From: Sphingopyxis sp. USTB-05
GTDB lineage: Bacteria; Pseudomonadota; Alphaproteobacteria; Sphingomonadales; Sphingomonadaceae
Direction: 5' to 3'
Assembly (NCBI RefSeq): GCF_023822045.1
Contig: NZ_CP084712.1
Location: 3,162,001-3,226,000, forward strand
DNA length: 64,000 bases
Shown: positions 1 to 64,000 of the stretch, piece after piece
How the letters are laid out: the number at the start of each line of letters is the position of its first letter
Position numbering within the stretch: position 1 is the first letter of the stretch
Program-made: the position numbers and the translations under genes
Notes under the pieces: model-generated
What the model saw: the letters and a program-made list of their open reading frames with translations, nothing else
What the model was told of the DNA's origin: nothing
Databases searched by the model: none

Positions 1-365
1 GTATCGACGACGAACAGCCGGTTGTCGGCAATCACGGGCGAGGCCGCGATCCGCTGTTTGTTCGTGTTGCCCGCGATGCTGGTTTCCCACAGCTTGGTTC
101 GCGTGGCGGCGAGCGCCGGATGACCCATCGATTTCGAAGCGTTGCCGCCCGACTGCGCCCAATTGGCGTTGACCGCCGGTTCGGGAAGCACGACCGCGAT
201 CGATGCGGTGGCGGGATCGACCTTGACGCTGTTGTCGTTCGACAGGATCGACACGCGGTCACCCACCGTCGGGGTCTTCGGTCCGCCGTCGCCCTTGAGC
301 ACCCCACATGCCGTGAGCGGCAGCGCCAGCAGCGCCGCATAAATTCCGTAACGCGCTTTCCGCAT
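1..365 (-). CDS. bamB: BamB, outer-membrane assembly lipoprotein, N-terminal part (runs off the window)
   Basis: Only about 121 N-terminal residues are visible; the rest lies left of position 1. BamB is a PQQ-like beta-propeller lipoprotein of the BAM complex that folds outer-membrane proteins. The protein opens with a basic and hydrophobic signal ending in lipobox LTAC (Cys20), then a linker and a stretch containing NWAQSGGNASKSMGH and IAASPVIADNRLFVVD, which fits the first propeller blade. The ATG (363-365) begins one base after the TAA of the upstream YfgM-like gene, so the two are co-transcribed, as in the conserved yfgM-bamB pair. The family call rests on motif and context. Confidence 0.88.
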   Translation of the reverse strand, partial: MRKARYGIYAALLALPLTACGVLKGDGGPKTPTVGDRVSILSNDNSVKVDPATASIAVVLPEPAVNANWAQSGGNASKSMGHPALAATRTKLWETSIAGNTNKQRIAASPVIADNRLFVVD

Positions 366-366
366 A

Positions 367-1140
367 TTAATTGGCTTTCTCAGTCTTTGCGGCTGCCGCT
401 GCCTTCGGCGCAGCATTGCCTTTCTGGTCCTTTTCGGCGCTTTCGTTCGCGCGATCTGCGACCGCGTCGACGCCGAGCATACCCGCCATCTGCACCGAGC
501 GCGATTGCAGCGATTTGGAGACGTCGGGCAATTTGGCGATGCGTCCGTAAAGCGCGCCCGCCTGATCGAACTGCCCCAACTGATAATGCGCGGTCGCCGA
601 AAGTTCGGCGGCGCTCGCGAACCAGCTCGACGCCGGATCCTTTGCGTCGACCATCGGCTTCATTCGCGCGATCACCACCTCGGGCTTCAGCGTGTCATAT
701 TCAAACGCCGTCTGGCGGATCAGCGCAAGGTCGCGCAGCGCCTGGTCGAGCTTCGTGTCGGCAGCGACTTTCGCCATCAACGCAGCGGCGGCTTTCAGGT
801 CGCCGGTCTGCGCCTTGATATTCGCTTCCTGCATTTGCGCGACGGCGCGATAGGCGGGATCGCCTTCGGCAACGAGCTTCTCCAGTTCGGCGGTCGCGGC
901 GCGCGGCTGGTTGGTGCTGAGCTTTTCGAACGCCGCAATCAGTTCTTCGGCCTGTTCGCCGCGCGCGGCATCCTGACGATGGCTCCAGAAGAGATAGCCG
1001 CCGAACGCGAGCAAAGCGGCGAGCACGCCGCCGATGATCCAGCGGCCGTAGCGCTGCATGATCGTGTCGAGCCGGTCCTTGCGGACGGCTTCGTCGACTT
1101 CCTGCAACAGCGCGGCATCATTCGTCGGGCTCAGGGCCAA
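367..1140 (-). CDS. YfgM-like tetratricopeptide protein, membrane anchored
   Basis: 257 residues. A cytosolic N-terminus (about 1-33) precedes a single membrane helix near residues 34-52 (WIIGGVLAALLAFGGYLFW) and a long alanine-rich helical periplasmic domain of TPR type. YfgM proteins associate with the SecYEG translocon and periplasmic chaperones, and are encoded next to bamB as here. The start is TTG: the next in-frame ATG would remove the N-terminal segment, and GGAGG lies about six bases upstream, inside the preceding small ORF. The tail is an Ala/Lys-rich low-complexity segment. Family placement is good; exact function in this organism is inferred. Confidence 0.85.
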   Translation of the reverse strand: MALSPTNDAALLQEVDEAVRKDRLDTIMQRYGRWIIGGVLAALLAFGGYLFWSHRQDAARGEQAEELIAAFEKLSTNQPRAATAELEKLVAEGDPAYRAVAQMQEANIKAQTGDLKAAAALMAKVAADTKLDQALRDLALIRQTAFEYDTLKPEVVIARMKPMVDAKDPASSWFASAAELSATAHYQLGQFDQAGALYGRIAKLPDVSKSLQSRSVQMAGMLGVDAVADRANESAEKDQKGNAAPKAAAAAKTEKAN

Positions 1141-1251
1141 TCAAACCTCCATATACTCGTCATGGCTCTGGGCATTCGTCCCGCCGGTCGCTTCCTTAGC
1201 GACAGCACCGAAAAAGGCCAAGCGTTTCACTTTGGTGGATCGCTGAGCCAT
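1141..1251 (-). CDS. Small ORF, 36 residues, translationally coupled between panB and the YfgM-like gene
   Basis: It encodes a basic peptide beginning MAQRSTKVKRLAFFGAVAKE and ending SHDEYMEV. Its ATG shares one base with the TGA of panB (TGATG), and its own TGA is immediately followed by the TTG start of the YfgM-like gene. The ORF therefore fills the interval exactly, and its last codons provide the GGAGG Shine-Dalgarno of the next gene. I do not recognise a family. It may be a real small protein or a coupling leader whose translation delivers ribosomes to the downstream start. The exact fit argues for translation; the product's function is unknown. Confidence 0.5.
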   Translation of the reverse strand: MAQRSTKVKRLAFFGAVAKEATGGTNAQSHDEYMEV

Positions 1252-2114
1252 CAACCGGCGTAGGTCTGATCCTCGGTCGGGAATGAACGGGACCTGACTT
1301 CGTCGGCATAGTCCTTCACCGCGGCTTCCACGACGCCCGCCATATTCCCGAAGCGCTTCACGAATTTGGGGACACGTTCGAACATGCCGAGCATGTCGTC
1401 GGTGACGAGCACCTGGCCGTCGCACTGTGCCGAGGCACCGATGCCGATCGTCGGGCAATCGACCTTGTTCGTGATCTCGATTGCAATCGATTCGAGCACG
1501 CCTTCGATGACGATCGAAAACGCACCGGCCTGCGCGACCGCAATGGCATCTTCGACGATCGAGCGCGCCTCTTCCTCGCTCTTGCCGCGCACGCCATAAC
1601 CGCCGAGAATGTTGACCGCCTGCGGGGTCAGCCCGACATGACCCATCACCGGGATGCCGCGCTGGGTCAGGAATTCGATCGTCGGCGCAAGCACCTTGCC
1701 GCCCTCGACCTTCACAGCGGCCGCACCGGTTTCCTTGAGCAGCCGCGCGGCATTGTCGAAGGCCTGCTGCGGGCTCCCTTCATAGCTACCGAAGGGCATG
1801 TCGACGATCACTGCGGCATGATAGCTGCCGCGGACGACCGCGGCGCCGTGCAGCGCCATCATGTCCATCGTCACGCCGACGGTATGCGGCAGACCATAGA
1901 TCACCTGCGCGAGCGAATCGCCGACGAGCAACATGTCGCAATGCGGATCGAGCAGTTGCGCCATGCGGACGGTGTAGGCGGTGAGCATCACAAGCGGCTC
2001 GCCGCCCTTGCGCTGACGGATACGCGGCACCGTTAAGCGCTTCATCGGCTGCGGCGTCGGATTGGCGCGGCTCGTTGAGGTGTCGAGGGTGAGCGTTTTG
2101 GGGAGTGTAGACAT
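1251..2114 (-). CDS. panB: 3-methyl-2-oxobutanoate hydroxymethyltransferase (PanB)
   Basis: 287 residues. Catalyses 5,10-methylene-THF plus alpha-ketoisovalerate to ketopantoate, the first committed step of pantothenate and CoA synthesis, in the cytosol. The Mg-binding aspartates of the family appear in LVGDSL and DMPFGSYE, the substrate-binding glutamate in VKVEGG, and the catalytic-base glutamate in IVIEGVLE. VMGHVGLTPQ is also typical. It is somewhat longer than the roughly 264-residue E. coli enzyme because of an N-terminal extension before RLTVPRIRQRK. It heads the minus-strand group with the small ORF, YfgM-like gene and bamB, and diverges from the membrane-protein/XRE operon across a 127-bp AT-rich gap. 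Confidence 0.96.
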   Translation of the reverse strand: MSTLPKTLTLDTSTSRANPTPQPMKRLTVPRIRQRKGGEPLVMLTAYTVRMAQLLDPHCDMLLVGDSLAQVIYGLPHTVGVTMDMMALHGAAVVRGSYHAAVIVDMPFGSYEGSPQQAFDNAARLLKETGAAAVKVEGGKVLAPTIEFLTQRGIPVMGHVGLTPQAVNILGGYGVRGKSEEEARSIVEDAIAVAQAGAFSIVIEGVLESIAIEITNKVDCPTIGIGASAQCDGQVLVTDDMLGMFERVPKFVKRFGNMAGVVEAAVKDYADEVRSRSFPTEDQTYAG

Positions 2115-2180
2115 GGCGCGGGGGCTTAGCGGCTAAAGCGCATACGCGAAAGCGGCAAAGGCCAAGCATGTCACTGATTA

Positions 2181-2208
2181 TTGACTCCATGTTAAAAATA
2201 TATAACAT
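2181..2208 (+). promoter_or_regulatory. Predicted promoter of the membrane-protein/XRE operon
   Basis: TTGACT (2181-2186) and TAACAT (2203-2208) sit 16 bp apart, 34 bp upstream of the first gene's ATG, in an AT-rich stretch unlike its surroundings. Both hexamers lie within the inverted repeat annotated separately, so repressor binding would occlude RNA polymerase. Predicted by eye only. Confidence 0.5.
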
Positions 2209-2234
2209 AGAGTTCGAATCATATGACATGGAGT
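2184..2234 (+). promoter_or_regulatory. Operator cluster: three half-sites, probably autoregulation by the XRE protein
   Basis: ACTCCATGTTA (2184-2194) and TAACATAGAGT (2203-2213) form an 11-bp inverted repeat with one mismatch over the predicted promoter. A third copy, TGACATGGAGT (2224-2234), follows just before the first gene. The operon's last gene encodes a single-domain XRE regulator, the usual arrangement for autoregulation. Which protein binds is inferred. Confidence 0.6.
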
Positions 2235-2241
2235 AGGGCGA

Positions 2242-2664
2242 ATGTCTTTTCGGGAAAAGATTCACTGGGTGACGCTGGTGACGATGATTCTGGCGTTCGG
2301 CTGGTATTTCCTCCTTTATCCTTGGCGGATTGTCGGGAGCCCGGCGGGCGTGATGGCGACCGCAGGAATGCTGGTTCCCGTGACGATTGCGATCATCGTG
2401 GCGATGACCATCGCGACCGCCTTTCTGGCGATCCGAAGCCCCCGCGAGGCAGAAGCGCGCGAAGATGAGCGCGACCGCGACTTCCATTTGCGCGGAACGC
2501 ATTTCGGCTACTATCCGCTCGTCATCGGAATCTGGATCAATATCTTCCTGATCTTCTGGGGCATCGGGCAAGCCGAGCAGCTCAACCTGATGATCGCGAC
2601 GCTGGTCGTGGCCGAGCTCGTGAGGATCGGCACGCAGCTCTATCTCTATCGCCGAGGCTATTGA
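2242..2664 (+). CDS. Four-helix inner-membrane protein of unknown function
   Basis: 140 residues with about four hydrophobic segments (roughly 9-27, 38-62, 89-108 and 113-131). A charged cytosolic loop contains SPREAEAREDERDRDF. Its opening MSFREKIHW and ending LYLYRRGY match the next gene (MTYREKTAW, LSYRRGW), so the two look like tandem paralogues. No catalytic motif is visible. Two small membrane proteins followed by a 74-residue XRE regulator resemble modules in which the regulator represses the membrane partners. The start is the ATG at 2242, a few bases after the third operator half-site. Confidence 0.78.
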   Translation: MSFREKIHWVTLVTMILAFGWYFLLYPWRIVGSPAGVMATAGMLVPVTIAIIVAMTIATAFLAIRSPREAEAREDERDRDFHLRGTHFGYYPLVIGIWINIFLIFWGIGQAEQLNLMIATLVVAELVRIGTQLYLYRRGY

Positions 2665-2703
2665 GCCATGGCGTATCGCACCGCTGACTTCGAAGGATGG
2701 CAG

Positions 2704-3129
2704 ATGACCTATCGGGAAAAGACCGCCTGGCTCAATCTCGTCTGCATGCTGATTGCCTACAGCCTCTATTTCAGCCTCGTCATTGCCGGCCATCCCGCTG
2801 GGCGGGAGATGTTCCCGATGCTGTGGCTGTTCGGGGGAATCGCCGCTACGCAGGCGGTGGTCGTTATCGCGGGGACGATTGCCCTGCTTCTCGCGACGCC
2901 GAAAGCCGATCGCAAGCCAGCCGACGAGCGCGACCGCGCGATCAGTCGGCGCGGCCGGGCGGCCGCCTATTATGCCATGCTGGTTGGGATGATCCTTGTC
3001 GGAGTGGTGATGCCGTTCACCGACACCGGGGTGAAGATCGCCAATGCCGCCCTTTTCGCCATCGTGCTGGCCGAGACGGTCCACAGCGTCGTCGTCCTGC
3101 TGAGCTACCGGCGAGGCTGGCATGGCTAA
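2704..3129 (+). CDS. Four-helix inner-membrane protein, paralogue of the preceding gene
   Basis: 141 residues from the ATG at 2704, preferred over an upstream ATG at 2668 because AAGGA lies six bases before it and because the protein then begins MTYREKTAWLNL, collinear with MSFREKIHWVTL of its neighbour. Four hydrophobic segments surround a charged loop (PKADRKPADERDRAISRRGR) in the same place as the DERDRD loop of the first protein. It ends RRGWHG and overlaps the XRE gene by 8 bp. Function unknown; the duplicated pair may form a hetero-oligomer, which is inference. Confidence 0.75.
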   Translation: MTYREKTAWLNLVCMLIAYSLYFSLVIAGHPAGREMFPMLWLFGGIAATQAVVVIAGTIALLLATPKADRKPADERDRAISRRGRAAAYYAMLVGMILVGVVMPFTDTGVKIANAALFAIVLAETVHSVVVLLSYRRGWHG

Positions 3130-3346
3130 GCCTCCCTTCACCAACGATATCCGGACGCTGCGCTTCCTTTCCGGCGAGATGACGCAGGGCGATCTCGGCG
3201 ACCGCGTCGGTGTCACGCGACAGACGATCGCCGCGATCGAGCAGGGTAAATATTCGCCTTCGCTGGAGGTCGCATTTCGCATCGCGCGCGTGTTCGACAA
3301 GCCACTCGAAGCGGTGTTCCAGTGGACTGACACCACCAACGACTGA
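3122..3346 (+). CDS. XRE-family transcriptional regulator, 74 residues
   Basis: A stand-alone lambda-repressor-like helix-turn-helix. Helices 2 and 3 are covered by TQGDLGDRVGVTRQTIAAIEQGKYSPSLEVAFRIARVF, the canonical XRE pattern with the recognition helix at about residues 30-41. There is no sensory or dimerisation domain beyond the fold. The ATG lies inside the end of the upstream membrane-protein gene (8-bp overlap), so it is translationally coupled. It probably represses its own operon through the half-sites at 2184-2234. Confidence 0.88.
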   Translation: MAKPPFTNDIRTLRFLSGEMTQGDLGDRVGVTRQTIAAIEQGKYSPSLEVAFRIARVFDKPLEAVFQWTDTTND

Positions 3347-3405
3347 GACAGCGCGGCCGCGCGGGCCCGGACCGATGCCCCTCCCCGGTGGTGTCGGGCC
3401 GGGCC

Positions 3406-4335
3406 TTAGGCGGCGCTCAGCGCAGAGAGTTGTTCATCGTCGAGGCGAAGATCGAGGCTGCCCATCAACTCGTCAAGTTGCTCGACGGATGTCGCGCTGG
3501 CGATCGGCGCGGTGACGCCCGGCTGCGCGGCAACCCACGCAAGCGCGATCTGCGAAAGGGTAGCACCGGTTTCTGCCGCGATGCGATCCATCACCGCCAG
3601 CACCGCCGGCCCCTTGCCTTCGAGATAGGGCTTGGCCCGCGCACCGCGCGCACTTTTTCCCAAGTCGTCGGCGCCCCGATATTTGCCCGACAGATAGCCC
3701 GACGCGAGGCTGAAATAGGTGACGACGCCCAGGCCTTCGTCGACGCATGTTTGTTGCAGCGCGCCTTCATATTGGGCGCGGTCGAGCAGATTGAGTTCGG
3801 GCTGCATCGCGGTGAAGCGCGGCAGGCCCTGTTCGTCAGCCACGCGGAGCGCCTCTGCAAGGCGCTCCGCCGAATAGTTCGACGCGCCGATCGCGCGGAC
3901 GATGCCGGCATCGACCAGTTCGGCAAACGCACCGAGCACTTCACCCAGCGGCACATCGGGATCGTCCTTGTGCGCGAAATAGAGGTCGATCGTGTCGACG
4001 CCGAGACGATCGAGCGATCCCTGCACGGCCTCGCGGATGCGATCGGGCTTCAGCCCGCCCGGCATCATCCCCACCTTGGTCACGATCAACACCTGTTCGC
4101 GCGCGCCGCTTTCCTTCAGCCAGGCTCCTAGCATGCTTTCGGATTCGCCGCCCTTGTGCCCCGGAACCCACGCCGAATAGACGTCGGCGGTGTCGATCAT
4201 CCCGCCGCCGAGCTCGACGAAACGGTCGAGGACGGCGAAGCTCGCATCGCGCCCTGCGGTCATGCCGAAGACATTGCCGCCCAGCACGAACGGACGGATC
4301 GAAAGGCCGCTCTGGCCCAATGGCTTTTCGCTCAT
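3406..4335 (-). CDS. Aldo/keto reductase
   Basis: 309 residues, a TIM-barrel NADPH-dependent carbonyl reductase. The catalytic tetrad is visible: Asp and Tyr in MIDTADVYSAW, Lys in LIVTKVG and His in YFAHKDDPD. The C-terminal NADPH-binding part includes APIASATSVEQL. The end-to-end pattern resembles the YajO/Tas-like subgroup. Its ATG overlaps the TGA of the GDPD gene by 4 bp, so it is the last gene of a tightly packed set (ArsC-like, GDPD, AKR). Substrate unknown. Confidence 0.92.
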   Translation of the reverse strand: MSEKPLGQSGLSIRPFVLGGNVFGMTAGRDASFAVLDRFVELGGGMIDTADVYSAWVPGHKGGESESMLGAWLKESGAREQVLIVTKVGMMPGGLKPDRIREAVQGSLDRLGVDTIDLYFAHKDDPDVPLGEVLGAFAELVDAGIVRAIGASNYSAERLAEALRVADEQGLPRFTAMQPELNLLDRAQYEGALQQTCVDEGLGVVTYFSLASGYLSGKYRGADDLGKSARGARAKPYLEGKGPAVLAVMDRIAAETGATLSQIALAWVAAQPGVTAPIASATSVEQLDELMGSLDLRLDDEQLSALSAA

Positions 4336-5405
4336 TTTCCGTTCCCTTTGACTGCGACCACCGCTTCGCGCGGATTGTCGCTGAACAGACCGTCGATCCC
4401 CGTCGCAAGATAGGCGGCGATCTCGCCCGCGAGGTCGCCGTGCCCCGCCGGATTGACCCCGCCCTTGTCACCGAGCGGCAGGAAATAATTTTCGCGCCGG
4501 AACGTCCAGGGATGGACTTTCAGCTTCGCCGCATGCGCATCGTGCACAAGGCTGGTCGGCGTGCCAAGCCGACCGAGCGCGCCGCGCGGGATCACCATCG
4601 CCTTGTTCGGGCCGATCCCGTCGGCGTAGGCGGCGATCATCTTCAGCCCCTCGGGCGACGTCATGGCGGCATAGCTGGTTCCGGGCCGATCGGCCGGTCC
4701 GCCCTCGGCATCCATCAACTGGATCAACGGCAGATCGCTCTTTGCGCGCAGGTCCATCAGATTGCCGACTTCGAAGCTTTGGATGAACACATGCGCGGCG
4801 CGGCCGCGATAGCCGAAGCGATCGAGCATGGCGAGCAACGGCGCCTCGTGCGGCAGGCCGATCGAGACGAAATAGCTCGGATGCTTGGTTTCGGGATAGA
4901 CGCCAACCGGCGTCTTGCGGCCTTTGTTCACCTCCGCGAGCAGCGTGAGGATCTCCTCGAATGTCGGGATTTCGAACTGGCCGTCATATTCGGTACTGCG
5001 CAGCTTCGGCAGCCGCTCTCGCGCGCGCAGCGTCTTGAGTTCGGCGAGCGTGAAATCTTCGGTGAACCAGCCGGCAACCTGCTGCCCGTCGATCGTCTTC
5101 GTCGCCTTGCGGCCGGCGAATTCGGGATGCGCGGCGACGTCGGTGGTTTCCGAAATCTCATTCTCGTGCCGCGCGACGAGCACGCCGTCTTTCGTCAACA
5201 CCAGATCGGGCTCGATATAATCGGCACCGAGGTCGATCGCGAGCCGGTAGCTTGCCAGCGTATGTTCGGGACGTTCGCCCGACGCGCCGCGATGGGCGAT
5301 CACGATCGGCGGCTGGCCATCGAGAGTGGGCTGCGCTGTCACCGTGTCAGCAGTGCAACCAGCGGACAGCATGACGGCCAGCAAGGCCAAAAACGACCGG
5401 ATCAT
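4332..5405 (-). CDS. Glycerophosphodiester phosphodiesterase, exported
   Basis: 357 residues. Hydrolyses glycerophosphodiesters to glycerol-3-phosphate and an alcohol, feeding phospholipid turnover. The GDPD signature is intact: HRGASGERPEHT (catalytic His and Arg), YIEPDLVLTKDG (metal-binding Glu and Asp) and a second His in ARHENEISETT. The N-terminus is a signal sequence ending LSAGC, a possible lipobox. I start at the ATG overlapping the upstream TGA by 4 bp rather than at an earlier codon inside the upstream gene. The long C-terminal region fits periplasmic GlpQ-like enzymes. Confidence 0.92.
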   Translation of the reverse strand: MIRSFLALLAVMLSAGCTADTVTAQPTLDGQPPIVIAHRGASGERPEHTLASYRLAIDLGADYIEPDLVLTKDGVLVARHENEISETTDVAAHPEFAGRKATKTIDGQQVAGWFTEDFTLAELKTLRARERLPKLRSTEYDGQFEIPTFEEILTLLAEVNKGRKTPVGVYPETKHPSYFVSIGLPHEAPLLAMLDRFGYRGRAAHVFIQSFEVGNLMDLRAKSDLPLIQLMDAEGGPADRPGTSYAAMTSPEGLKMIAAYADGIGPNKAMVIPRGALGRLGTPTSLVHDAHAAKLKVHPWTFRRENYFLPLGDKGGVNPAGHGDLAGEIAAYLATGIDGLFSDNPREAVVAVKGNGK

Positions 5406-5752
5406 GCTGCAAAACGCGCCTTCCATTCATCGGCCGAGAAACCGACGCTGATACCATTATCTGCTTCGACAACCGGCCGACGGATCATCGCAGGCTGATC
5501 GAGCATCAGCGCCTTCGCCGACGCCGCATCCAGCCCATCCTTCTGCGCATCGGGCAGCTTGCGAAAGGTCGTACCGGCCTTGTTGAGCAGCTTTTCCCAG
5601 CCGAGCGCGTCGATCCAGCCCTGCAGTCGCGCTGCGTCGAGCCCATCCTTGCGCACATCGTGAAAATGATAGGCCACGCCTTGCTCGTCGAGCCAGCGCC
5701 GCGCTTTCTTCACCGTGTCGCAGTTCGAAATGCCATAGAGAATCATCGTCAT
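5402..5752 (-). CDS. ArsC/Spx-family (YffB-like) reductase
   Basis: 116 residues with a thioredoxin-like fold of the ArsC/Spx superfamily. MTMILYGISNCDTVKKARRW places a single nucleophilic cysteine at residue 11; no second Cys follows at CXXC spacing. YHFHDVRKDGL, LLNKAGTTFRKL and IRRPVVEADNG are typical of the YffB group, thought to be glutathione-dependent thiol reductases rather than true arsenate reductases. No arsenic-resistance gene is nearby. It is first in the set overlapping GDPD and AKR. Confidence 0.9.
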   Translation of the reverse strand: MTMILYGISNCDTVKKARRWLDEQGVAYHFHDVRKDGLDAARLQGWIDALGWEKLLNKAGTTFRKLPDAQKDGLDAASAKALMLDQPAMIRRPVVEADNGISVGFSADEWKARFAA

Positions 5753-5808
5753 GGGTCAGGGACTAGCAGGCGCCGGTTGCAGTTTCGAGGCCGAGAGAGT
5801 GAACGCGC

Positions 5809-6486
5809 TCAGGAAATCGACGGTCGGTCCGCGATGCGCGTGTTCGCGCTCGCCAGCTTGCCGCGCAGCGCGCGCGCGAACCCTTCGTGTAGCGCACCCG
5901 CAATCCCCGGGTTCGCCGCCAGATAGGCGCGCAGCGCCGCCGCGGGCACGAACCACAGGCGGGCGTTGGTGCCCAGCAGCACCGTCCCCGTCGCATGGGT
6001 GCCGTCGAGGACGGTCGCTTCGCCGATCAGCGCGCCGTCCGAAAGCTTTCCGATCTCGACCCCGTCGCGCAGGATCGTGGCCTTGCCCTCCGCCAGATAG
6101 AAGAGGCTGGGCGCCGCCTGATTTTCGCGGATCAGCACCTCGCCGCGCCTTGCCGATATCCAGTTTCCCTGGTCGATCAGGTCGCGCGCGACCATCGCGC
6201 CAAGCCCCGGAAAATGCTGCCTGCGCAATTCTTCTTCCTCGGCGGTGAAGCGGATATTCGCCCCGCCGAGCCATAACCGCGCCAATATACCGATATTGAT
6301 CGCTAGGATGGCGAGTACCAGCAGGCCGTAACCGACGTCGCCTCCCCTGAACAATGTCAGCGGCAGCGCCACCAGCGCCGCCGCGGCAAGGCCGATGCGC
6401 GCATATTCGATCCTCACGACAAGGCTTGTCGCGAGCAACAGGAGCAGCACCCCATATACGAACCACGCGGATTCGAAATTCGCCAT
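5809..6486 (-). CDS. Membrane protein with C-terminal cyclic-nucleotide-binding (Popeye-like) domain
   Basis: 225 residues from the ATG at 6486, where the protein begins MANFESAWFVYG directly before the first membrane helix; an upstream ATG would only add a compositionally odd leader. Three hydrophobic segments occupy about residues 7-75. A cNMP-binding beta-roll follows, with RRGEVLIRENQ, LFYLAEGKATIL and LIGEATVLDGTHATGT, in the position of the phosphate-binding cassette. This order resembles the Popeye family. The ligand and output are unknown. Confidence 0.82.
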   Translation of the reverse strand: MANFESAWFVYGVLLLLLATSLVVRIEYARIGLAAAALVALPLTLFRGGDVGYGLLVLAILAINIGILARLWLGGANIRFTAEEEELRRQHFPGLGAMVARDLIDQGNWISARRGEVLIRENQAAPSLFYLAEGKATILRDGVEIGKLSDGALIGEATVLDGTHATGTVLLGTNARLWFVPAAALRAYLAANPGIAGALHEGFARALRGKLASANTRIADRPSIS

Positions 6487-6739
6487 TGCTAGTCGCTCGC
6501 ATCCCGACCCGCCGCCGGGCCACCGGGTGTATGACGTTGCCGATCGCAAAAAGCCTTGGCCGCAGACCCCTCCACATCCAAAGCACGTAACAAACTAACC
6601 GTTTTTGCCGCTCAAGAAAAGCATAGGTGCGCAAATGTCACGATAATGCTAATTTTCGGGTTTGATCGTGCCGGAAACATTGCTTCCGCGCGACATAGGC
6701 GCCATGTGGCGCTCGATTCGAACGCGAAAAGACAGGCAT

Positions 6740-8113
6740 ATGACGAAAAACTGGCAACCGCATAGCTGGCGCTCGCACGAAGCCCGCCAGCTTCCCACCT
6801 ATCGCGACGCCGATGCGCTGGCGGCCGCCGAGCGTGAGCTCAGCAATTATCCGCCGCTGGTCTTTGCCGGCGAAGCGCGCGACCTGACCGCCGAACTCGG
6901 CCGCGTGGCCGAGGGCAAGGCGTTCCTGTTGCAGGGCGGCGATTGCGCCGAAAGCTTTGCCGAATTCCATCCGAACAATATCCGCGACACCTTCCGCGTG
7001 CTGCTTCAGATGGCGGTCGTGCTGACCTTTGCGTCGAAAATGCCCGTGGTGAAGCTCGGCCGCATGGCGGGTCAGTTCGCCAAGCCGCGCTCGGCCGACA
7101 TGGAAGATATCGGCGGCATCGAGTTGCCGAGCTATCGCGGCGACATCATCAACGACATCGCGTTCGAGGAAGCGGGCCGCGAGCCCGACCCGCAGCGCAT
7201 GGTGAAGGCGTACAACCAGTCGGCGGCCACGCTGAACCTGCTGCGCGCCTTTGCCAATGGCGGCTATGCCAATCTGCACCAGGTCAACGCCTGGACGCAC
7301 GATTTCATGGACCGCAGCCCGTGGGCGAAAAAATATCAGGAAACCGCCGCGCGCATTTCCGAAGCGCTCGCCTTCATGGAAGCGTGCGGCGTCACGCCGG
7401 AAACCGTGCCGCAGATTAAGGGCACCAGCTTCTACACCAGCCACGAAGCCTTGTTACTTCCTTATGAGCAAGCACTGACCCGTCAGGACAGCCTGACCGG
7501 CGGCTGGTACGATACGTCGGGCCACTTCCTGTGGGTAGGCGACCGCACCCGCTTTGAAGGTTCGGCGCACATCGAATATTTGCGCGGTATCGGCAATCCG
7601 GTCGGCATGAAGTGCGGCCCGAGCCTCGAGCCCGACGCGCTGCTGCGCCTGCTCGATACGCTTAACCCGAACCATGTCGCCGGACGCATGACGCTGATCA
7701 CGCGTTATGGCCACGACAAGATCGAAGCGCATCTGCCCAAGCTGGTACGCGCGGTGAAGGAATCGGGTCACCCGGTCGTCTGGTCGTGCGACCCGATGCA
7801 CGGCAATGTGATCAAGACGCCCAACGGCTATAAGACGCGGCCGTTCGATCGCATCCTCGCCGAAGTGCGCGGCTTCTTTGCCGTGCACCGCGCCGAGGGC
7901 ACGCATGGCGGCGGCATCCATATCGAAATGACCGGCCAGAATGTCACCGAATGCACCGGCGGCGCGATGGATGTCACGCAGATGGATCTTGCCGACCGCT
8001 ATCACACGCATTGCGATCCGCGCCTGAACGCCGGTCAGAGCCTCGAGCTGGCATTCCTGCTGGCCGAAATGCTCAATCAGGAAATGGCGGATCGCGCCAA
8101 GCAAGCGGCGTAA
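6740..8113 (+). CDS. aroG: 3-deoxy-7-phosphoheptulonate synthase, class II
   Basis: 457 residues. Condenses phosphoenolpyruvate and erythrose-4-phosphate, the entry step of the shikimate pathway. Class II hallmarks are clear: [52 protein letters not shown] and WSCDPMHGN. The length fits bacterial plant-type enzymes. The start is the ATG at 6740 ([13 protein letters not shown]); an upstream ATG at 6662 adds a non-conserved leader. The 250-bp region upstream, shared with the divergent cNMP-binding gene, shows no clear attenuator. The gene ends 8 bp before a perfect hairpin. The symbol follows common usage for class II enzymes. Confidence 0.95.
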
Positions 8114-8121
8114 AACCAACT

Positions 8122-8163
8122 TTGTCATTGCGACCCCGGCGAAAGCCGGGGTCGCAATGACAA
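8122..8163. repeat. Perfect palindromic intergenic repeat, 19-bp arms, possible bidirectional terminator
   Basis: The arms TTGTCATTGCGACCCCGGC and their exact reverse complement flank a GAAA loop, between the convergent aroG and M28 peptidase genes. The outer part shares GTCATTGCGA with elements at 26397, 27648 and 35853; the inner part shares CCCCGGCGAAAGCCGGGG with 48323. It therefore looks like a member of the genome's palindromic repeat families. Confidence 0.9.
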
Positions 8164-8172
8164 TCTAAGAAA

Positions 8173-9675
8173 TTACTTACCCGGCCACTGCTTCGTATCG
8201 GCGAACGCCCGGCCCAGCGCGACATGCAGATCGGCATCCTCCGCCGCACCGCCAAGCGGGATCTTGTCCGAGAAATTGTCGGCGGCACTGTGATAGTCGC
8301 TGCCAAGAAAAGCTTCGAGCAGCTTCATGTCCGAGAAGCTGCCGCCGACCATCAGCGACGTCACGCCCTTTGCACCCAGCGCCCAGCCGTCCTGCCGCTG
8401 GATGAAGGCATCGGCCTCGCCATCCTCGTCGAGCTTGCGGCCGAGCTTCGTCGCGGTCTCGCGCACAACAGCGTCATAGGCGGGCTTGCCGCGTCCGATC
8501 GTCGCCACCGGGGTGCCGCGCGGGGAGATGGCGATCGTATCGATGTTGAGCGCGACCGTGATGTCGGACAGCGGCACGACCGGATGATCGGCAAAATAAT
8601 GTGCGCCAAGCAGACCCTTTTCCTCTGCTGTCGTCGCCATGAAATAGATGTCGCGGTCGGGGCGAGCGCCCGAACCCAGGCGCTTTGCCACCTCGATCAG
8701 CACCGCGATACCGCTCGCATTGTCGACCGCGCCGTTACAGATACGATCAGCGGCGCCTTCGGGCTCGCAAATGCCGAGGTGGTCCCAGTGCCCCAGAAAC
8801 AGGATCGCCTTACCATCGGGCTTGGCGCCGGGAAGCTTTGCGATGATATTGTTGCTGGCAAAGGCTCGTGAGGTCGATTGCGCCTTCATGCTGGCGGTCA
8901 CCGGCAGCGCCGCGCCCTTATAGTCAGGCGATTTCGCCGCCTCTCGCAGTCCATCGCCATCCTGCCCTGCCTTTTTCAGCAAGGCATCAGCCGCCTCGAT
9001 CGACAGGAAGCCGCTGATCGGTGCGCCCGGCTTGGCGCTCGCGAGCCGTACCGACTTGGCGCCCGCGCTTTCGCGCAGTTCCGTCCACGGCACCGCATCG
9101 GTCGCGATCACCAGCACCGCCGAGGCACCCGCATCGGCAAGCATCTGGCGCCGCTCGCGATAGCGCGGCAGCTTGTCGCCGAAGGGCGCATTGTCGAACA
9201 GCATGATCGCGAGCTTGCCCTTGACGTCGGTATTGACCTTGCCCGCGCCATCGAGGCCATAGCCGACGAAGACGGCGGGAAGATCGTCAAAGGAGGCCGA
9301 CGCATCGCGGCTGCTCAGGATAATCCCGTCATTCCCCAGCGCGAAGTCGCGGCCGTTGACCTTGAATTTCGCAGAGCCGCCAAGCGCCTGCGTTTCGACG
9401 AAGGGTACCGGCTGGAGCCAGGGTGTCGCGCTGCCCGGAACAGCTTCGAGCCCGGCCTTCGCCCATTCGCCGACGATATAGGCGATCGTGCGATCTTCTC
9501 CCTCGGTTCCCGGCGCACGGCCTTCGAACGCATCGCTCGCGAGGACCTTGATATGGTCGGCAAGCTCGGCCTCGGTAATCGGGGCGTCGCCCTTGGCGGG
9601 CGCGGCCGAGCAGGCGGGAGCGAAAGCGGCAAGGGCGATGGCCGCGACGGCGGCGTGGAAACGGGTGGTTTTCAT
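8173..9675 (-). CDS. M28-family zinc metallopeptidase, exported
   Basis: 500 residues. It has a signal peptide (MKTTRFHAAVAAIALAAF), a PA-type insert region, and an M28 catalytic domain with zinc and catalytic residues in LGHWDHLG, NGAVDNASG, TAEEKGLLGAHYF, NIDTIA and SDYHSAADNF. These enzymes are co-catalytic dizinc aminopeptidases acting in the periplasm or outside. The start is the ATG at 9675; the longer frame upstream only adds Arg-rich sequence before the signal peptide. It converges on aroG across the hairpin at 8122. Confidence 0.93.
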   Translation of the reverse strand: MKTTRFHAAVAAIALAAFAPACSAAPAKGDAPITEAELADHIKVLASDAFEGRAPGTEGEDRTIAYIVGEWAKAGLEAVPGSATPWLQPVPFVETQALGGSAKFKVNGRDFALGNDGIILSSRDASASFDDLPAVFVGYGLDGAGKVNTDVKGKLAIMLFDNAPFGDKLPRYRERRQMLADAGASAVLVIATDAVPWTELRESAGAKSVRLASAKPGAPISGFLSIEAADALLKKAGQDGDGLREAAKSPDYKGAALPVTASMKAQSTSRAFASNNIIAKLPGAKPDGKAILFLGHWDHLGICEPEGAADRICNGAVDNASGIAVLIEVAKRLGSGARPDRDIYFMATTAEEKGLLGAHYFADHPVVPLSDITVALNIDTIAISPRGTPVATIGRGKPAYDAVVRETATKLGRKLDEDGEADAFIQRQDGWALGAKGVTSLMVGGSFSDMKLLEAFLGSDYHSAADNFSDKIPLGGAAEDADLHVALGRAFADTKQWPGK

Positions 9676-9742
9676 GGCGCCGCCGCATGGCATTTCCGCC
9701 GCGGCGCGGCAAGGCGCGTTCGTCGAAAGACGAACGGCGGCG

Positions 9743-10555
9743 TCAACCCCGCCCCGCGCGCTCCAGCAATGCCTTGGCCGCTGCAACATGCATATCCTCG
9801 ATCATCCGCCCATCATGCCGCTGCGCCCCGCCCGTTGCCGCCGCGACCAGCGCTTCTGCGGCGGCGACCTCGCGTTCGGAGGGCGCGAACGCCATGTTGC
9901 ACGGATCGACCTGCAACGGATGGATCAGAGTCTTGCCGTCGAAACCGAACCGTCGGCCCTCAGCCACCTCGGCGGCGAAACCTGCGGCATCGTCGATCGC
10001 ATTATAAACGCCGTCGAAACACCATACGCCGCCGGCGCGCGCCGCCAGCACGATCGTCTGGATCGCGTGGCTCATCGCGCCGCGGTCCATTCCGTCGGGC
10101 AGTTTGAGTTCGTGCGCGAGATCGTTGAGCCCACCGATCAACCCCGTCACCACCCGGTCGGCCGCGATATCTCGCGCCGCATAGATCGCAGCGGGCGTCT
10201 CGATCATGGCAAAGACCGGCAGGCCCATGTCGCGGAGCGGGTCGAGGTCGGCTGGCACGTCGACTTTCGGCAGCACGACCGCATCGAGTGCAAGACCATA
10301 GAGCGCCGCAATATCGGCCTCCTGCTCATAGGCGCCGGTGGCGTTGACGCGCACCGCGACGCGCTTGCCGGGATATCCGGCCTCGACCGCGCGGCGCATC
10401 GCATCGCGTGCCTCGATCTTGCGGTCCGCCGGCACCGCGTCCTCGAGGTCGATGATCAGCATGTCGGCGGCGAGCGCGTGCGCCTTTTCGAGCGCGCGTG
10501 CGTTCGAACCGGGGACATAGAGCAGCGAGCGCGGCGGATAGTCACTTGGGGTCAT
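9743..10555 (-). CDS. HpcH/HpaI aldolase/citrate lyase family protein (CitE-like)
   Basis: 270 residues, a TIM-barrel CoA-ester lyase. Motifs are RSLLYVPGSNARALEKA, LIIDLEDAVP (Mg ligand region), RVNATG, VFAMIETPAAIY and GFDGKTLIHPLQ. These enzymes cleave or form malyl-, citramalyl- or related CoA esters; the substrate here cannot be read from sequence. No citD/citF partner is nearby, so it is not part of a citrate lyase complex. The start is the ATG at 10555, leaving an 83-bp gap to the divergent SPFH gene. Confidence 0.88.
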   Translation of the reverse strand: MTPSDYPPRSLLYVPGSNARALEKAHALAADMLIIDLEDAVPADRKIEARDAMRRAVEAGYPGKRVAVRVNATGAYEQEADIAALYGLALDAVVLPKVDVPADLDPLRDMGLPVFAMIETPAAIYAARDIAADRVVTGLIGGLNDLAHELKLPDGMDRGAMSHAIQTIVLAARAGGVWCFDGVYNAIDDAAGFAAEVAEGRRFGFDGKTLIHPLQVDPCNMAFAPSEREVAAAEALVAAATGGAQRHDGRMIEDMHVAAAKALLERAGRG

Positions 10556-10638
10556 GCGCTTTTCTGTGGCGCAAGGCGGCCATTGCCGCAATAAGGAAGC
10601 GGGTTTGCAAAGTCGCAATTTTGCAGAGGGGATGATCG

Positions 10639-11553
10639 ATGGAATTTGCGCTTGCACTGGTGGTTTTGGCTCTTGTGTTCCTGATCTGGGCGCTCACGCC
10701 CGTTCGTCAGGGCTATGCCTATACGATCGAACGCTTCGGCCGCTACACGCACACCGCGCAGCCTGGGCTCAACTTCATCATGCCGATCTTCGACCGTGTC
10801 GGGCGCAAAGTGAACATGATGGAGCAGGTGCTCGACATCCCGGGCCAGGAAATCATCACCAAGGACAATGCGATGGTCGCGGTCGACGGCGTCGTCTTCT
10901 TCCAGGTGCTCGACGCCGCGCGCGCCGCCTATGAGGTGAGCGACCTCTATCTCGCGATCATGAACCTTACGACCACGAACCTTCGCACCGTGATGGGTTC
11001 GATGGACCTCGACGAAACGCTGTCGAAGCGCGACGAGATCAACACCCGGCTACTCCACGTCGTCGACGACGCAACGACCCCATGGGGTGTCAAGATCACG
11101 CGCGTCGAGATCAAGGACATCCGCCCGCCCGCCGATATCTCGAACGCGATGGCACGGCAGATGAAGGCCGAGCGTGAAAAGCGCGCAAACATCCTCGAAG
11201 CCGAAGGCATGCGCGCCTCCGAAATCCTCCGCGCCGAGGGCGAGAAGCAGGGCCAGATCCTGCAGGCAGAGGGCCGCCGCGAAGCCGCTTTCCGCGACGC
11301 CGAAGCGCGCGAACGCGAAGCCGAGGCCGAAGCGAAGGCGACGCAGATGGTGTCCGACGCAATCGCCAGCGGCAATGCGCAGGCGATCAACTATTTCATC
11401 GCGCAGAAATATGTCGAGGCGGTAAGCCAGTTCGCAACCAGCCCGAATGCTAAGACGATCCTCTTCCCCGTCGAAGCAACGCAGCTCATCGGCACGCTCG
11501 GAGGGATCGGCGAACTCGCCAGGGATGCGCTCGAACGCAAGACGGGAGCCTGA
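10639..11553 (+). CDS. qmcA: SPFH/band 7 membrane protein (QmcA-like stomatin)
   Basis: 304 residues: an N-terminal membrane helix (about 3-20), then the SPFH domain ([33 protein letters not shown]), then a long charged helical region rich in Ala, Glu and Arg, predicted coiled coil (about 170-235), and a hydrophobic C-terminal patch. Such proteins oligomerise into membrane scaffolds. It is followed after 1 bp by an NfeD gene, the partner expected for this stomatin subgroup. Confidence 0.93.
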
Positions 11554-11554
11554 C

Positions 11555-12001
11555 ATGCCCGACTGGCTGACGAATATGGAACCGCACTGGGCGTGGCTTT
11601 CGCTCGGCGTGCTGCTCGCCGCCGCCGAGATCGTCGCGCCGGGCTTTTTCCTCATCTGGGTCGGCGCCGCGGCGGTCGTCACCGGCGTCGTCGCCTGGAT
11701 CGTCCCGCTCAGCATCCCGCTCCAGCTCGGCATCTTCGCCATATTGTCGTTCGTCGCGCTCTACGGCGGGCGCCGCTGGTTGAAGGCGAACCCGATCACG
11801 ACGACCGACCCGCACCTCAACCAGCGCGGTGGCCGCCTGATCGGCGAAGTGCTGACGGTGACCAAGGCGATCGAGGACGGCCGCGGCCGGGCCAAGGTCG
11901 GCGACGGCGAATGGCCGGTGCGCGGGCCCGACGTTGCCGAAGGCGCGAAGGTGCGCGTTGTCAGCGCCGACGGCGGCGTGCTGGTGGTCGAGGTGGCCTA
12001 G
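11555..12001 (+). CDS. NfeD family protein
   Basis: 148 residues: about three closely spaced hydrophobic segments (roughly 13-85, including FFLIWVGAAAVVTGVVAWIV), then a small OB-like soluble domain (NQRGGRLIGEVLTVTKAIEDGRGR and following). This short form lacks the ClpP-like protease domain of long NfeD proteins. Short NfeD proteins pair with SPFH proteins as membrane scaffolds, which matches the upstream gene. Its TAG overlaps the stop codon of the convergent acetyltransferase gene. Confidence 0.92.
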   Translation: MPDWLTNMEPHWAWLSLGVLLAAAEIVAPGFFLIWVGAAAVVTGVVAWIVPLSIPLQLGIFAILSFVALYGGRRWLKANPITTTDPHLNQRGGRLIGEVLTVTKAIEDGRGRAKVGDGEWPVRGPDVAEGAKVRVVSADGGVLVVEVA

Positions 12002-12528
12002 CCGCCCTTCGACCGCGAATAGATTGCGACGACATGGCCTAGCGCATCGCTCTCGCCGATCCGGCGGAAACCGAGCTTCGCCGACACGCGCTCGGACGCG
12101 TCATTGCCCGGATCGATGATGCAGCGCACCTCGGCCTCATCCAGATGTTCGTCGGCCCAGCCTAGCGCCGCGCGCATCGCCTCGGTCGCATAGCCCGCGC
12201 CCCAATGGTCGGCGTCGAACGCCCATCCCGCTTCGGGAACCCCCTCCAGCTCGGGGATGCCGCGGCAAAAATAGCTTAGGCCGCCCATTCCGACCAGCGC
12301 GTCGCTCGCCCGGTCGGCGAACACCCAATAGCCAAAGCCCATCACCGGCCACAGCCCCGCCGAGCTCAGGAACTTGCCCCAGCTGACGTCGGGTGCGCGC
12401 GGTTCACCGCCGATGAAGCGCGTGACGCGTTCGTCGGCCCACATCGCGATATGGACGTCCTTGTCGGACAGGCGCCCCGGGCGCAGGCGCAAACGGTCGG
12501 TTTCGATGACGGGAGGCGATGTATACAT
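11998..12528 (-). CDS. GNAT N-acetyltransferase, RimJ/RimL type
   Basis: 176 residues. The opening ETDRLRLRPGRLSDKD and the acetyl-CoA-binding strand and loop (DADHWGAGYATEAMRAALGWADEHL), then NDASERVSAKLGFRRIGE, are typical of acetyltransferase_3/RimJ-like enzymes. Family members acetylate protein N-termini or small amines; the substrate is unknown here. The gene converges with nfeD and their stop codons overlap by 3 bases. Confidence 0.9.
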   Translation of the reverse strand: MYTSPPVIETDRLRLRPGRLSDKDVHIAMWADERVTRFIGGEPRAPDVSWGKFLSSAGLWPVMGFGYWVFADRASDALVGMGGLSYFCRGIPELEGVPEAGWAFDADHWGAGYATEAMRAALGWADEHLDEAEVRCIIDPGNDASERVSAKLGFRRIGESDALGHVVAIYSRSKGG

Positions 12529-12559
12529 CGCCCCGATGTGCCGAACCGGCGCGGGCCGG

Positions 12560-13120
12560 TCAATCCGGGTTCAGATAATGGTCGAACAGGTCGTGCAGCA
12601 CGGCCTTGCCGTCGACCTGCTGCTTCGCGCGCATCACGCCGAGAGTGTCGACGCGCGTCAGCACGTCCACATGACGAAGCACGCCATGATATTGCGGCCG
12701 GTCGTTGAAATCGTGGAACAGGAAGATACAGTCGGGCTTGCAGTGGATGATCGACTGCAACAGGCAGGCGACACGAAAGCGGCCGTCGATAAACACCGCA
12801 TCGGGGCTGCCGCCCATGACGCGCCAGATATGCGTGTGATAGCGCGGCCAGTCGCGCAGCCGGTTTTCATCGACCGGATAACCCCATTCGCCCACGGGTC
12901 CGATGTCGACATGAACGGGGGTAAATTCCACCGCCTCGCGGGAGACCTCGGTGTGAACCCTGGTCAGCCAGTCGGTATCGCTGTCGACGCTGACGATGCG
13001 CTGCACCTGCCGCGCCGCCACCACGGTACTGCCGCCGCACCCGAATTCGAGCAAGGAAGCCAGCCCAGCGAGCTGCAGTTCGAACTGCACGACCTCGGCC
13101 GCGGTCATATGTGGTTGCAT
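12560..13120 (-). CDS. Class I SAM-dependent methyltransferase-like protein
   Basis: 186 residues from the ATG at 13120, which has GGAGGGG just upstream; a longer frame begins inside the neighbouring repeat. LLEFGCGGSTVVAA resembles the glycine-rich SAM loop (motif I). RIVSVDSDTDWL gives the acidic residue after strand 2, and SPDAVFIDGRFRVACLLQSI the strand-4 region with an IDGRFR motif found in glycosyl/methyltransferase-like proteins. FLFHDFNDRPQYHGVL follows. Substrate unknown, and catalytic activity is not assured. Confidence 0.72.
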   Translation of the reverse strand: MQPHMTAAEVVQFELQLAGLASLLEFGCGGSTVVAARQVQRIVSVDSDTDWLTRVHTEVSREAVEFTPVHVDIGPVGEWGYPVDENRLRDWPRYHTHIWRVMGGSPDAVFIDGRFRVACLLQSIIHCKPDCIFLFHDFNDRPQYHGVLRHVDVLTRVDTLGVMRAKQQVDGKAVLHDLFDHYLNPD

Positions 13121-13190
13121 GGTCCCCTCCACCGGTCGGAGGATATGGGAGGACGAACGCCGCGTCCAGCCTGCGTTGCCGGTCATGCCC

Positions 13191-13246
13191 GCGAAAGCGC
13201 GATCCAAAGGAGGGGAGAGAGAAACCGTCCCGGATCGCGCTTTCGC
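13191..13246. repeat. Inverted repeat with perfect 15-bp arms
   Basis: GCGAAAGCGCGATCC (13191-13205) and its exact reverse complement (13232-13246) flank a 26-base spacer, just past the stop of the PF10118 gene. Preceding GTCATGCCC relates it to the other palindromic families (compare 8122 and 48323). It could also end transcription of the minus-strand hydrolase gene. Confidence 0.75.
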
Positions 13247-13252
13247 AGGGGG

Positions 13253-14152
13253 TCAGGCTGCCGCGGCAGCCAGTTCGGGTTTAGACGAATGCGCCGGCAT
13301 GATCGCGTCGGCATAGTCGCTTTCATATTTCTGGATCAGCGACCGGTCGTCATGATTCCACGGGTGGAAGCCAGGCATGAAATAGGAAAGCCAAGGGAAG
13401 AAGCTCTTGCGCAACACGCCGGGCGTGCCGAGCAGATACCACCAGATGCGCGCCGTGACGCGCCAGCCGGTGAGGCCGTCCTGCCTAAGCAGCGCCTTCA
13501 TCCCCTTCACGCGCTTCGGCCAGAAGCGAGTGGTGACAAGGATCATCATCAGCGATTTCGCACGCCAGCGCCGGAAACGGCTCCAGTCCTTCGTCGCGTG
13601 AAGCCAGGTGTCGTAGGCGACACCCTTATGCTCGATTTCCTCGATCGCGTGCCATTTCCATAAGCTGGCCCACTCGGGCTCGGCGCCCGCATACATCTTG
13701 TCCTCGCGCAGCATCACCGCCGCCATCATGGCGGTATAATGTTCGAGCGCGATCGTCGCCATCAGGTTGACGATCTGCGGCCGCGTCTTGATGAGGTCGA
13801 GGACCTGGTTCACATCGGCTTCGAGTTCCGACAGGTCGTACCCCGCTTCCGCTGCCTTCTTGTTAAAGACGACATGCTCGCGGCTGTGGATCACTTCCTG
13901 CTGGGTAAAGGCCCGGATTTCGCGTGCCAGCTTGTCGGGCACACCATCGCGGTGCGCCTTCACCGCCTCGATGAACATCGCCTCGCCGCGCGGAAAAGTT
14001 ACCGACAGCGCGGTGTGGAATGCCGAGGCGATCGGGTCGCCGTTCAGCCACCAGCGGCCCTGCCGATCGTCACGGCCAAAGCGCATGTCGCGCGGAGTGA
14101 TCGACAGATCGGCGGGCGTCGGCGACTGGGAAATGCTGGACATATGGCTCAT
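13253..14152 (-). CDS. PF10118 putative metal-dependent hydrolase (ferritin-like fold)
   Basis: 299 residues. The Glu/His pattern of a di-metal four-helix bundle is visible: RGEAMFIEAVKAHRD, FTQQEVIHSREHVVFN, MATIALEHYTAMMAAV and WKWHAIEEIEHKGVAYD. The family is annotated as predicted metal-dependent hydrolase, but the E/EXXH spacing suggests a non-haem di-iron centre. It diverges from a TetR gene 47 bp away, and such hydrolase/TetR pairs are common, suggesting local repression. The C-terminal part includes a hydrophobic, Trp-rich stretch. Confidence 0.85.
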   Translation of the reverse strand: MSHMSSISQSPTPADLSITPRDMRFGRDDRQGRWWLNGDPIASAFHTALSVTFPRGEAMFIEAVKAHRDGVPDKLAREIRAFTQQEVIHSREHVVFNKKAAEAGYDLSELEADVNQVLDLIKTRPQIVNLMATIALEHYTAMMAAVMLREDKMYAGAEPEWASLWKWHAIEEIEHKGVAYDTWLHATKDWSRFRRWRAKSLMMILVTTRFWPKRVKGMKALLRQDGLTGWRVTARIWWYLLGTPGVLRKSFFPWLSYFMPGFHPWNHDDRSLIQKYESDYADAIMPAHSSKPELAAAAA

Positions 14153-14177
14153 ACCGTCGAAAAGGGGAGACGGGCCA

Positions 14178-14206
14178 GCAATAGGGTTTACTTACACACA
14201 TGTCAA
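14178..14206 (-). promoter_or_regulatory. Predicted promoter of the PF10118 hydrolase gene
   Basis: On the minus strand TTGACA (14206-14201) and TATTGC (14183-14178) are 17 bp apart. The -35 hexamer overlaps the start codon of the divergent tetR gene (ATG 14200-14202). TetR bound in the 47-bp gap would cover both genes' control regions. By-eye prediction. Confidence 0.5.
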
Positions 14207-14814
14207 TAGTGAAGAAGCGTTTGAGTCCCGAGGAAAGCCGTTCGGCGGCGCTCGAGGCTGCACGCCAGATTTTGGTCGAAACGGGGCCTGCGGCGGTGAC
14301 GCTGAAGGCCGTCGCGGCGCGGATCGACCGCACCCACGCGAACCTGCTCCATCATTTCGGTAGCGCCGCGGGGCTGCAAAAGGCCCTAGCCGCCTATCAG
14401 GCCGAAACCGTATGCGCGACGATCGGCAAGAAAATGGCCGAATCGGCGCCCGGCGACCGTAATGTGCGCGAGATCGTCGACCTCGCCTTCGACGCCTTCA
14501 ATGAGGGCGGCGCGGGCGCTCTCGCGACATGGATGGCGGCGACGGGCAATGATGATGCGCTCGACCCGATCGTCGATGCGATCCACCGGCTGATCGACGG
14601 CATGGCGCCCGATGCGCATGAAAAGAGGCTGATGCATGAGGATACGCTTGCACTGGTGCTCATGGCGCTCGGCGATGCGCAGCTTGGCGGGCCGATGGCC
14701 GAGGCACTCGATCTGCCGCGCGACACCTCGCGCGTGCTGGCGACCGAGCTCATCACGGGGCGGATCGCAAAGTTCTGGGCCGAGCATGGCGGCAAGCCTG
14801 GCGCTGAGGGGTAG
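14200..14814 (+). CDS. TetR-family transcriptional regulator
   Basis: 204 residues. The N-terminal helix-turn-helix is seen in SRSAALEAARQILVETGPAAVTLKAVAARIDRTHANLLHHFGSAAGLQKAL (about residues 13-65), followed by a helical ligand-binding domain without recognisable ligand motifs. Divergent from, and likely repressing, the PF10118 gene. No Shine-Dalgarno precedes the ATG, so a GTG at 14209, three codons downstream, or a leaderless message is possible. Confidence 0.9.
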   Translation: MSIVKKRLSPEESRSAALEAARQILVETGPAAVTLKAVAARIDRTHANLLHHFGSAAGLQKALAAYQAETVCATIGKKMAESAPGDRNVREIVDLAFDAFNEGGAGALATWMAATGNDDALDPIVDAIHRLIDGMAPDAHEKRLMHEDTLALVLMALGDAQLGGPMAEALDLPRDTSRVLATELITGRIAKFWAEHGGKPGAEG

Positions 14815-16023
<1,209 letters not shown>

Positions 16024-16073
16024 GAACGAAACAATGCCGCTGTGAATTTCATGCGGAACAACAAGGATTTCGC

Positions 16074-16868
16074 ATGACCGATCGCAGCAAGTTTCCCGCC
16101 CTGTTCCTCACTGCACTCGCACTGGCAGCCATGCCGGCGCACGCACAGGAGGGCGATGGCGGCGGAGAAAAGCGCACGCGTATCATCCTCGGACCGCAGC
16201 TTTCGCCGTCATGGCCCGGCGCGGACAAGTTCAGTGTCGGCCCCTATATCGACGTCTCGCGTACCCGCGACGCCGAATTTGCGTTCGAGGCGCCCGACGA
16301 GAGCTTCGGTTCGCCACTGGTCCGTTCGGGCAATTTCGCCTTTGGTCCGGCGTTCGGCTTCATCGGCAAGCGCAAGGCATCCGACATCGGCGCCGATCTG
16401 CCCAAGGTTGGCCTGTCGGTCGAGGCCGGCGCGTTCGGTCAGGTCCATTTGACCCCCGAACTCCGCCTCCGTCTCGAAGGGCGCAAGGGGCTGAGCGGCC
16501 ACAAGGGCTGGACCGGCGAAATCAGCGCCGACTATGTCGCGCGGCAGGGCGACGACTGGCTCTTTTCGATCGGTCCGCGCGTGACGCTGGGCGATGCGAA
16601 ATATACGCGCGCCTATTTCGGGGTCACGCCCGCTGCGGCGCTCACTTCGGGCCTGCCCGCCTATGATCCGGGTGGCGGCGTCCAGTCGGTCGGTGTGACC
16701 GCCGGCTATCACCGAATGTTTGGGAAGAATTGGGGCATCGCCGTCTATGGCCGCTACGACCGGCTTGTCGGCGACGCGGCGGACTCGCCCGTCACGCGCC
16801 AACTCGGCTCGCGCAGCCAGCCCTCCGGGGGAATCGCGCTCAGCTATACCTTCGGCGGTAACCGCTAA
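16074..16868 (+). CDS. MipA/OmpV family outer-membrane protein
   Basis: 264 residues: a signal peptide with cleavage after AHA (MPAHAQEG), then alternating aromatic beta-strand sequence (IILGPQLSPSWPGADKFSVG, GLSVEAGAFGQVHL) ending in GGIALSYTFGGNR, compatible with a beta-barrel. MipA in E. coli scaffolds murein enzymes; OmpV proteins may act as porins. The role is inferred from family only. It is followed by a GC-rich hairpin shared with the convergent OmpA gene. Confidence 0.85.
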   Translation: MTDRSKFPALFLTALALAAMPAHAQEGDGGGEKRTRIILGPQLSPSWPGADKFSVGPYIDVSRTRDAEFAFEAPDESFGSPLVRSGNFAFGPAFGFIGKRKASDIGADLPKVGLSVEAGAFGQVHLTPELRLRLEGRKGLSGHKGWTGEISADYVARQGDDWLFSIGPRVTLGDAKYTRAYFGVTPAAALTSGLPAYDPGGGVQSVGVTAGYHRMFGKNWGIAVYGRYDRLVGDAADSPVTRQLGSRSQPSGGIALSYTFGGNR

Positions 16869-16879
16869 GTCGGTTTGCC

Positions 16880-16900
16880 GGGGTGGGCGCCGCCCACCCC
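16880..16900. terminator. Hairpin between convergent mipA-like and ompA-like genes
   Basis: GGGGTGGGCG and CGCCCACCCC form a perfect 10-bp stem around one central base, 12 bp after the MipA stop. There is no T-run on either strand, so it may be a weak bidirectional terminator or an mRNA 3'-end stabiliser. Confidence 0.55.
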
Positions 16901-16907
16901 GAACATC

Positions 16908-17795
16908 TTACAGACCGTCGAGGCCCTTGCTCACCAGAATATTCACCGCAACGCGGCGATTCTGGGCCTTGCCCTCGGGCGTTGTGTTATCGGCCGCCGG
17001 GTCGGCTTCGGCCATCCCGGTGGGGGTCAGCATGCGATAGGGCTTCCAGCCGCACGCCTGCTGAAGGTGATTGACGACGCGGCTGGCGCGCTTTTCGCTG
17101 AGTTCCTGGTTGAACTCCTGGCTTCCCGTCGAATCGGTGTAGCCGACGACGAGCAACAGTGCGTTGTCCATCCCGTTCGCCTGATTGGCCGCGGTGCACA
17201 GATCGGCCTTCGCCTGTTCGGACAATACCGCCTTGCCGGTGTCGAAGTTCACGTTGGTCGTGCCCTTGACATTATACTGATCGATATCGCCCACGCGGCT
17301 GCGTAGCGCATCGGTCGCAGCCGTCTGTTCGGCAAAGCGCTGGTCGGTGCCCGTGCGGATCATCGACGCAGTCCGAAGATCCTTGTTCTTCAGCGAGACC
17401 TGGCTCGCCGCGAGGCCGCCGCTCCACTGAAGCGTATCGACCGTCACCGGCAGACCGTTGAGCAACGAATCTGCCGCCAGCTTGCTGCTGGCAAGACCAA
17501 GGAAACCGCCGCTGCCCTTTACGCGGGTTTCAGGAATGATCGAGAGGATCGTGTTGTTGCCATCAGCGGTCGTGACCTGAATCCGGCCTTCACTGCGCGC
17601 CGAGATAATACCTTCAACCTTGGGGCCCTTGGTCATCTCCGACGCAGGGGGAATCTGGGCAGTTACGGTCGCCATGACATCGCCACCCGACGCGTCCTGC
17701 GGTTCCTGCGACTGCGCGGCTACCCCCATTGTGGCGGTTCCTGCCAGCATGGCCAGCATCAGCAAAATTTTCGGACTCTTGGAAACGGCGCCCAT
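16908..17795 (-). CDS. OmpA family protein
   Basis: 295 residues: a signal peptide (ILLMLAMLAGTATMGVAAQ), a middle domain with a BON/OB-like pattern (KVEGIISARSEGRIQVTTAD), then the OmpA C-terminal peptidoglycan-binding domain with NVNFDTGKAVLSEQAK, GYTDSTGSQEFNQELSEKRA and NRRVAVNIL. The domain binds diaminopimelate in peptidoglycan and so links it to the wall from the periplasmic side. No N-terminal barrel is apparent. The 245-bp region upstream (17796-18040) holds a small ACGGCC/GGCCGT hairpin and no ORF I trust. Confidence 0.9.
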   Translation of the reverse strand: MGAVSKSPKILLMLAMLAGTATMGVAAQSQEPQDASGGDVMATVTAQIPPASEMTKGPKVEGIISARSEGRIQVTTADGNNTILSIIPETRVKGSGGFLGLASSKLAADSLLNGLPVTVDTLQWSGGLAASQVSLKNKDLRTASMIRTGTDQRFAEQTAATDALRSRVGDIDQYNVKGTTNVNFDTGKAVLSEQAKADLCTAANQANGMDNALLLVVGYTDSTGSQEFNQELSEKRASRVVNHLQQACGWKPYRMLTPTGMAEADPAADNTTPEGKAQNRRVAVNILVSKGLDGL

Positions 17796-18040
17796 ATACT
17801 TCTCCTTACAAAACTGCCGCCCACGCAGGTCGGCCCGCGTATTCGCGTGGTCCGTTCTGGGACAAGATTACTCGCGGCGAAGTCGAAAGTTGCGCAGACT
17901 ATCGGGCGCACGGCACGGACGGCCGATAAGGCCGTGTGTCAAAAGCGTAATTTTTTCGCCTGGAAATTTACGTAGGGATAAATTCCACGGCATTTGCTGG
18001 CTGGCAGTCGTCATTTTTCCAGGAGAAGTCTATGTTGCCG

Positions 18041-18475
18041 TCACCCTTCGAAACGAATTTTCACCGACGGCGCACTCCGATCATGCGCGCCATGATAGAC
18101 CGCCTCGATATTATTGCCGTCGGGGTCGAGCAGGAAGGCGGCGTAATAGCCGGGATGATAGGGCCGCTCGCCTGGCGCGCCATTGTCGCGGCCCCCCGCA
18201 CCGAGGCCCGCCTTGTGAAAATTGTCGACCGCGGCGCGGTCCGCCGCCTGAAACGCCAGATGATGCCGGCCGGTCAGTTGACCCAGCGCCGCCTGACTGT
18301 CTTTCGTCGATACGAATAACTCGTCCGCCCAGAAATAGTCCTCGGCCTCCCCGCCGATCGGTACACCCAGAACTTCGAAGATCGCACCGTAAAAGGCGCG
18401 GCTGGACTTCAGATCGGCGACCACCAGTTGAAGGTGGTCGATCAACCGGCCGCGGTGCAGCAATTGCGTTTCCAT
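18041..18475 (-). CDS. VOC family (glyoxalase/bleomycin-resistance-like) protein
   Basis: 144 residues from the ATG at 18475, preceded by GGAGA. Two beta-alpha-beta-beta-beta modules are seen in RLIDHLQLVVADLKSSRAFYGAIFEVLG and in GRHHLAFQAADRAAVDNFHKAGL through YYAAFLLDPDGNNIEAVYHG. Candidate metal ligands are His in DHLQLVV, His in HHLAF and Glu in IEAVYH. The substrate is unknown. It is transcribed away from the S41/MarR operon. Confidence 0.88.
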   Translation of the reverse strand: METQLLHRGRLIDHLQLVVADLKSSRAFYGAIFEVLGVPIGGEAEDYFWADELFVSTKDSQAALGQLTGRHHLAFQAADRAAVDNFHKAGLGAGGRDNGAPGERPYHPGYYAAFLLDPDGNNIEAVYHGAHDRSAPSVKIRFEG

Positions 18476-18584
18476 CGAGGTCTCCACTCGCGCCCGCACC
18501 GCATGTGGAAAACCACTCCGTCGGGCGATAGTTCCCCCGACACTCTCTGCCGTCGATTGATCGCAGGCTTGCGCCGATGAGAAT

Positions 18585-18610
18585 TACAATATATTGCGCA
18601 ATATATTGTA
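18585..18610. promoter_or_regulatory. Perfect 26-bp palindrome, likely MarR operator
   Basis: TACAATATATTGC followed directly by its exact reverse complement, centred on TTGCGCAA, lies 26 bp upstream of the S41 protease start and in the gap divergent to the VOC gene. MarR dimers bind symmetric AT-rich sites of this size, and the S41 operon's second gene is a MarR regulator. TACAAT within it could also serve as a -10. The pairing with MarR is inferred. Confidence 0.75.
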
Positions 18611-18635
18611 TAAATCGCATCACGGCAGGACAACC

Positions 18636-19955
18636 ATGAATATCCGTCACTTGTCTATAATTTTCGCTGCAACTGCCGCATCGGTTGGCTGCGCTGCCTC
18701 GGCGCAAGACGCACCTCTCACGGCGGTCGACAAGCGCGCCATAGTTGAACAACTCAGCCGGATGATCGAGGCGAACTATGCCTTCCCCGACAAAGCCAAG
18801 AGCATCGCCGCGGCGCTGCGTCACCACATTGACGCCGGCGATTATGACGCCGTGCCAGACCGGGGGGCGCTCGCGCACGAACTGACCGACGACCTGATCT
18901 CCGCCAGCAACGATCTGCATTTCTCGGTCGGTTTCGATCCGAAGTGGGTCGCCGATTATGCGGCGCGGCGGGATCCCGCGCGCGCCGCGGCGCTCCGCGA
19001 AAAGGACCGCCGCGACGAAGAGCGGCAAAATTTCGGCTTCGCCGGCCTCCGTTATCTGGACGGCAATATCGCCTATGTCGACCTGACGCATTTCGCGGAC
19101 CCCGAACTCGGCTATGACGCGGCGGCCGCGGCGATGCGCTTTATCGAGAATGGCGACGCAGTGATTTACGACCTGCGCTACAATAATGGCGGTCATCTGG
19201 AGATGGCCCAGTTGCTCGCCAGCCAGCTCTTTCCGGGCGACAAGGATCAGGAGCTGTTCGACTATGAATATACGCTCGACGGCCGCCGGGTTGAGCGTGG
19301 CCAATGGGTCCTCCCCGCACTCCCAGCCAAGCGGCTGACCGGAAAGCCCGTCTATGTTCTCACCGGTTCGACCAGCTTTTCCGCCGCCGAATGGTTCGCC
19401 TACACGCTGAAGAAGCTGGGACGTGCAACGCTGGTCGGCGAACGCACCGCAGGCGGCGCGCATCCCGTCGACCGCAAGCCCGTTGGCACCGACTTTTTCG
19501 TGCAGGTGCCGATCGGCCAGATTCGTGACCCGATCGATCGCGGCGATTTCGAGGGTCAGGGCGTCACGCCCGACCATCAGCTCCCATCGGCCGACGCCCT
19601 TGCCTTGGCGCACCGCCTCGCACTTGCCGACCTTGCCAAGGCCGATCCGGCGAAACGGGCCGATGCCGACTGGCTCGCGCCCGAACTTGCGGCGCACCCG
19701 CAGCTATCCGGCCCTGCGCTCAAGGCGATAGCGGGACGCTACGAAGGACGGCGCGTCGACCTCGTCGGCGGCAAATTGCTCTACACTTGGCGTGAACGCT
19801 TCCGCCTGGCGCTCGAACCGCTTGCCGGCGATCTGCTGGCGATCGAGGGGGTGGACGACTTCCGCTTCCGTATTGTGCGCAAAGGCGGCAAGGTCACCGC
19901 GCTCGAACGTATCGACCGCGACGGAACTACCCAGACCTATGCCCGCCTCGACTGA
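18636..19955 (+). CDS. S41-family peptidase, exported
   Basis: 439 residues from the ATG at 18636 (AGGA five bases upstream). A signal peptide (about 1-25, ending ASAQD) precedes an N-terminal helical domain and the tail-specific-protease core: VYVLTGSTSFSAAEWFAY holds the nucleophile Ser, and LVGERTAGGAHPV the conserved glycine-rich segment. There is no PDZ domain, as in IRBP-like S41 members. A C-terminal extension (from about 370) resembles a lipocalin-like strand domain. The 3' end overlaps the marR gene by 17 bp. Confidence 0.9.
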   Translation: MNIRHLSIIFAATAASVGCAASAQDAPLTAVDKRAIVEQLSRMIEANYAFPDKAKSIAAALRHHIDAGDYDAVPDRGALAHELTDDLISASNDLHFSVGFDPKWVADYAARRDPARAAALREKDRRDEERQNFGFAGLRYLDGNIAYVDLTHFADPELGYDAAAAAMRFIENGDAVIYDLRYNNGGHLEMAQLLASQLFPGDKDQELFDYEYTLDGRRVERGQWVLPALPAKRLTGKPVYVLTGSTSFSAAEWFAYTLKKLGRATLVGERTAGGAHPVDRKPVGTDFFVQVPIGQIRDPIDRGDFEGQGVTPDHQLPSADALALAHRLALADLAKADPAKRADADWLAPELAAHPQLSGPALKAIAGRYEGRRVDLVGGKLLYTWRERFRLALEPLAGDLLAIEGVDDFRFRIVRKGGKVTALERIDRDGTTQTYARLD

Positions 19956-20418
19956 CATCTCGACTGATCTCGACGACATCTCTTTCCTCGGCCGGCTCAG
20001 CGAAGCGCTGAGCCAGCAGATCGAGGAACAGACGCGGCCGCTGTTCGACGCCGCCGGGATCACGGTGCCCGTCCGCTCCTGCTCCTTGCTCACAGCATTG
20101 AACAATGCCGGCGAAGCGACGGCGGCCGAGCTGGCGCGCGCACTCGGCCAGTCGCACCAGTTGGTGATGCAGAAATGTCCTGCATTGTTGCGTCTCGGCT
20201 TCATCACCCAGCACGCCGACCCTGCGGACGCGCGGCGCAAGATCTTCCGGATCACCGACGCGGGCCGCGACCAGCTCCACCGCATCGACGCCTATAGCGC
20301 CCGGATTACCGAGGTCTATCGCACGCTTTTCGAAGAGGTTGGCGATGTTCACAGCGCCATACTGAAAGCCTTGAACGCCCTAACCAAAAAGCCCCTGACC
20401 GAACGCTTCAGCGAATAG
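19939..20418 (+). CDS. MarR-family transcriptional regulator
   Basis: 159 residues. The winged helix is recognisable in SCSLLTALNNAGEATAAELARALGQSHQLVMQKCPALLRLGFI (about 38-80), and the wing in DPADARRKIFRITDAGRDQL. Long flanking helices would dimerise. Its ATG lies 17 bp inside the S41 gene, so both are expressed together. The upstream palindrome at 18585 is the obvious candidate site for autorepression. The inducer is unknown. Confidence 0.9.
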   Translation: MPASTDISTDLDDISFLGRLSEALSQQIEEQTRPLFDAAGITVPVRSCSLLTALNNAGEATAAELARALGQSHQLVMQKCPALLRLGFITQHADPADARRKIFRITDAGRDQLHRIDAYSARITEVYRTLFEEVGDVHSAILKALNALTKKPLTERFSE

Positions 20419-20901
20419 TCATAGGGACCGGAACATCACCAGCGCGTCGACGAACCCCTCTGCCGGATGCTCAAAGGCGGCGGGCAGGCGCCCGACCACT
20501 TCGAACCCCAGCGACTGCCACAGCCCGGCCGCGCGCACATTGGTACTGACGACGAAATTGAACTGCATCGCACGAAAGCCGCGCGCCTTTGCATGCTCGA
20601 TCGAATGCAACCCCATCGCCCGCGCGATGCCGCGACCGGTTGCCCCCGCGCCGGTGACATAACCCGCGTTCGCGACATGCCCGCCGCCGCCCGTCTGGTT
20701 CGCGCGGAGATAATAGGTACCGAGGACGACGCCGCCATCCTCAGCGACGAACGCCTCCTTGTCGGCACCGAACCAATAGGCCAGCGCGTCATGCTCGGTC
20801 ATGTCGCGATCCAGCGTCAGTGTCTCGCCCGCACGGATCACGGGCGCGATGATTCCCCAGATCGCCGCAGCATCGGATTCAATTGCCGGCCGAATGATCA
20901 T
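20419..20901 (-). CDS. GNAT N-acetyltransferase
   Basis: 160 residues. IRPAIESDAAAIWGIIAPVI is the N-terminal GNAT strand and helix, and VTGAGATGRGIARAMGLHSIEHAKARGF the acetyl-CoA-binding loop (Q/RxxGxG/A variant). NVRAAGLWQSLGFEVVGRLPAAF is typical of the phosphinothricin-like subgroup. Its ATG overlaps the end of the thioesterase gene by 4 bp, placing it third in the ilvA operon. Substrate unknown. Confidence 0.9.
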   Translation of the reverse strand: MIIRPAIESDAAAIWGIIAPVIRAGETLTLDRDMTEHDALAYWFGADKEAFVAEDGGVVLGTYYLRANQTGGGGHVANAGYVTGAGATGRGIARAMGLHSIEHAKARGFRAMQFNFVVSTNVRAAGLWQSLGFEVVGRLPAAFEHPAEGFVDALVMFRSL

Positions 20902-21290
20902 CCGAGAAACGGCGCGACTATGTCATCGGTGACGCGCAGCGGCCGCCCGCTTGCCTTGTCGAGCAGCGCCCATACCGTCCGCGCCCGCACATGCACTTTC
21001 CCCTCGGCGCCCGTGAACTCCATGAAGCGATCGAACTTCGCGCCCTGCGGCTTGTCGGCGACCCACGTCCGCGCGGTCACCGTCTCACCGGGGCCGAGCG
21101 CGCGCAGATAGTCGATCTCGTGCCGCACCACGACCCAGATATACGCATCCTTGTGCGACTGCGGCGCTGCAGCGTCCCAATGCGCCGTCGCGACCTGTTG
21201 GATCCACTGGACCCAGACGGCATTGTTGACGTGGCCGAGTTCATCGATGCTCTCAGGCGTCGCCGTGAGTTCGAGCGTGAACTCCCTCAT
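20898..21290 (-). CDS. Acyl-CoA thioesterase, 4HBT hot-dog family
   Basis: 130 residues. IDELGHVNNAVWVQWIQQVATAHW carries the 4HBT active-site pattern (Asp/Glu-x-x-GHVNN). VRHEIDYLRALGPGETVTARTWV forms the central strands. It hydrolyses acyl-CoA thioesters; chain length cannot be read. It overlaps ilvA upstream and the GNAT gene downstream by 4 bp each. Confidence 0.9.
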   Translation of the reverse strand: MREFTLELTATPESIDELGHVNNAVWVQWIQQVATAHWDAAAPQSHKDAYIWVVVRHEIDYLRALGPGETVTARTWVADKPQGAKFDRFMEFTGAEGKVHVRARTVWALLDKASGRPLRVTDDIVAPFLG

Positions 21291-22537
21291 GCGAGTTCGA
21301 CGGTGGTCACCATATAGCCCGCATCGCGGAGCGCCGCGACGAGGCTGTCGAGATGCTCACGGTCGCGCGCTTCACACTCGATGTCGGTGATCAGGCCCTT
21401 GGCGGGCAGCGTCGTGAAGATGCGCTGGTGATAGATTTCGATGATGTTGACCTGCTTCTCATCGAACAGCTTCATCACCTTGAACAAAGCGCCCGGACGA
21501 TCCTGCAAGCGGATGCGCAGGCGCGCGATGCGGCCCGAGCGGGCGAGATCGCGCAGCAGCACGTTCGCGAGCAGTCGCGTATCGATATTGCCGCCGGTCA
21601 GCACCAGCCCGACCTTGCGTCCGGCGAACTCCTCGGGATGCGCGAGCATCGCAGCGAGCCCCGCTGCGCCCGCGCCTTCGACCACGGTCTTTTCGATCTG
21701 CAGCAGCAGGCTCACCGCGCGCTCCAGATGCCGCTCGGCGACAAGAACGATATCATCGTTGAGTTCGGAGACGAGCCGCCGCGTATAGCTGCCCGGCTCC
21801 TTCACCGCGATGCCTTCGGCCAGCGTGTCGCCCTCGCACGCCATGTCGACGCCGTTGAGTTCGGCATACATCGACGGATAAAGCTCGGCCTGCACGCCGA
21901 TCAAACGCATGTCATTCTTGATCCCGCGCGCCGCGGTACCCATGCCCGCGAGCAACCCGCCGCCGCCGATCGGAACAATGAGGGTGTCCAGTTCGGGCAC
22001 ATCTTCGAGCATTTCGAGCGCCACTGTCCCCTGCCCAGCCGCAACGTGGGGATGGTCGAAGGGATGAACGAAAGTCAGTCCGCGCTCGACTTCAAGCAGC
22101 CTTGCATGCGCATAGGCGTCGTCAAAGGTCTCGCCATGGAGCACGATCGTCGCGCCATGGCTCGCAGTCTGCGAGACCTTCACCTGCGGGGTCGTGCTCG
22201 GCATGACGATCGTGACCGGCACGCCGAGGCGCTTGCCATGATAGGCGAGGCCTTGCGCATGATTGCCTGCCGACGCCGCGATCGCGCCGCGCGCCTTCGC
22301 TTCGTCGCTGAGGAGGAGCAGCGCGTTCAATGCGCCGCGTTCCTTGTAGGCGGCGGTGAACTGGAGATTCTCGAACTTCAGCCACACCTCGGCGCCGACC
22401 AGTTCGGACAGCGTCTGCGAATGCAGCGTCGGTGTCCGCACGACCGCGCCGTTAATTCGCCCGGCCGCCGCGCGCACATCGTCCAATGTGATCGCCGGAA
22501 GATCGGCGGCGGAGGTCAGCGTGAGTTGATCTGTCAT
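21287..22537 (-). CDS. ilvA: Threonine ammonia-lyase (biosynthetic type, with ACT domain)
   Basis: 416 residues. PLP-dependent deamination of threonine to 2-oxobutanoate for isoleucine synthesis. The Schiff-base lysine is in FTAAYKERGALNAL, the PLP phosphate loop is VPIGGGGLLAGMG, and SAGNHAQGLAYHG is conserved. The C-terminal region (about 335-416, IRLQDRPGALFKVMKLFDEKQVNIIEI) is a single ACT-like domain. The 416-residue length with one ACT matches the shorter form, which can also resemble catabolic enzymes. It is first of three overlapping genes. Confidence 0.92.
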   Translation of the reverse strand: MTDQLTLTSAADLPAITLDDVRAAAGRINGAVVRTPTLHSQTLSELVGAEVWLKFENLQFTAAYKERGALNALLLLSDEAKARGAIAASAGNHAQGLAYHGKRLGVPVTIVMPSTTPQVKVSQTASHGATIVLHGETFDDAYAHARLLEVERGLTFVHPFDHPHVAAGQGTVALEMLEDVPELDTLIVPIGGGGLLAGMGTAARGIKNDMRLIGVQAELYPSMYAELNGVDMACEGDTLAEGIAVKEPGSYTRRLVSELNDDIVLVAERHLERAVSLLLQIEKTVVEGAGAAGLAAMLAHPEEFAGRKVGLVLTGGNIDTRLLANVLLRDLARSGRIARLRIRLQDRPGALFKVMKLFDEKQVNIIEIYHQRIFTTLPAKGLITDIECEARDREHLDSLVAALRDAGYMVTTVELA

Positions 22538-22595
22538 AGCGGAAGCGCCCTAGCCTATCTGGCGCGCCGCGCAAACTATGCTTATGGACTCGGCC

Positions 22596-23474
22596 ATGAG
22601 CGAACAAAAATTGCGCATCAGCTTCATCGGCACCGGCGTCATGGGCGGACCGATGGCGGGGCACCTCGTCAAGGCGGGGCACGCCCTCACCGTCTATAAC
22701 CGCACGCGCGCCAAGGCCGACGCCTGGGTCGCGCAGCACGGCGGCACCGCGGCCGCGACGCCGGCTGAGGCGGCGCGCGATGCCGATGTCGTCCTGACCT
22801 GCGTCGGCAACGACGATGATCTGGCACAAGTCACGCTCGGCCGCGACGGCGCGTTCAAGGCGATGCGAAAGGGCGCGCTGTTCGTCGACCATACGACCGT
22901 CTCGGCGCGCATCGCCCGCCAGCTTTCGGTCGAAGCCGACGGGCTCGGTCTGCTATGCGTCGACGCCCCCGTTTCGGGCGGCGAAGCCGGGGCACAGAAT
23001 GGCACGCTTTCGATCATGTGCGGCGGAACGAAGGAAGCCTTCTCGGCCGCCGAACCGGTGATGCAGGCCTATGCCGCGCGTATGGTCCATATCGGCGGCC
23101 CCGGCGCGGGGCAGACGACGAAGATGGTCAACCAGATCGCGATCGCCGGCGTGATCGAGGGGCTATCCGAAGCGCTTCGTTTCGCGCAGGCGTCGAAACT
23201 CGACACCGACAAGGTGTTCGAGGCAGTCTCGGGCGGCGCGGCGGCAAGCTGGCAGATGCTCAACCGCTGGGGCACAATGGCCAAGGATGAATTCGACTTC
23301 GGCTTTGCCGTCGACTGGATGCGCAAGGATCTGGGCCTCGCGCTCGACGAAGCGCGGGTCAACGGCGCAACCTTGCCGGTCGCCAGCCTGGTCGACCAAT
23401 TTTACGCCGACGTCCAAAAAGCCGGCGGCGGGCGAAAGGATACGAGTTCGCTCGTGACGAGGTTGCCGAAGTGA
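22596..23474 (+). CDS. NAD(P)-dependent oxidoreductase, 3-hydroxyisobutyrate dehydrogenase family
   Basis: 292 residues from the ATG giving MSEQKLRISFIGTGVMGGPM; an ATG six codons upstream is possible. The Rossmann motif GTGVMGGPM, substrate-binding DAPVSGGEAGAQNGTLSIMCGG, and catalytic Lys in GPGAGQTTKMVNQI identify the beta-hydroxyacid dehydrogenase family. Candidates are 3-hydroxyisobutyrate or tartronate semialdehyde. Its TGA overlaps the GTG start of the next gene, beginning a three-gene set. Confidence 0.92.
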   Translation: MSEQKLRISFIGTGVMGGPMAGHLVKAGHALTVYNRTRAKADAWVAQHGGTAAATPAEAARDADVVLTCVGNDDDLAQVTLGRDGAFKAMRKGALFVDHTTVSARIARQLSVEADGLGLLCVDAPVSGGEAGAQNGTLSIMCGGTKEAFSAAEPVMQAYAARMVHIGGPGAGQTTKMVNQIAIAGVIEGLSEALRFAQASKLDTDKVFEAVSGGAAASWQMLNRWGTMAKDEFDFGFAVDWMRKDLGLALDEARVNGATLPVASLVDQFYADVQKAGGGRKDTSSLVTRLPK

Positions 23475-25132
23475 AGCGCCTCCTTCTGACCGCGCTGGCC
23501 GTCACCCTCGCGGCGCCCGCGCACGCCGATACACTCGTCGATAATGTCAACGGCATCACGCTCGACAAGGACGGCAAGCTCGTCCGCTTTACCGGCCTCG
23601 TCATCGACACGCAGGGCAAGGTGAAGCAGTTGCTCGACCGCAAGGACAAGCGGCCCGAACGCCCCGATTTCAAGGAAGACGGCAAGGGCCGCACGCTCAT
23701 TCCCGGCCTGATCGACGCGCATGGTCATGTCATGGGGCTGGGCTTCCAGCTCATGCTGCTCGACCTGTCGAACACGAACAGTCTCGCCGAAGCGCAGGCG
23801 GCGATCCGCAAATATGCCGCCGAAAATCCCGAAATGCCGTGGATCATCGGGTCGGGATGGAATCAGGAAAAATGGGGTCTCGGCCGCTTCCCGTCCGCGG
23901 CCGACCTCGACGCCGCGGTGCCGAACCGCCCCGTCTGGCTCGAACGCGTCGACGGCCACGCCGGCTGGGCGAATACAGCGGCGATGACGGCCGCAAAGAT
24001 CACCCCGGCGAGCAAGTCGCCCGAGGGCGGCCGTATCGAAATCGAGGGCGGCAAGCCGAGCGGCGTTTTCATCGACGCCGCCATGAGCCTCGTGGACAGC
24101 GCCAAGCCCAAACCGCTCGCGCGCGACCTCGACCGTGCGCTGTACCTCGCGCAGCAGAAATTGCTCGAACAGGGCATCACGACGATCGCCGACATGGGCA
24201 CCAGCATCGCCGACTGGCAGGCGTATCGCCGCGCGGGCGACAAGAAGCAGCTTTCGGTTCGGATTCTGAGCTATGGCGGTGACATCGACAATATGGCGAT
24301 CATCGCCGGATCCGAACCTACGCCCTGGCTGTACGACGACCACCTCCGCATGGTCGGGGTGAAACTCTATCTCGACGGCGCGTTGGGTTCGCGCGGTGCG
24401 TGGTTGAAGGCGCCGTACAGCGATGCACCGGGACAGAAGGGCCTGCCGCTCCTCACCCCCGCACAGCTTCGCAACAAGATGGTGCGCGCGTCGATGGACA
24501 AGTTCCAGGTTGCGATCCATGCGATCGGCGACGCCGCGAATGCCGAGGCGCTCGCCGCCATCGGCGACCTCACCGCCGACCTTCCCGGCGAGCGCCGCTG
24601 GCGCATCGAACATGCGCAGATCATCGACCCCGTCGACATTCCTCGCTTCGCAGAGCTGAAAGTCATCGCGTCGATGCAGCCCGTCCACCAAACGAGCGAC
24701 CGCGTGATGGCCGAGGCGCGCCTTGGCCCCGACCGCCTCAAGGGCGCCTATGCCTGGCGCAGCCTCGAAAAGGCGGGCGTCCGCCTCGCCTTCGGGTCCG
24801 ACGTGCCCGTCGAAAGCGCCAATCCCTTCCCCGGCATCGCCGCCGCAATCTCGCGCACCGATGCCAAGGGCGAGCCGTTCGGTGGCTGGCGCCCCGAGGA
24901 AATCGTGACGCGCGAAACCGCGCTCGACGGCTTTACGCGCACCGCCGCCTTTGCCGGTTTCGCCGAGGACCGCATTGGCACGCTGATGCCCGGAATGCGC
25001 GCCGACTTCCTGCTTATCGACGCCGACCCGATGCTCGCCAGCCCCGACGAGATCCGTCGCATGACCCCGCTTGAAACCTGGATCGGCGGCTATCGTTATT
25101 ACAAGAAAGAGGCTTCATCGGGTGGCCGATAA
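23471..25132 (+). CDS. YtcJ-like amidohydrolase, exported
   Basis: 553 residues beginning with GTG (23471), which overlaps the upstream TGA. A signal peptide (MKRLLLTALAVTLAAPAHA) precedes an amidohydrolase_3 domain: LIPGLIDAHGHVMGLG carries the HxH metal ligands, and VAIHAIGDAANAEAL, RIEHAQIIDP and LAFGSDVPVESANP the later His and Asp ligands. MRADFLLIDADPM is the typical C-terminal strand. YtcJ-like enzymes act on unknown amides or cyclic imides. A periplasmic location next to a Tat-type flavoprotein suggests joint handling of a nitrogenous substrate, which is inference. Confidence 0.9.
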   Translation: MKRLLLTALAVTLAAPAHADTLVDNVNGITLDKDGKLVRFTGLVIDTQGKVKQLLDRKDKRPERPDFKEDGKGRTLIPGLIDAHGHVMGLGFQLMLLDLSNTNSLAEAQAAIRKYAAENPEMPWIIGSGWNQEKWGLGRFPSAADLDAAVPNRPVWLERVDGHAGWANTAAMTAAKITPASKSPEGGRIEIEGGKPSGVFIDAAMSLVDSAKPKPLARDLDRALYLAQQKLLEQGITTIADMGTSIADWQAYRRAGDKKQLSVRILSYGGDIDNMAIIAGSEPTPWLYDDHLRMVGVKLYLDGALGSRGAWLKAPYSDAPGQKGLPLLTPAQLRNKMVRASMDKFQVAIHAIGDAANAEALAAIGDLTADLPGERRWRIEHAQIIDPVDIPRFAELKVIASMQPVHQTSDRVMAEARLGPDRLKGAYAWRSLEKAGVRLAFGSDVPVESANPFPGIAAAISRTDAKGEPFGGWRPEEIVTRETALDGFTRTAAFAGFAEDRIGTLMPGMRADFLLIDADPMLASPDEIRRMTPLETWIGGYRYYKKEASSGGR

Positions 25133-26393
25133 CAGTCCCTCGCGTCGCGCGCTCCTGACTGGCCTTGCCGCGCTGCCCGTTGCGGCGGCGGCCTCCGCCG
25201 CGGCCGAAAGCAAGGAACGCAAGCCCAAGAAGCGAAAACCCGCCAAGCCGAGGGTCCAGCATGTCGATGTCGCGATCATCGGCGCTGGCGTGTTCGGCGC
25301 ATGGACCGCATGGCATTTGCTGCGCGCGGGCAAGACGGTGCGGCTGTTCGACGCCTATGGCGCGGGCCACGCACGCGCATCGTCGGGGGGCGAAAGCCGC
25401 GTTATCCGCATGGGCTATGGCGCCGACACCATCTATTCGGAGATGGCGCGCGACTCGCTCAAATATTGGAAAGACCTCTCGGACAGCGCGAGCGCGCCGA
25501 TCTTCCACAACACCGGTGTGCTCTGGTTCGCGCCGCAAGGGGACGCCTACACCGCGCAGTCGCTCGCCTGGCTGCAGGCGAACCGCGTCGGGCACGAACA
25601 TGGCGACGTAAGCTGGCTCCAGAATAAATATCGCCAGATCCAATTCTATCAGGGCGAGACCGGGATTCTCGAAACCGAGGCCGGCGCGCTCATCGCCGCT
25701 CGCGGGGTGCAGGAGTTGATCGCCGACGCCCAGATCGAGGTCGAGCGCGTCGTCATGCCCGCGCCGCTCTTTTCGAAAAAGACGAAGCGCCACACGCTGC
25801 CCGACGGCGGCACTGCCGACCATCTCGTCTATGCCGCAGGCCCGTGGATCGCCGAACTTTTCCCGCAGCAGTTGATGAACAAGATCGTCGCGACGCGGCA
25901 GGAGGTCTATCATTTCGGCGCGCCGCAGGGCGATACGCGCTTTGCACCGCCCGAACTGCCGGTGTGGGCCGACTTCAACAACGGCCGCATCGTCTATGGC
26001 GTCCCCGATCTCGAAGGCACAGGGTTCAAGATCGCGATCGACGTCCATGGCCCGACGGTCGATCCCGACACCATGGAACGCCAGCTTTCGCCTGCGGGTA
26101 TAGCCGAGGCACGCACCTATATGCAGCGTCGCTTCCCCGGCCTGGCGTCGGCGCCGCTGCTCGGCGGACGCGTCTGCCAATATGAGAATAGCTCTAACGG
26201 CGATTATCTGATCGATCGCTTTCCTGGGCAGGAGCATGTCTGGCTCGTCGGCGGCGGATCGGGCCACGGGTTCAAGAACGGCCCCGCGGTCGGCAAGCGC
26301 ATCGCCGCGCATATCCTCGACGCCAGCCTCGCAATCGAACCGCGCTTCAGCTTCGCGACCAAGGGGACGGTGGCGGCGCGGACGGTTTTCTAG
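25122..26393 (+). CDS. FAD-dependent oxidoreductase (DAO family) with twin-arginine signal
   Basis: 423 residues from a GTG at 25122 overlapping the previous gene by 11 bp. The N-terminus SPSRRALLTGLAALPVAAAASA is a Tat signal. VDVAIIGAGVFGAWTAWHLLRAGKTVRLFDA is the GxGxxG FAD-binding fold, and GESRVIRMGYG and WLVGGGSGHGFKNGPAVG resemble sarcosine/N-methyl-tryptophan oxidase relatives. Tat export would mean FAD is bound before transport. Substrate unknown; an amine or N-methyl amino acid is likely by family. Confidence 0.87.
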   Translation: MADNSPSRRALLTGLAALPVAAAASAAAESKERKPKKRKPAKPRVQHVDVAIIGAGVFGAWTAWHLLRAGKTVRLFDAYGAGHARASSGGESRVIRMGYGADTIYSEMARDSLKYWKDLSDSASAPIFHNTGVLWFAPQGDAYTAQSLAWLQANRVGHEHGDVSWLQNKYRQIQFYQGETGILETEAGALIAARGVQELIADAQIEVERVVMPAPLFSKKTKRHTLPDGGTADHLVYAAGPWIAELFPQQLMNKIVATRQEVYHFGAPQGDTRFAPPELPVWADFNNGRIVYGVPDLEGTGFKIAIDVHGPTVDPDTMERQLSPAGIAEARTYMQRRFPGLASAPLLGGRVCQYENSSNGDYLIDRFPGQEHVWLVGGGSGHGFKNGPAVGKRIAAHILDASLAIEPRFSFATKGTVAARTVF

Positions 26394-26396
26394 ATT

Positions 26397-26472
26397 CGTC
26401 ATTGCGAGCGTAGCGAAGCAATCCAGAGTTGCGCAAACCGCTCTGGATTGCTTCGCTACGCTCGCAATGACG
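26397..26472. repeat. Palindromic repeat, family A: perfect 32-bp arms
   Basis: The left arm begins CGTCATTGCGAGCGTAGCGA and ends CAATCCAGAG; the right arm (26441-26472) is its exact reverse complement, with a 12-base loop. Copies lie at 27648 and 35853. The perfect arms could form a long hairpin in the transcript between the flavoprotein and the FMN oxidase gene. Confidence 0.93.
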
Positions 26473-26491
26473 GGATAAAAGCAGGGCACGC

Positions 26492-27640
26492 ATGAAACTC
26501 ACCGACTGTCACAATATCGACGACTTCCGCGCACTCGCAAAGCGGCGCCTGCCTTGGCCCGTGTTCGACTATATCGATGGCGCCGCCGATGACGAGGTCA
26601 CGCGCCGCCGCAACCGCGCCGCTTTCGACGATTGCGACCTCATCCCGCGCGTCCTAGCCGGTGTCGAAAGCGTCGACATGCGAACGACGCTGTTCGGGCG
26701 CGAGATGGCGATGCCGCTTTTCCTGTCCCCGACCGCGCTCCAGCGCCTCTTCCACTGGCAGGGCGAGCGCGCCGTGCTCCGCGCCGCCGCGAACGCCGGC
26801 ACCGTCGCAGGCATATCGAGCCTCGCGACGATCAGCCTTGCCGAGGCGGGCGCGCTCACCGACGGCCCCAAGCTTTTCCAGCTCTACGTCCACCACGACG
26901 AAGGCCTAAATCAGGCGATGCTCGACGCCGCGCGCGACGCGAAGTTCGACGCCGTCGCGCTCACGGTGGATACGATCGTCGGCGGCAATCGCGAACGCTG
27001 CCTGCGCTCCGGCTTCACCTCGCCACCGCGTTTCACCGCCGGCAACATGCTGAGCTACGCCGCCAAGCCGGGCTGGGGCCTCAACTATGTCCTCCGCGAA
27101 AAATTCAGCCTGCCCAATCTTGCGACGCACGTGTCGGAAGGATCCAGCGTCCCCAAATCGGTCGCCGAATATTTCACCTCGATGCTCGACCAAAGCCTCG
27201 ATTGGAACCGCGCCGAGGCCATCCGCAAGAAATGGGACGGGCCCTTCTGCCTGAAGGGCATCGTCGCGGTCGAGGATGCGAAGCGCGCCGCGGAGATCGG
27301 CGCCACCGCAATCATGGTCTCCAACCACGGCGGCCGCCAGCTCGACGGCAGCATTTCGCCCTTCGATGCGCTCGCCGAGATCGTGGATGCGGTCGGCGAT
27401 AAGGTCGAGGTGATCTGTGACGGCGGCATCACCCGCGGCACGCATGTGTTGAAAGCGCTATCGGTCGGGGCGAAGGCCTGTTCGGGCGGCCGCCTCTACC
27501 TCTATGCGCTGGCTGCCGCGGGCGAGGATGGCGTCACGCGTGCGATCGCCTTGCTCCGCGCCGAAATGGAGCGCGGAATGAAATTGATGGGGGCCAAGGC
27601 CCTGTCGGATCTCGGCCCCCAAAATCTGCGCTGGCGGTAG
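26492..27640 (+). CDS. FMN-dependent alpha-hydroxy-acid oxidase/dehydrogenase (LldD-like)
   Basis: 382 residues. FDYIDGAADDEVTRRRNRAAFD, LSPTALQRLFHWQGE, LALTVDT-like VALTVDTIVGGNRERC, and the active-site signature VSNHGGRQLDGSISPFDAL (catalytic His and Arg) identify the family; CDGGITRGTHVLKALSVGAKA binds the FMN phosphate. L-lactate dehydrogenase (LldD) is the most likely activity, with mandelate or glycolate as alternatives. It stands between two copies of the family-A repeat, so it is probably transcribed on its own. Confidence 0.93.
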   Translation: MKLTDCHNIDDFRALAKRRLPWPVFDYIDGAADDEVTRRRNRAAFDDCDLIPRVLAGVESVDMRTTLFGREMAMPLFLSPTALQRLFHWQGERAVLRAAANAGTVAGISSLATISLAEAGALTDGPKLFQLYVHHDEGLNQAMLDAARDAKFDAVALTVDTIVGGNRERCLRSGFTSPPRFTAGNMLSYAAKPGWGLNYVLREKFSLPNLATHVSEGSSVPKSVAEYFTSMLDQSLDWNRAEAIRKKWDGPFCLKGIVAVEDAKRAAEIGATAIMVSNHGGRQLDGSISPFDALAEIVDAVGDKVEVICDGGITRGTHVLKALSVGAKACSGGRLYLYALAAAGEDGVTRAIALLRAEMERGMKLMGAKALSDLGPQNLRWR

Positions 27641-27647
27641 ACGATAT

Positions 27648-27728
27648 CGTCATTGCGAGGAGCGAAGCGACGAAGCAATCCAGCGAAGTGGAACCGCTCT
27701 GGATTGCTTCGCTTCGCTCGCAATGACG
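27648..27728. repeat. Palindromic repeat, family A, imperfect copy
   Basis: CGTCATTGCGAGGAGCGAAG at the left and CTCTGGATTGCTTCGCTTCG through CAATGACG at the right form imperfect arms related to 26397. It lies between convergent genes (FMN oxidase, creD). Confidence 0.9.
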
Positions 27729-27741
27729 AAGTAAAGCGACG

Positions 27742-29199
27742 CTAAGCCGCCACTTCATCCTTCTTGCCGATCCCGCCCCAGTCGATGTTGCGCGTCATAT
27801 ACATCACCCCGGCGAGGGCAAAGAACATCAACACCGAACCGATGAGCAGCGAATAGGCTTCGAGATTGAGCAGCACATAGAGCAGCGCATAGAGCCCGAT
27901 CAGCATCGCCGCGAGGAAGCGCGCGCGCTTCCAGCTCTTGAGCACCGCCGCGCTGTAAAAGGCCAGCAAGCCGATGATCGCCGCCGACGCCAGCATATAG
28001 GCGAAGGTGAACCCGATCACTTCGGCAAAGGCGAGCAGCAGCACGAAGAACAGCACCAGCGCGATGCCGGTCAGCAGATATTCTGCCGGCGCCACCCGTG
28101 CGCCCGCGATGATGTCGAACATCAAAAAGGCGACGAAGGTGAAACCGATGAACAGGAAGCCATATTTGATGCTGCGATCGACCTGGCTGTAAAGGTCGAC
28201 GGGCTCGATCAGGCTGATCGCGACCGCCTTCGCCGTGCCCCCCGACGCCTCGCTGCCGCCGCCACCGCTGGCAGCCTCGACCGCCACCGGTTCCATATAG
28301 GCGTCGCGCGGGCCGTAACTGGTCGTGACCGGCGGCGACAAATCGCCCGTCAGCACCTGCGCCTGCCCTAACGCCAGGTTCGGGACAGCATAGGTCGCGG
28401 TAAAACCGCTGCTCTTCACATCGCGCTTCGCCGGAAGGAAATCGCCGCCGAAGCTCGGATTGGGCCAGCTCGACTTCACCGTCCAGCGCGTATCGACGCC
28501 GCGCGGAATCAGCTTGAAATCGCCCAGCCCGCGGACGCCGATCTTGTAATCGACCTTCATCGGCGCCGCCGCGCTCCAGTCGACGAAAGCGAAGGTTCCC
28601 GAATTGCCAGTGGAGAGCAGCCCCTTACCGGGCTGGAGCGCAAGCGGCGTGCCGTCGACTGTCAGGCTGTTGCCGTCTACCAGCCCGCGTGCATCACTGA
28701 TGCCCAGCCGCACTTCGGCGCGGTCGAGCATCAATGCCTCGCGGCTGACGCCATAGCGCGCTATGTCGGCGGGCAGAACGAACTCGGCGCTCCCAGCGAT
28801 CTGGCTTTCGTAAACAACGGTCTCGTATATCGCTTTCTTGCGCTTCTCGGGTTTGATGACGACGTCGGCCTTGTTCGTCTGCGGCGACAGATAGAGGTTA
28901 CGGATCGTGTTGACGGTGCGCGTCACATCCTTGCCATTCTCCTGCACCGTCGTCGTTTCCGTGGCGCGATAGGGGATGACGATCACCGGTCCGGCGATCG
29001 TCTGTTGCCCGCCCCAGCCTTGGCCGATCGAGGCCTGGGCGGTTTCGGCTTGCTGCTGGCGATCCCAGAGCAGGCCGTAAATCATCAGGAGCGGGACCAT
29101 CAGCGCCACCGCAATCAACACTGCGATGACCAGCTTCACGCCGGGACTTCGCTCTGACCGCGCGGGCGGTACGGGGGGAAGGGAAACACTCTGAGTCAT
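27742..29199 (-). CDS. creD: CreD-like inner-membrane protein
   Basis: 485 residues from the ATG at 29199; an earlier TTG is less credible. One N-terminal membrane helix (about 22-43) is followed by a large periplasmic domain containing GWGGQQTIAGPVIVIPY, and a C-terminal bundle of about five helices (IKYGFLFIGFTFVAFLMFD onward). This matches CreD, an inner-membrane protein linked to envelope integrity and beta-lactam response in proteobacteria. No creBC two-component genes are in the window. A Gly/Ser-rich stretch (AASGGGGSEASGG) interrupts the domain near residue 320. Confidence 0.93.
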   Translation of the reverse strand: MTQSVSLPPVPPARSERSPGVKLVIAVLIAVALMVPLLMIYGLLWDRQQQAETAQASIGQGWGGQQTIAGPVIVIPYRATETTTVQENGKDVTRTVNTIRNLYLSPQTNKADVVIKPEKRKKAIYETVVYESQIAGSAEFVLPADIARYGVSREALMLDRAEVRLGISDARGLVDGNSLTVDGTPLALQPGKGLLSTGNSGTFAFVDWSAAAPMKVDYKIGVRGLGDFKLIPRGVDTRWTVKSSWPNPSFGGDFLPAKRDVKSSGFTATYAVPNLALGQAQVLTGDLSPPVTTSYGPRDAYMEPVAVEAASGGGGSEASGGTAKAVAISLIEPVDLYSQVDRSIKYGFLFIGFTFVAFLMFDIIAGARVAPAEYLLTGIALVLFFVLLLAFAEVIGFTFAYMLASAAIIGLLAFYSAAVLKSWKRARFLAAMLIGLYALLYVLLNLEAYSLLIGSVLMFFALAGVMYMTRNIDWGGIGKKDEVAA

Positions 29200-29280
29200 G
29201 GGGGATAAACTCCGCTGCTTCAACTCGTCGATGAAATTGCACGGTTCGTCTACACGGTCAAGCGCGTTGCGATGAGGCGT

Positions 29281-29334
29281 CGCCCCCCTTCTTCGTGCAC
29301 GAAAAAGGGGGCGGCCTCCCCCGAAGCCGCCCCC
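29281..29334. terminator. Two adjacent GC-rich hairpins upstream of creD and downstream of the TorF porin gene
   Basis: CGCCCCC and GGGGGCG around CTTCGTGCACGAAA (29281-29313), then GGGGGCGGC and GCCGCCCCC (29307-29334), share a strand, so they are mutually exclusive folds. On the minus strand they follow the porin stop at 29365 and would end its transcript before creD. T-runs are short. Confidence 0.6.
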
Positions 29335-29364
29335 TTAGCGCGTGGTCGCTGACCCGCTAGGCTG

Positions 29365-30114
29365 TCAGAAAGAGACGCCCAGCGTAAAGACCACGGTTGG
29401 ATCGTAAAGTGTGTCGACGGCCTTGACGCCCGTCTTTTTAACGTCGGTGTCAATATATTGGACCGTCAGGGTCGCGGGACCGGCGGCGTAGGAGGCGCCG
29501 ACCGACCAATCGACATATTTGCCATCGGGCGAAACGAGGCCCAGCGATCCATCATTGTAACCGATGCCTGCGGTCAGCGTGATCGGCGTGTTGGGTACGC
29601 CAAAGCCGGCGCCAAGGTTCAGATAGATATTATCGGCATCGCCCAGCGAATCCTGCTTGGGCGCATAAGCCACCATGCCAGTGATCGAGAGGGGGCCGAT
29701 GTCGTGCGACAGCTTGCCGATGCCCTCGAAATAATCGGTCGGCGCGCCGCCGTCTTCGCTACCCGGATAGGTATAATAAGTGACGCCAACGTCGACCGTC
29801 GTGCCGGATGCGATTTCGGTCGCGAACCCGCCATAGACGTCGAGTTCGAACTTGCCATAGGCCGGGCTGTCGGGAAGCGAGGAACCCCAGACGCCGGCAT
29901 AAAAACCGCTTTCGTGGCTGACGGTCAGCGTCGGCTGCACTGCGACCTTTTCGTTCGACAGCGAAATTCCGCGGAAACGATAGTCGCTCGTCACGGCGAT
30001 ACCGCCCGAAAGCGAGAACGGACCGCTGGCTTCTTCTTCCTGGGCAAAGGCGGGCGTCGACATGGATGACGCGGCGAGCAGCATGCCGAAACACGCTTTG
30101 GTAAGAAACTTCAT
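29365..30114 (-). CDS. TorF-family putative porin
   Basis: 249 residues: a signal peptide (MKFLTKACFGMLLAASSMSTPAFAQ), then FSLSGGIAVTSDYRFRGISLSNEKVAVQPTLTVSHESGFYAGVWGS, the conserved N-terminal signature of the TIGR02001/TorF family, with alternating strands ending VVFTLGVSF for barrel assembly. Located in the outer membrane; the transported solute is unknown. The 265-bp upstream region (30115-30379, to ispG) is comparatively AT-rich and probably carries both promoters, but I cannot assign boxes. Confidence 0.9.
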   Translation of the reverse strand: MKFLTKACFGMLLAASSMSTPAFAQEEEASGPFSLSGGIAVTSDYRFRGISLSNEKVAVQPTLTVSHESGFYAGVWGSSLPDSPAYGKFELDVYGGFATEIASGTTVDVGVTYYTYPGSEDGGAPTDYFEGIGKLSHDIGPLSITGMVAYAPKQDSLGDADNIYLNLGAGFGVPNTPITLTAGIGYNDGSLGLVSPDGKYVDWSVGASYAAGPATLTVQYIDTDVKKTGVKAVDTLYDPTVVFTLGVSF

Positions 30115-30379
30115 GGGTGATCCCCCTAACCAAAAAAACGGATCGTCCCGGCCTGCCGTACGCGTCCGCGCCTCTTCAATATGGGCGTGTGACGACGAAC
30201 GCTTAAGAAGTTGCCGATTTTGCTGCGATGCACAAACAGAAATTGCTCAAAAGTTACAAATCGGTGTCAAACTGTGTCTTTCCAGCAACAATTCACCTTA
30301 ACTACGGCGGGCTTTGCCAAGCCGATCCCGGACGGCTAAAGAGCGGCACACACACTTCCCTTCGTATCGAGCCCGCATC

Positions 30380-31531
30380 ATGAGCGATCACAACCCCGGC
30401 CTGCGCCCCTGGCGCGACATTGCGCGGCGCGAATGCCGCCAGATCATGGTCGGCAATGTCCCCGTCGGCGGCGGCGCGCCGATCAGCGTGCAGACGATGA
30501 CCAATACGCTGACCAGCGATCCGGTCGCGACGATCGACCAGATCCGTCGCTGCGAGGAAGCCGGCGCCGACCTGATCCGCGTCTCGTGCCCCGACACCGA
30601 ATCGACCGCCGCACTTGGCAAGATCGTCCGCGCGTCACGCATCCCGATCATCGCCGACATCCATTTTCACTATAAGCGCGCACTCGAAGCCGCCGACGCT
30701 GGCGCGGCGTGCCTGCGCATCAACCCCGGCAATATCGGATCGTCCGAGCGCGTCGGCGAAGTCGTTCGCGCCGCCAAGGCGAACGGCTGCGCCATCCGCA
30801 TCGGCGTCAACGCCGGCAGCCTCGAGAAAGACCTGCTCGAAAAATATGGCGAGCCCTGCCCCGAGGCGCTCGTCGAAAGCGCGCTCGACCACATCAAGCT
30901 GCTGCAGGATCACGACTTCCACGAGTATAAGGTCGCAGTGAAGGCCAGCGACGTGTTCCTCGCGGTCGCCGCTTATGCGCAGCTCGCCGACGCGGTCGAC
31001 TGTCCGCTGCACCTCGGCATTACCGAGGCAGGCGGGCTGATCGGCGGCACGGTCAAGTCGGCGCTCGGCATCGGCAACCTGCTATGGGCCGGGATAGGCG
31101 ACACGATCCGCGTCAGCCTTTCGGCCGAGCCCGAGGAAGAAGTGCGCGTTGGCTATGAAATACTGAAATCCTTGGGCCTGCGCACCCGCGGCGTCCGCGT
31201 CGTCTCCTGCCCAAGCTGCGCGCGACAGGGCTTCGACGTCATCCGCACCGTGCAGGCGCTTGAGGACGCACTCAGCCACATCAAGACCCCGATGTCGCTC
31301 TCGGTCCTCGGCTGCGTCGTCAACGGCCCCGGCGAGGCTCGCGAAACCGATATCGGCATCACCGGCGGTGGCAACGGCAAGCATATGGTCTTCCTGTCGG
31401 GCGTCACCGACCATCATGTCGAGGACGCCGACATGATCAGCCATATCGTAAAGCTCGTCGAAGCAAAGGCGGCCGAGATCGACGCGGGCAGTTCGGTCAG
31501 CATGGACACGCTGCACGGCAAGGCGGCGTAA
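30380..31531 (+). CDS. ispG: (E)-4-hydroxy-3-methylbut-2-enyl-diphosphate synthase (IspG/GcpE)
   Basis: 383 residues. A 4Fe-4S enzyme of the MEP isoprenoid pathway converting MEcPP to [24 protein letters not shown] is the N-terminal TIM-barrel signature. The cluster ligands are the cysteines in [12 protein letters not shown] and [11 protein letters not shown], with the Glu in the latter. The start is the ATG at 30380 ([13 protein letters not shown]); an earlier frame adds a non-conserved leader. Confidence 0.97.
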
Positions 31532-31552
31532 GCCACCCTGCCGCGCGGGAAT

Positions 31553-32449
31553 TCAGGCGACTTCAGGCGTCCGTTCGAGCGGCTTTGCGGCCGGATCGCC
31601 GGCATAGACGCTCGCCGCCGGTGTCTTCAAATGCGCTTCGAGTAGGTCGAAAATCACCGAGTCCTCCTCCGCATCGAACTTGCGTGCGAACAGGTCGGGA
31701 CTCAGCGTCAGGCGCAGCGCATCGGAGGTGACGAAGGTTCGCGGGCGCAGCTTGATGTCGCCGTCGGGCACCCAGTCAATCGTGCGCAAGTCGTCATTCA
31801 TCACTTCGCCCTGCGCGCGGCTGTTCATCATCAACGTCTGGAAAAATGCCTCATCGGGAATGAAGCTGCGGCGATAGAATGTCTTGAAGCGCTCGGCGCT
31901 CGGATGATGAACTGCGAAATGGCAAAAGCTCCGCGTCACGGCTTTCCACTGCGTCCCGATATAGGGCGTCGCGTCTTTCAGAAACGCGCGTGGCAGACGG
32001 GTACGAAACATACGACCCAGAGCCTCGACGAACATATGGCTGACGCGGTTCATCGTATCGGGCCGCGCCGCTCGCTGGTCGAGCGCGCGAATATATTGGC
32101 GCCGCGGATTGGCGCGCAGGAAAGCCCGTATATACGCCTGTGACTTCAGCGGGAAATCCTGTCCGCTGAGGTTGATATAATGGGTCCAGCTGCGATTCAT
32201 TTTCAGCAGTTGCTTCATTCCTCGCAATTCGGCGTCAACAAGGCTGTAGCCGCCCCACAGCGCGTTTTTCGATTCGATGATCTCAACCCCCTGAAAGGGC
32301 TTCAGAAATGCGGCGATGTCGGCCGCGAACTCGGATCCCGATCCCTTGTCGACATGGACCACATAGCTGTTTCCGGGCGCATAGATCGCATGGAACATTC
32401 GTTTGAACTGTTCGGGGAAGCGGTGGAGGAGGATGAAATAGCCGATCAT
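31553..32449 (-). CDS. Core-2/I-branching type glycosyltransferase (GT14-like)
   Basis: 298 residues. GYFILLHRFPEQFKRMFHAIYAP, YVVHVDKGS, FLKPFQGVEIIESKNALWGGYSLVDAELRGMKQLL, YINLSGQDFPLKSQAYIRAFL and SFIPDEAFFQTLMMNS match the core-2/I-branching (PF02485) family, which adds GlcNAc or xylose to glycans. There is no signal or membrane helix, so it is cytosolic. It stands alone, without a polysaccharide cluster, so the acceptor is unknown. The 269 bases upstream (32450-32718) hold no convincing gene. Confidence 0.88.
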   Translation of the reverse strand: MIGYFILLHRFPEQFKRMFHAIYAPGNSYVVHVDKGSGSEFAADIAAFLKPFQGVEIIESKNALWGGYSLVDAELRGMKQLLKMNRSWTHYINLSGQDFPLKSQAYIRAFLRANPRRQYIRALDQRAARPDTMNRVSHMFVEALGRMFRTRLPRAFLKDATPYIGTQWKAVTRSFCHFAVHHPSAERFKTFYRRSFIPDEAFFQTLMMNSRAQGEVMNDDLRTIDWVPDGDIKLRPRTFVTSDALRLTLSPDLFARKFDAEEDSVIFDLLEAHLKTPAASVYAGDPAAKPLERTPEVA

Positions 32450-32718
32450 GAAGGCACACCTTTCGGATCGCCGCCCCGGGCTGTCAGCCCACCGGAAGCG
32501 CGATCATTTTCCTGTCCCGGAAAACCCAACCAAAGTCATTTTGATCGATAGGAGACAATGCCCGACAGCTGGCCCGCTGCGTTGCGACGCCGCTTGGTCC
32601 AATGGCATAGCATCCATATGGGGCCACGGGCGGCGATTGTAAGGGCAGGACCATTGCCCATCGGCATCCGTCGCCGCTAAGGGATCGCCACGCCCCGTCT
32701 CTTCGCAGGATAATCCGC

Positions 32719-33198
32719 GTGACCCTATCGATCCGCCCCGCCACCCCCGCCGACCTGCCATTGATCGCGCAGTTCATCCGCGACCTCGCCGAATATGAAA
32801 AGCTCGCGCATGAGGTGCGCTTCGACGAGGCGAAGCTTGGCGACAATCTTTTTGGTCCGCGCCCCTATGCCGAGGTCGTGATCGGCGAGATCGACGGCGC
32901 GGCGCAGGGCTTTGCGCTTTTCTTCCACAATTTCTCGACCTTCGAGGGGCGCCCGGGCATCTATCTTGAGGATCTGTTCGTGCGTCCCGAAGCGCGCGGA
33001 TCGGGGCTCGGCAAGGCGCTGCTCGCGCATCTTGCGAAGCTCTGCGTCGAGCGCGACTGCGCGCGGCTCGAATGGTGGGTGCTCGACTGGAACACGCCGT
33101 CGATCGGCTTCTACCAGAGCCTCGGCGCAAAGCTGATGGACGAATGGACGGTGATGCGGGTGGACGGTGAAGCGCTGACCAGCCTCGCCGCTTCCTAA
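32719..33198 (+). CDS. GNAT N-acetyltransferase, diamine acetyltransferase-like
   Basis: 159 residues with a GTG start at 32719. IRPATPADLPLIAQFIRDLAEYEKL, FGPRPYAEVVIGE, GFALFFHNFSTFEGRPGIYLEDLFVRPEARGSGLGKALLAHLAKL and WWVLDWNTPSIGFYQSLGA closely follow the spermidine/spermine N1-acetyltransferase pattern, including the RGSGLG acetyl-CoA loop. Bacterial members acetylate polyamines or other amines; the exact substrate is not readable. Confidence 0.9.
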   Translation: MTLSIRPATPADLPLIAQFIRDLAEYEKLAHEVRFDEAKLGDNLFGPRPYAEVVIGEIDGAAQGFALFFHNFSTFEGRPGIYLEDLFVRPEARGSGLGKALLAHLAKLCVERDCARLEWWVLDWNTPSIGFYQSLGAKLMDEWTVMRVDGEALTSLAAS

Positions 33199-33201
33199 AC
33201 T

Positions 33202-33276
33202 TTCGTCACCCCGGACTTGATCCGGGGTCCAAGCCGCACCGGCGGGATGGATGCCGGATCAAGTCCGGCATGACGA
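33202..33276. repeat. Palindromic repeat, family C (GTCACCCCGGACTTGATCCGG type)
   Basis: TTCGTCACCCCGGACTTGAT at the left and GCCGGATCAAGTCCGGCATG at the right form two nested hairpins with near-complementary outer arms. Related copies are at 51582 (single arm) and 57784. It lies between convergent genes. Confidence 0.88.
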
Positions 33277-33294
33277 GAGTGGAATATCGCGTGC

Positions 33295-34413
33295 CTAGCC
33301 CGCGGGCTTCATCCCGCGCGGCTTCCGCCGCTCCATCGGCCAACTTGGCATATGCGCATCGGACAGCGTCTTCGCCTCCGCCGGCGCGACGCCAAGCTCG
33401 GTCAACGCGCGCACCAGCGCATCCGCGGGCGCTACTGCGATGTCGGGCAAAACGCCCTCGCCTTCCCAATCCTTGCCCGTCACCGGATCATAGGTGCGCC
33501 CGACCGGGATGAAGGCACTATAGCCGCCGCCCAGATCCTCACCGCGCCCGAAATGATTGGCCCCCGCGGTGGGTGCACCGACCAGCGTGCCGCGTCCCGT
33601 ATGCTTCATCGCGAGCGCGAAATGCTCGGCCGCCGAGGCGCTCGCCCCCGATGTCAGAACATAGACTTTGGCATCGCGCAGCCGTTTGTCGGCATTCGGC
33701 GTCGCCCAATGCTCGCGCGCGACCATATCCGCATCGCCCTTCGCCATCCGCATCGACGGCACCCCGGCGATCGGCGAGCCGCCCTCCGCGTCGACCGACG
33801 CGCGCGTCGCCATCGTCACCAGCCGCGTTTCCTTGCCGAAAAGCCAGGGAAAGATGACGTCCATCTGGTCCAGCCCGCCGCCGTTATGCGTGCGGATGTC
33901 AAAGATGATCGCCTTCGCATCGGCATGATCAGCCATGAATTTCGCCGCCTGCGCGGTAACTGCCTCGTCCTGCGGAAACATGTTGAAGCGAATGAAGGCA
34001 ATCCCCGGTGCGATCCAGCCTGCCTGCTCGACAGGCACCTTGGGCGGGCGGCGCACCGGCGCGGCGCTGCCGGGTGCCGGGGCCGCCGCGGTCGCTGCCG
34101 CTTCAGGAACGCGCAGGCGCAAATGGCCATCCGGCGATACCGCATGGACATCGCCGTCGATCGCGGCGCCCAGCGCTTCGCCGTTTAGCGCCTTATAGCG
34201 GCCTGCGGCGATACCGGCGCGGATCGCATCGGCGTAGCGCTTGCCCGTCTCGGGATAGACATAGTCACGTTCGAGCAGCGCTGCATAAGCCTCTGCGATC
34301 GTATCGGCGGCGACCTCATCGGCCGCCATCGCCGGCGGCGGGGCAAGGACGGGCCCGACCGCCATCCCGGCGGCGAGCAAAAGCGCGGGCAATATACGCG
34401 ACGAACGAATCAT
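33295..34413 (-). CDS. S41-family peptidase, exported
   Basis: 372 residues from the ATG at 34413, with AGGA just upstream. A signal peptide (about 1-30) is followed by a degenerate N-terminal domain with an Ala/Pro linker (AAATAAAPAPGSAAP), then the S41 core: IRFNMFPQDE, IFDIRTHNGGG, VYVLTSGASASAAEHFALAMKHTGRG with the nucleophile serine, and VGAPTAGANHFGRGEDLGGGYSAFIPVGRTYDP. No PDZ domain is evident. A BlaI/CopY-like operator lies about 60 bp upstream of the start. The protein differs clearly from the S41 protein at 18636. Confidence 0.88.
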   Translation of the reverse strand: MIRSSRILPALLLAAGMAVGPVLAPPPAMAADEVAADTIAEAYAALLERDYVYPETGKRYADAIRAGIAAGRYKALNGEALGAAIDGDVHAVSPDGHLRLRVPEAAATAAAPAPGSAAPVRRPPKVPVEQAGWIAPGIAFIRFNMFPQDEAVTAQAAKFMADHADAKAIIFDIRTHNGGGLDQMDVIFPWLFGKETRLVTMATRASVDAEGGSPIAGVPSMRMAKGDADMVAREHWATPNADKRLRDAKVYVLTSGASASAAEHFALAMKHTGRGTLVGAPTAGANHFGRGEDLGGGYSAFIPVGRTYDPVTGKDWEGEGVLPDIAVAPADALVRALTELGVAPAEAKTLSDAHMPSWPMERRKPRGMKPAG

Positions 34414-34472
34414 TCCTGTCTCCAATCCAACCCCGGCCGGATCGTAGTGTATCATAAGAGCAATACAGATCA

Positions 34473-34486
34473 ACTACATTTGTAGT
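34473..34486. promoter_or_regulatory. BlaI/MecI/CopY-type operator candidate
   Basis: ACTACA and TGTAGT flank two central bases, matching TACANNTGTA, the half-site pattern of the BlaI/CopY repressor family. On the minus strand the site's last half overlaps a possible -35 (TGTAGT), with TATGAT 16 bp downstream as -10, 40 bp before the S41 gene. No blaI/copY gene is in the window, so a regulator would act from elsewhere. Confidence 0.45.
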
Positions 34487-34492
34487 CGATAG

Positions 34493-34690
34493 TCAGCGCT
34501 TGCGCGCGAACCATAGCATGATTGCACCAACGACCGCGAGGATGGCACCATTTCGCGTCCATGTCGTATCACCGAGCATGAAGCTGCTCGCCGGCCAGCG
34601 GATGATATCGAGGCCCTGCAACACCCACAGCCCGCCGACAAGGATCGCCGCGATGCCGATGATCCCCAAGATGCTTTTCAAAGCCGCCAT
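34493..34690 (-). CDS. Small two-helix membrane protein, 65 residues
   Basis: It begins MAALKSILGIIGIAAILVGG, giving a first hydrophobic helix (about 6-24), a short loop (DIIRWPASSFMLGDTTWTRNG), and a second helix (about 48-61, AILAVVGAIMLWF) ending in basic residues. Similar short proteins occur widely in sphingomonads as hypothetical proteins. It follows the acyltransferase gene by 13 bp and is probably co-transcribed. Function unknown. Confidence 0.75.
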   Translation of the reverse strand: MAALKSILGIIGIAAILVGGLWVLQGLDIIRWPASSFMLGDTTWTRNGAILAVVGAIMLWFARKR

Positions 34691-34703
34691 GCCCGGTCTC
34701 CCC

Positions 34704-35837
34704 CTATTTGCGCTGCAATCCGATCAGCGGCCGCAGCCAGCCGATGCTGCGCCCGATCAGGTAGAAAAGCCAGCACCCGGTCACCGTCGCCGCGACGAGG
34801 ATCAGGAAGGAGGGAAGAGCAGCTACGTGCGCCCCCAGCAGATACCAGCCGACCACGACGATGATCGTCTGGTGAATGATATAAAAGGGGAACACCGCCT
34901 CGGCGAGCATCGCACGCCGCGGATGGTCGCGGTTCCAGTAACGGTCTGCAATCCCGACCAGCGCGACGATCGTCATCCAGCCCTGCACCTGATGCGCGAT
35001 GTCGAAGGGCAACCGCCCCCATTCGGGCGGCTGCGACCCACTCAGCCACAGATACATGATCCCCGCCACCACTGCGAAAGCCGCAACCGCAACGCCCAGC
35101 GAAAACCGCCACCAGCGCGCGACCACCTCGAACAGCGCGGGCCGCACGCGAAGCAGCCAACCGACGAAGAAGGGCATCAGATAATGGAGATGCGACGGCC
35201 CGTCGTCGAACAGTGCATGCGTTTCGTCATGATCGGGAAAGAGCGCGAGCAGCAGCAGCCACCATGCGAGCGGCAGCACCAGCAGCCCCCAGCCGCCGAG
35301 CCACCGCACCGCGCCATCGGCGACCTTCGCGCGCGCGGCCACCGGCACCCACGCCAGAACCGCCGCGGCGAGTAGGGTATAGACCCAGAGATACACAACG
35401 AACCATAGATGCTGCCACGTCGGCAGGACGATGCCATCGAGCGTCCCGAAATGGAAATAATCGCTGGTCCAGAAGGCGCCGAGACTCTTCGCATAACCAT
35501 GCTGCGTCACCAGCTCGATCCACGGTTGCGGCGGGATGACGACCAGGACGCCGAAGAGCAGCGGGATCAGCAGCCGGGCGCTGCGCGACCGCACGAACGC
35601 CCCGCTGCCACCGAGCTTCGCGAAGAGCGCCGCGCTCGCATAACCCGATACGAGGAACAGCAACGGCAGCCGCCAGCTATTCGTCGCGAGCATCGGCACC
35701 TGCACCCAGTCGAGCGGCTGCGCGATCTTCACGTGCCAGCCCCACGGCACGAAATACATGCCAATATGATAGAGGATCAGCAGGGCAAACGCCGCGATCC
35801 GCAGCCAGTCCATGCCGTAATGGCGCACGCCGGTCAT
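34704..35837 (-). CDS. Membrane acyltransferase, acyltransferase-3 family (OpgC-like)
   Basis: 377 residues from the ATG at 35837, where the protein begins MTGVRHYGMDWLRIAAFALLILYHIGMYF; the motif DWLR...LYH carries the catalytic histidine of acyltransferase-3 proteins. About ten membrane segments follow (including SWRLPLLFLVSGYASAALF, LWFVVYLWVYTLLAA and FYIIHQTIIVVVGWYLLG). Related OpgC transfers succinyl groups to periplasmic glucans; the acceptor here is unknown. Confidence 0.88.
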   Translation of the reverse strand: MTGVRHYGMDWLRIAAFALLILYHIGMYFVPWGWHVKIAQPLDWVQVPMLATNSWRLPLLFLVSGYASAALFAKLGGSGAFVRSRSARLLIPLLFGVLVVIPPQPWIELVTQHGYAKSLGAFWTSDYFHFGTLDGIVLPTWQHLWFVVYLWVYTLLAAAVLAWVPVAARAKVADGAVRWLGGWGLLVLPLAWWLLLLALFPDHDETHALFDDGPSHLHYLMPFFVGWLLRVRPALFEVVARWWRFSLGVAVAAFAVVAGIMYLWLSGSQPPEWGRLPFDIAHQVQGWMTIVALVGIADRYWNRDHPRRAMLAEAVFPFYIIHQTIIVVVGWYLLGAHVAALPSFLILVAATVTGCWLFYLIGRSIGWLRPLIGLQRK

Positions 35838-35852
35838 TCCATATCCCCCCAC

Positions 35853-35936
35853 CGTCATTGCGAGGGCCGGAGGCCCGCGGCAATCCAGAGCGTATAGTGA
35901 ACCGCTCTGGATTGCGTCGCTTCGCTAGCGATGACG
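35853..35936. repeat. Palindromic repeat, family A
   Basis: CGTCATTGCGAGGGCCGGAG at the left and CTCTGGATTGCGTCGCTTCG at the right end CGATGACG, imperfect arms of the family seen at 26397 and 27648. It separates the acyltransferase gene from the carboxyltransferase gene upstream of it on the same strand. Confidence 0.88.
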
Positions 35937-35945
35937 AGCCTTATT

Positions 35946-37472
35946 CTACGAACGACTGTTCAGCACCCGCCAGGCCAGCTCGGCAAACTCGCAAAGCAAC
36001 GGCCGCGTATCGCGCGGGTCGATAATATCCTCGACCCCGAATTTCTCCGCCGTCCGGAACGGGCTTCGCACGCGGTTCAATCGCTCGCGGATCGCCTCCA
36101 GATGCGCCGCGGGATCTTCCGCGGCCTCAAGCTCGCTCTTGTATGCGACCTCGACCCCGCCCTCGATCGGCAGGCTGCCCCAGTCGCCCGACGGCCAGGC
36201 AAAGCGATATTGGAAACGCTCGGCGTTCGACATCGCACTCCCTGCAATCCCATAGGCGCGGCGCACCACGACCGACGCTAGCGGCACCGTCGCGCGGTAA
36301 ATCGCGTTCATCGCCTGCACGCCATAGCGGATCGTTCCCGTCCGCTCGGCTTCGCCACCGATCATGAAGCCCGGATTGTCGACAAGGTGGACGATCGGCA
36401 GCCGGAACTGGTCCGCCATCTTGACGAAGCGCTCGGCCTTCTCGCTCGTCTTCGCGTCCCACGATCCGCCAAGATAGGACGGATCGCTCGCAAGCACGGC
36501 GACCGGATATCCGTCGAGCCGTGCGAATGCGGTGATCACCGCGCGTCCCCAGCGCGCGCCCATCTCGAAAAAGCTGCCTTGATCGAACACCGCATTCGCG
36601 ATGCGCCGCATCGAATAGACCTGCTTCGCCTCGCGCGGCACGACCGCCAGCAGCGACTCCTCGCGCCGGTCGACCGGATCGCTGCACGCGGTCCGCAAAG
36701 CCCGATCGTGGATCGACGAAGGCAGGTAGGACAAAAACCGCCGCGCCGCCGCGAACGCCTCGACCTCCGACGCCACCTCATCATCGACCACGCCGTTGCG
36801 CGTATGGACGTCGACGCCGCCCAGTTCCTCTCGGTCCAGCGTATCGCCGATCGCCGCCGCAACCGCCGGCCCCGCCGCGAACAACTGCGACAGTCCGCGC
36901 ACCATGACGCTGTAATGGCTCGCGACGACGCGCGCGGCGCCCAGCCCTGCGGTCGGCCCGAGCGCAAGCGCCACCACCGGAACCGTGTCGAGGTTGGCGA
37001 TAATCTCGTCCCAGCCGGGCACGTGCGGGATATAGGTATAGCCCATGTCTTCCAGCGTCTTTACCGAGCCGCCACCGCCCGTGCCGTCGATCATGCGGAT
37101 CAGCGGCAGGCGATATTCATGCGCCATCGCCTCGCACTGGACGAACTTCCTGTGCAGCGCCGCGTCGGCCGCGCCGCCGCGCACGGTAAAATCGTCAGCA
37201 CTGGCGACCACCGGCCGGCCGTCGATATTCGCGCGTCCGAAAATGAAATTGCTCGCGGCTAGGTCTTCCAACTCGCCATCGGCGCCATAGCGCCCGCGCC
37301 CCGCGATCTTGCCGATCTCGCGAAAGCTGCCTGCATCGACGATCCCCGCGAGCCGCGCCCGCGCGTCCATCTTGCCGCGCCCGTGCTGCCGCGCGACCTT
37401 TTCCTCGCCGCCCATCTTCTCGGCCATCGCGCGGCGTTGACCCAGCTCGTCGATCTCTTTTTTCCAGCTCAT
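35946..37472 (-). CDS. Acyl-CoA carboxylase, carboxyltransferase (beta) subunit
   Basis: 508 residues with both crotonase-like carboxyltransferase lobes: an N-terminal lobe (KMDARARLAGIVDAGSF, RPVVASADDFTVRGGAADAALHRK, RLPLIRMIDGTGGGGSV) and a C-terminal lobe (VITAFARLDGYPVAVLASDP, KAERFVKMADQFRLPIVHLVDNPGFMIG). It transfers carboxyl from biotin to a short acyl-CoA (propionyl-, methylcrotonyl- or geranyl-like). No biotin carboxylase or carrier gene is adjacent, so the partner is elsewhere. The subtype is uncertain. Confidence 0.9.
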   Translation of the reverse strand: MSWKKEIDELGQRRAMAEKMGGEEKVARQHGRGKMDARARLAGIVDAGSFREIGKIAGRGRYGADGELEDLAASNFIFGRANIDGRPVVASADDFTVRGGAADAALHRKFVQCEAMAHEYRLPLIRMIDGTGGGGSVKTLEDMGYTYIPHVPGWDEIIANLDTVPVVALALGPTAGLGAARVVASHYSVMVRGLSQLFAAGPAVAAAIGDTLDREELGGVDVHTRNGVVDDEVASEVEAFAAARRFLSYLPSSIHDRALRTACSDPVDRREESLLAVVPREAKQVYSMRRIANAVFDQGSFFEMGARWGRAVITAFARLDGYPVAVLASDPSYLGGSWDAKTSEKAERFVKMADQFRLPIVHLVDNPGFMIGGEAERTGTIRYGVQAMNAIYRATVPLASVVVRRAYGIAGSAMSNAERFQYRFAWPSGDWGSLPIEGGVEVAYKSELEAAEDPAAHLEAIRERLNRVRSPFRTAEKFGVEDIIDPRDTRPLLCEFAELAWRVLNSRS

Positions 37473-37527
37473 GGCAGAAAGCTATCTTACGTTGACGGAA
37501 ACGTCATGCAAAACCTATCGTCGTGCC

Positions 37528-38022
37528 ATGATGCGCAAATTTGCCCTCGCCGTGGCCGCTACCATGCTCCCGCTTGCGCCCGTTTCGGCGTCCGAAACGC
37601 GTAGCATTCCTGGCGTCGTCGATCCCTACAAGACCGATGCCTTCAACCCCGACGCCGATCCGATCGCGCAGATCGATGCCGCGCTCGCCGAGGCTCGTAA
37701 CACCGGCAAGCGCGTGCTGCTCGTCATGGGTACGAACGGTTGCCACGACAGCGCCTGGCTTGCGAACCTGCTTGCGACCGACCGCTTCGCCCCCGTGCGC
37801 GACCGATATCAGATCGTCTATGCCGACATCGGCATGCCGCATATTCGCGGCCTCGGACGCAACCCCGATGTGCCCGCGCGTTTCGACTTCAAGATCAAGG
37901 GCACCCCCACGGTCGCTGTGCTCGACGCCAATGGCCATGTGCTCAACCGCAAGGCCGCGCCCAAATGGCGTAACGCCGCGAGCCGCAGCGACGACGACAT
38001 TTATAATGAACTGATGGGTTAG
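37528..38022 (+). CDS. Exported thioredoxin-fold protein lacking a CXXC pair
   Basis: 164 residues from the ATG at 37528 (MMRKFALAVAATMLPLAPVSASET, signal peptide cleaved near ASA). AEARNTGKRVLLVMGTNGCHDSAWLANLL places the thioredoxin active-site loop as NGCHDSAW: the first Cys is present and the second is replaced. FKIKGTPTVAVLDANG keeps the cis-Pro loop. Such single-Cys members may act as binding proteins or Cys-specific reductases rather than general disulfide exchangers. It precedes an SDR gene by 10 bp. Confidence 0.82.
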   Translation: MMRKFALAVAATMLPLAPVSASETRSIPGVVDPYKTDAFNPDADPIAQIDAALAEARNTGKRVLLVMGTNGCHDSAWLANLLATDRFAPVRDRYQIVYADIGMPHIRGLGRNPDVPARFDFKIKGTPTVAVLDANGHVLNRKAAPKWRNAASRSDDDIYNELMG

Positions 38023-38032
38023 GGAGAGAGAC

Positions 38033-38812
38033 ATGGCCGAGATGAACCTTACGGGGCGCGTCGCGCTCGTCACCGGCGCCTCGCGCGGCATTGGCCGGGG
38101 CATCGCGACTGGGCTGGCGGAGGCGGGTGCCGACGTCGCGGTCAACTATACGCGCGGCCAGGAAGCCGCCGCCGAAACCGTCGCCGCGATCGAAGCGCTC
38201 GGCCGCAAGGCGAAAGCTTACCAGGCCTCCGTTACCGACGAAGCGGCGTGCGCCGCGATGGTTGCCGCCGTCGAGGCCGATTTCGGCCCGATTTCGATCC
38301 TCGTCAACAACGCCGGCGTCGCGAGCCGCGGGCTGTCCGTGGCCGATACCAGCCCCGAAGAAGTCGACAAACTCTTCGCCGTCCACGCCGCCGGCCCGCA
38401 CCGCCTGTCGCGCCTCGCGCTGCCGCAGCTACGCAGCCACGCGCGCAGCGACATCATCGTCATCTCCAGCATCGCGACCTACACCCACTCGCCCAACGGC
38501 GCGCCGTACACGATGGCCAAGGCGGCGGGCGAGGCGATGGCCTATGCGCTCGCAAAGGAAGAGCTTGCGAACGGTGTCCGCGTCAACATCGTCGCCCCCG
38601 CGCTTACCGTCAGCGACATGGGCGAGAAGCTTTCCCGCGCGATCACCGGCAACGAGGATATCCATCACCTCGACACCAAAATGCCATTCGGCCGCGTCGC
38701 CGTTCCCGCCGACGTCGCCGCCGCAGTCGTCTGGTTCGTCAGCGACGCCAACTCTTATTGTTCGGGCCAAAAACTCAACATCGACGGCGCCGGACAGGCA
38801 ACCTTCCGCTAA
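38033..38812 (+). CDS. Short-chain dehydrogenase/reductase
   Basis: 259 residues, classical SDR. The cofactor loop is TGASRGIGRG, the NNAG motif is LVNNAGVAS, and the catalytic Ser and Tyr-x-x-x-Lys are in VISSIATYTHSPNGAPYTMAKAAGEAM. SGQKLNIDGAG is the usual C-terminal strand. Most similar in pattern to 3-oxoacyl-ACP reductase-like enzymes; the substrate is undetermined. AGGGAGAG lies just before the ATG. Confidence 0.92.
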   Translation: MAEMNLTGRVALVTGASRGIGRGIATGLAEAGADVAVNYTRGQEAAAETVAAIEALGRKAKAYQASVTDEAACAAMVAAVEADFGPISILVNNAGVASRGLSVADTSPEEVDKLFAVHAAGPHRLSRLALPQLRSHARSDIIVISSIATYTHSPNGAPYTMAKAAGEAMAYALAKEELANGVRVNIVAPALTVSDMGEKLSRAITGNEDIHHLDTKMPFGRVAVPADVAAAVVWFVSDANSYCSGQKLNIDGAGQATFR

Positions 38813-38815
38813 CCC

Positions 38816-39379
38816 TCAAGCCATCCCATGCTCGGCGGGAATCCCCGACGGCGGGCCGACGGGCATAACCATTAACTCCGCCTCGCTCGCGCCCGCTTCA
38901 TATCGCGCCAGCAATTCGTCGGGATCATATTCGATCCCGATCGGATTGCCGCCGAATGCCTCGCTTTTCATATAGGCAACCGCGTCGGCAACGGTCCCGT
39001 GGTCGACCTGGAACTCCATCCGGTTGCCGTCGGGATCGGCATAGTAGAGCGATAGCGTCGTCCCGTGATGGATCGGCCAATAAGGCTTGATCCCGTCGAC
39101 CTTCAGCCGCTTGTAAACGTCCATCAAGTCGCCCGCACTCGCAAAGGTATAGGCGACATGATTGACGCCGACGTCGCCACGCCCGCCGTCGCCGCCGGGC
39201 TTCAAGAGGTCGAGGTTGGCGAAGGCGAAGCGGTGATGCTCGTCATCATAAGTCAGGAAAGCGAGCGCCGGGTCCTGATGCACGACATCGGCCTCGAACA
39301 CCTTTTGGTACCATGCGATCATCTCGTCATAGCGCCGCGTCATATAGACGACATGCGCGAACTTGCTCGGTTTCGTCAT
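38816..39379 (-). CDS. VOC family protein, extradiol-dioxygenase-like
   Basis: 187 residues from the ATG at 39379 (MTKPSKFAHVVYMTRRYDEM). The single VOC unit shows FAHVVYMTRR and VGVNHVAYTFASAGDLMDVYKRL as His-bearing strands, and YYADPDGNRMEFQVDHG with the Glu ligand, the 2-His-1-Glu layout of catechol dioxygenase-like proteins. No aromatic catabolic genes surround it, so dioxygenase activity is uncertain. It converges with the SDR gene, 3 bp away. Confidence 0.85.
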   Translation of the reverse strand: MTKPSKFAHVVYMTRRYDEMIAWYQKVFEADVVHQDPALAFLTYDDEHHRFAFANLDLLKPGGDGGRGDVGVNHVAYTFASAGDLMDVYKRLKVDGIKPYWPIHHGTTLSLYYADPDGNRMEFQVDHGTVADAVAYMKSEAFGGNPIGIEYDPDELLARYEAGASEAELMVMPVGPPSGIPAEHGMA

Positions 39380-39465
39380 GGCCCCACTCCATCCAACGAC
39401 CCGCCGCGATGCTGCGCCGCTTCGTTTCATTGTGCAAGTCCGAACCCCTCCGCTAGAGGCGGGCC

Positions 39466-40368
39466 ATGCGCCCCGATTCGCCCTCGCCCGTCATCCCCTT
39501 TCTGATCGCTTGCGCGGGGATCGCGACCTTTTCGGCGATGGACGTGCTGATGAAGGGGCTGTCGATCGACATCGGCGCGTATAACGCCGTGCTGTGGCGC
39601 ACCGGCACAGGCACAATTTTGGCCGGCCTCCTCTATTTCGCGAGCCGGCCAAAATGGCCCGACAAGGCGACGATGCAGATCCATGCCTGGCGCTCGCTCT
39701 TCGTCGCCGGGATGGCGCTCAGCTTTTTCTGGGCGCTCGCGCGGCTGCCGATGGCCGAGGCGATCGCGCTCGCTTTCGTCGCCCCGCTGATGGCGCTCTA
39801 TATGGCCGCGATCTTCCTGGGCGAGAAGATCGGCCCGCGCTCGATCGCCGCCTCGATCCTCGGACTGTGCGGTGTGATCGTCATCGTCGCGGGGAAGCTC
39901 GGCGGCAGCGACTATAGCGACGAGGCGCTGCTGGCGGTCGGCGCGGTGTTCCTCTCGGCGATCTTCTACGCCTACAACCTCATCCTCGCGCGGCGACAGG
40001 CCAAAATGGCCGAGCCGATGGAAATCGCCTTTTTCCAGAATTTCTTCGTCGCCGCGATCCTTGCGCTCGGCGCGCCGTGGTTCCTTGCGGTTCCAGCCGC
40101 GAGCCACGCGCCACATATCCTGGGCGCCGCGATCCTCGCGACGACCTCATTGCTGCTGCTGAGCTGGGCCTATGCCCGCGCCGAAACGCAGATTCTCGCG
40201 ACCACCGAATATACCGGCTTCCTGTGGGCGATGCTGTTCGGCTGGTTCTTCTTCGACGAAGCGGTGACGCTGCCCACCTTCGCCGGCGCGCTGCTGATCG
40301 TCGCCGCCTGCCTGATCGTCGCGCGCAAGGCCCCGCACGGCGACCCGATCGAACCCGCAGCGGCGTAA
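39466..40368 (+). CDS. EamA/DMT-superfamily transporter
   Basis: 300 residues with ten predicted membrane helices in two EamA repeats. FLIACAGIATFSAMDVLMKGLS starts repeat 1, MAEAIALAFVAPLMALYMAAIFLGEKIGPRS is the conserved mid-repeat, and ILATTEYTGFLWAMLFGWFFFDEAVTLPTFAGALLIVAACLIV ends repeat 2. Members export amino acids or metabolites; the substrate cannot be read. Confidence 0.92.
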   Translation: MRPDSPSPVIPFLIACAGIATFSAMDVLMKGLSIDIGAYNAVLWRTGTGTILAGLLYFASRPKWPDKATMQIHAWRSLFVAGMALSFFWALARLPMAEAIALAFVAPLMALYMAAIFLGEKIGPRSIAASILGLCGVIVIVAGKLGGSDYSDEALLAVGAVFLSAIFYAYNLILARRQAKMAEPMEIAFFQNFFVAAILALGAPWFLAVPAASHAPHILGAAILATTSLLLLSWAYARAETQILATTEYTGFLWAMLFGWFFFDEAVTLPTFAGALLIVAACLIVARKAPHGDPIEPAAA

Positions 40369-40386
40369 CCAGCAAGCCTCCCTATC

Positions 40387-40468
40387 TCCGTTCGTGTCGA
40401 GCGAAGTCGAGACACCCATCGTGCGAGCAGGACCGAGGGGCATCTCGACTTCGCTCGATGCGAACGGA
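40387..40468. repeat. Palindromic repeat, family B
   Basis: TCCGTTCGTGTCGAGCGAAG at the left and CTCGACTTCGCTCGATGCGA then ACGGA at the right, near-complementary; a second copy is at 14858. Located between convergent genes (EamA, Sua5). Confidence 0.88.
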
Positions 40469-40473
40469 CATTT

Positions 40474-41427
40474 TCAGACCGCCGCCCGGCTCAACCGGTC
40501 GTTGATCGCCGCGCCCAGCCCCTCGGCCGGGATCGCCGCCACCGCGATCTTTGCCTTCGCGCTCGCCGCCCCCGCATGCAACGCATCGAAAAGCCGCGCC
40601 GCCGCCTCGGTCAGATCGCCGCTTGCGCTCAGGTCATAGTCGCCCGCGACCGCCCCGAACCCGATCCCAAACTCGTCGCCCGCAAATTCGCGCGCGCCCA
40701 GCCGCACCGGCTTGCCCGGCGCATAATGGCTCGCGAGCATCCCCGGCGCGACGATCTCCGTTCCCTTGACTCCCGTTACCGACATCCCGCTCGCCGCAGA
40801 CAACATGTCGGCGGTCACCGGCCCCGGGCGCAACACTTCGACGGCACCATTCTTCACCCTCGCGATCGTCGATTCCACGCCCGCCGTCGTCGCTCCGTCA
40901 TCGATCACCAGCGCGATCCGCCCATCGAGGCTCGCCAACACATGCTCAGCTTTGGTGGGGCTCACGCGTCCGCTCGCATTCGCGCTCGGCGCAGCAAGCG
41001 GTGCCCCCGTCTCCGCCAGCAAGGCCTGCATCGCGCGGTGCCCCGGCACGCGCAGCGCAATCGTATCGAGCCCCGCCGTCGCGATGCTCGCCACCGGGCA
41101 ATCGGCGGCCCGCGGCACGACAATCGTCAGCGGCCCAGGCCAGAAACGCGCCGCCAGCGCCCGCTCGACCGCGCCGAACACGCCCAGCCGCTCGGCGGCA
41201 GCCAAGTCCGGCACATGCACGATCAACGGGTTGAAATCGGGCCGCCCCTTCGCGGCATAAATCCGCGCGACCGCGTCTGCGTTGCGCGCGTCGGCGGCGA
41301 GGCCGTAAACCGTCTCGGTCGGGACCGCGACCGGCTGCCCCTCCCCGATCAGCCCCCCGGCGCGCGCCATTGCCTCCGGCCCGAACGGGCGGATATCGGT
41401 CCTCATGCGCGTTTGACCATCAGCCAT
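40474..41427 (-). CDS. L-threonylcarbamoyladenylate synthase (Sua5-type)
   Basis: 317 residues. Makes threonylcarbamoyl-AMP from threonine, bicarbonate and ATP for t6A tRNA modification. The YrdC domain (about 10-200) shows GQPVAVPTETVYGLAADARN, KGRPDFNPLIVHV, PLAAPSANASGRVSPTKAEHVL and DDGATTAGVESTI. The extra C-terminal Sua5 domain (about 235-317) separates it from short TsaC. The start may instead be MRTDIRPFG at 41406. Confidence 0.95.
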   Translation of the reverse strand: MADGQTRMRTDIRPFGPEAMARAGGLIGEGQPVAVPTETVYGLAADARNADAVARIYAAKGRPDFNPLIVHVPDLAAAERLGVFGAVERALAARFWPGPLTIVVPRAADCPVASIATAGLDTIALRVPGHRAMQALLAETGAPLAAPSANASGRVSPTKAEHVLASLDGRIALVIDDGATTAGVESTIARVKNGAVEVLRPGPVTADMLSAASGMSVTGVKGTEIVAPGMLASHYAPGKPVRLGAREFAGDEFGIGFGAVAGDYDLSASGDLTEAAARLFDALHAGAASAKAKIAVAAIPAEGLGAAINDRLSRAAV

Positions 41428-41478
41428 GCCGCGCTATAGCGCCCGCGCAACGATATTCACCAGGAAAGTCGGCTCTTC

Positions 41479-43221
41479 ATGTCTTACACGCCGCCCACCA
41501 CCGAACAGCTTTTCGTTCTCAACCATATCGCGCGTGTCGACGCGATGGCCGCGCACGACAAATTCGCCGCCGCGACCCCCGACATGGTGGAGGCGATCGT
41601 TACCGGCATCGGCGAGTTCGCCGCAGAGGTCTACGCCCCGCTCAACCGCGTCGGCGACACCACCAATCCCAAGTGGCAGGACGGCAGAGTCACCATGCCC
41701 CCGGGCTTCAAGGACGCCTATAAGCAGTTCGTCGAGGCGGGCTGGGGCAGCATCGACGGCCCCGGCGAATATGGCGGACAGGATCTGCCTTTCACGCTCG
41801 CGACGGTGGTGATCGAGGCACTCGGCAGCGCGAACATGGGCTTTTCGCTGTGCAGCATCCTGACCCCCGGCGCGATCCACGCGCTGATGGCCTATGGCAC
41901 CGAGGAACAGCGCCAGACCTGGCTGCCGAAGTTGATCACCGGCGAGTGGAACGGCACGATGAACCTGACGGAGCCTGCCGCGGGCAGCGACGTCGGCGCG
42001 CTGCGCTCGACCGCCGAAAAGGTCACCGAGGGCGAGCATGCCGGCCTCTACAAGATCAAGGGCCAGAAGATATTCATCACCTTCGGCGAGCATGACCTCA
42101 CCGACAATATCGTCCACCTCGTCCTTGCGCGCACCCCCGGCGCGCCCGAGGGAACGCGCGGCATTTCGCTTTTCCTCGTCCCCAAATATCGCCTCGATGC
42201 CGACGGCAAGCCCGCGCATTCGAACGGCGTCCAGTGCGCGTCGATCGAGCATAAGCTCGGCATCCATGGCTCGCCGACCGCCGTCATGGTCTATGGCGAG
42301 GACGAAGACTGCCTCGGCGAGATCGTCGGCGACGAAATGGGCGGCATGCGCGCGATGTTCGTCATGATGAACAACGCCCGCCTGATGATCGGTTGTCAGG
42401 GCATCCAGATCGGCGAGCGCGCGACGCAGCAGGCGCAGCGCTTCGCCGCCGAGCGCGTCCAGTCGTCGCTCGCGGGCTCGCCCGACCGCACCCCCGTCAC
42501 GATCGACCAGCATCCCGACGTCCGCCGCATGTTGTGGCGGATGCGCGCCCAGACAGAGGCAGCGCGCGCACTCACCTATTACGCGGCAGCCCAGATCGAT
42601 TTCGGCAAGCTCGGCGACGAAGCCGCCGCGATGCGCGCCGACGTGCTGATCCCGCTGGTAAAGGCGCATGCGACCGACATCGGCTGCGAGGTCGCCAGCC
42701 TTGGCGTGCAGGTCCATGGCGGCATGGGCTTCATCGAGGAAACCGGCGCCGCGCAGCATTATCGCGACGCGCGCATCGCCCCGATCTATGAAGGCACCAA
42801 CGGCATTCAGGCCGCCGATCTCGTCGGACGCAAGCTCGGCATGGCGGGCGGCGATCTCGTCCGCGGCCTGATCGACGATATCGCAGCGGGTGCGGCCGAT
42901 TTCCCCGAATTGCAGCAGTTGGTCGATGCCTGCCGCGCGGTCACCGACTGGATGATCGGGGCCAACACCGGCGACCGGCTTGCCGGCAGCTATCCCTATC
43001 TCACCATGCTCGCCACGGCGACCTGCGGCTGGCTGATGGCGATCCAGCACAAGGCGGCGCGCGCGGCACTCGATGAGGGCAGCGGCGACCGCGCCTTCCT
43101 TGAAGGCAAGATCGCCTCGACACGCTTTTACCTGCAACAGATCGTCCCCACGGCAACGGGTCTTGCGGCCTCGGCGCTGGCCGGCGACGCCGCGCTCGAA
43201 CCGCTGCCGGCGATCGCCTGA
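41479..43221 (+). CDS. Acyl-CoA dehydrogenase
   Basis: 580 residues. The N-terminal helical, middle beta and C-terminal helical ACAD domains are present (MNLTEPAAGSDVGALRSTAE; KIFITFGEHDLTDNIVHLVLARTPG; VQVHGGMGFIEETGAAQHYRDARIAPIYEGTNGIQAADLVGRKL with the catalytic Glu in YEGTNGIQ). An additional C-terminal helical domain (about 460-580, ACAD_C type) is typical of the long FadE-like or DMSP-associated forms. It performs the first oxidation step of beta-oxidation in the cytosol; chain length is unknown. Confidence 0.94.
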   Translation: MSYTPPTTEQLFVLNHIARVDAMAAHDKFAAATPDMVEAIVTGIGEFAAEVYAPLNRVGDTTNPKWQDGRVTMPPGFKDAYKQFVEAGWGSIDGPGEYGGQDLPFTLATVVIEALGSANMGFSLCSILTPGAIHALMAYGTEEQRQTWLPKLITGEWNGTMNLTEPAAGSDVGALRSTAEKVTEGEHAGLYKIKGQKIFITFGEHDLTDNIVHLVLARTPGAPEGTRGISLFLVPKYRLDADGKPAHSNGVQCASIEHKLGIHGSPTAVMVYGEDEDCLGEIVGDEMGGMRAMFVMMNNARLMIGCQGIQIGERATQQAQRFAAERVQSSLAGSPDRTPVTIDQHPDVRRMLWRMRAQTEAARALTYYAAAQIDFGKLGDEAAAMRADVLIPLVKAHATDIGCEVASLGVQVHGGMGFIEETGAAQHYRDARIAPIYEGTNGIQAADLVGRKLGMAGGDLVRGLIDDIAAGAADFPELQQLVDACRAVTDWMIGANTGDRLAGSYPYLTMLATATCGWLMAIQHKAARAALDEGSGDRAFLEGKIASTRFYLQQIVPTATGLAASALAGDAALEPLPAIA

Positions 43222-43335
43222 AACCTCTGGAATCCTGCGCCTCGCGCCCCGGCTCGGGACGCAGGATTTTGTTCATAATTAACGCGATGATAACCATCTG
43301 GAGCTAGACGCGACCGGCAATTGCTGGAGACGTGC

Positions 43336-45627
43336 GTGCCCATCCCGGTCAAAAGTCTGATCATCAGCTGGCGAACCATCGCGCTCTCGCTGCTGCTCAG
43401 CGTGATCGTCGGCTTTTCGGCGATCGGTGAGCCGGTGGACCGCGTGATCGAGGCCGCAATCGGGCGCGCCGCGTGGCGCCCCGTATCGGGCGACACCGTC
43501 ATCGTCGGCGTCGACGACAAGACTCTGCAGTCATTGCAGGATCAGGAATTCTCGGTCGCGAACCATGCGCGGCTCATCCGGGCCGTCGACGACGCCGGTG
43601 CGAAACGCCTGTTCATCGACTTTTCCTATTATCGCCGCCTGACGCATCCCGACTATTCCAAGGTCGCGGCCGCCGTTCGCCGGATGGACGACCGGGTCGT
43701 TCTGGCCGTGCCGGCTGCAAAAATGACCGGATCCGACGTAAAAGTCAGCTATTGGCCGTCGCAGGCGATGGGCGACCGGGCCGTGCGGGCCTGCATCTGC
43801 TGGGAATATGAATTCTGGCAGGTCTGGCGCGTTCCCCTTGCGGTCATCGCCGACGGCCGCCATCTGCCGAGCTTCGCGGCGTTGCTCGCGGATCGCCCGC
43901 TGGACAAGCCCGGGCTGTTCCTGCTCGATTTTTCCTACGATACCTCGACCATCACCGAATATAGCGCGATCGACGTGTTGAACGGCCGCGTGGGGCGCCA
44001 GCAGCTCGCCGGTAAATATGTCATTTTTGCTCCCACCAACGCCTCCTCATCGGATCAGCACTTCCTGCCCGGGCACGAAAAACTGCCGGGAGCTTACATC
44101 CATCTGATCGCCGGCGAAGCGCTGAAGCGTGGCAATCCCGTCAACATCGGATTTTTCCCGGGCCTTGCCCTCACCTTTGCAATCCTGCTTGGCGCCCTCG
44201 CGGTCCGGCGCGGCCGGTGGTTCGCTTGGGCGGCGTTTGTGACGACGTCCGCGCTGATCGCTGCCAAGATATTCCTCGGCCTCTCGCTCGTCTCGACCCA
44301 GATCGGCGCTGCGTGCTTCCTTATCGCCGCGCTTAGCGCAAACGTCTCGCGTACCCGCCGCCGCGCGTCGGCACAGCGCGAAAACCCCGTCTCGGGCCTG
44401 CCCAATTTCGAGGCGCTGCGCTCGCAGGCCGCTTTCGGCAGCGCCACCGTCGTCGCCGCCAAGGTCGTCAATTTCGAAGATCTCGCCGCCTTCATCCCGG
44501 GCGACGGGATCGGCAAGCTCGTCGAACAGGTCACGCGCCGCCTCCAGCTCGCGTCGCAGGGCACGACGCTCCATCACGATCTCGACGGCACCTTCGCCTG
44601 GCTCGTCCCCTATTATCAGCACAGCCAGATCGAGGGGCAGCTCGCGGGCCTTGCCGCGCTGTTCAACGCACCGCTCACGATTGGCGAATTGCGCGTCGAC
44701 GTCGCGATCGCCTTCGGGGTCAACGACGAGTTTGAGGGATCGAACGCGCAGCGCCTCGCCGCCGCGCTCGTCGCCGCCGAACGCGCGATCCGCACGCGCT
44801 CGCTGTGGACCAAATATACGTCGCGTCAGAAAGAGGATGCCGGCTGGCAGCTCAGCTTCCACTCGCAGCTCGAGGACGCACTCACCGGCGGCGACATCTG
44901 GGTCGCCTTCCAGCCGCAATTTGAAATCGCGACGAACCGGCTCGTCGGCGTCGAGGCGCTCGCGCGCTGGACGCATCCGACGCGCGGCCCGATCCCGCCC
45001 GACGAATTCATCGTGCAGGCCGAAAAGAGCCAGGACATCTATCGCCTCACCCTGTTCGTGATGGATCAGGCGATCCGTTCGGCGGCGCAGCTTCGCGAGC
45101 GCGGCATCCATATCAACATGTCGGTTAACCTGTCGGCGAGCCTGCTCGACCACAGCGACCTCGTCGGCACGATCCGCGTGATGCTCACCGCGCACCATTT
45201 GCCGCCCGAAATATTGACGGTCGAAATCACAGAAACGGCGCAGATCGAAAACAGCCGCCAGGCGCGCCATACACTCGCGCAGCTTCGCCGCACCGGCATC
45301 CGCCTGTCGATCGACGATTATGGTACCGGTCAGTCAAACCTCGAATATCTCACCGAGATCGAAGCCGACGAAATCAAGATCGACAAGCGATTCGTCATGA
45401 CCATGCGCGATTCGCAGCGGAACCTCGAAGTCGTCAAATCGACGATCGATCTTGCGCACCGTCTCGGGGCCGTCGCGGTCGCTGAAGGCATCGAAGATGC
45501 CGAAACCGTGACGCTGCTCGCCAATCTCGGCTGCGATGTCGGTCAAGGCTATCATCTTGGAAAACCTCAACTGTTTTCCGAACTGACCGCGACGCTAAGC
45601 GCCTCCCCCCAGAACCGCACAGCATAA
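43336..45627 (+). CDS. CHASE2 - degenerate GGDEF - EAL cyclic-di-GMP phosphodiesterase
   Basis: 763 residues from a GTG at 43336 (GGAGA six bases upstream), preferred to a TTG five codons earlier. After an N-terminal helix (about 8-25) comes a periplasmic CHASE2 sensor (VIVGVDDKTLQSLQDQ, KRLFIDFSYYRR, LLDFSYDTSTITEYSAIDVLNG), then three membrane helices. A GGDEF-like fold follows whose signature is lost (HHDLDGTFAWL where GGDEF is expected). The EAL domain is intact: GVEALARWTHP, SVNLSASLL, EITETAQ, SIDDYGTGQSNL, EIKIDKRFV, AVAEGIEDAE and GQGYHLGKP. It probably degrades c-di-GMP in response to an envelope signal. Confidence 0.93.
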   Translation: MPIPVKSLIISWRTIALSLLLSVIVGFSAIGEPVDRVIEAAIGRAAWRPVSGDTVIVGVDDKTLQSLQDQEFSVANHARLIRAVDDAGAKRLFIDFSYYRRLTHPDYSKVAAAVRRMDDRVVLAVPAAKMTGSDVKVSYWPSQAMGDRAVRACICWEYEFWQVWRVPLAVIADGRHLPSFAALLADRPLDKPGLFLLDFSYDTSTITEYSAIDVLNGRVGRQQLAGKYVIFAPTNASSSDQHFLPGHEKLPGAYIHLIAGEALKRGNPVNIGFFPGLALTFAILLGALAVRRGRWFAWAAFVTTSALIAAKIFLGLSLVSTQIGAACFLIAALSANVSRTRRRASAQRENPVSGLPNFEALRSQAAFGSATVVAAKVVNFEDLAAFIPGDGIGKLVEQVTRRLQLASQGTTLHHDLDGTFAWLVPYYQHSQIEGQLAGLAALFNAPLTIGELRVDVAIAFGVNDEFEGSNAQRLAAALVAAERAIRTRSLWTKYTSRQKEDAGWQLSFHSQLEDALTGGDIWVAFQPQFEIATNRLVGVEALARWTHPTRGPIPPDEFIVQAEKSQDIYRLTLFVMDQAIRSAAQLRERGIHINMSVNLSASLLDHSDLVGTIRVMLTAHHLPPEILTVEITETAQIENSRQARHTLAQLRRTGIRLSIDDYGTGQSNLEYLTEIEADEIKIDKRFVMTMRDSQRNLEVVKSTIDLAHRLGAVAVAEGIEDAETVTLLANLGCDVGQGYHLGKPQLFSELTATLSASPQNRTA

Positions 45628-45654
45628 CTGCCAAAATGGCGGTAATCATGTTGG

Positions 45655-45670
45655 TTAAGACTCGATTTAC
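45655..45670 (+). promoter_or_regulatory. CtrA-box-like sequence upstream of the micropeptide gene
   Basis: TTAA, seven bases, then TTTAC; the CtrA consensus is TTAA-N7-TTAAC, so there is one mismatch. It sits 66 bp before the micropeptide ATG, and an alphaproteobacterial CtrA regulon is implied by sciP in the same window. Weak evidence alone. Confidence 0.3.
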
Positions 45671-45735
45671 CATATCGATTAAGGTATATGCTCCGTTAAC
45701 TGTTCGTCGTGGGCAGTGCCAACAGGAGATCTGAC

Positions 45736-45798
45736 ATGGGTTGGTTCTGGAGATTTCTCGGCGGCGGCGGCACCGGTAACGGTGGCGGCGAAGCGTAA
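45736..45798 (+). CDS. Micropeptide, 20 residues, tryptophan then glycine rich
   Basis: The product is MGWFWRFLGGGGTGNGGGEA. A strong Shine-Dalgarno (AGGAGAT) lies seven bases before the ATG, and a rho-independent terminator follows 15 bp after the TAA, so this is a complete stand-alone transcription unit in the gap after the CHASE2-EAL gene. The aromatic/basic N-terminal half (WFWRF) looks membrane-interfacial, and the tail is nearly all Gly. No family recognised. Alternatives are a leader peptide (though no downstream gene is read through the terminator) or a chance ORF on a small RNA. Confidence 0.6.
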   Translation: MGWFWRFLGGGGTGNGGGEA

Positions 45799-45813
45799 GC
45801 CAGAAACGAGATA

Positions 45814-45847
45814 AAAAAGGGTCCCGGACATTTCCGGGGCCCTTTTT
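45814..45847 (+). terminator. Rho-independent terminator of the micropeptide unit
   Basis: An A-run, GGGTCCCGGA, a short loop, TCCGGGGCCC and a T5 run. The flanking A- and T-tracts pair, so it can act in both directions. Confidence 0.9.
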
Positions 45848-46124
45848 CTTTGCCCGGAACACGCGCGCGACCGTGCGCTGAATACGACCCGATCGATGCA
45901 TTTCCTGCGGCGCGAGCGGCATGCCCGCTGCCCCGCTTGTCCGGGCTCGCGGCCGCAAAAAAATTTGCCCTTTCGGACGGCCGGCACCGATCCGCGCGCA
46001 AAGCCGCGGAATGCCTTGCCCTCACCGCCCGGCACGTCCATCAGCGTCGACGAGACGAATCAAATTATCGACGAGTTGAGTCCCCGTTCTGTCATTTACC
46101 GTCTTGCATCGTCGCGCCGACGTG
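45848..46124. other. Non-coding interval upstream of nrdA, no gene seen
   Basis: GC-rich sequence with no ORF showing a ribosome-binding site or plausible composition. I see no riboswitch-like or tRNA fold. Together with 46173-46350 it makes a region of about 500 bases in which only the NrdR-like boxes stand out. Confidence 0.5.
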
Positions 46125-46172
46125 GCACTATAGGTGGTGGGTCAACCACGGGGGCACCCCAATAAATTGTAT
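46125..46172 (+). promoter_or_regulatory. Pair of NrdR-box-like operators upstream of nrdA
   Basis: GCACTATAGGTGGTGG (46125-46140) matches the NrdR consensus ACACWATATWTWGTGT at 11 of 16 positions, and CCCCAATAAATTGTAT (46157-46172) at 12 of 16. The starts are 32 bp apart, three helical turns, the spacing expected for paired NrdR boxes. They precede nrdA by about 180 bp from the chosen start, or 95 bp from an alternative ATG at 46267. NrdR itself is not in the window. Confidence 0.6.
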
Positions 46173-46350
46173 CAGGCTGCAAGTGGCGGATTTCCGTCGT
46201 CCATCCCATATGGACACGGGAAAACCCTTCATGCGGCCAAAATAAGTGCCCACGGGACAGGTTTAGATGCTAGGATCGGGGCTTCGCCCTGAGTCGAACA
46301 AGACAGGAACAAAGCGCACCGGGTGCGCGTTCAAATCGGGGGCGAGTAAG

Positions 46351-48309
46351 ATGGATTTTCGGGAAACGGAACGGGTGGAGACGAGCGACGTGGCGACGAT
46401 GGAACTGGCAAAGAATGACGCTCCGGCAGCGCCCGAATCGACCGGCGAATCGCTTGCCGATGCGGCGCCCGCGGCCAAGCTCAACGACAGCAGCGAGCCC
46501 AAGGTCCACGCGCGTCGATTCGACATCGTGACCGATCGCAGCCGCGACGCGCTGCTCACCGACTTCGGCAAGGAAACGCTCGAGGACCGCTATCTCCTGC
46601 CCGGCGAATCATATCAGGATCTCTTCGCGCGCGTGGCCGACGCCTATGCCGACGATCAGGATCACGCCCAGCGCCTGTACGACTATATCTCGAAGCTGTG
46701 GTTCATGCCCGCGACCCCCGTCCTCTCGAACGGCGGCACCGGCCGCGGCCTGCCGATCAGCTGCTATCTGAACTCGGTCGACGACAGCCTTGAGGGGATC
46801 GTCGGCACGTGGAACGAGAATGTCTGGCTCGCCAGCCGCGGCGGCGGCATCGGCACCTATTGGGGCGCGGTGCGTGGCATCGGCGAACCCGTCGGCCTCA
46901 ACGGCAAGACCAGCGGCATCATTCCCTTCGTCCGCGTGATGGACAGCCTGACCCTCGCGATCAGCCAGGGCTCGCTCCGCCGCGGTTCGGCCGCCTGCTA
47001 TCTCGACATCTCGCACCCCGAGATCGAGGAGTTTCTGGAGGTCCGCAAACCCTCGGGCGACTTCAACCGCAAGGCGCTGAACCTCCACCACGGCGTCCTC
47101 ATCACCGACGAGTTCATGGAAGCCGTCCGCGACGGCGCCGAATTCAACCTCCGCAGCCCGAAGGACCAGAGCGTCCGCGGCACCGTCGACGCGCGCGGCC
47201 TGTTCCAGAAGCTCGTCGAAACGCGCCTCGCAACGGGCGAGCCCTACATCATCTTCATCGACCAGGTGAACCGCATGATGCCCAAGCATCATCGCGACCT
47301 GGGGCTCAAGGTCACCACCTCGAACCTCTGCTCGGAAATCACGCTGCCGACCGGCCGCGACCATCTGGGTCAGGATCGTACCGCGGTCTGCTGCCTCTCG
47401 TCGCTCAACCTCGAAACCTGGGACGAGTGGAACGGCGACAAGCGTTTCATCGAAGACGTGATGCGCATGCTCGACAATGTCCTTCAGGACTATATCGACC
47501 GCGCCCCGCCCGAAATGGCGCGCGCCAAATATAGCGCCAGCCGCGAACGCTCGGTCGGCCTTGGCGTCATGGGCTTCCACAGCTTCCTGCAGGCGCGCGG
47601 CCTGCCGTTCGAGGGCGCGATGGCGAAATCGTCGAACCTGCGCGTCTTCAAGCATATCCGCGCGCAGGTCGATCAGGCGTCGATGCTGCTCGCGAACGAG
47701 CGCGGCCCCTGCCCCGACGCCGCCGATCAGGGCGTGATGGAACGTTTCAGCTGCAAGATGGCGATCGCGCCGACCGCGTCGATCAGCATCATCTGCGGCG
47801 GCACCAGCGCGTGCATCGAACCGATCCCCGCGAACATCTACACCCACAAGACGCTCTCGGGCAGCTTCTCGATCCGCAACCCGCACCTCGAGGCGCTCCT
47901 CGTCGACAAGGCGAAGAACAGCGACGCGGTGTGGAACTCGATCCTCGAACGCGGCGGCAGCGTCCAGCACCTCGACTTCCTGACGCAGGACGAGAAGGAC
48001 TGCTACAAGACCAGCTTCGAGATCGACCAGCGCTGGCTGCTCGAACTCTCGGCCGACCGCACGCCCTATATCGATCAGGCGCAGTCGCTGAACCTGTTCA
48101 TCCCCGCCGACGTCGAGAAATGGGATCTGCTCATGCTCCACTATCGCGCGTGGGAACTCGGCATCAAATCGCTCTATTATCTCCGCTCGAAATCGGTGCA
48201 GCGCGCCGGCTTCGCGGGCGGGGTCGAGGCCGACAACACGCCCGAGGCCGCAAAGTTCGAACTCTCGGCCGAGAGCACCGATTACGACGAGTGCCTCGCC
48301 TGCCAGTGA
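46351..48309 (+). CDS. nrdA: Ribonucleoside-diphosphate reductase, alpha subunit (class I)
   Basis: 652 residues from the ATG at 46351 (MDFRETERVETSD); an ATG at 46267 would add 28 residues of unlikely sequence. It reduces ribonucleotides to deoxyribonucleotides. The active-site Cys near LPISCYLNSVDDS and the radical Cys region TTSNLCSEITLP are seen, with C-terminal shuttle cysteines in DECLACQ. LGVMGFHSFLQARG and the PTASISIICGGTSACIEP loop are typical. No N-terminal ATP-cone is visible, so allosteric activity control by dATP may be absent. A repeat separates it from nrdB. Confidence 0.96.
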   Translation: MDFRETERVETSDVATMELAKNDAPAAPESTGESLADAAPAAKLNDSSEPKVHARRFDIVTDRSRDALLTDFGKETLEDRYLLPGESYQDLFARVADAYADDQDHAQRLYDYISKLWFMPATPVLSNGGTGRGLPISCYLNSVDDSLEGIVGTWNENVWLASRGGGIGTYWGAVRGIGEPVGLNGKTSGIIPFVRVMDSLTLAISQGSLRRGSAACYLDISHPEIEEFLEVRKPSGDFNRKALNLHHGVLITDEFMEAVRDGAEFNLRSPKDQSVRGTVDARGLFQKLVETRLATGEPYIIFIDQVNRMMPKHHRDLGLKVTTSNLCSEITLPTGRDHLGQDRTAVCCLSSLNLETWDEWNGDKRFIEDVMRMLDNVLQDYIDRAPPEMARAKYSASRERSVGLGVMGFHSFLQARGLPFEGAMAKSSNLRVFKHIRAQVDQASMLLANERGPCPDAADQGVMERFSCKMAIAPTASISIICGGTSACIEPIPANIYTHKTLSGSFSIRNPHLEALLVDKAKNSDAVWNSILERGGSVQHLDFLTQDEKDCYKTSFEIDQRWLLELSADRTPYIDQAQSLNLFIPADVEKWDLLMLHYRAWELGIKSLYYLRSKSVQRAGFAGGVEADNTPEAAKFELSAESTDYDECLACQ

Positions 48310-48322
48310 CGCTCCCGCCGCG

Positions 48323-48400
48323 TGAACCCCGGCGAAAGCCGGGGCCCAGCGCGCGGTAACGCAACATAGAATGGGCCCCCGGCTTTCGCCGGGGAGCACA
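48323..48400. repeat. Palindromic repeat, family D (CCCCGGCGAAAGCCGGGG type)
   Basis: TGAACCCCGGCGAAAGCCGG and, at the right, GGCCCCCGGCTTTCGCCGGG form two nested stems within the nrdA-nrdB gap. Single arms occur at 49531 and within 8122. It may modulate the relative output of nrdA and nrdB, which is inference. Confidence 0.88.
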
Positions 48401-48429
48401 ACAAAAGATCAGACCCGAGGATAGCCGCT

Positions 48430-49491
48430 ATGCCGTTGTTAGAAGCCCGCAAGACCTACAAGCCCTTCGAATATCCGTGGGCCTATGATTTCTGGAAACG
48501 CCAGCAGCAGATCCACTGGGTTCCCGAGGAAGTGCCGCTGGGCGAGGATTGCCGCGACTGGGCGCAAAAGATCAGCGATCATGAGCGCAACCTGCTCACG
48601 CAGATTTTCCGCTTCTTCACCCAGGCCGATATCGAGGTGCAGGATTGCTACCACGACAAATATGGCCGCGTGTTCAAGCCGACCGAGATCAAGATGATGC
48701 TGACCGCGTTCAGCAACATGGAGACGGTGCATATTGCGGCGTACAGCCACCTGCTCGACACCATCGGCATGCCCGAGAGCGAATATGGCATGTTCCTCGA
48801 ATATGACGAGATGCGCGCCAAGCACGACTATATGCAGCAGTTCGGCGTCGAGAATGACGAGGATATCGCCCGCACGCTGGCGATGTTCGGCGGCTTTACC
48901 GAGGGGCTTCAGCTCTTCGCCAGCTTTGCGATGCTGATGAACTTCCCGCGCTTCAACAAGATGAAGGGCATGGGCCAGATCGTCAGCTGGTCGATCCGCG
49001 ACGAAAGCCTCCACTGCGAAGGCATCATCAAGCTGTTCCACGCCTTTACCAAGGAACGCGACTGCCTGACCAAGGCGGTGAAGGAAGACATTATCGACAC
49101 GTGCCAGAAAACGGTGCGGCTCGAGGATGCGTTCATCGACCTCGCGTTCGAACAGGGCCCCGTCCCCGGCATGACGCCGAAGGAGATCAAGCGCTACATC
49201 CGCTACATCGCCGACTGGCGCCTTGGGCAGCTTGGGTTCCAGCCGATCTATATGATCGACGAACACCCGCTCCCCTGGCTCGCCCCGCTGCTGAACGGCG
49301 TCGAGCACGCCAACTTCTTCGAAACCCGCGCGACGGAATATTCGAAGGGCGCGACGCGCGGCGACTGGAACACCGTGTGGTCCAGCTTCGACAACCGCAA
49401 AAAGGCGAAAGCCAACGACGACACCGGCGCCCTCGAAGCCGACGCCGACGGCGAAGACATGTTCGCCAAGGCCGGCATCGCCGCCGAATAA
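48430..49491 (+). CDS. nrdB: Ribonucleoside-diphosphate reductase, beta subunit (class I)
   Basis: 353 residues. Ferritin-like radical-generating subunit. Metal ligands are visible in FTQADIEVQ, NMETVHIAAYSHLL (Glu and His, with the radical Tyr in AAYSHLL) and RDESLHCEG. The intact Tyr argues for a tyrosyl-radical (Ia/Ib-like) enzyme rather than class Ic, where it is Phe. The acidic tail (DTGALEADADGEDMF) contains the peptide that docks on NrdA. It follows nrdA and should be controlled with it by NrdR. Confidence 0.96.
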   Translation: MPLLEARKTYKPFEYPWAYDFWKRQQQIHWVPEEVPLGEDCRDWAQKISDHERNLLTQIFRFFTQADIEVQDCYHDKYGRVFKPTEIKMMLTAFSNMETVHIAAYSHLLDTIGMPESEYGMFLEYDEMRAKHDYMQQFGVENDEDIARTLAMFGGFTEGLQLFASFAMLMNFPRFNKMKGMGQIVSWSIRDESLHCEGIIKLFHAFTKERDCLTKAVKEDIIDTCQKTVRLEDAFIDLAFEQGPVPGMTPKEIKRYIRYIADWRLGQLGFQPIYMIDEHPLPWLAPLLNGVEHANFFETRATEYSKGATRGDWNTVWSSFDNRKKAKANDDTGALEADADGEDMFAKAGIAAE

Positions 49492-49530
49492 GCCATCAGC
49501 CCCTCCCCAGACGGGAGGAGCCCTATTTGC

Positions 49531-49555
49531 GAACCCCGGCGCAAGCCGGGGCCCA
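49531..49555. repeat. Single arm of the family-D repeat
   Basis: GAACCCCGGCGCAAGCCGGG plus GCCCA, a self-complementary half element without its partner. It lies between nrdB and the 76-residue gene, 300 bp before the AT-rich insert. Confidence 0.75.
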
Positions 49556-49613
49556 CCGACCAAAGAGCCAAGCCCGCGAGCAAACGCAGGCCAACAAGAC
49601 GTCAGAGGCCAAA

Positions 49614-49844
49614 ATGACCGACAAGCAAAAACAGAAACTGCTAATCCTCAGCCAGCCGCAACGCGCGACCCTCGAAGGCCTCTCGAACCGCCGCCCCCAA
49701 CTCCCCACCGACCCGATCCGCGACGAACTCGTCGCGCTGGGCCTGGTCGTGAAACAGGGCGCGAAATGGGCGCTGACCCAGACGGGCAAGAAGGTGCTGG
49801 CGGCGAGTTCGAACCGGCGCAACTCGGGCGGGTTTTCGGTTTGA
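49614..49844 (+). CDS. Small basic protein of unknown function, 76 residues
   Basis: It starts MTDKQKQKLLILSQPQRATL with AGAGG seven bases upstream. LVALGLVVKQGAKWALTQTGKKVL has the shape of the second half of a winged helix, so a small DNA-binding protein is possible but not established. The tail ends in Ser/Asn/Gly. It precedes the AT-rich insert; its composition is like the chromosome's, so it is probably native. Confidence 0.65.
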   Translation: MTDKQKQKLLILSQPQRATLEGLSNRRPQLPTDPIRDELVALGLVVKQGAKWALTQTGKKVLAASSNRRNSGGFSV

Positions 49845-49875
49845 TGAAAGTATCGAAAGATTGCCTATTTATGCT

Positions 49876-49902
49876 AGAAGCTCCCAACGAATAGGGGCTT
49901 CT
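49876..49902 (+). promoter_or_regulatory. Imperfect inverted repeat upstream of the BrnT operon
   Basis: AGAAGCTCCC and GGGGCTTCT pair around an 8-base loop, 12 bp before the brnT-like ATG. The position suits an operator for autoregulation by the toxin-antitoxin complex, or a leader hairpin. There is no T-run after it. Confidence 0.45.
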
Positions 49903-49913
49903 TCTGAGACACG

Positions 49914-50207
49914 ATGGAAATCCACGGATATTGGACTTGGGATCAGAACAAGAATGCCGTTAATCTCGGCAAGCACGGTCTTTCTTTCGAGACAGCAACC
50001 TTAGTGTTTACAGACACCCTAGCGCTAACAACTATCGATCCATATGAACATGAAGAGCGCTATCGGACGATCGGCGTCGTTGGGCATCTGACCATAGTTG
50101 TGATACACACCGAACCCGTGGATTCCAGCGATGCCTTCATACCCGGCCGCATTATAAGCGCGAGGAAGGCGACGCGTATCGAGCGCCTCGACTACGAAAA
50201 TGGATAA
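49914..50207 (+). CDS. BrnT-family (DUF497) ribonuclease toxin
   Basis: 97 residues. The family signature is WTWDQNKNAVNLGKHGLSFETATLVFTD, then EERYRTIGVVG and IISARKATRIERLDYEN at the end, where the RxxSARxAxxxER motif of BrnT holds catalytic or structural residues. BrnT is a RelE-fold endoribonuclease normally neutralised by BrnA, a ribbon-helix-helix antitoxin, encoded next. Here the next gene is not an ordinary BrnA. It overlaps that gene by 8 bp and begins an AT-rich block, suggesting acquisition. brnT is named by family only. Confidence 0.9.
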   Translation: MEIHGYWTWDQNKNAVNLGKHGLSFETATLVFTDTLALTTIDPYEHEERYRTIGVVGHLTIVVIHTEPVDSSDAFIPGRIISARKATRIERLDYENG

Positions 50208-50859
50208 AAAGGCCCTTCCCGAACATATTCAACGAGAGCTGGACTTTGCGTCCTCAATCTCGGACGATCAGATCGACCTGAGTGACATTCCTCAGACAAG
50301 CTTTAGAGGTGGGGACCGCGGAAGGTTTCTACCCTATTCGCTCATGCGTAGCGCATATGATGTACGGTCAATCGCTAACTGGTTCATCGACAAGGCAGGC
50401 CAAAAGAAAACCTCGATTTCCAACATGTCTTTGAATAAGCTCGTATATTTTACTTATGAGCAGGCGATTTTACTTTTGGGGCGCATCCTTACAGAGGCTC
50501 GCCCTCAAGCTTGGCAACACGGCCCAGTATTTCGAGAAATTTATCATCCCAACAAGGGGAATGCCTCGGAAACCGTCTCAAAGCGCATTCAAAAATTCGA
50601 CCCCAAAACTCGTAAGCTTGCAGATTGTGAGGATAATTTTCCCCTTGAAGTGATAGAGCTTTTAGAACAGATTTGGAACAAATTTGGCTCTAAGAGCGGA
50701 TCAGACCTTAGAAATATTTCTCATGATGTTGACGGAGCCTGGAAGCATTCGAGAGATCAAGGAAATCGCGGTAACGCAACACTTGAAATAACCCCTGCAA
50801 CAATCCTTACATCAGCGCCGAGGCGCCTACGAAATGGATATAATTCAGCAAAAAATTGA
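50200..50859 (+). CDS. Chimeric antitoxin candidate: BrnT-partner N-terminal signature fused to a Panacea (SocA-like, DUF4065) domain
   Basis: 219 residues. Residues about 17-48 (ASSISDDQIDLSDIPQ then GDRGRFLPYS) resemble the N-terminal tail of antitoxins encoded beside BrnT, where SDDEIDTSDIPE and a RGRFYRP-like element precede the DNA-binding fold. Here no ribbon-helix-helix follows. Instead residues about 52-200 form a Panacea domain: SAYDVRSIANWFIDKAG, SISNMSLNKLVYFTYEQAILLLG, AWQHGPVFREIYHPNKG and ISHDVDGAWKHSR. Panacea domains are known to neutralise many unrelated toxins. It overlaps brnT by 8 bp and the next gene by 26 bp. The antitoxin role is inferred. Confidence 0.82.
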   Translation: MDKKALPEHIQRELDFASSISDDQIDLSDIPQTSFRGGDRGRFLPYSLMRSAYDVRSIANWFIDKAGQKKTSISNMSLNKLVYFTYEQAILLLGRILTEARPQAWQHGPVFREIYHPNKGNASETVSKRIQKFDPKTRKLADCEDNFPLEVIELLEQIWNKFGSKSGSDLRNISHDVDGAWKHSRDQGNRGNATLEITPATILTSAPRRLRNGYNSAKN

Positions 50860-51532
50860 TCGCCTTCTTTCGCCGCGATCAGTGATTAACTGGACAAGTA
50901 TAAATTTCCCGAGATCTGATGACACGGAGGAGGCGATTTGGAAAATTGCCAATCTTCTAAATTTGCCATCATTGAACTCAATCTATGCGCGATGCTCGCG
51001 CCTAGCATATCGCCAATCCACGATCGAAGAAGAAATGGAGAAAATAAGAAGAAGTAAATCTTCATACATACAGACAATGGGGTCAGAAATACTTCCTGCA
51101 TTCCAAGAATTTTTGTCCACAAGACAAATTGATGCGATCCCGGACCTCCACGAATTTACAGACTATATACACATATATATTGGGGACGATATCCCTGACT
51201 TTCCGATAAGAATAAGGCCTTCATTCATCGCGATAGAAGATGGAAAACTTACCCCATATTTCCTCATAGGTTGGTCAGATCTTTCTCTTAGCCCTTACCA
51301 AAAACAACTTCTCTCGACCGTCATTTGCAATTCCATTTTAACTCATCAAGATTTCATTGGCTCCGATGCAATGATTGTCGTTATGCCGCGTATGGAATAT
51401 TCGAATGACAGAGATGTTCGATGGTGGAAAGCTCGCTCCTACGCGTCGCTAACCGATGACCAATTCGCAGATCAGGCGTCTCGATTTCAGCGAGGCTTAG
51501 TCAATACGATACATAGATTGAGGAGATCTTAG
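50834..51532 (+). CDS. Unrecognised protein in the BrnT/Panacea operon, 232 residues
   Basis: No family recognised. The N-terminal half is charged and helical (a stretch near STIEEEMEKIRRSKSSYIQT could be a coiled coil). The C-terminal half is richer in strands, with YFLIGWSDLSLSPYQKQLL, DAMIVVMPRMEYSNDRDVRWWKARSYASLTDDQFADQASRFQRGL. There is no signal peptide or membrane helix. The ATG lies 26 bp inside the upstream gene, implying coupled expression. It is the most AT-rich part of the block: 45 of 120 bases are G or C in 51061-51180. It could be a third toxin-antitoxin component, a sensor or an effector. Confidence 0.7.
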   Translation: MDIIQQKIDRLLSPRSVINWTSINFPRSDDTEEAIWKIANLLNLPSLNSIYARCSRLAYRQSTIEEEMEKIRRSKSSYIQTMGSEILPAFQEFLSTRQIDAIPDLHEFTDYIHIYIGDDIPDFPIRIRPSFIAIEDGKLTPYFLIGWSDLSLSPYQKQLLSTVICNSILTHQDFIGSDAMIVVMPRMEYSNDRDVRWWKARSYASLTDDQFADQASRFQRGLVNTIHRLRRS

Positions 51533-51581
51533 TGGAATTACGGTGACAGCTTACTGAACCCCAAATTGCCCTGAGCAGCAT

Positions 51582-51609
51582 GGATCCCGGATCAAGTCCG
51601 GCATGACGA
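51582..51609. repeat. Single arm of the family-C repeat at the 3' edge of the AT-rich block
   Basis: GGATCCCGGATCAAGTCCGG then CATGACGA, one arm of the element seen complete at 33202 and 57784. It sits 50 bp past the last gene of the insert, where composition returns to GC-rich. Confidence 0.75.
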
Positions 51610-51714
51610 TGAGGGAAGGACTAACCTCTTACGTCTGCACCCCAAATCCTATTTCGCACACCCCACCCAAAAAACCCCTGTCCTACATTCTCCCGCCATG
51701 CTCCAAACTGGCAG

Positions 51715-52452
51715 ATGAGCCACATCGCCCCCATCCCCTCGCCCGGCGCCATCCCCGCCCAGACCCCCACCCCTACCCCCACGGCCGCCGCCCCCGCGCT
51801 CGACGCGCACGGCCACGACCCCGCCGTTTACGACTGGATCCCGGTGCTGAAAAAGCGCCGCCACGATGGCTGGTCGCCCGACAAGCAGCGCGCCTTTATC
51901 GAGGCGCTGGCCGACTGCGGCTCGGTCGCCTGTGCCGCGCGCGCCGTCAATATGTCCGAATCCTCCGCCTATCGCCTGCGCCGCGCGCCGGGGGCGGAGG
52001 CGTTCGATCGCGCTTGGGGCGCGGCGATCGATGCGGCGTCAAAGAAATTGCTCGACGCCGCCTTTGAACGCGCGCTGGTCGGCACCGACGAGCCGGTGTT
52101 CAACCGCGAAGGCAACCGCGTCGGCCGCCGACTGCGCCAGAGCGACCGCTTGCTGATGTTCCTGCTGCGCGCCTATGGCCCCGATTGTTTCCGCAGCAAC
52201 GCCGCCGGCCAAGCCGCCCCCACCGCGCCCCCGGTCGCCGAAGCGCTGGTCCATCTTCACCCCGAACCGCCCGCCGCGCCTGCCGCCCTGATGGCGCCCG
52301 AGGATCTCGCCGTGGCGCTGGAGGTGGCCGATCTGGGGGAGGGCGAGTTGCCGCACTGGTATCGCGACGGCCCGGCCGAAGCGGTCCCGGTGTCGCGAGC
52401 GATGCCGGCACCCGATACCCACACCCTTGACGATGAGGCTGAACTTTACTGA
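51715..52452 (+). CDS. Helix-turn-helix protein resembling a phage terminase small subunit N-domain
   Basis: 245 residues. After a Pro/Thr/Ala-rich leader (about 1-30), residues 50-100 hold WSPDKQRAFIEALADCGSVACAARAVNMSESSAYRLRRAPGAEAF, a helix-turn-helix with the layout of terminase small subunits and Mu-type regulators. A helical region (WGAAIDAASKKLLDAAFERAL) and RQSDRLLMFLLRAYGPDCFR follow, then a Pro/Ala-rich tail. Such proteins occur as stand-alone genes in sphingomonads. No other phage gene is nearby. DNA binding is likely; the role is unknown. Confidence 0.7.
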   Translation: MSHIAPIPSPGAIPAQTPTPTPTAAAPALDAHGHDPAVYDWIPVLKKRRHDGWSPDKQRAFIEALADCGSVACAARAVNMSESSAYRLRRAPGAEAFDRAWGAAIDAASKKLLDAAFERALVGTDEPVFNREGNRVGRRLRQSDRLLMFLLRAYGPDCFRSNAAGQAAPTAPPVAEALVHLHPEPPAAPAALMAPEDLAVALEVADLGEGELPHWYRDGPAEAVPVSRAMPAPDTHTLDDEAELY

Positions 52453-52483
52453 ACTTTGGCGCCGCCGGAACGACCCCGCCCCC

Positions 52484-52981
52484 TCAATGCACCGTAACCG
52501 CCTCCAACCGGCCGCCCGCCCGCGCCACCGCGAACATCACACCGTCGCGCACCACCTCGGGCGGGCCTTCCAGCATATAGAGCTTCACCAGCTCGCGCGT
52601 GACCTCGCTGTCGTCGTCGACGACCAGCCGCAGCGACTCCAGCCCCAGATTGCCGCGCGCCACCACCACATCGCGGACCAGCGCGAGCGGCCACTGGGCG
52701 CTGCCGCCGCGATAGAGCGTCACCCCGTCATGGCGCAGATAATCGCCGCGCCGCCGCCACATGCCGATGATATAGGCCCACACCGCCAGCACCGCCGCGA
52801 TGGCAAGCAGCAGCAGCGGCTGCCCGAATATCATGGCCCGCAGCGCATCGATCGGATCGCCGGCCCAATCGAGCCGCACCGCGAGCACGCCGAGCAGCAC
52901 CGCGCAGGCAAACTGCCATCCCACCAGCGGCGCCGCGCGCAGCCGGGCCACCACCACCATCTTCCGGTCCATATCAGTCAT
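52484..52981 (-). CDS. Membrane protein with two helices and a PH-like C-terminal domain
   Basis: 165 residues from the ATG at 52981 (MTDMDRKMVVVARLRAAPLV); ATGs at 52999 and 53056 are possible but lack a clear ribosome-binding site. Two hydrophobic helices (about 20-38 and 53-75) are followed by GDYLRHDGVTLYRGGSAQWPLALVRDVVVARGNLGLESLRLVVDDD, a beta-rich stretch resembling bacterial PH-like domains. Function unknown. It diverges from the small frameshifted membrane ORF at 53099. Confidence 0.6.
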   Translation of the reverse strand: MTDMDRKMVVVARLRAAPLVGWQFACAVLLGVLAVRLDWAGDPIDALRAMIFGQPLLLLAIAAVLAVWAYIIGMWRRRGDYLRHDGVTLYRGGSAQWPLALVRDVVVARGNLGLESLRLVVDDDSEVTRELVKLYMLEGPPEVVRDGVMFAVARAGGRLEAVTVH

Positions 52982-53098
52982 CGCCGCCCAGATAGGCATC
53001 GCGGCCGCGCCGCGCCAGTCCGTGGTTTCGGCGGGCGCAACCTTCCCGTCCGGCATCCGTACTGACCAGGGGCAAGTCCGCCCCTCCCCGGAGCCGAT

Positions 53099-53263
53099 GA
53101 CATCGAACCCAGAACCCTGGTCGCCTACGCCCTGCTCGCCCTGCTCCTCGCGGCGCTGGTCGCCGGCATATTCTATCTGCGCCACAATAGGTACGACCGA
53201 AAAATCGAGCGCCAGCGCGAGCGCGAACGCCGCCAACGCGAGGAGCGCAACGATAGCACCTGA
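53099..53263 (+). pseudogene. Small single-helix membrane protein reading frame without an in-frame start
   Basis: The frame encodes one membrane helix (LVAYALLALLLAALVAGIFYL) and a strongly basic tail full of Arg and Glu (RQRERERRQREER), ending with TGA at 53261. No ATG, GTG or TTG precedes the helix in frame. An ATG at 53097 with GGAG just before it is off by one base: a single missing base after it would restore a protein beginning M-D-I-E-P. It is either a frameshifted gene, a sequencing error or non-canonical initiation. It diverges from the PH-like gene. Confidence 0.45.
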
Positions 53264-53409
53264 CGCGCGGCGTCATGCGTGCAAGTCGCCGCGTGCCGCG
53301 CCCATCATGGTGCGCCGGCGTGAAATGGGACCGAGCGCCCCTTTCCTACATCGCCGCCGCTTGACACGCCACAGCGCCGCGCGCACCCAGAACCGAGGAG
53401 GGTCGCCAT

Positions 53410-54024
53410 ATGATGTCGCGTCATCGCACCGTCGCCGCGGCGCTCGCCGCGCTCGCTTTCGCCGGGCTCGCGTCGCCCGCCGCATCGACGTCGCTGGCCG
53501 CCATTCCTCCCCACAAGCCTGCACGCACATGCGGCATCGTCGCGGGCCTGTTCGACCGGCTCGCGGCCGCCGATCGCGGTGAATTCACCAGGCTGCTATC
53601 CGGCATGCAGGTGACGACCGATGCGCTGGGCCGGGTGCAGCCGAACGAATGGGATGCGCTGCTCGCGGGGCTGCGCACCCATAATGGCAAGCCCGACAAG
53701 GCGCCGATGCGCTTGATCGCGCTCCGCCGGATCGACGATCGCAACGAGGAAACCGTCGCCCTTTATGTCGCGCGGGTCGAACGCGAACGCTGGGAGCTAG
53801 AACGTTATGCCGGTACCGACGGCATGCTGATGCCGGTCTATAACCCCGACCCGCATTATGAAACGGCCCACCACACATGGCTGGTCGGTTTTCGCGGCAA
53901 CAATGTCGTCAGCCTGCGCGAGGCTGACGAGCTTTATGTGCTGGGCTTCGACAAGGCGACCGACTGCCGCGGCGCCATCGATCCCGACGCACCCGGGGCG
54001 ATTGCCGCTCCCGGAAAGGATTAA
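53410..54024 (+). CDS. Exported protein of unknown function
   Basis: 204 residues starting MMSRHRTVAAALAALAFAGLASPAAS, a clear signal peptide, with GAGGAGG eight bases before the ATG. The mature part has CGIVAGLFDRLAAADRGEFTRLLSG, MRLIALRRIDDRNEETVALYVARVERERWELERY and a region with two His residues (YETAHHTWLVGF). There are two cysteines (about 41 and 190), which could pair. No family recognised; a nuclear-transport-factor-2-like fold is conceivable from length and pattern only. Confidence 0.75.
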   Translation: MMSRHRTVAAALAALAFAGLASPAASTSLAAIPPHKPARTCGIVAGLFDRLAAADRGEFTRLLSGMQVTTDALGRVQPNEWDALLAGLRTHNGKPDKAPMRLIALRRIDDRNEETVALYVARVERERWELERYAGTDGMLMPVYNPDPHYETAHHTWLVGFRGNNVVSLREADELYVLGFDKATDCRGAIDPDAPGAIAAPGKD

Positions 54025-54100
54025 CCGGGCCCCGGGCGCGGCAAGCCGGTGCCGCGCTCGCCCGATCGCTGCTATACTGGCCCGCGAAAGGAGAAAGCCA

Positions 54101-54268
54101 ATGCAGGCCGTAACCGAAGGCGACCGCCGCAAGGAGGTTCGCGTCCTCCTTGAACAAATTCAGGCGCATCCCGAGCGCGACTGGACCGCAGCGCGCCAGC
54201 GCCTTGCCACGCTCAACAAATTGATCGCCGGGCCGCCCGGAAAACCGTCGCGCCAACAGCCGCATTAA
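54101..54268 (+). CDS. Small basic protein, 55 residues, unknown function
   Basis: It begins MQAVTEGDRRKEVRVLLEQI and continues with a helical, Arg/Gln-rich body (AARQRLATLNKLI) and a Pro/Gly/Lys tail. A strong Shine-Dalgarno (AAAGGAG) lies eight bases before the ATG. Two amphipathic helices are likely, with no hydrophobic segment, so it is cytosolic. It stands alone between two exported proteins. Confidence 0.6.
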   Translation: MQAVTEGDRRKEVRVLLEQIQAHPERDWTAARQRLATLNKLIAGPPGKPSRQQPH

Positions 54269-54432
54269 CCGCTCGCCGCGCGCCCGCGACGGTCCGTCGC
54301 AACCCGCCCGCCGCGATGCAACAATCGGACATTGCACAGGTTTCTTGCGTCGAAGGCATCGGCGCCGCCCCTACCCCCCCCCCGCGGGGCGGACGCCGAT
54401 GCCGGACCACCGGTCCCAAGACGGAGACAGAC

Positions 54433-54900
54433 ATGCGCAAGGCATTCGCCCTTCTGACGGTCGCACCCGCTCTCATCGCTTTCCCCGCGTTCGCCCAGCT
54501 CGCGCCCGACGGCAGCGCCAACGTTAATCTGGTCGGCAAGGTCGGGTTGAAAGGCGGCGCGGTTCAGGACCCGGTCGATGGCGTAACCAATCCCGTCGGC
54601 AATACCGTCGGCAAAGTCGATGGCGCGGTGGGTAAGGCGGTCGACGCCGCGAACCTCACCCTTGCGACGCGCGAACAGGTGCGCGCGGGCGCCGAGCTTT
54701 ACGACACCGGCGGCAACAGCCTTGGCACGGTACAGAGCGTCGAGGGCGACACCGCGGTCGTGGTGCGCGCCGGCAAGCTCTATAATGTGCCGATCGCCCA
54801 GATTTATCATGGCGCGGTGGGCGCGACCCATGGCCTCGTCACCAAATTGTCCACCGCCGAAATTCAGGCGCGCACCACAGCAGCGATCGAATCGCGCTGA
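54433..54900 (+). CDS. Exported PRC-barrel-like small protein
   Basis: 155 residues with signal peptide MRKAFALLTVAPALIAFPAFAQ. A low-complexity Gly/Val/Asp segment follows (GGAVQDPVDGVTNPVGNTVGKVDGAVGKAVDAANL), then AGAELYDTGGNSLGTVQSVEGDTAVVVRAGKLYNVPIAQIYHGA, a beta-barrel pattern like PRC-barrel proteins. The low-complexity segment has an internal repeat of V-x-x-P/T-V/x-G. Located in the periplasm; function unknown. Two terminator hairpins follow. Confidence 0.72.
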   Translation: MRKAFALLTVAPALIAFPAFAQLAPDGSANVNLVGKVGLKGGAVQDPVDGVTNPVGNTVGKVDGAVGKAVDAANLTLATREQVRAGAELYDTGGNSLGTVQSVEGDTAVVVRAGKLYNVPIAQIYHGAVGATHGLVTKLSTAEIQARTTAAIESR

Positions 54901-54963
54901 TGGACGGAAAGGAATAGGAACAAGCCGCGGCGACCCCTTGCAAGAGGGACGTGGCCGCGCTGG

Positions 54964-54989
54964 GGGGAGCCGGGTGCACTCGGCTCCCC
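54964..54989 (+). terminator. Hairpin downstream of the PRC-barrel-like gene
   Basis: GGGGAGCCG and CGGCTCCCC pair around an 8-base loop. There is no T-run. It shares the GGGAGCCGG core with the terminator 43 bp on, so the two may be a duplication. Confidence 0.55.
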
Positions 54990-55031
54990 GCCTTGGGCCT
55001 CAAGACACCGCATCGCGAGCGCGATCGGGGA

Positions 55032-55063
55032 GGGAGCCGGGATGCCGGCTCCCTTTCGTTTTT
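55032..55063 (+). terminator. Rho-independent terminator
   Basis: GGGAGCCGG and CCGGCTCCC around loop GATG, followed by TTTCGTTTTT. Ends the unit of the PRC-barrel-like gene. Confidence 0.8.
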
Positions 55064-55076
55064 CGGGGACGGCGCC

Positions 55077-55108
55077 GCGCATATGAAAATGGGCGCATAT
55101 GAAAATGG
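55077..55108. repeat. Exact tandem duplication of a 16-bp unit
   Basis: GCGCATATGAAAATGG occurs twice head to tail. Read on the minus strand it supplies two successive CATTTTCAT tracts right after the terminator stem of the DUF2171 gene. Confidence 0.9.
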
Positions 55109-55134
55109 CCCGCCCCAGGGGAAGGGGACGGGCC
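55108..55134 (-). terminator. Terminator of the DUF2171 gene
   Basis: On the minus strand GGCCCGTCCCC and GGGGCGGGCC form a stem with one bulge, followed by ATTTTCAT. It lies 56 bp after the DUF2171 stop. Confidence 0.65.
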
Positions 55135-55189
55135 AGTTTCGGTGCCGGCGCGCCCGATTGCGGCGCCGGCCCTCTGTTGTTCGGGAAGG

Positions 55190-55429
55190 CTATTCGGCCT
55201 CTTCGAACAGGTCGACCGCGTTCGCGGCGTTTGCCGACAGGCGCACAGTGTCGCCCTCGACCGCCGCGACCAGTCCGGCGGGCAGATAATGATGCTTGCC
55301 GTCGCCGCTGTCAGCTTTGGTCAGCTTGATACGCTCGCCGTCGAGATGATCGACGGTACCGATGTGGACGCCGTCGGCGCCTACGACATTCAGGCCTTCC
55401 TTGATCGCGCTATGGTCATGCTCTGCCAT
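55190..55429 (-). CDS. DUF2171 (PRC-barrel-like) protein
   Basis: 79 residues starting MAEHDHSAIKEGLNVVGADG, with AAGGAG eight bases upstream. GVHIGTVDHLDGERIKLTKAD, HHYLPAGLVAAVEGDTVRLSANA is the usual DUF2171 pattern of short beta strands, with DGxxxGTVD like PRC-barrel domains. Small cytosolic proteins of this type are abundant in sphingomonads and often multicopy; function unknown. Confidence 0.85.
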   Translation of the reverse strand: MAEHDHSAIKEGLNVVGADGVHIGTVDHLDGERIKLTKADSGDGKHHYLPAGLVAAVEGDTVRLSANAANAVDLFEEAE

Positions 55430-55568
55430 GGTCAGTCTCCTTGTCGCTCCGGAGGGGGGAGCCGTGCCATCATACGCATGGAAATCGAGTCGGCTCCATA
55501 TACCAAGATAGGGTGACCCAAAGTCGCGCCCGCTTCCCAATCAGCGTCCGCATCGCTACCTTTCGGCC

Positions 55569-56309
55569 ATGCGCCCCCTCTCCCTGTTCGCCGCCGTCGC
55601 GCTTCTTGCCGCGCCGCTCCCCGCCCTCGCCTGTTCGGTCGCGCCGGGCTACAGCGTCCCGACCAACCTCGAACTGGTCGAGGATGCCGATCTCATCCTG
55701 CTCGGCACCGTCACCGACGGCGATTTCGCGCCCGACAGCACCGAAGAACAAATGATCGAGGTCGAACCCGTCGCTGCGCTCAAGGGCGCCATGCCAAGCG
55801 CGCCGATCGCCCTTCCCGCGATGATCGCCACCGACGCGGACGTCCAGCTCAGCAATCCCTACGACCTCAGGGACGCGCATCCGCAAAGCCTGGCCGGCGC
55901 CTGCGTCCGTTATGTCTTCCCGCGCGGATCGCGCATACTCTTCTTTCTCGATCGGCAGGACGGCATGTGGCATCCCGCCGGCGGCGCATTCAGCCGTTGG
56001 GCCGAAGATGTGCTGACCGACGACGCACCGTGGCTGCAGGCGGTTCGCTTCTATATCGAAGTGGCACGGCTGCCCGAAGAAGACCGCGTCGCCGCGCTGG
56101 CGGCACGGCGCGACGAACTCGGCGCGCTTGCCGACGATCCGGTCGCGCAGCTGATCGCCGCCGACATCGACCGCCAACTCGCCGGGCCGAACGCGCCGCT
56201 GAAGGGCTCGATCGAACTCCTTCCAGCAGACGACGGCACGATCGAGGAAGCAGCAGACGCAGCCGAGGCGGCGGCCGAAGAGGTCGGAGACGCCATCCCG
56301 AACGATTAA
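55569..56309 (+). CDS. Exported protein of unknown function
   Basis: 246 residues with signal peptide MRPLSLFAAVALLAAPLPALA directly followed by Cys (ALACSV), so either a lipoprotein-like start or a normal cleavage before Cys. The mature domain begins with LELVEDADLILLGTVTDGDF and VEPVAALKG, resembling the strand pattern of exported OB/TIMP-like proteins. A second Cys in LAGACVRYVFPRG may pair with the first. The C-terminus is acidic, Ala/Glu rich (EEAADAAEAAAEEVGD). No known family assigned. Confidence 0.72.
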   Translation: MRPLSLFAAVALLAAPLPALACSVAPGYSVPTNLELVEDADLILLGTVTDGDFAPDSTEEQMIEVEPVAALKGAMPSAPIALPAMIATDADVQLSNPYDLRDAHPQSLAGACVRYVFPRGSRILFFLDRQDGMWHPAGGAFSRWAEDVLTDDAPWLQAVRFYIEVARLPEEDRVAALAARRDELGALADDPVAQLIAADIDRQLAGPNAPLKGSIELLPADDGTIEEAADAAEAAAEEVGDAIPND

Positions 56310-56408
56310 CATCAGGGGCGCCGCCTTGCCTCCCAAGGCCGCGCCAGCCCCTCATCGATCAGCACCGAGCGGACGCTCGTCCGGTCGCGCGCGACGATGC
56401 GCCGACAA

Positions 56409-56720
56409 TCAGGGCGCGCCACGCGGCTCGTCATCGTCGATCCCGCCGGGACCAAGCTCATCATCTTCGTCGTCGTCGCTGCGCTCGCCGCGATAGGCAT
56501 CCATATCGATCACGCCCGACCGCTCCATCTGCCGCATATGGTCGACCAGGTCCTGCGCGTCGTCGCTCTCGTCGCCGCTGCGTTTCTTCTCGCTATCCTG
56601 CAAGCGGGCTTCGCGCCGCGCCGCTTCCGCAACGCTCTGCGCCTGCGCTTCTTCGTCGTCCTGCTCGCGGTTGCGTGCCTCCGGGGCATCTGCCGCGGGT
56701 TTGTGGGGATCGTCAGCCAT
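56409..56720 (-). CDS. Highly charged small protein of unknown function
   Basis: 103 residues, mostly Asp, Glu, Arg, Ala and Gln (for example REQDDEEAQAQSVAEAARRE and GERSDDDEDDELGPGGID), almost certainly disordered with one helical stretch (about 54-75, DDAQDLVDHMRQMERSG). No hydrophobic core or signal. It follows the DsbA-like gene by 55 bp on the same strand. The bias could also reflect high-GC non-coding sequence, but the ATG with upstream GGAG-like sequence supports a gene. Confidence 0.55.
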   Translation of the reverse strand: MADDPHKPAADAPEARNREQDDEEAQAQSVAEAARREARLQDSEKKRSGDESDDAQDLVDHMRQMERSGVIDMDAYRGERSDDDEDDELGPGGIDDDEPRGAP

Positions 56721-56775
56721 GACCTGCTCCTTGACGGGGGAGGCCTGAAAACGCGCCGCCGCGCCGCGGGGTTCC

Positions 56776-57468
56776 TCAGGCGGCGGCCGCCAATATCTTC
56801 GTCTCGATCACGCGGATAAAAACATCGGGGTCTTGGGCGCCGGGAATCAGCATTCGCCCGCCCAGAATGAAGGCCGGCACGCCGGTGATATTCTGGTCGG
56901 CCCAATAGGCTTCCTCGGTGCGCACCATCTCGCCGAACTCGCCCGATGCAAGGATCGCGGCCGCACGCGCGGGGTCCAGCCCCACCGACGCCGCGACATC
57001 GGCCAGCACCGCATGGTCGCTAACGTCGCGATTGTCCGTGAAGTGCGCGGCGAATAACGCTAGCTTCAATGCGGTTTGCACGCCCGTCGCACCATCCTGT
57101 TCAGGCTCCTCGAGTGCCCCCGCCCAAGTCAGCAGACGATGCGCGTCGAAACTATTGCGCATCCGAAAACCCGGCCCGCGATTGAAAGTGAAGCCCAAGT
57201 CGGCGGCAACCCCGGCCATCTTGCCGCTGTTCGCGCGGCTCTGCTCGGCGCTGATGCCATATTTGCGCATGACATGCGCGGAGGCATCCTCGCCTTCGGG
57301 CGGCATGTCCGGGTTCAGCTCGAACGGATGCCACTGAACTCGAAAATCGAGCCGCCCCGCAAAATGATCCATCACATTCCGGAATTTCAGCCAGCCGATG
57401 ATGCACCAAGGGCACATCACGTCGGACACGATGTCGACACTGAGGCGCGGCACGCGCGGTTCGGTCAA
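56776..57468 (-). CDS. DsbA-family oxidoreductase, FrnE-like
   Basis: 230 residues. I choose a TTG start at 57468 because AGGAG sits seven bases before it and the protein then begins at TEPRVPRLSVDIVSD. The thioredoxin-fold active site is VMCPWCIIGW (CPWC). FELNPDMPPEGED, FNSFDAHRLL-like MRNSFDAHRLLTWA, and NITGVPAFILGGRMLIPGAQ are FrnE signatures. No signal peptide is present, so it acts in the cytosol, where FrnE proteins are linked to oxidative-stress resistance and disulfide isomerisation. Confidence 0.93.
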   Translation of the reverse strand: MTEPRVPRLSVDIVSDVMCPWCIIGWLKFRNVMDHFAGRLDFRVQWHPFELNPDMPPEGEDASAHVMRKYGISAEQSRANSGKMAGVAADLGFTFNRGPGFRMRNSFDAHRLLTWAGALEEPEQDGATGVQTALKLALFAAHFTDNRDVSDHAVLADVAASVGLDPARAAAILASGEFGEMVRTEEAYWADQNITGVPAFILGGRMLIPGAQDPDVFIRVIETKILAAAA

Positions 57469-57500
57469 AACTCTTCTCCTGCCGGCGCGCGCCGCGGCGC

Positions 57501-57638
57501 TCAATCGGAACGGCGGTCCTTGCCCGTCCGCCGGTCGCCCTTGCGACGATCCGGTCCATTATAATTCGGGTCGTCGGTTGTTCGGCGATCTCCCGACCGC
57601 CGCTCTGGACTTGCCCTTTTATCGTCATCGCTTGCCAT
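57501..57638 (-). CDS. Small DRR-repeat protein, 45 residues
   Basis: It begins MASDDDKRASPERRSGDRRT and ends GDRRTGKDRRSD. The motif (G/K)-x-DRR or ERR recurs four to five times with alternating basic and acidic residues, joined by a short DDPNYNGPDRR linker. GGAGG lies seven bases before the ATG. It is followed after 32 bp by the DsbA-like gene and probably co-transcribed. The sequence must be disordered alone and could bind nucleic acid or phosphate groups. No family named. Confidence 0.65.
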   Translation of the reverse strand: MASDDDKRASPERRSGDRRTTDDPNYNGPDRRKGDRRTGKDRRSD

Positions 57639-57783
57639 ACGCTTCCTCCCCACCACAAAGGAAAACAGAAGCGACCCGGGGCGCAGTAACTCACAAATTG
57701 GTTAAAAACACAAGCAACGCCGGAAATCCGCCGATTGTGGCAGCCTGTGTTCATGGGTGGGGGCCGCCTCAGCCCCACTCCAC

Positions 57784-57881
57784 TTTCGTCATCCCGGGCT
57801 TGATCCGGGATCCCGCTTTTTCGAGGATCTGGGCCTCCACGCAAATAGCGGCCCCCCCCGGATCACGTCCGGGGTGACGAG
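57784..57881. repeat. Palindromic repeat, family C
   Basis: TTTCGTCATCCCGGGCTTGA at the left and CCGGATCACGTCCGGGGTGA at the right, each self-complementary and together nested. Related to 33202 and 51582. It lies upstream of the DRR protein gene and downstream of the DUF4345 gene. Confidence 0.85.
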
Positions 57882-57923
57882 GATGGATAAGATGACCCCC
57901 GCCCGAATGCAGCCGTTGCGGCT

Positions 57924-58346
57924 TTAATGTGCCATATCATTCGCAACCGGCTCGCTTGCCACCGGTCGCGACAGCACCCACCAGCTGCCAATCATCAACA
58001 GCACCGTCAGCGCTTCGATGATCATCGCCTGCACGATCCCCGAATTCACCTGATCGCCACTCGCGACGCCGAACAGCCTGCCCGCAAGCGCGGTCCCGTA
58101 AAGCGCGGCGGGTACCAGCAGTGCGCGCAGCCAGCCCGGCACCAGCGCGCCGACGGCGGCCGCTCCGGCGGCGACGAGGAAAAAGGCGGACAAGTCGGCG
58201 CGGATCGTATTGGTCGCGGGCCCCTCAACCAATATGCCGAAGGTCTCGCTATAGCTCGCAGGGTCGAACAGCCCGCGTGCGCCGACGATGACAAAGAACA
58301 GCGCCCACAGCAGAACGGCGCCGCGCAAGACCCAATTGACCATCAC
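57924..58346 (-). CDS. DUF4345-like four-helix membrane protein
   Basis: 140 residues with four hydrophobic segments (VLRGAVLLWALFFVIVGARGL; FFLVAAGAAAVGALVPGWL; LLVPAALYGTALAGRLFG; VQAMIIEALTVLLMIGSWWVL). The G-ARGLFDPASY stretch after helix 1 is typical of DUF4345 proteins. Function unknown. It follows mnmA by 50 bp on the same strand. Confidence 0.8.
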   Translation of the reverse strand: MMVNWVLRGAVLLWALFFVIVGARGLFDPASYSETFGILVEGPATNTIRADLSAFFLVAAGAAAVGALVPGWLRALLVPAALYGTALAGRLFGVASGDQVNSGIVQAMIIEALTVLLMIGSWWVLSRPVASEPVANDMAH

Positions 58347-58396
58347 TCTTCTCCCTGTTTGCCGGCAGGCTGCGGCATCGGGGCAAAAAGTGCAAT

Positions 58397-59557
58397 CTAT
58401 TCCGGGCTAAAGTCCGCAGCGAACGTCGCGTCGATCCAGCCACCGCCAAGCACGCGCGAGTTATCGGCGATATCGTACAGCACCGCCGCTTGTCCTGGCG
58501 CAACACCATATTCGGGTGCAGCAAAGACCAACCGGTCACCCGCCACGCGTGCGGGAACGGGCTTTGCCATGCTCCTTACCTTCGCAAGCACATCGCGCCC
58601 TTCGATCGCTGCGAGCCAGTTCGCTTCACCCAGCCGTGCCCCCGAAACCGCGAGTGCGCGCCGCGGCCCGACGACCACCGTTTTCGTATCGGCCTCCAGG
58701 CGCACCACATATAATGGCTCGGCCTGTCCGCCGATCTCGATCCCCCGTCGCTGTCCGACGGTATAATGAATCAAGCCCTTGTGCGTGCCGAGTACCGTGC
58801 CGTCGATATGGACGATGTCGCCCCGATCGTCGGCTTCGGGCCGCAGCTTCTTCACCAGCGTCGCATAATCGCCATCGGGAACGAAGCAGATATCCTGACT
58901 GTCAGGCTTGCCCGCGACACCAAGCCCGAGGTCGCGGGCGATCTCGCGCACAACGCTCTTTTCGAGCCCTCCCAAGGGAAAGCGCAGGAAGTCGAGTTGG
59001 TCCTGCGTCGTCGCGAAGAGAAAATAGCTTTGGTCGCGCGCCGGATCGACCGCGCGGTGCAGTTCGGCACCTGTAGGCCCCATCACACGGCGCACATAAT
59101 GGCCCGTCGCCAGACAGTCAGCGCCGAGTTCCTTCGCGAGACGGAACAGATCGGTGAACTTCACCCCCATGTTGCAGCGCACGCAGGGAATCGGCGTACG
59201 CCCCGCCAGATATTCGTCGGCGAACTGGTCAATAACCGTATCGCGGAATCGGCTTTCATGGTCATAGACATGATGCGCGAAGCCCAGCCGGTCGGCGACC
59301 GCGCGCGCGTCCCGGATATCCTGCCCCGCGCAGCAGGCACCGACGCGCTTCGCCTTGGCACCATGATCATAGAGCTGGAGCGTCACGCCGATGACCTCGG
59401 CGCCCGATCGCGCGGCGAGCGCGGCGACCACACTCGAATCGACGCCGCCCGACATTGCGACGACGATTCGCCGGTCCTTCATGGGCTCGGCGAGCTGAAA
59501 GTCGGCCCCGGCGAGCGCGGCAGGAGAGGAAATCGTGTCGATCATGATCGGTGCCAT
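58397..59557 (-). CDS. mnmA: tRNA-specific 2-thiouridylase MnmA
   Basis: 386 residues. Thiolates U34 of tRNA-Lys, -Glu and -Gln using sulfur from a relay. The PP-loop [16 protein letters not shown], catalytic cysteines in [12 protein letters not shown] and [11 protein letters not shown], and [13 protein letters not shown] are conserved. The C-terminal beta-barrel (about 320-380) ends GGGWIDATF. The N-terminus is about 25 residues longer than needed before the PP-loop; MIDTISS at 59545 is an alternative start. Confidence 0.96.
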
Positions 59558-59689
59558 CTAGGGATGCGAATGCAAAAATGCCAGCTTTTCCGCCGTAGCT
59601 GTCAAGATATTGACGCCGGTTAAGCTTCGCTAACGGGTTCTGAAACAGCCATTTACTGGACCTTAGCTCCTATCGCGTAGACGAGTCGC

Positions 59690-60070
59690 ATGAACCTCGT
59701 ACCGTCCGATCTTCCACGCATTGCAGGTGCGGCCAGACTGTCGAAGCCCGGCTTCGACATCTTGCTGGCTGTGTCCAGCGCGCGTCAGGCTGCGTTGCCG
59801 ACCGTGCGACAGTTGCGGGAGTTGGCGCACCGCGAGCGCCACAATGCGAAGCTTAACGCGTTGCGCGATACATTCTGCGGAACGCGCTCTTCAACGGAAC
59901 AAAAAGCGCCGCGTATCGTTCGCTTCCTCGATTTGTCCGACGATGTGAACGCCCTGCCCGAAACTATGAACAGCCTGTTTACCAGAGGATTTCAGCCGAT
60001 GTTGAATCCCTCTGTTTTAGAGCCGAACGCGTCGGACACACCCCCCTCCGACGTTTCAAATATGGAATGA
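59690..60070 (+). CDS. Possible small protein coupled to sciP, unknown function
   Basis: 126 residues with no recognisable family. SKPGFDILLAVSSARQAALPTVRQLRELAHRERHNAKLNALR is helical and basic; the C-terminal third is Pro/Ser/Asn rich. Third-position G+C is fairly high in the middle, and the TGA overlaps the ATG of sciP by 4 bp (ATGA), both arguing for a real gene. The lack of a family and an ordinary ribosome-binding site argue against it. Confidence 0.4.
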   Translation: MNLVPSDLPRIAGAARLSKPGFDILLAVSSARQAALPTVRQLRELAHRERHNAKLNALRDTFCGTRSSTEQKAPRIVRFLDLSDDVNALPETMNSLFTRGFQPMLNPSVLEPNASDTPPSDVSNME

Positions 60071-60372
60071 CTATGATCGAGAATCAGAAAATCCGGCCCG
60101 CACAGGTTATCGGCCCCCTCGGGGAACCGCTGACGTTGGACTCGTTGCCTCCCCCGTCGACGACCCGCTGGGTCGTTCGCCGCAAGGCAGAGGTCGTAGC
60201 GGCCGTCAACGGCGGGCTCCTGTCCGTCGACGAAGCGTGCGAACGCTATGGGCTGACCCTCGAGGAATTTGCCGGATGGCAGCGGTCGATCGACCGCAGC
60301 GGCATGCCCGGACTGCGCGTCACGCGCATCCAGCACTACCGCGACCTGTATGAACGCCAACAGCGCTTCTAA
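60067..60372 (+). CDS. sciP: SciP (DUF1153), CtrA-inhibiting cell-cycle regulator
   Basis: 101 residues. VIGPLGEPLTLDSLPPPSTTRWVVRRKAEVVAAVNGGLLSVDEACERYGLTLEEFAGWQRSIDRSGMPGLRVTRIQHYRDL closely follows Caulobacter SciP, a helix-turn-helix protein that binds CtrA-activated promoters and blocks RNA polymerase recruitment. This marks the host as alphaproteobacterial. The start is the ATG at 60067; a second ATG two codons on is possible. A strong terminator follows. Confidence 0.96.
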   Translation: MTMIENQKIRPAQVIGPLGEPLTLDSLPPPSTTRWVVRRKAEVVAAVNGGLLSVDEACERYGLTLEEFAGWQRSIDRSGMPGLRVTRIQHYRDLYERQQRF

Positions 60373-60399
60373 GGCCGCGAGACCGGACCAGGCACGAGA

Positions 60400-60427
60400 G
60401 AGGGCGCTTCAGGCGCCCTCTTTTTTT
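60400..60427 (+). terminator. Rho-independent terminator after sciP
   Basis: GAGGGCGC and GCGCCCTC around a five-base loop, then seven T residues, 27 bp after the sciP stop. Confidence 0.93.
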
Positions 60428-60473
60428 GGGTACCGGCTGGACAGGCATGTCCTGCGGCCGCTACCGGCGCCCC

Positions 60474-60680
60474 ATGGGTATCACCGCAACGATCATGAAC
60501 ACCGCCACCGGCCAGCCGATCCAGAAGATGAGCTTTGGCCGAATGCCCAAACCCTGGGCCAGCTTCAATCTAGCGACTGGCGAACTCGTGACCGCCGAGC
60601 GGATCGACGTCACCCCGCCCGCGCCCGGCAAGTTCGCCGCGACGGTGCAGGTCTGGGTCAAGGTCAAGCCGCCTGCCTGA
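60474..60680 (+). CDS. Small protein of unknown function, 68 residues
   Basis: From the ATG at 60474: MGITATIMNTATGQPIQKMS, then FGRMPKPWASFNLATGELVTAERIDVTPPAPGKFAATVQVWVKVKPP, reading as short beta strands. An ATG at 60426 would give a Cys/Arg-rich leader that I do not trust. No signal, no family recognised. Composition and position after the sciP terminator are acceptable for a gene; evidence is otherwise thin. Confidence 0.45.
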   Translation: MGITATIMNTATGQPIQKMSFGRMPKPWASFNLATGELVTAERIDVTPPAPGKFAATVQVWVKVKPPA

Positions 60681-60799
60681 CGCAGATCGCCTTGGTAAAA
60701 AAAGAAAAACGGCGCGATTTCAGTGCCATGACGATTTCATTGCAACCCTGACGTTCATCCCGCGTTAAGCCCCCGAGTCAACTTTGGGAGTCACTCGAT

Positions 60800-61084
60800 A
60801 TGCGTAAGATGTTCATCACCCTCGCCGCCACTTCGGCCCTCGCGCTCGGCGCCTGCCAGAGCCCCGCCGCCGACAAGGTCGAGGATCAGGCCGAAGCCAA
60901 GGCCGACGTGATCGACGAACAGGCCGATGCCATGCCGGAAGGCCCGGCAAAGGAAGCAACCGAAGCGAAGGCCGACGCCGTCGAAGCAGCCGGCGAAGAA
61001 AAGGCCAATGCAATGGACGACAAGGGCGAGATCGCTCCGTCGGAAACCGGCGCCACACCGCCGGCCGACCCCGCCAAGAAGTAA
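60800..61084 (+). CDS. Small Ala/Glu/Asp-rich lipoprotein
   Basis: 94 residues. MRKMFITLAATSALALGACQSPA is a lipoprotein signal with lipobox LGAC. The mature part is a charged helical repeat (KVEDQAEAKADVIDEQADAMPEGPAKEATEAKADAVEAAGEEKANAMDD) ending in a Pro-rich tail. Its acidic residue after Cys (QSP) does not give the +2 Asp inner-membrane signal, so outer-membrane sorting is likely. Function unknown; it ends before a strong terminator. Confidence 0.82.
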   Translation: MRKMFITLAATSALALGACQSPAADKVEDQAEAKADVIDEQADAMPEGPAKEATEAKADAVEAAGEEKANAMDDKGEIAPSETGATPPADPAKK

Positions 61085-61111
61085 GGGCTGCCTCCCCTAA
61101 AGGGCAGGGTG

Positions 61112-61139
61112 AAGGGCGCCGGTCGTTTCCGGCGCCCTT
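61112..61139 (+). terminator. Terminator after the small lipoprotein gene
   Basis: AAGGGCGCCGG and CCGGCGCCCTT around a 6-base loop, ending in TTT. Confidence 0.8.
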
Positions 61140-61257
61140 TATCGTGCGCGCAATATTTTGCGCCCCTGTGATTACGATCACCGCGCCGCCCGGCGATCAG
61201 GGTTAATGCGGAATTCGGGACGGGAACGGCGCTTTTAGCGACAGTCTCCACGAACCA

Positions 61258-61296
61258 CCCTCCCGCCGCCCCCAGCGACCCAAGGCGGCGGGAGGG
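61258..61296 (-). terminator. Hairpin just past the stop of the GNAT gene
   Basis: CCCTCCCGCCG and CGGCGGGAGGG, perfect 11-bp arms with a 17-base loop, 1 bp beyond the GNAT stop. No T-run on the minus strand. Confidence 0.6.
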
Positions 61297-61297
61297 A

Positions 61298-61945
61298 CTA
61301 GTCCGCCTGGCCCAGCCCGTCGGCCGCTACCGCGCGCAGCACATCCTGCACGCCCGGCGCATCACTATCGGCACGCAACGAAGCGATCCCTGCCGCAACA
61401 TCGAGCTTATACTCGGCGACCCCCGCCGACTCGCCCGCCCACACCGCACCCAGCGATTTGACCAACCGCCGCGCTGCCGCATTTTCGGACAGCATATGCA
61501 CGTCAAGCACGTCCAACCCCTCGACATGGCAATGGACGAGCAGCGCCGCAGTCATCATCCGCGCCAGTCCCAGCCCGTGAAATTCGTCGAGCACCGCGAC
61601 GGAAAATTCCCCGACCGGCCCGTCATGCCGGTGGCGCACCGCGTGCACGGCGCCGATCGGCGGCCGGCCGGGACATTCGATACAGATCGCGCCCCACGCG
61701 ATATGGTCGTGCCCGTCGACGTCGGCGAGTTTCTGCACCACCGCGTCGGGCAGCACCGGCGCGGGCGAGAAAAAGCGCAGATAGCGCGATTCCGCCGACA
61801 GCTTGGCGATCCCTTCACGAATCAGCGGCGCATCGTCGGGAGTGATCGTGCGCAGGCGCACCGCCGTGCCGTCGTTGAGCGCGCAATGCACGACGATGTC
61901 CTCGATCCGCATCCGCGCCCTTGCCTCTCTGTCCGTTCCGGTCAT
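61298..61945 (-). CDS. GNAT N-acetyltransferase-like protein
   Basis: 215 residues from the ATG at 61945, which has GGAGG seven bases upstream. VRLRTITPDDAPLIREGIAKLSAESRYLRFF, HIAWGAICIE, VGEFSVAVLDEFHGLGLARMMTAALLVHCHVEGL and LVKSLGAVW match acetyltransferases of the type fused to or working with acyl-CoA synthetases (YfiQ/Pat-like GNAT). Protein lysine acetylation is a possible role, not shown. A tail beyond the fold is Asp/Ala rich. Confidence 0.85.
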   Translation of the reverse strand: MTGTDREARARMRIEDIVVHCALNDGTAVRLRTITPDDAPLIREGIAKLSAESRYLRFFSPAPVLPDAVVQKLADVDGHDHIAWGAICIECPGRPPIGAVHAVRHRHDGPVGEFSVAVLDEFHGLGLARMMTAALLVHCHVEGLDVLDVHMLSENAAARRLVKSLGAVWAGESAGVAEYKLDVAAGIASLRADSDAPGVQDVLRAVAADGLGQAD

Positions 61946-62092
61946 CGCGGCCTCCTGCGACGGCACGATAGGCAAGTGCCCGCCTGCCCGCAATCCGTGC
62001 GCGCTCACTCTCGCAGCGGCCATTAACCCTAAGCATTTTCACCGCGGCCGATGGGTGAAATGTTGAAAGCGAACCGCCCTTAACTTTGGTAA

Positions 62093-62470
62093 ATGTTGCT
62101 TCCAGAAGTCGGAAAGGTTGCACGTTCTGTGATCCATGCTCACCCGGATAACAGCACTCCCTATGAGTTGCTCGGCGACCGCCTCTCGCGGCTGCGTCAG
62201 GCTCGGGGATATAGCAAGACCGACGTCGCCGGCCGCCTTGGCGTTACCGTCACCTCGATCTGCTATTGGGAGCAGGGCCGCTCGCGCCCCAGGCTCGCAC
62301 GGCTAGAGGCGCTCGCCGACCTTCTTGGCACCTCGCCGACCGAGCTGCTGAGCCGCGACAGCACGCCCGGCGGCGATCATCTCTCCGACCTCGTTGCCCG
62401 CATGCGCACCGAAATCGCCCACGCCGCGGGCACGACCCCGTCGAAGGTGCGCATCACGATCGAGATGTAG
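62093..62470 (+). CDS. XRE-family helix-turn-helix protein
   Basis: 125 residues. The XRE domain (about 24-85) reads LGDRLSRLRQARGYSKTDVAGRLGVTVTSICYWEQGRSRPRLARLEALADLLGTSPTELL. A C-terminal helical segment (DHLSDLVARMRTEIAHAAGTTPSKVRITIEM) is likely for dimerisation. Related short regulators occur in sphingomonads; targets are unknown. The region upstream (61946-62092) is AT-richer and holds TTAACTTTGGTAAATG-like repeats of unclear meaning. Confidence 0.88.
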   Translation: MLLPEVGKVARSVIHAHPDNSTPYELLGDRLSRLRQARGYSKTDVAGRLGVTVTSICYWEQGRSRPRLARLEALADLLGTSPTELLSRDSTPGGDHLSDLVARMRTEIAHAAGTTPSKVRITIEM

Positions 62471-62546
62471 CCGCCCGCACGCACGCCCCCTCCCCCTTCG
62501 TCACCCCGCTCCTGACCGGGGTGGCGTTGGGTGCTCATTCTGCGGA

Positions 62547-64000
62547 TCAGGCGTCGTCGCCCATCCGTAGCGCCGCAATGAAGGCTTCCTGCGGAATGTT
62601 CACATTGCCATATTCGCGCATCCGCTTTTTGCCCTCTTTCTGCTTTTCGAGGAGCTTCTTCTTGCGGGTCGCGTCGCCGCCATAGCATTTCGCGGTCACG
62701 TCCTTGCGCAGCGCGGCGATGGTTTCGCGGGCGATCACTTTCCCGCCGATCGCGGCCTGGATCGGGATTTTGAACATGTGGCGCGGGATCAGATCCTTCA
62801 GCCGCTCGCACATGCCGCGGCCGCGGGTTTCGGCCGATCCGCGATGCACGATCATGCTCAGCGCGTCGACCGGTTCGTTGTTGACGAGGATGCTCATCTT
62901 GACGAGGTCGCCGGGGCGGTGGCCGATCTGGTGATAGTCGAACGACGCATAGCCGCGGCTGATGCTCTTCAGCCGGTCATAGAAATCGAACACGACCTCG
63001 TTGAGCGGCAGTTCATAGGTGATCTGGGCGCGGCCGCCGACATAAGTCAGGTTCTTCTGCACCCCGCGGCGGTCCTGGCACAGCTTCAGGATCGGGCCGA
63101 GATAGTCGTCCGGCACGTAAATCACCGCCTCGATCCACGGTTCCTCGATCTCGTCGATGCGGTTCGGGTCGGGCATGTCGGCGGGGTTGTGGAGTTCGAT
63201 CTCCTTCGCCGCCTCATTCTTCGTATGGCCGAGCTTCAGCTTGTACACCACCGACGGCGCGGTGGTGATCAGGTCGAGGTCATATTCGCGCGTCAACCGC
63301 TCCTGGATGATCTCGAGGTGAAGGAGGCCCAGGAAGCCGCACCGGAAACCGAAGCCGAGCGCGGCCGAGCTTTCCATCTCGAACGAGAAGCTCGCGTCGT
63401 TGAGGCGGAGCTTCTGGATGCTCTCGCGCAATTTCTCGAAATCGTTCGCGTCGGTCGGAAACAGGCCGCAGAAGACGACCGGCTGGACTTCCTTGAACCC
63501 CGGCAGCGGCGCCGCGGCGGGTTTCTTGGCGTCGGTCACGGTGTCGCCGACGCGCGCCTGCGCGACGTCCTTGATCTGCGCGGTGATGAACCCGATCTCG
63601 CCCGGGCCGATTTCCGTCAGTTCCTCGCGCTTTGGCGTGAAACAGCCGACGCGATCGATCAGGTGACTCGTGCCCGCCTGCATGAACTTGATTTGCTGGC
63701 CTTTTTTAAGGATGCCATCGACGACGCGGACAAGGATGACGACGCCCAGATAGGGGTCGTACCAACTGTCGACAAGCATCGCGAGCAGCGGCGCCGCAGC
63801 GTCGCCCTTCGGCGGCGGGATCTTGGTCACGATCGCCTCGAGGCATTCCTCGATACCGATCCCCGACTTCGCCGAGGCGAGCACGGCGTCGTCGGCGGGC
63901 AGGCCGATGATGTCCTCGATCTCGGCCTTCACCTTGTCGACGTCGGCCGCGGGCAAGTCGATCTTGTTGATCACCGGCACGATCTCATGGTCGTGCTCGA
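62547..64000 (-). CDS. lepA: Elongation factor 4 (LepA), C-terminal most of the gene; 5' end outside the window
   Basis: About 483 codons are visible, beginning inside the G domain at [13 protein letters not shown] (G4 motif NKID) and continuing through domain II, domain III, the EF-G-like V domain and the LepA-specific C-terminal domain ([46 protein letters not shown]), ending [36 protein letters not shown] is a LepA signature. It is a ribosomal translocation factor. The first about 130 residues lie to the right of position 64000. Confidence 0.97.

Follow-up and report, generated by a model that had tools for sequence, protein, structure and literature searches.

BrnT is an RNA-cutting toxin. 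SocA and SocB make up a type VI toxin-antitoxin system of Caulobacter, in which SocA delivers SocB to a protease; SocB is a toxin that acts on the sliding clamp and jams DNA replication. The stretch of Sphingopyxis DNA analysed here (64,000 nt, referred to as the window) contains a three-gene operon with likenesses to both systems. The reading that we prefer, with a probability of roughly 0.6, is that a BrnT-BrnA system and a SocAB-like unit have merged, so that one chimeric, two-headed antitoxin stands between two unrelated toxins. The chimeric architecture of the operon is in itself well supported.

Layout and base composition of the module

The first-pass annotation of this DNA described a BrnT gene, a Panacea-domain gene overlapping it by 8 bp and a third gene overlapping the second by 26 bp. 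All three open reading frames are present with these overlaps, gene 2 (219 aa) covering 50200-50859. The features of the module and its borders are:

48430..49491, + strand: nrdB, encoding the small subunit of ribonucleotide reductase and bordering the hotspot upstream; named from its relatives in L017 and L020 (PF00268)
49614..49844, + strand: orf76, border ORF kept in G042, a genome of the same genus (E 9.9e-42 in L064)
49876..49902, no strand: small, weak inverted repeat just 5′ of BrnT, perhaps an operator or a leader hairpin
49914..50207, + strand: gene 1, BrnT-family toxin, 97 aa (PF04365)
50200..50340, + strand: neck of BrnA type at residues 1-47 of gene 2, predicted to be the arm that binds BrnT (fusion-neck profile against 7vd7 chain B)
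50341..50859, + strand: gene 2 residues 48-219, Panacea (SocA-like) part replacing the RHH domain (PF13274, NF047745)
50834..51532, + strand: gene 3, 232 aa, distantly related to the SocB family, predicted second toxin (profile searches and predicted fold)
51715..52452, + strand: orf245, ORF at the downstream border, also retained in G042; relatives lie near similar cargo elsewhere

While the window as a whole has a G+C content of 64%, genes 1, 2 and 3 have 50%, 45% and 42%, respectively. Windows of 300 bases between 48000 and 54000 gave values of 0.40–0.53 over the module and 0.56–0.73 away from it, in agreement with the AT-rich insert that had been proposed; the G+C counts cited for it, 45 of 120 bases (51061-51180) and 38 of 60 (52021-52080), were exact. 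G+C at third codon positions was 0.56 for BrnT and 0.54 for the neck, against 0.41 for the rest of gene 2 plus gene 3, which counts in favour of the merger. The inverted repeat noted at 49876 does exist (arms 49876-49884 and 49894-49902, with eight of nine positions paired), but it is weak: folded as RNA it gives a hairpin of −13 kcal/mol, with z −1.9 and 7 of 200 shuffles doing equally well, and 13 further inverted repeats of comparable length lie close to it. Promoter-like and terminator-like sites around the module showed no excess over shuffles. The start contexts of gene 2 (50190-50206, CTACGAAAATGGATA) and gene 3 (50826-50842, CTACGAAATGGATAT) are short and near-identical, perhaps by chance.

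BrnT and the N-terminal segment of gene 2

The identities assigned to the first two genes were upheld, gene 1 matching the BrnT family (PF04365) with 75.3 bits (cut-off 34.5) and gene 2 the Panacea domain (PF13274) with 62.3 bits (cut-off 25.7) at residues 78-182. Among solved structures, the window's BrnT, which was aligned with the BrnTs of loci L012, L015 and L077, is closest to PDB 7vd7 chain A, named ‘toxin’ (59 bits, residues 7-97). An ordinary BrnA with a ribbon-helix-helix (RHH) domain was ruled out as its partner: PF14384, the RHH BrnA family, had no match in gene 2 at E ≤ 1, nor in its N-terminus at E ≤ 10. BrnT is thus followed by a Panacea fusion, as the annotation held, although this description was incomplete, since the N-terminus of gene 2 itself resembles the toxin-binding segment of BrnA.

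The Panacea proteins encoded behind BrnT in the window, L012 and L015 share an N-terminal extension with the motif IDxSDIPE..DWS.A.RG. When PDB sequences were searched with a profile of these three extensions alone (A12), 7vd7 chain B was found at E 7e-9, the next match being at 0.42. Chain B, named antitoxin, is a peptide of 44 residues in a structure that also contains the BrnT-like toxin; given that chain A of the same entry is the closest relative of the window's BrnT, the extension resembles a stretch of antitoxin solved with its toxin. The window's neck alone reached 7vd7 at E 0.23, ranked behind an unrelated match, and the neck of L012 searched alone against the PDB gave no 7vd7 match. 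Both results count against the merger, and the resemblance is therefore claimed for the group of three. A protein search with residues 1-56 of gene 2 returned only three proteins, namely that of the window and two that are closely related to it. Among the 16 Panacea loci described below, the neck is present only in the three with BrnT upstream; the neck profile, which these three match by construction, gave the other 13 Panaceas scores of at most 0.6 bits. Panaceas with the extension are 219–256 aa long (n = 3, the annotated starts of L012 and L015 being possibly too long), and the other 13 are 162–194 aa long.

The same neck is found on BrnA proteins. In genome G081 (locus L077, the same as L141), a BrnT 49% identical to that of the window is followed by a BrnA whose neck scored 57.5 bits and whose PF14384 RHH domain scored 58.5 bits; in a shuffle test this neck reached 60.3 bits, against 8.8 for the best shuffle (1722 scored of 2000). 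Over the class, the neck was found in 7 of 215 genomes, including that of the window. At L169, L170 and L171 it begins an RHH BrnA (PF14384, 54–58 bits) located behind a BrnT (82–90 bits to the window's), while at L173 and L174 the picture is weaker and partial. Of 29 BrnT loci that were read, six gave no BrnT ORF when queried with the window's BrnT; the partners at the other 23, scored for the neck only, provided one strong match, the pair of G081. The occurrence of the neck elsewhere on RHH BrnAs behind BrnTs makes a BrnA with its DNA-binding half exchanged for a Panacea domain the best reading of gene 2. At L172:1-1840 (− strand), BrnT is followed by a neck-starting protein with similarity to DEAD helicases, the second case of a neck joined to something other than an RHH domain.

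The N-terminal extensions of Panacea named in the available part of PMC8832971 are HTH domains and PAD1. A BrnA neck on Panacea is not described in the available parts of that article or of PMC10440598, PMC11980606 and PMC12795458, supplementary tables aside, where it may have been listed earlier; among the matches listed in a literature search, nothing joined BrnT with Panacea or cited 7VD7.

Gene 3, its Panacea partner and SocB

A first profile scan of genome contigs (alignment A1) confirmed no gene 3 locus; a profile search of these contigs with a wider alignment gave nine, seven of them new. Gene 3 was detected in 9 of 397 genomes of the family, the window's included, and the pair that it forms with Panacea is absent from the other 388. 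In all 16 distinct loci the Panacea gene directly precedes gene 3, the two overlapping or lying no more than 18 bases apart (the contig ends L015 and L016 overlap within one gene, with 98.8% identity over 333 bases, and were counted once; the gene 3 of L015 is cut). BrnT was found upstream in only three loci, those of the window, L012 and L015; at L032, the 228 bases upstream of Panacea are too few to judge. The distances among Panacea proteins and among gene 3 proteins were correlated (r 0.76, n 16, 0 of 5000 permutations), shared species history contributing to the value. The stable unit is Panacea plus gene 3, and gene 3 is tied to Panacea rather than to BrnT. Of the three-gene unit put forward by the annotation, this pair stands, BrnT being added to it in three cases. 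The annotation had also conceded that rarity of the trio elsewhere would tell against it, a point touched by the counts: the trio is present in three of the nine genomes bearing gene 3, two of which are incomplete drafts (84% and 90%), and this counts against the merger as well. However, the three trios are only 32–44% identical to each other in genes 2 and 3 and cluster in the Panacea tree (0.81), although proteins as short as these give weak trees, and in the gene 3 tree the outgroup was placed beside the trio loci. On the grounds of this divergence and grouping, the arrangement looks old and maintained.

Gene 3 had been reported as unrecognised, and so it proved: assignment to a known family was rejected, as it had no match above any cut-off in Pfam or NCBIfam, and PADLOC and PHROGs gave no match at E ≤ 1. 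The 60 family members gave just two chance-level matches in Pfam, each in a single member, and the gene 3 profile gave one match to PDB sequences, at E 0.94. Neither the gene 3 family nor SocB was found on plasmids (one query each) or on viral contigs. Structure prediction suggests a PD-(D/E)XK-like fold that lacks the catalytic motif. The expected catalytic positions of alignment A4, with the motif placed by strand order, are occupied by T, S or A (130), I or V (145) and W (147, in 60 of 60 members). Gene 3 was not assigned to the PD-(D/E)XK nucleases, the D … (D/E)xK residues being replaced. The predicted models of gene 3 and SocB have the same order of elements and the same fold neighbours, which counts for the merger. 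No article combining SocB with ‘nuclease fold’ was among the matches listed in the literature search.

The Panacea half of gene 2 scored 95 bits against the SocA model NF047745 (residues 53-203), below the cut-off of 190. A SocA search of 190 genomes of the class found L104 and L105 above the cut-off. The protein downstream of the L104 SocA scored 299 bits to the SocB model NF047746 (cut-off 210), and that of L105 scored 168 bits; the SocB of L134 scored 317 bits, and those of L136 and L137 169 and 132 bits, below the cut-off. NF047746, though present in the library, had no match to gene 3 at E ≤ 1, a result counted against the merger. Profiles were then compared through cross-searches of the same 4559 ORFs. 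The profile of the five SocBs found an intermediate protein, L138, at E 2.1e-7; the gene 3 profile found L106 at E 3.6e-10 and L138 at 5.8e-6; and a profile of L106 plus L138 found gene 3 family members from E 9e-7 down and the SocB of L104 at 2.6e-4. The gene 3 proteins of the window, L012 and L015 appeared in neither the SocB-profile nor the intermediate-profile list, so the link to SocB holds for the family and not for these three directly. Both L106 and L138 follow a Panacea gene, that of L138 having been recognised by eye; the gene 3-like ORF of L138 is short. Direct comparison of the gene 3 profile with one of three SocBs was colinear over 189 columns and weak (E 8.9e-4, probability 23%). 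These searches point to the gene 3 family as a remote relative of SocB, joined to it via L106 and L138.

All five SocBs and the two intermediates have a short hydrophobic C-terminal tail (examples are QLSLI, DDLFS and GSLI), which in SocB could be a sliding-clamp motif. A loose pattern for such tails flagged 9 of the 60 gene 3 sequences (P0003-P0006, P0021, P0023, P0034, L014 and L017). Only in L017 (L017:6177-6959, QDDLFR) was a true tail judged to be present by eye; the other flagged segments lie within the last helix or adjoin it. The window's gene 3 ends in its last helix and has no clamp-like tail, which is counted against the merger; its target may differ from that of SocB.

Gene 3 is predicted to be the second toxin of the module, although its toxicity is not evident because both the catalytic motif and the SocB clamp-like tail are missing. 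The same absences would suit a module in which BrnT is the sole toxin, Panacea merely replaces the RHH domain, serving stability, regulation or delivery to a protease, and gene 3 acts on the Panacea protein as a helper, chaperone or sensor. The available part of PMC8832971 does report conserved, accessory third genes beside some Panacea pairs, each in a small fraction of loci. However, gene 3 pairs with Panacea at 13 loci in which BrnT was not found (L032 being undecidable), which argues that it is not an accessory of BrnT, and its family is remotely akin to a toxin. We thus regard a single-toxin module as unlikely.

The site behind nrdB and comparison with known systems

Eight of the 16 Panacea-gene 3 loci lie behind nrdB. 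This gene is directly 5′ of Panacea in 7 of the 13 BrnT-free loci, and in the window it is 5′ of the whole module. With the window's nrdB ORF as query, nrdB was found in 116 of 119 genomes. Forty nrdB loci were taken from the best-scoring of these 116 genomes, leaving out three near contig ends; the first 1.2 kb behind nrdB showed a drop in G+C of more than 8 points at 18 of the 40, compared with 1 of 40 for a control stretch 4 kb off. Thirty-four ORFs from this site were compared with Pfam, 33 of them picked by hand from 148, mostly for AT-richness, and one from L017, so they provide no estimate of frequency. They included BglII and NaeI restriction enzymes, DNA methylases, a ThsB-like TIR protein, DUF4062, DarT, SIR2, DUF4917 and AAA_21. 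In PADLOC, 257 models matched, and the matches listed were mainly methylases, restriction enzymes and ThsB. In G042, where orf76 and orf245 are both retained, different cargo lies between the two; the neck-bearing BrnT-BrnA pair of G081 sits behind nrdB and before a relative of orf245. The stretch behind nrdB (49492-51714 in the window; L064-L103) is an insertion hotspot for AT-rich cargo in Sphingomonadaceae. The mobile toxin-antitoxin or defence module envisaged by the annotation gains from this location, a cargo site with defence-type genes in other genomes. Among the literature matches listed there was no nrdB-defence hotspot in Sphingomonas.

The hotspot in L017 also carries a DUF4917 gene (L017:5031-6158, 215.7 bits), immediately behind the pair of Panacea and gene 3. 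Relatives of orf245 were seen near such cargo at L012:7155-7970, L029:6897-8171, L077:3395-4078 and L084:2892-3425; that of L012 is beside the BrnT module, though no nrdB was seen in that stretch.

The frequent position behind nrdB, with an overlap of 4 bp in L020, could also mean that the Panacea-gene 3 pair serves nrdAB in dNTP supply, the module being a variant regulator of the nrd operon. We consider this highly improbable. In other genomes the site bears genes for restriction enzymes, TIR and SIR2 proteins and ATPases, the drop in G+C described above sets it apart from the control stretch, and the pair, missing from most of the family, also occurs at loci where no nrdB was seen. A shared function with nrdAB was accordingly judged less likely than a hotspot.

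The company of defence-type genes would likewise suit a defence gated by a sensor, in which gene 3 perceives a phage or replication signal, pulls on Panacea and frees the BrnT ribonuclease, acting as a trigger and not as a toxin. A dead nuclease fold would be appropriate for a sensor of nucleic acids or proteins, and the helicase-like protein of L172 would fit a sensor domain mounted on the neck. Against this, at the loci in which no BrnT was found the Panacea-gene 3 pair must have a role of its own; we hold this scheme to be quite improbable.

Under the preferred reading of a merger, a BrnT gene and the neck of BrnA would have been joined in frame to a Panacea gene already partnered with a SocB-like gene, the RHH DNA-binding domain of BrnA being lost in the process. 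Stand-alone Panacea-gene 3 pairs and a stand-alone BrnT-BrnA pair with this neck are both seen at the hotspot, and the presence there of both parent kinds suggests that the fusion could have formed behind nrdB. We infer that the products of genes 1 and 3 would each be toxic, the purpose of the module being defence or addiction, and that gene 2 would neutralise both, each half acting on its neighbour. The neck would bind BrnT and block its ribonuclease; the Panacea part would restrain the SocB-like protein, either by sequestering it or by handing it to a protease in the manner of SocA. Loss of the gene 2 protein would then free both toxins: BrnT would attack RNA, and the gene 3 protein would probably work through binding, with replication or something else as its target. 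The full version of this mechanism, namely a bivalent neck-plus-Panacea antitoxin against two flanking toxins, formed by fusion of two modules that both occur at the hotspot, whose loss frees a ribonuclease and a replication-type inhibitor, with the SocB family being PD-(D/E)XK binders that have lost catalysis, is more tentative, and we give it slightly less than even odds. If it is true, this would be a natural instance of Panacea joined to a second toxin-binding segment of foreign origin, each half having been assigned to its own toxin by comparative evidence, and part of the puzzle of Panacea promiscuity could be tested by splitting one protein in two. SocB gains a predicted fold and wider relatives in Sphingomonadaceae, and the analysis points to a hotspot at which such mergers may be made.

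Like BrnT/BrnA (PDB 3u97, 7vd7), the module has BrnT first and an overlapping antitoxin second that starts with the neck; unlike it, it has Panacea in place of the PF14384 RHH domain, and a third gene follows. PD-(D/E)XK exonucleases (Dna2, AdnA, Cas4/ACE1, MGME1, RecE) may share the fold predicted for gene 3 and SocB, but in gene 3 the residues at the expected catalytic positions are replaced. The likeness to SocA/SocB (NF047745, NF047746) lies in a SocA-like Panacea followed by a gene of ∼230 aa with a similar predicted fold, and in remote kinship at the family level through intermediates; the differences are that gene 2 scores below the SocA cut-off, that gene 3 has neither a SocB match nor a clamp-like tail, and that the module has an extra BrnT and neck. 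Finally, as in the type II PanA/PanT systems described in the available part of PMC8832971, a Panacea antitoxin lies beside a conserved partner gene within 100 nt. Such systems are recognised by a partner no more than 100 nt away that is kept in at least two species, and here the partner overlaps Panacea or lies at most 18 bases from it in all 16 loci. The module differs from PanA/PanT in that its Panacea extension is a BrnA-type neck and that it has two candidate toxins per antitoxin.
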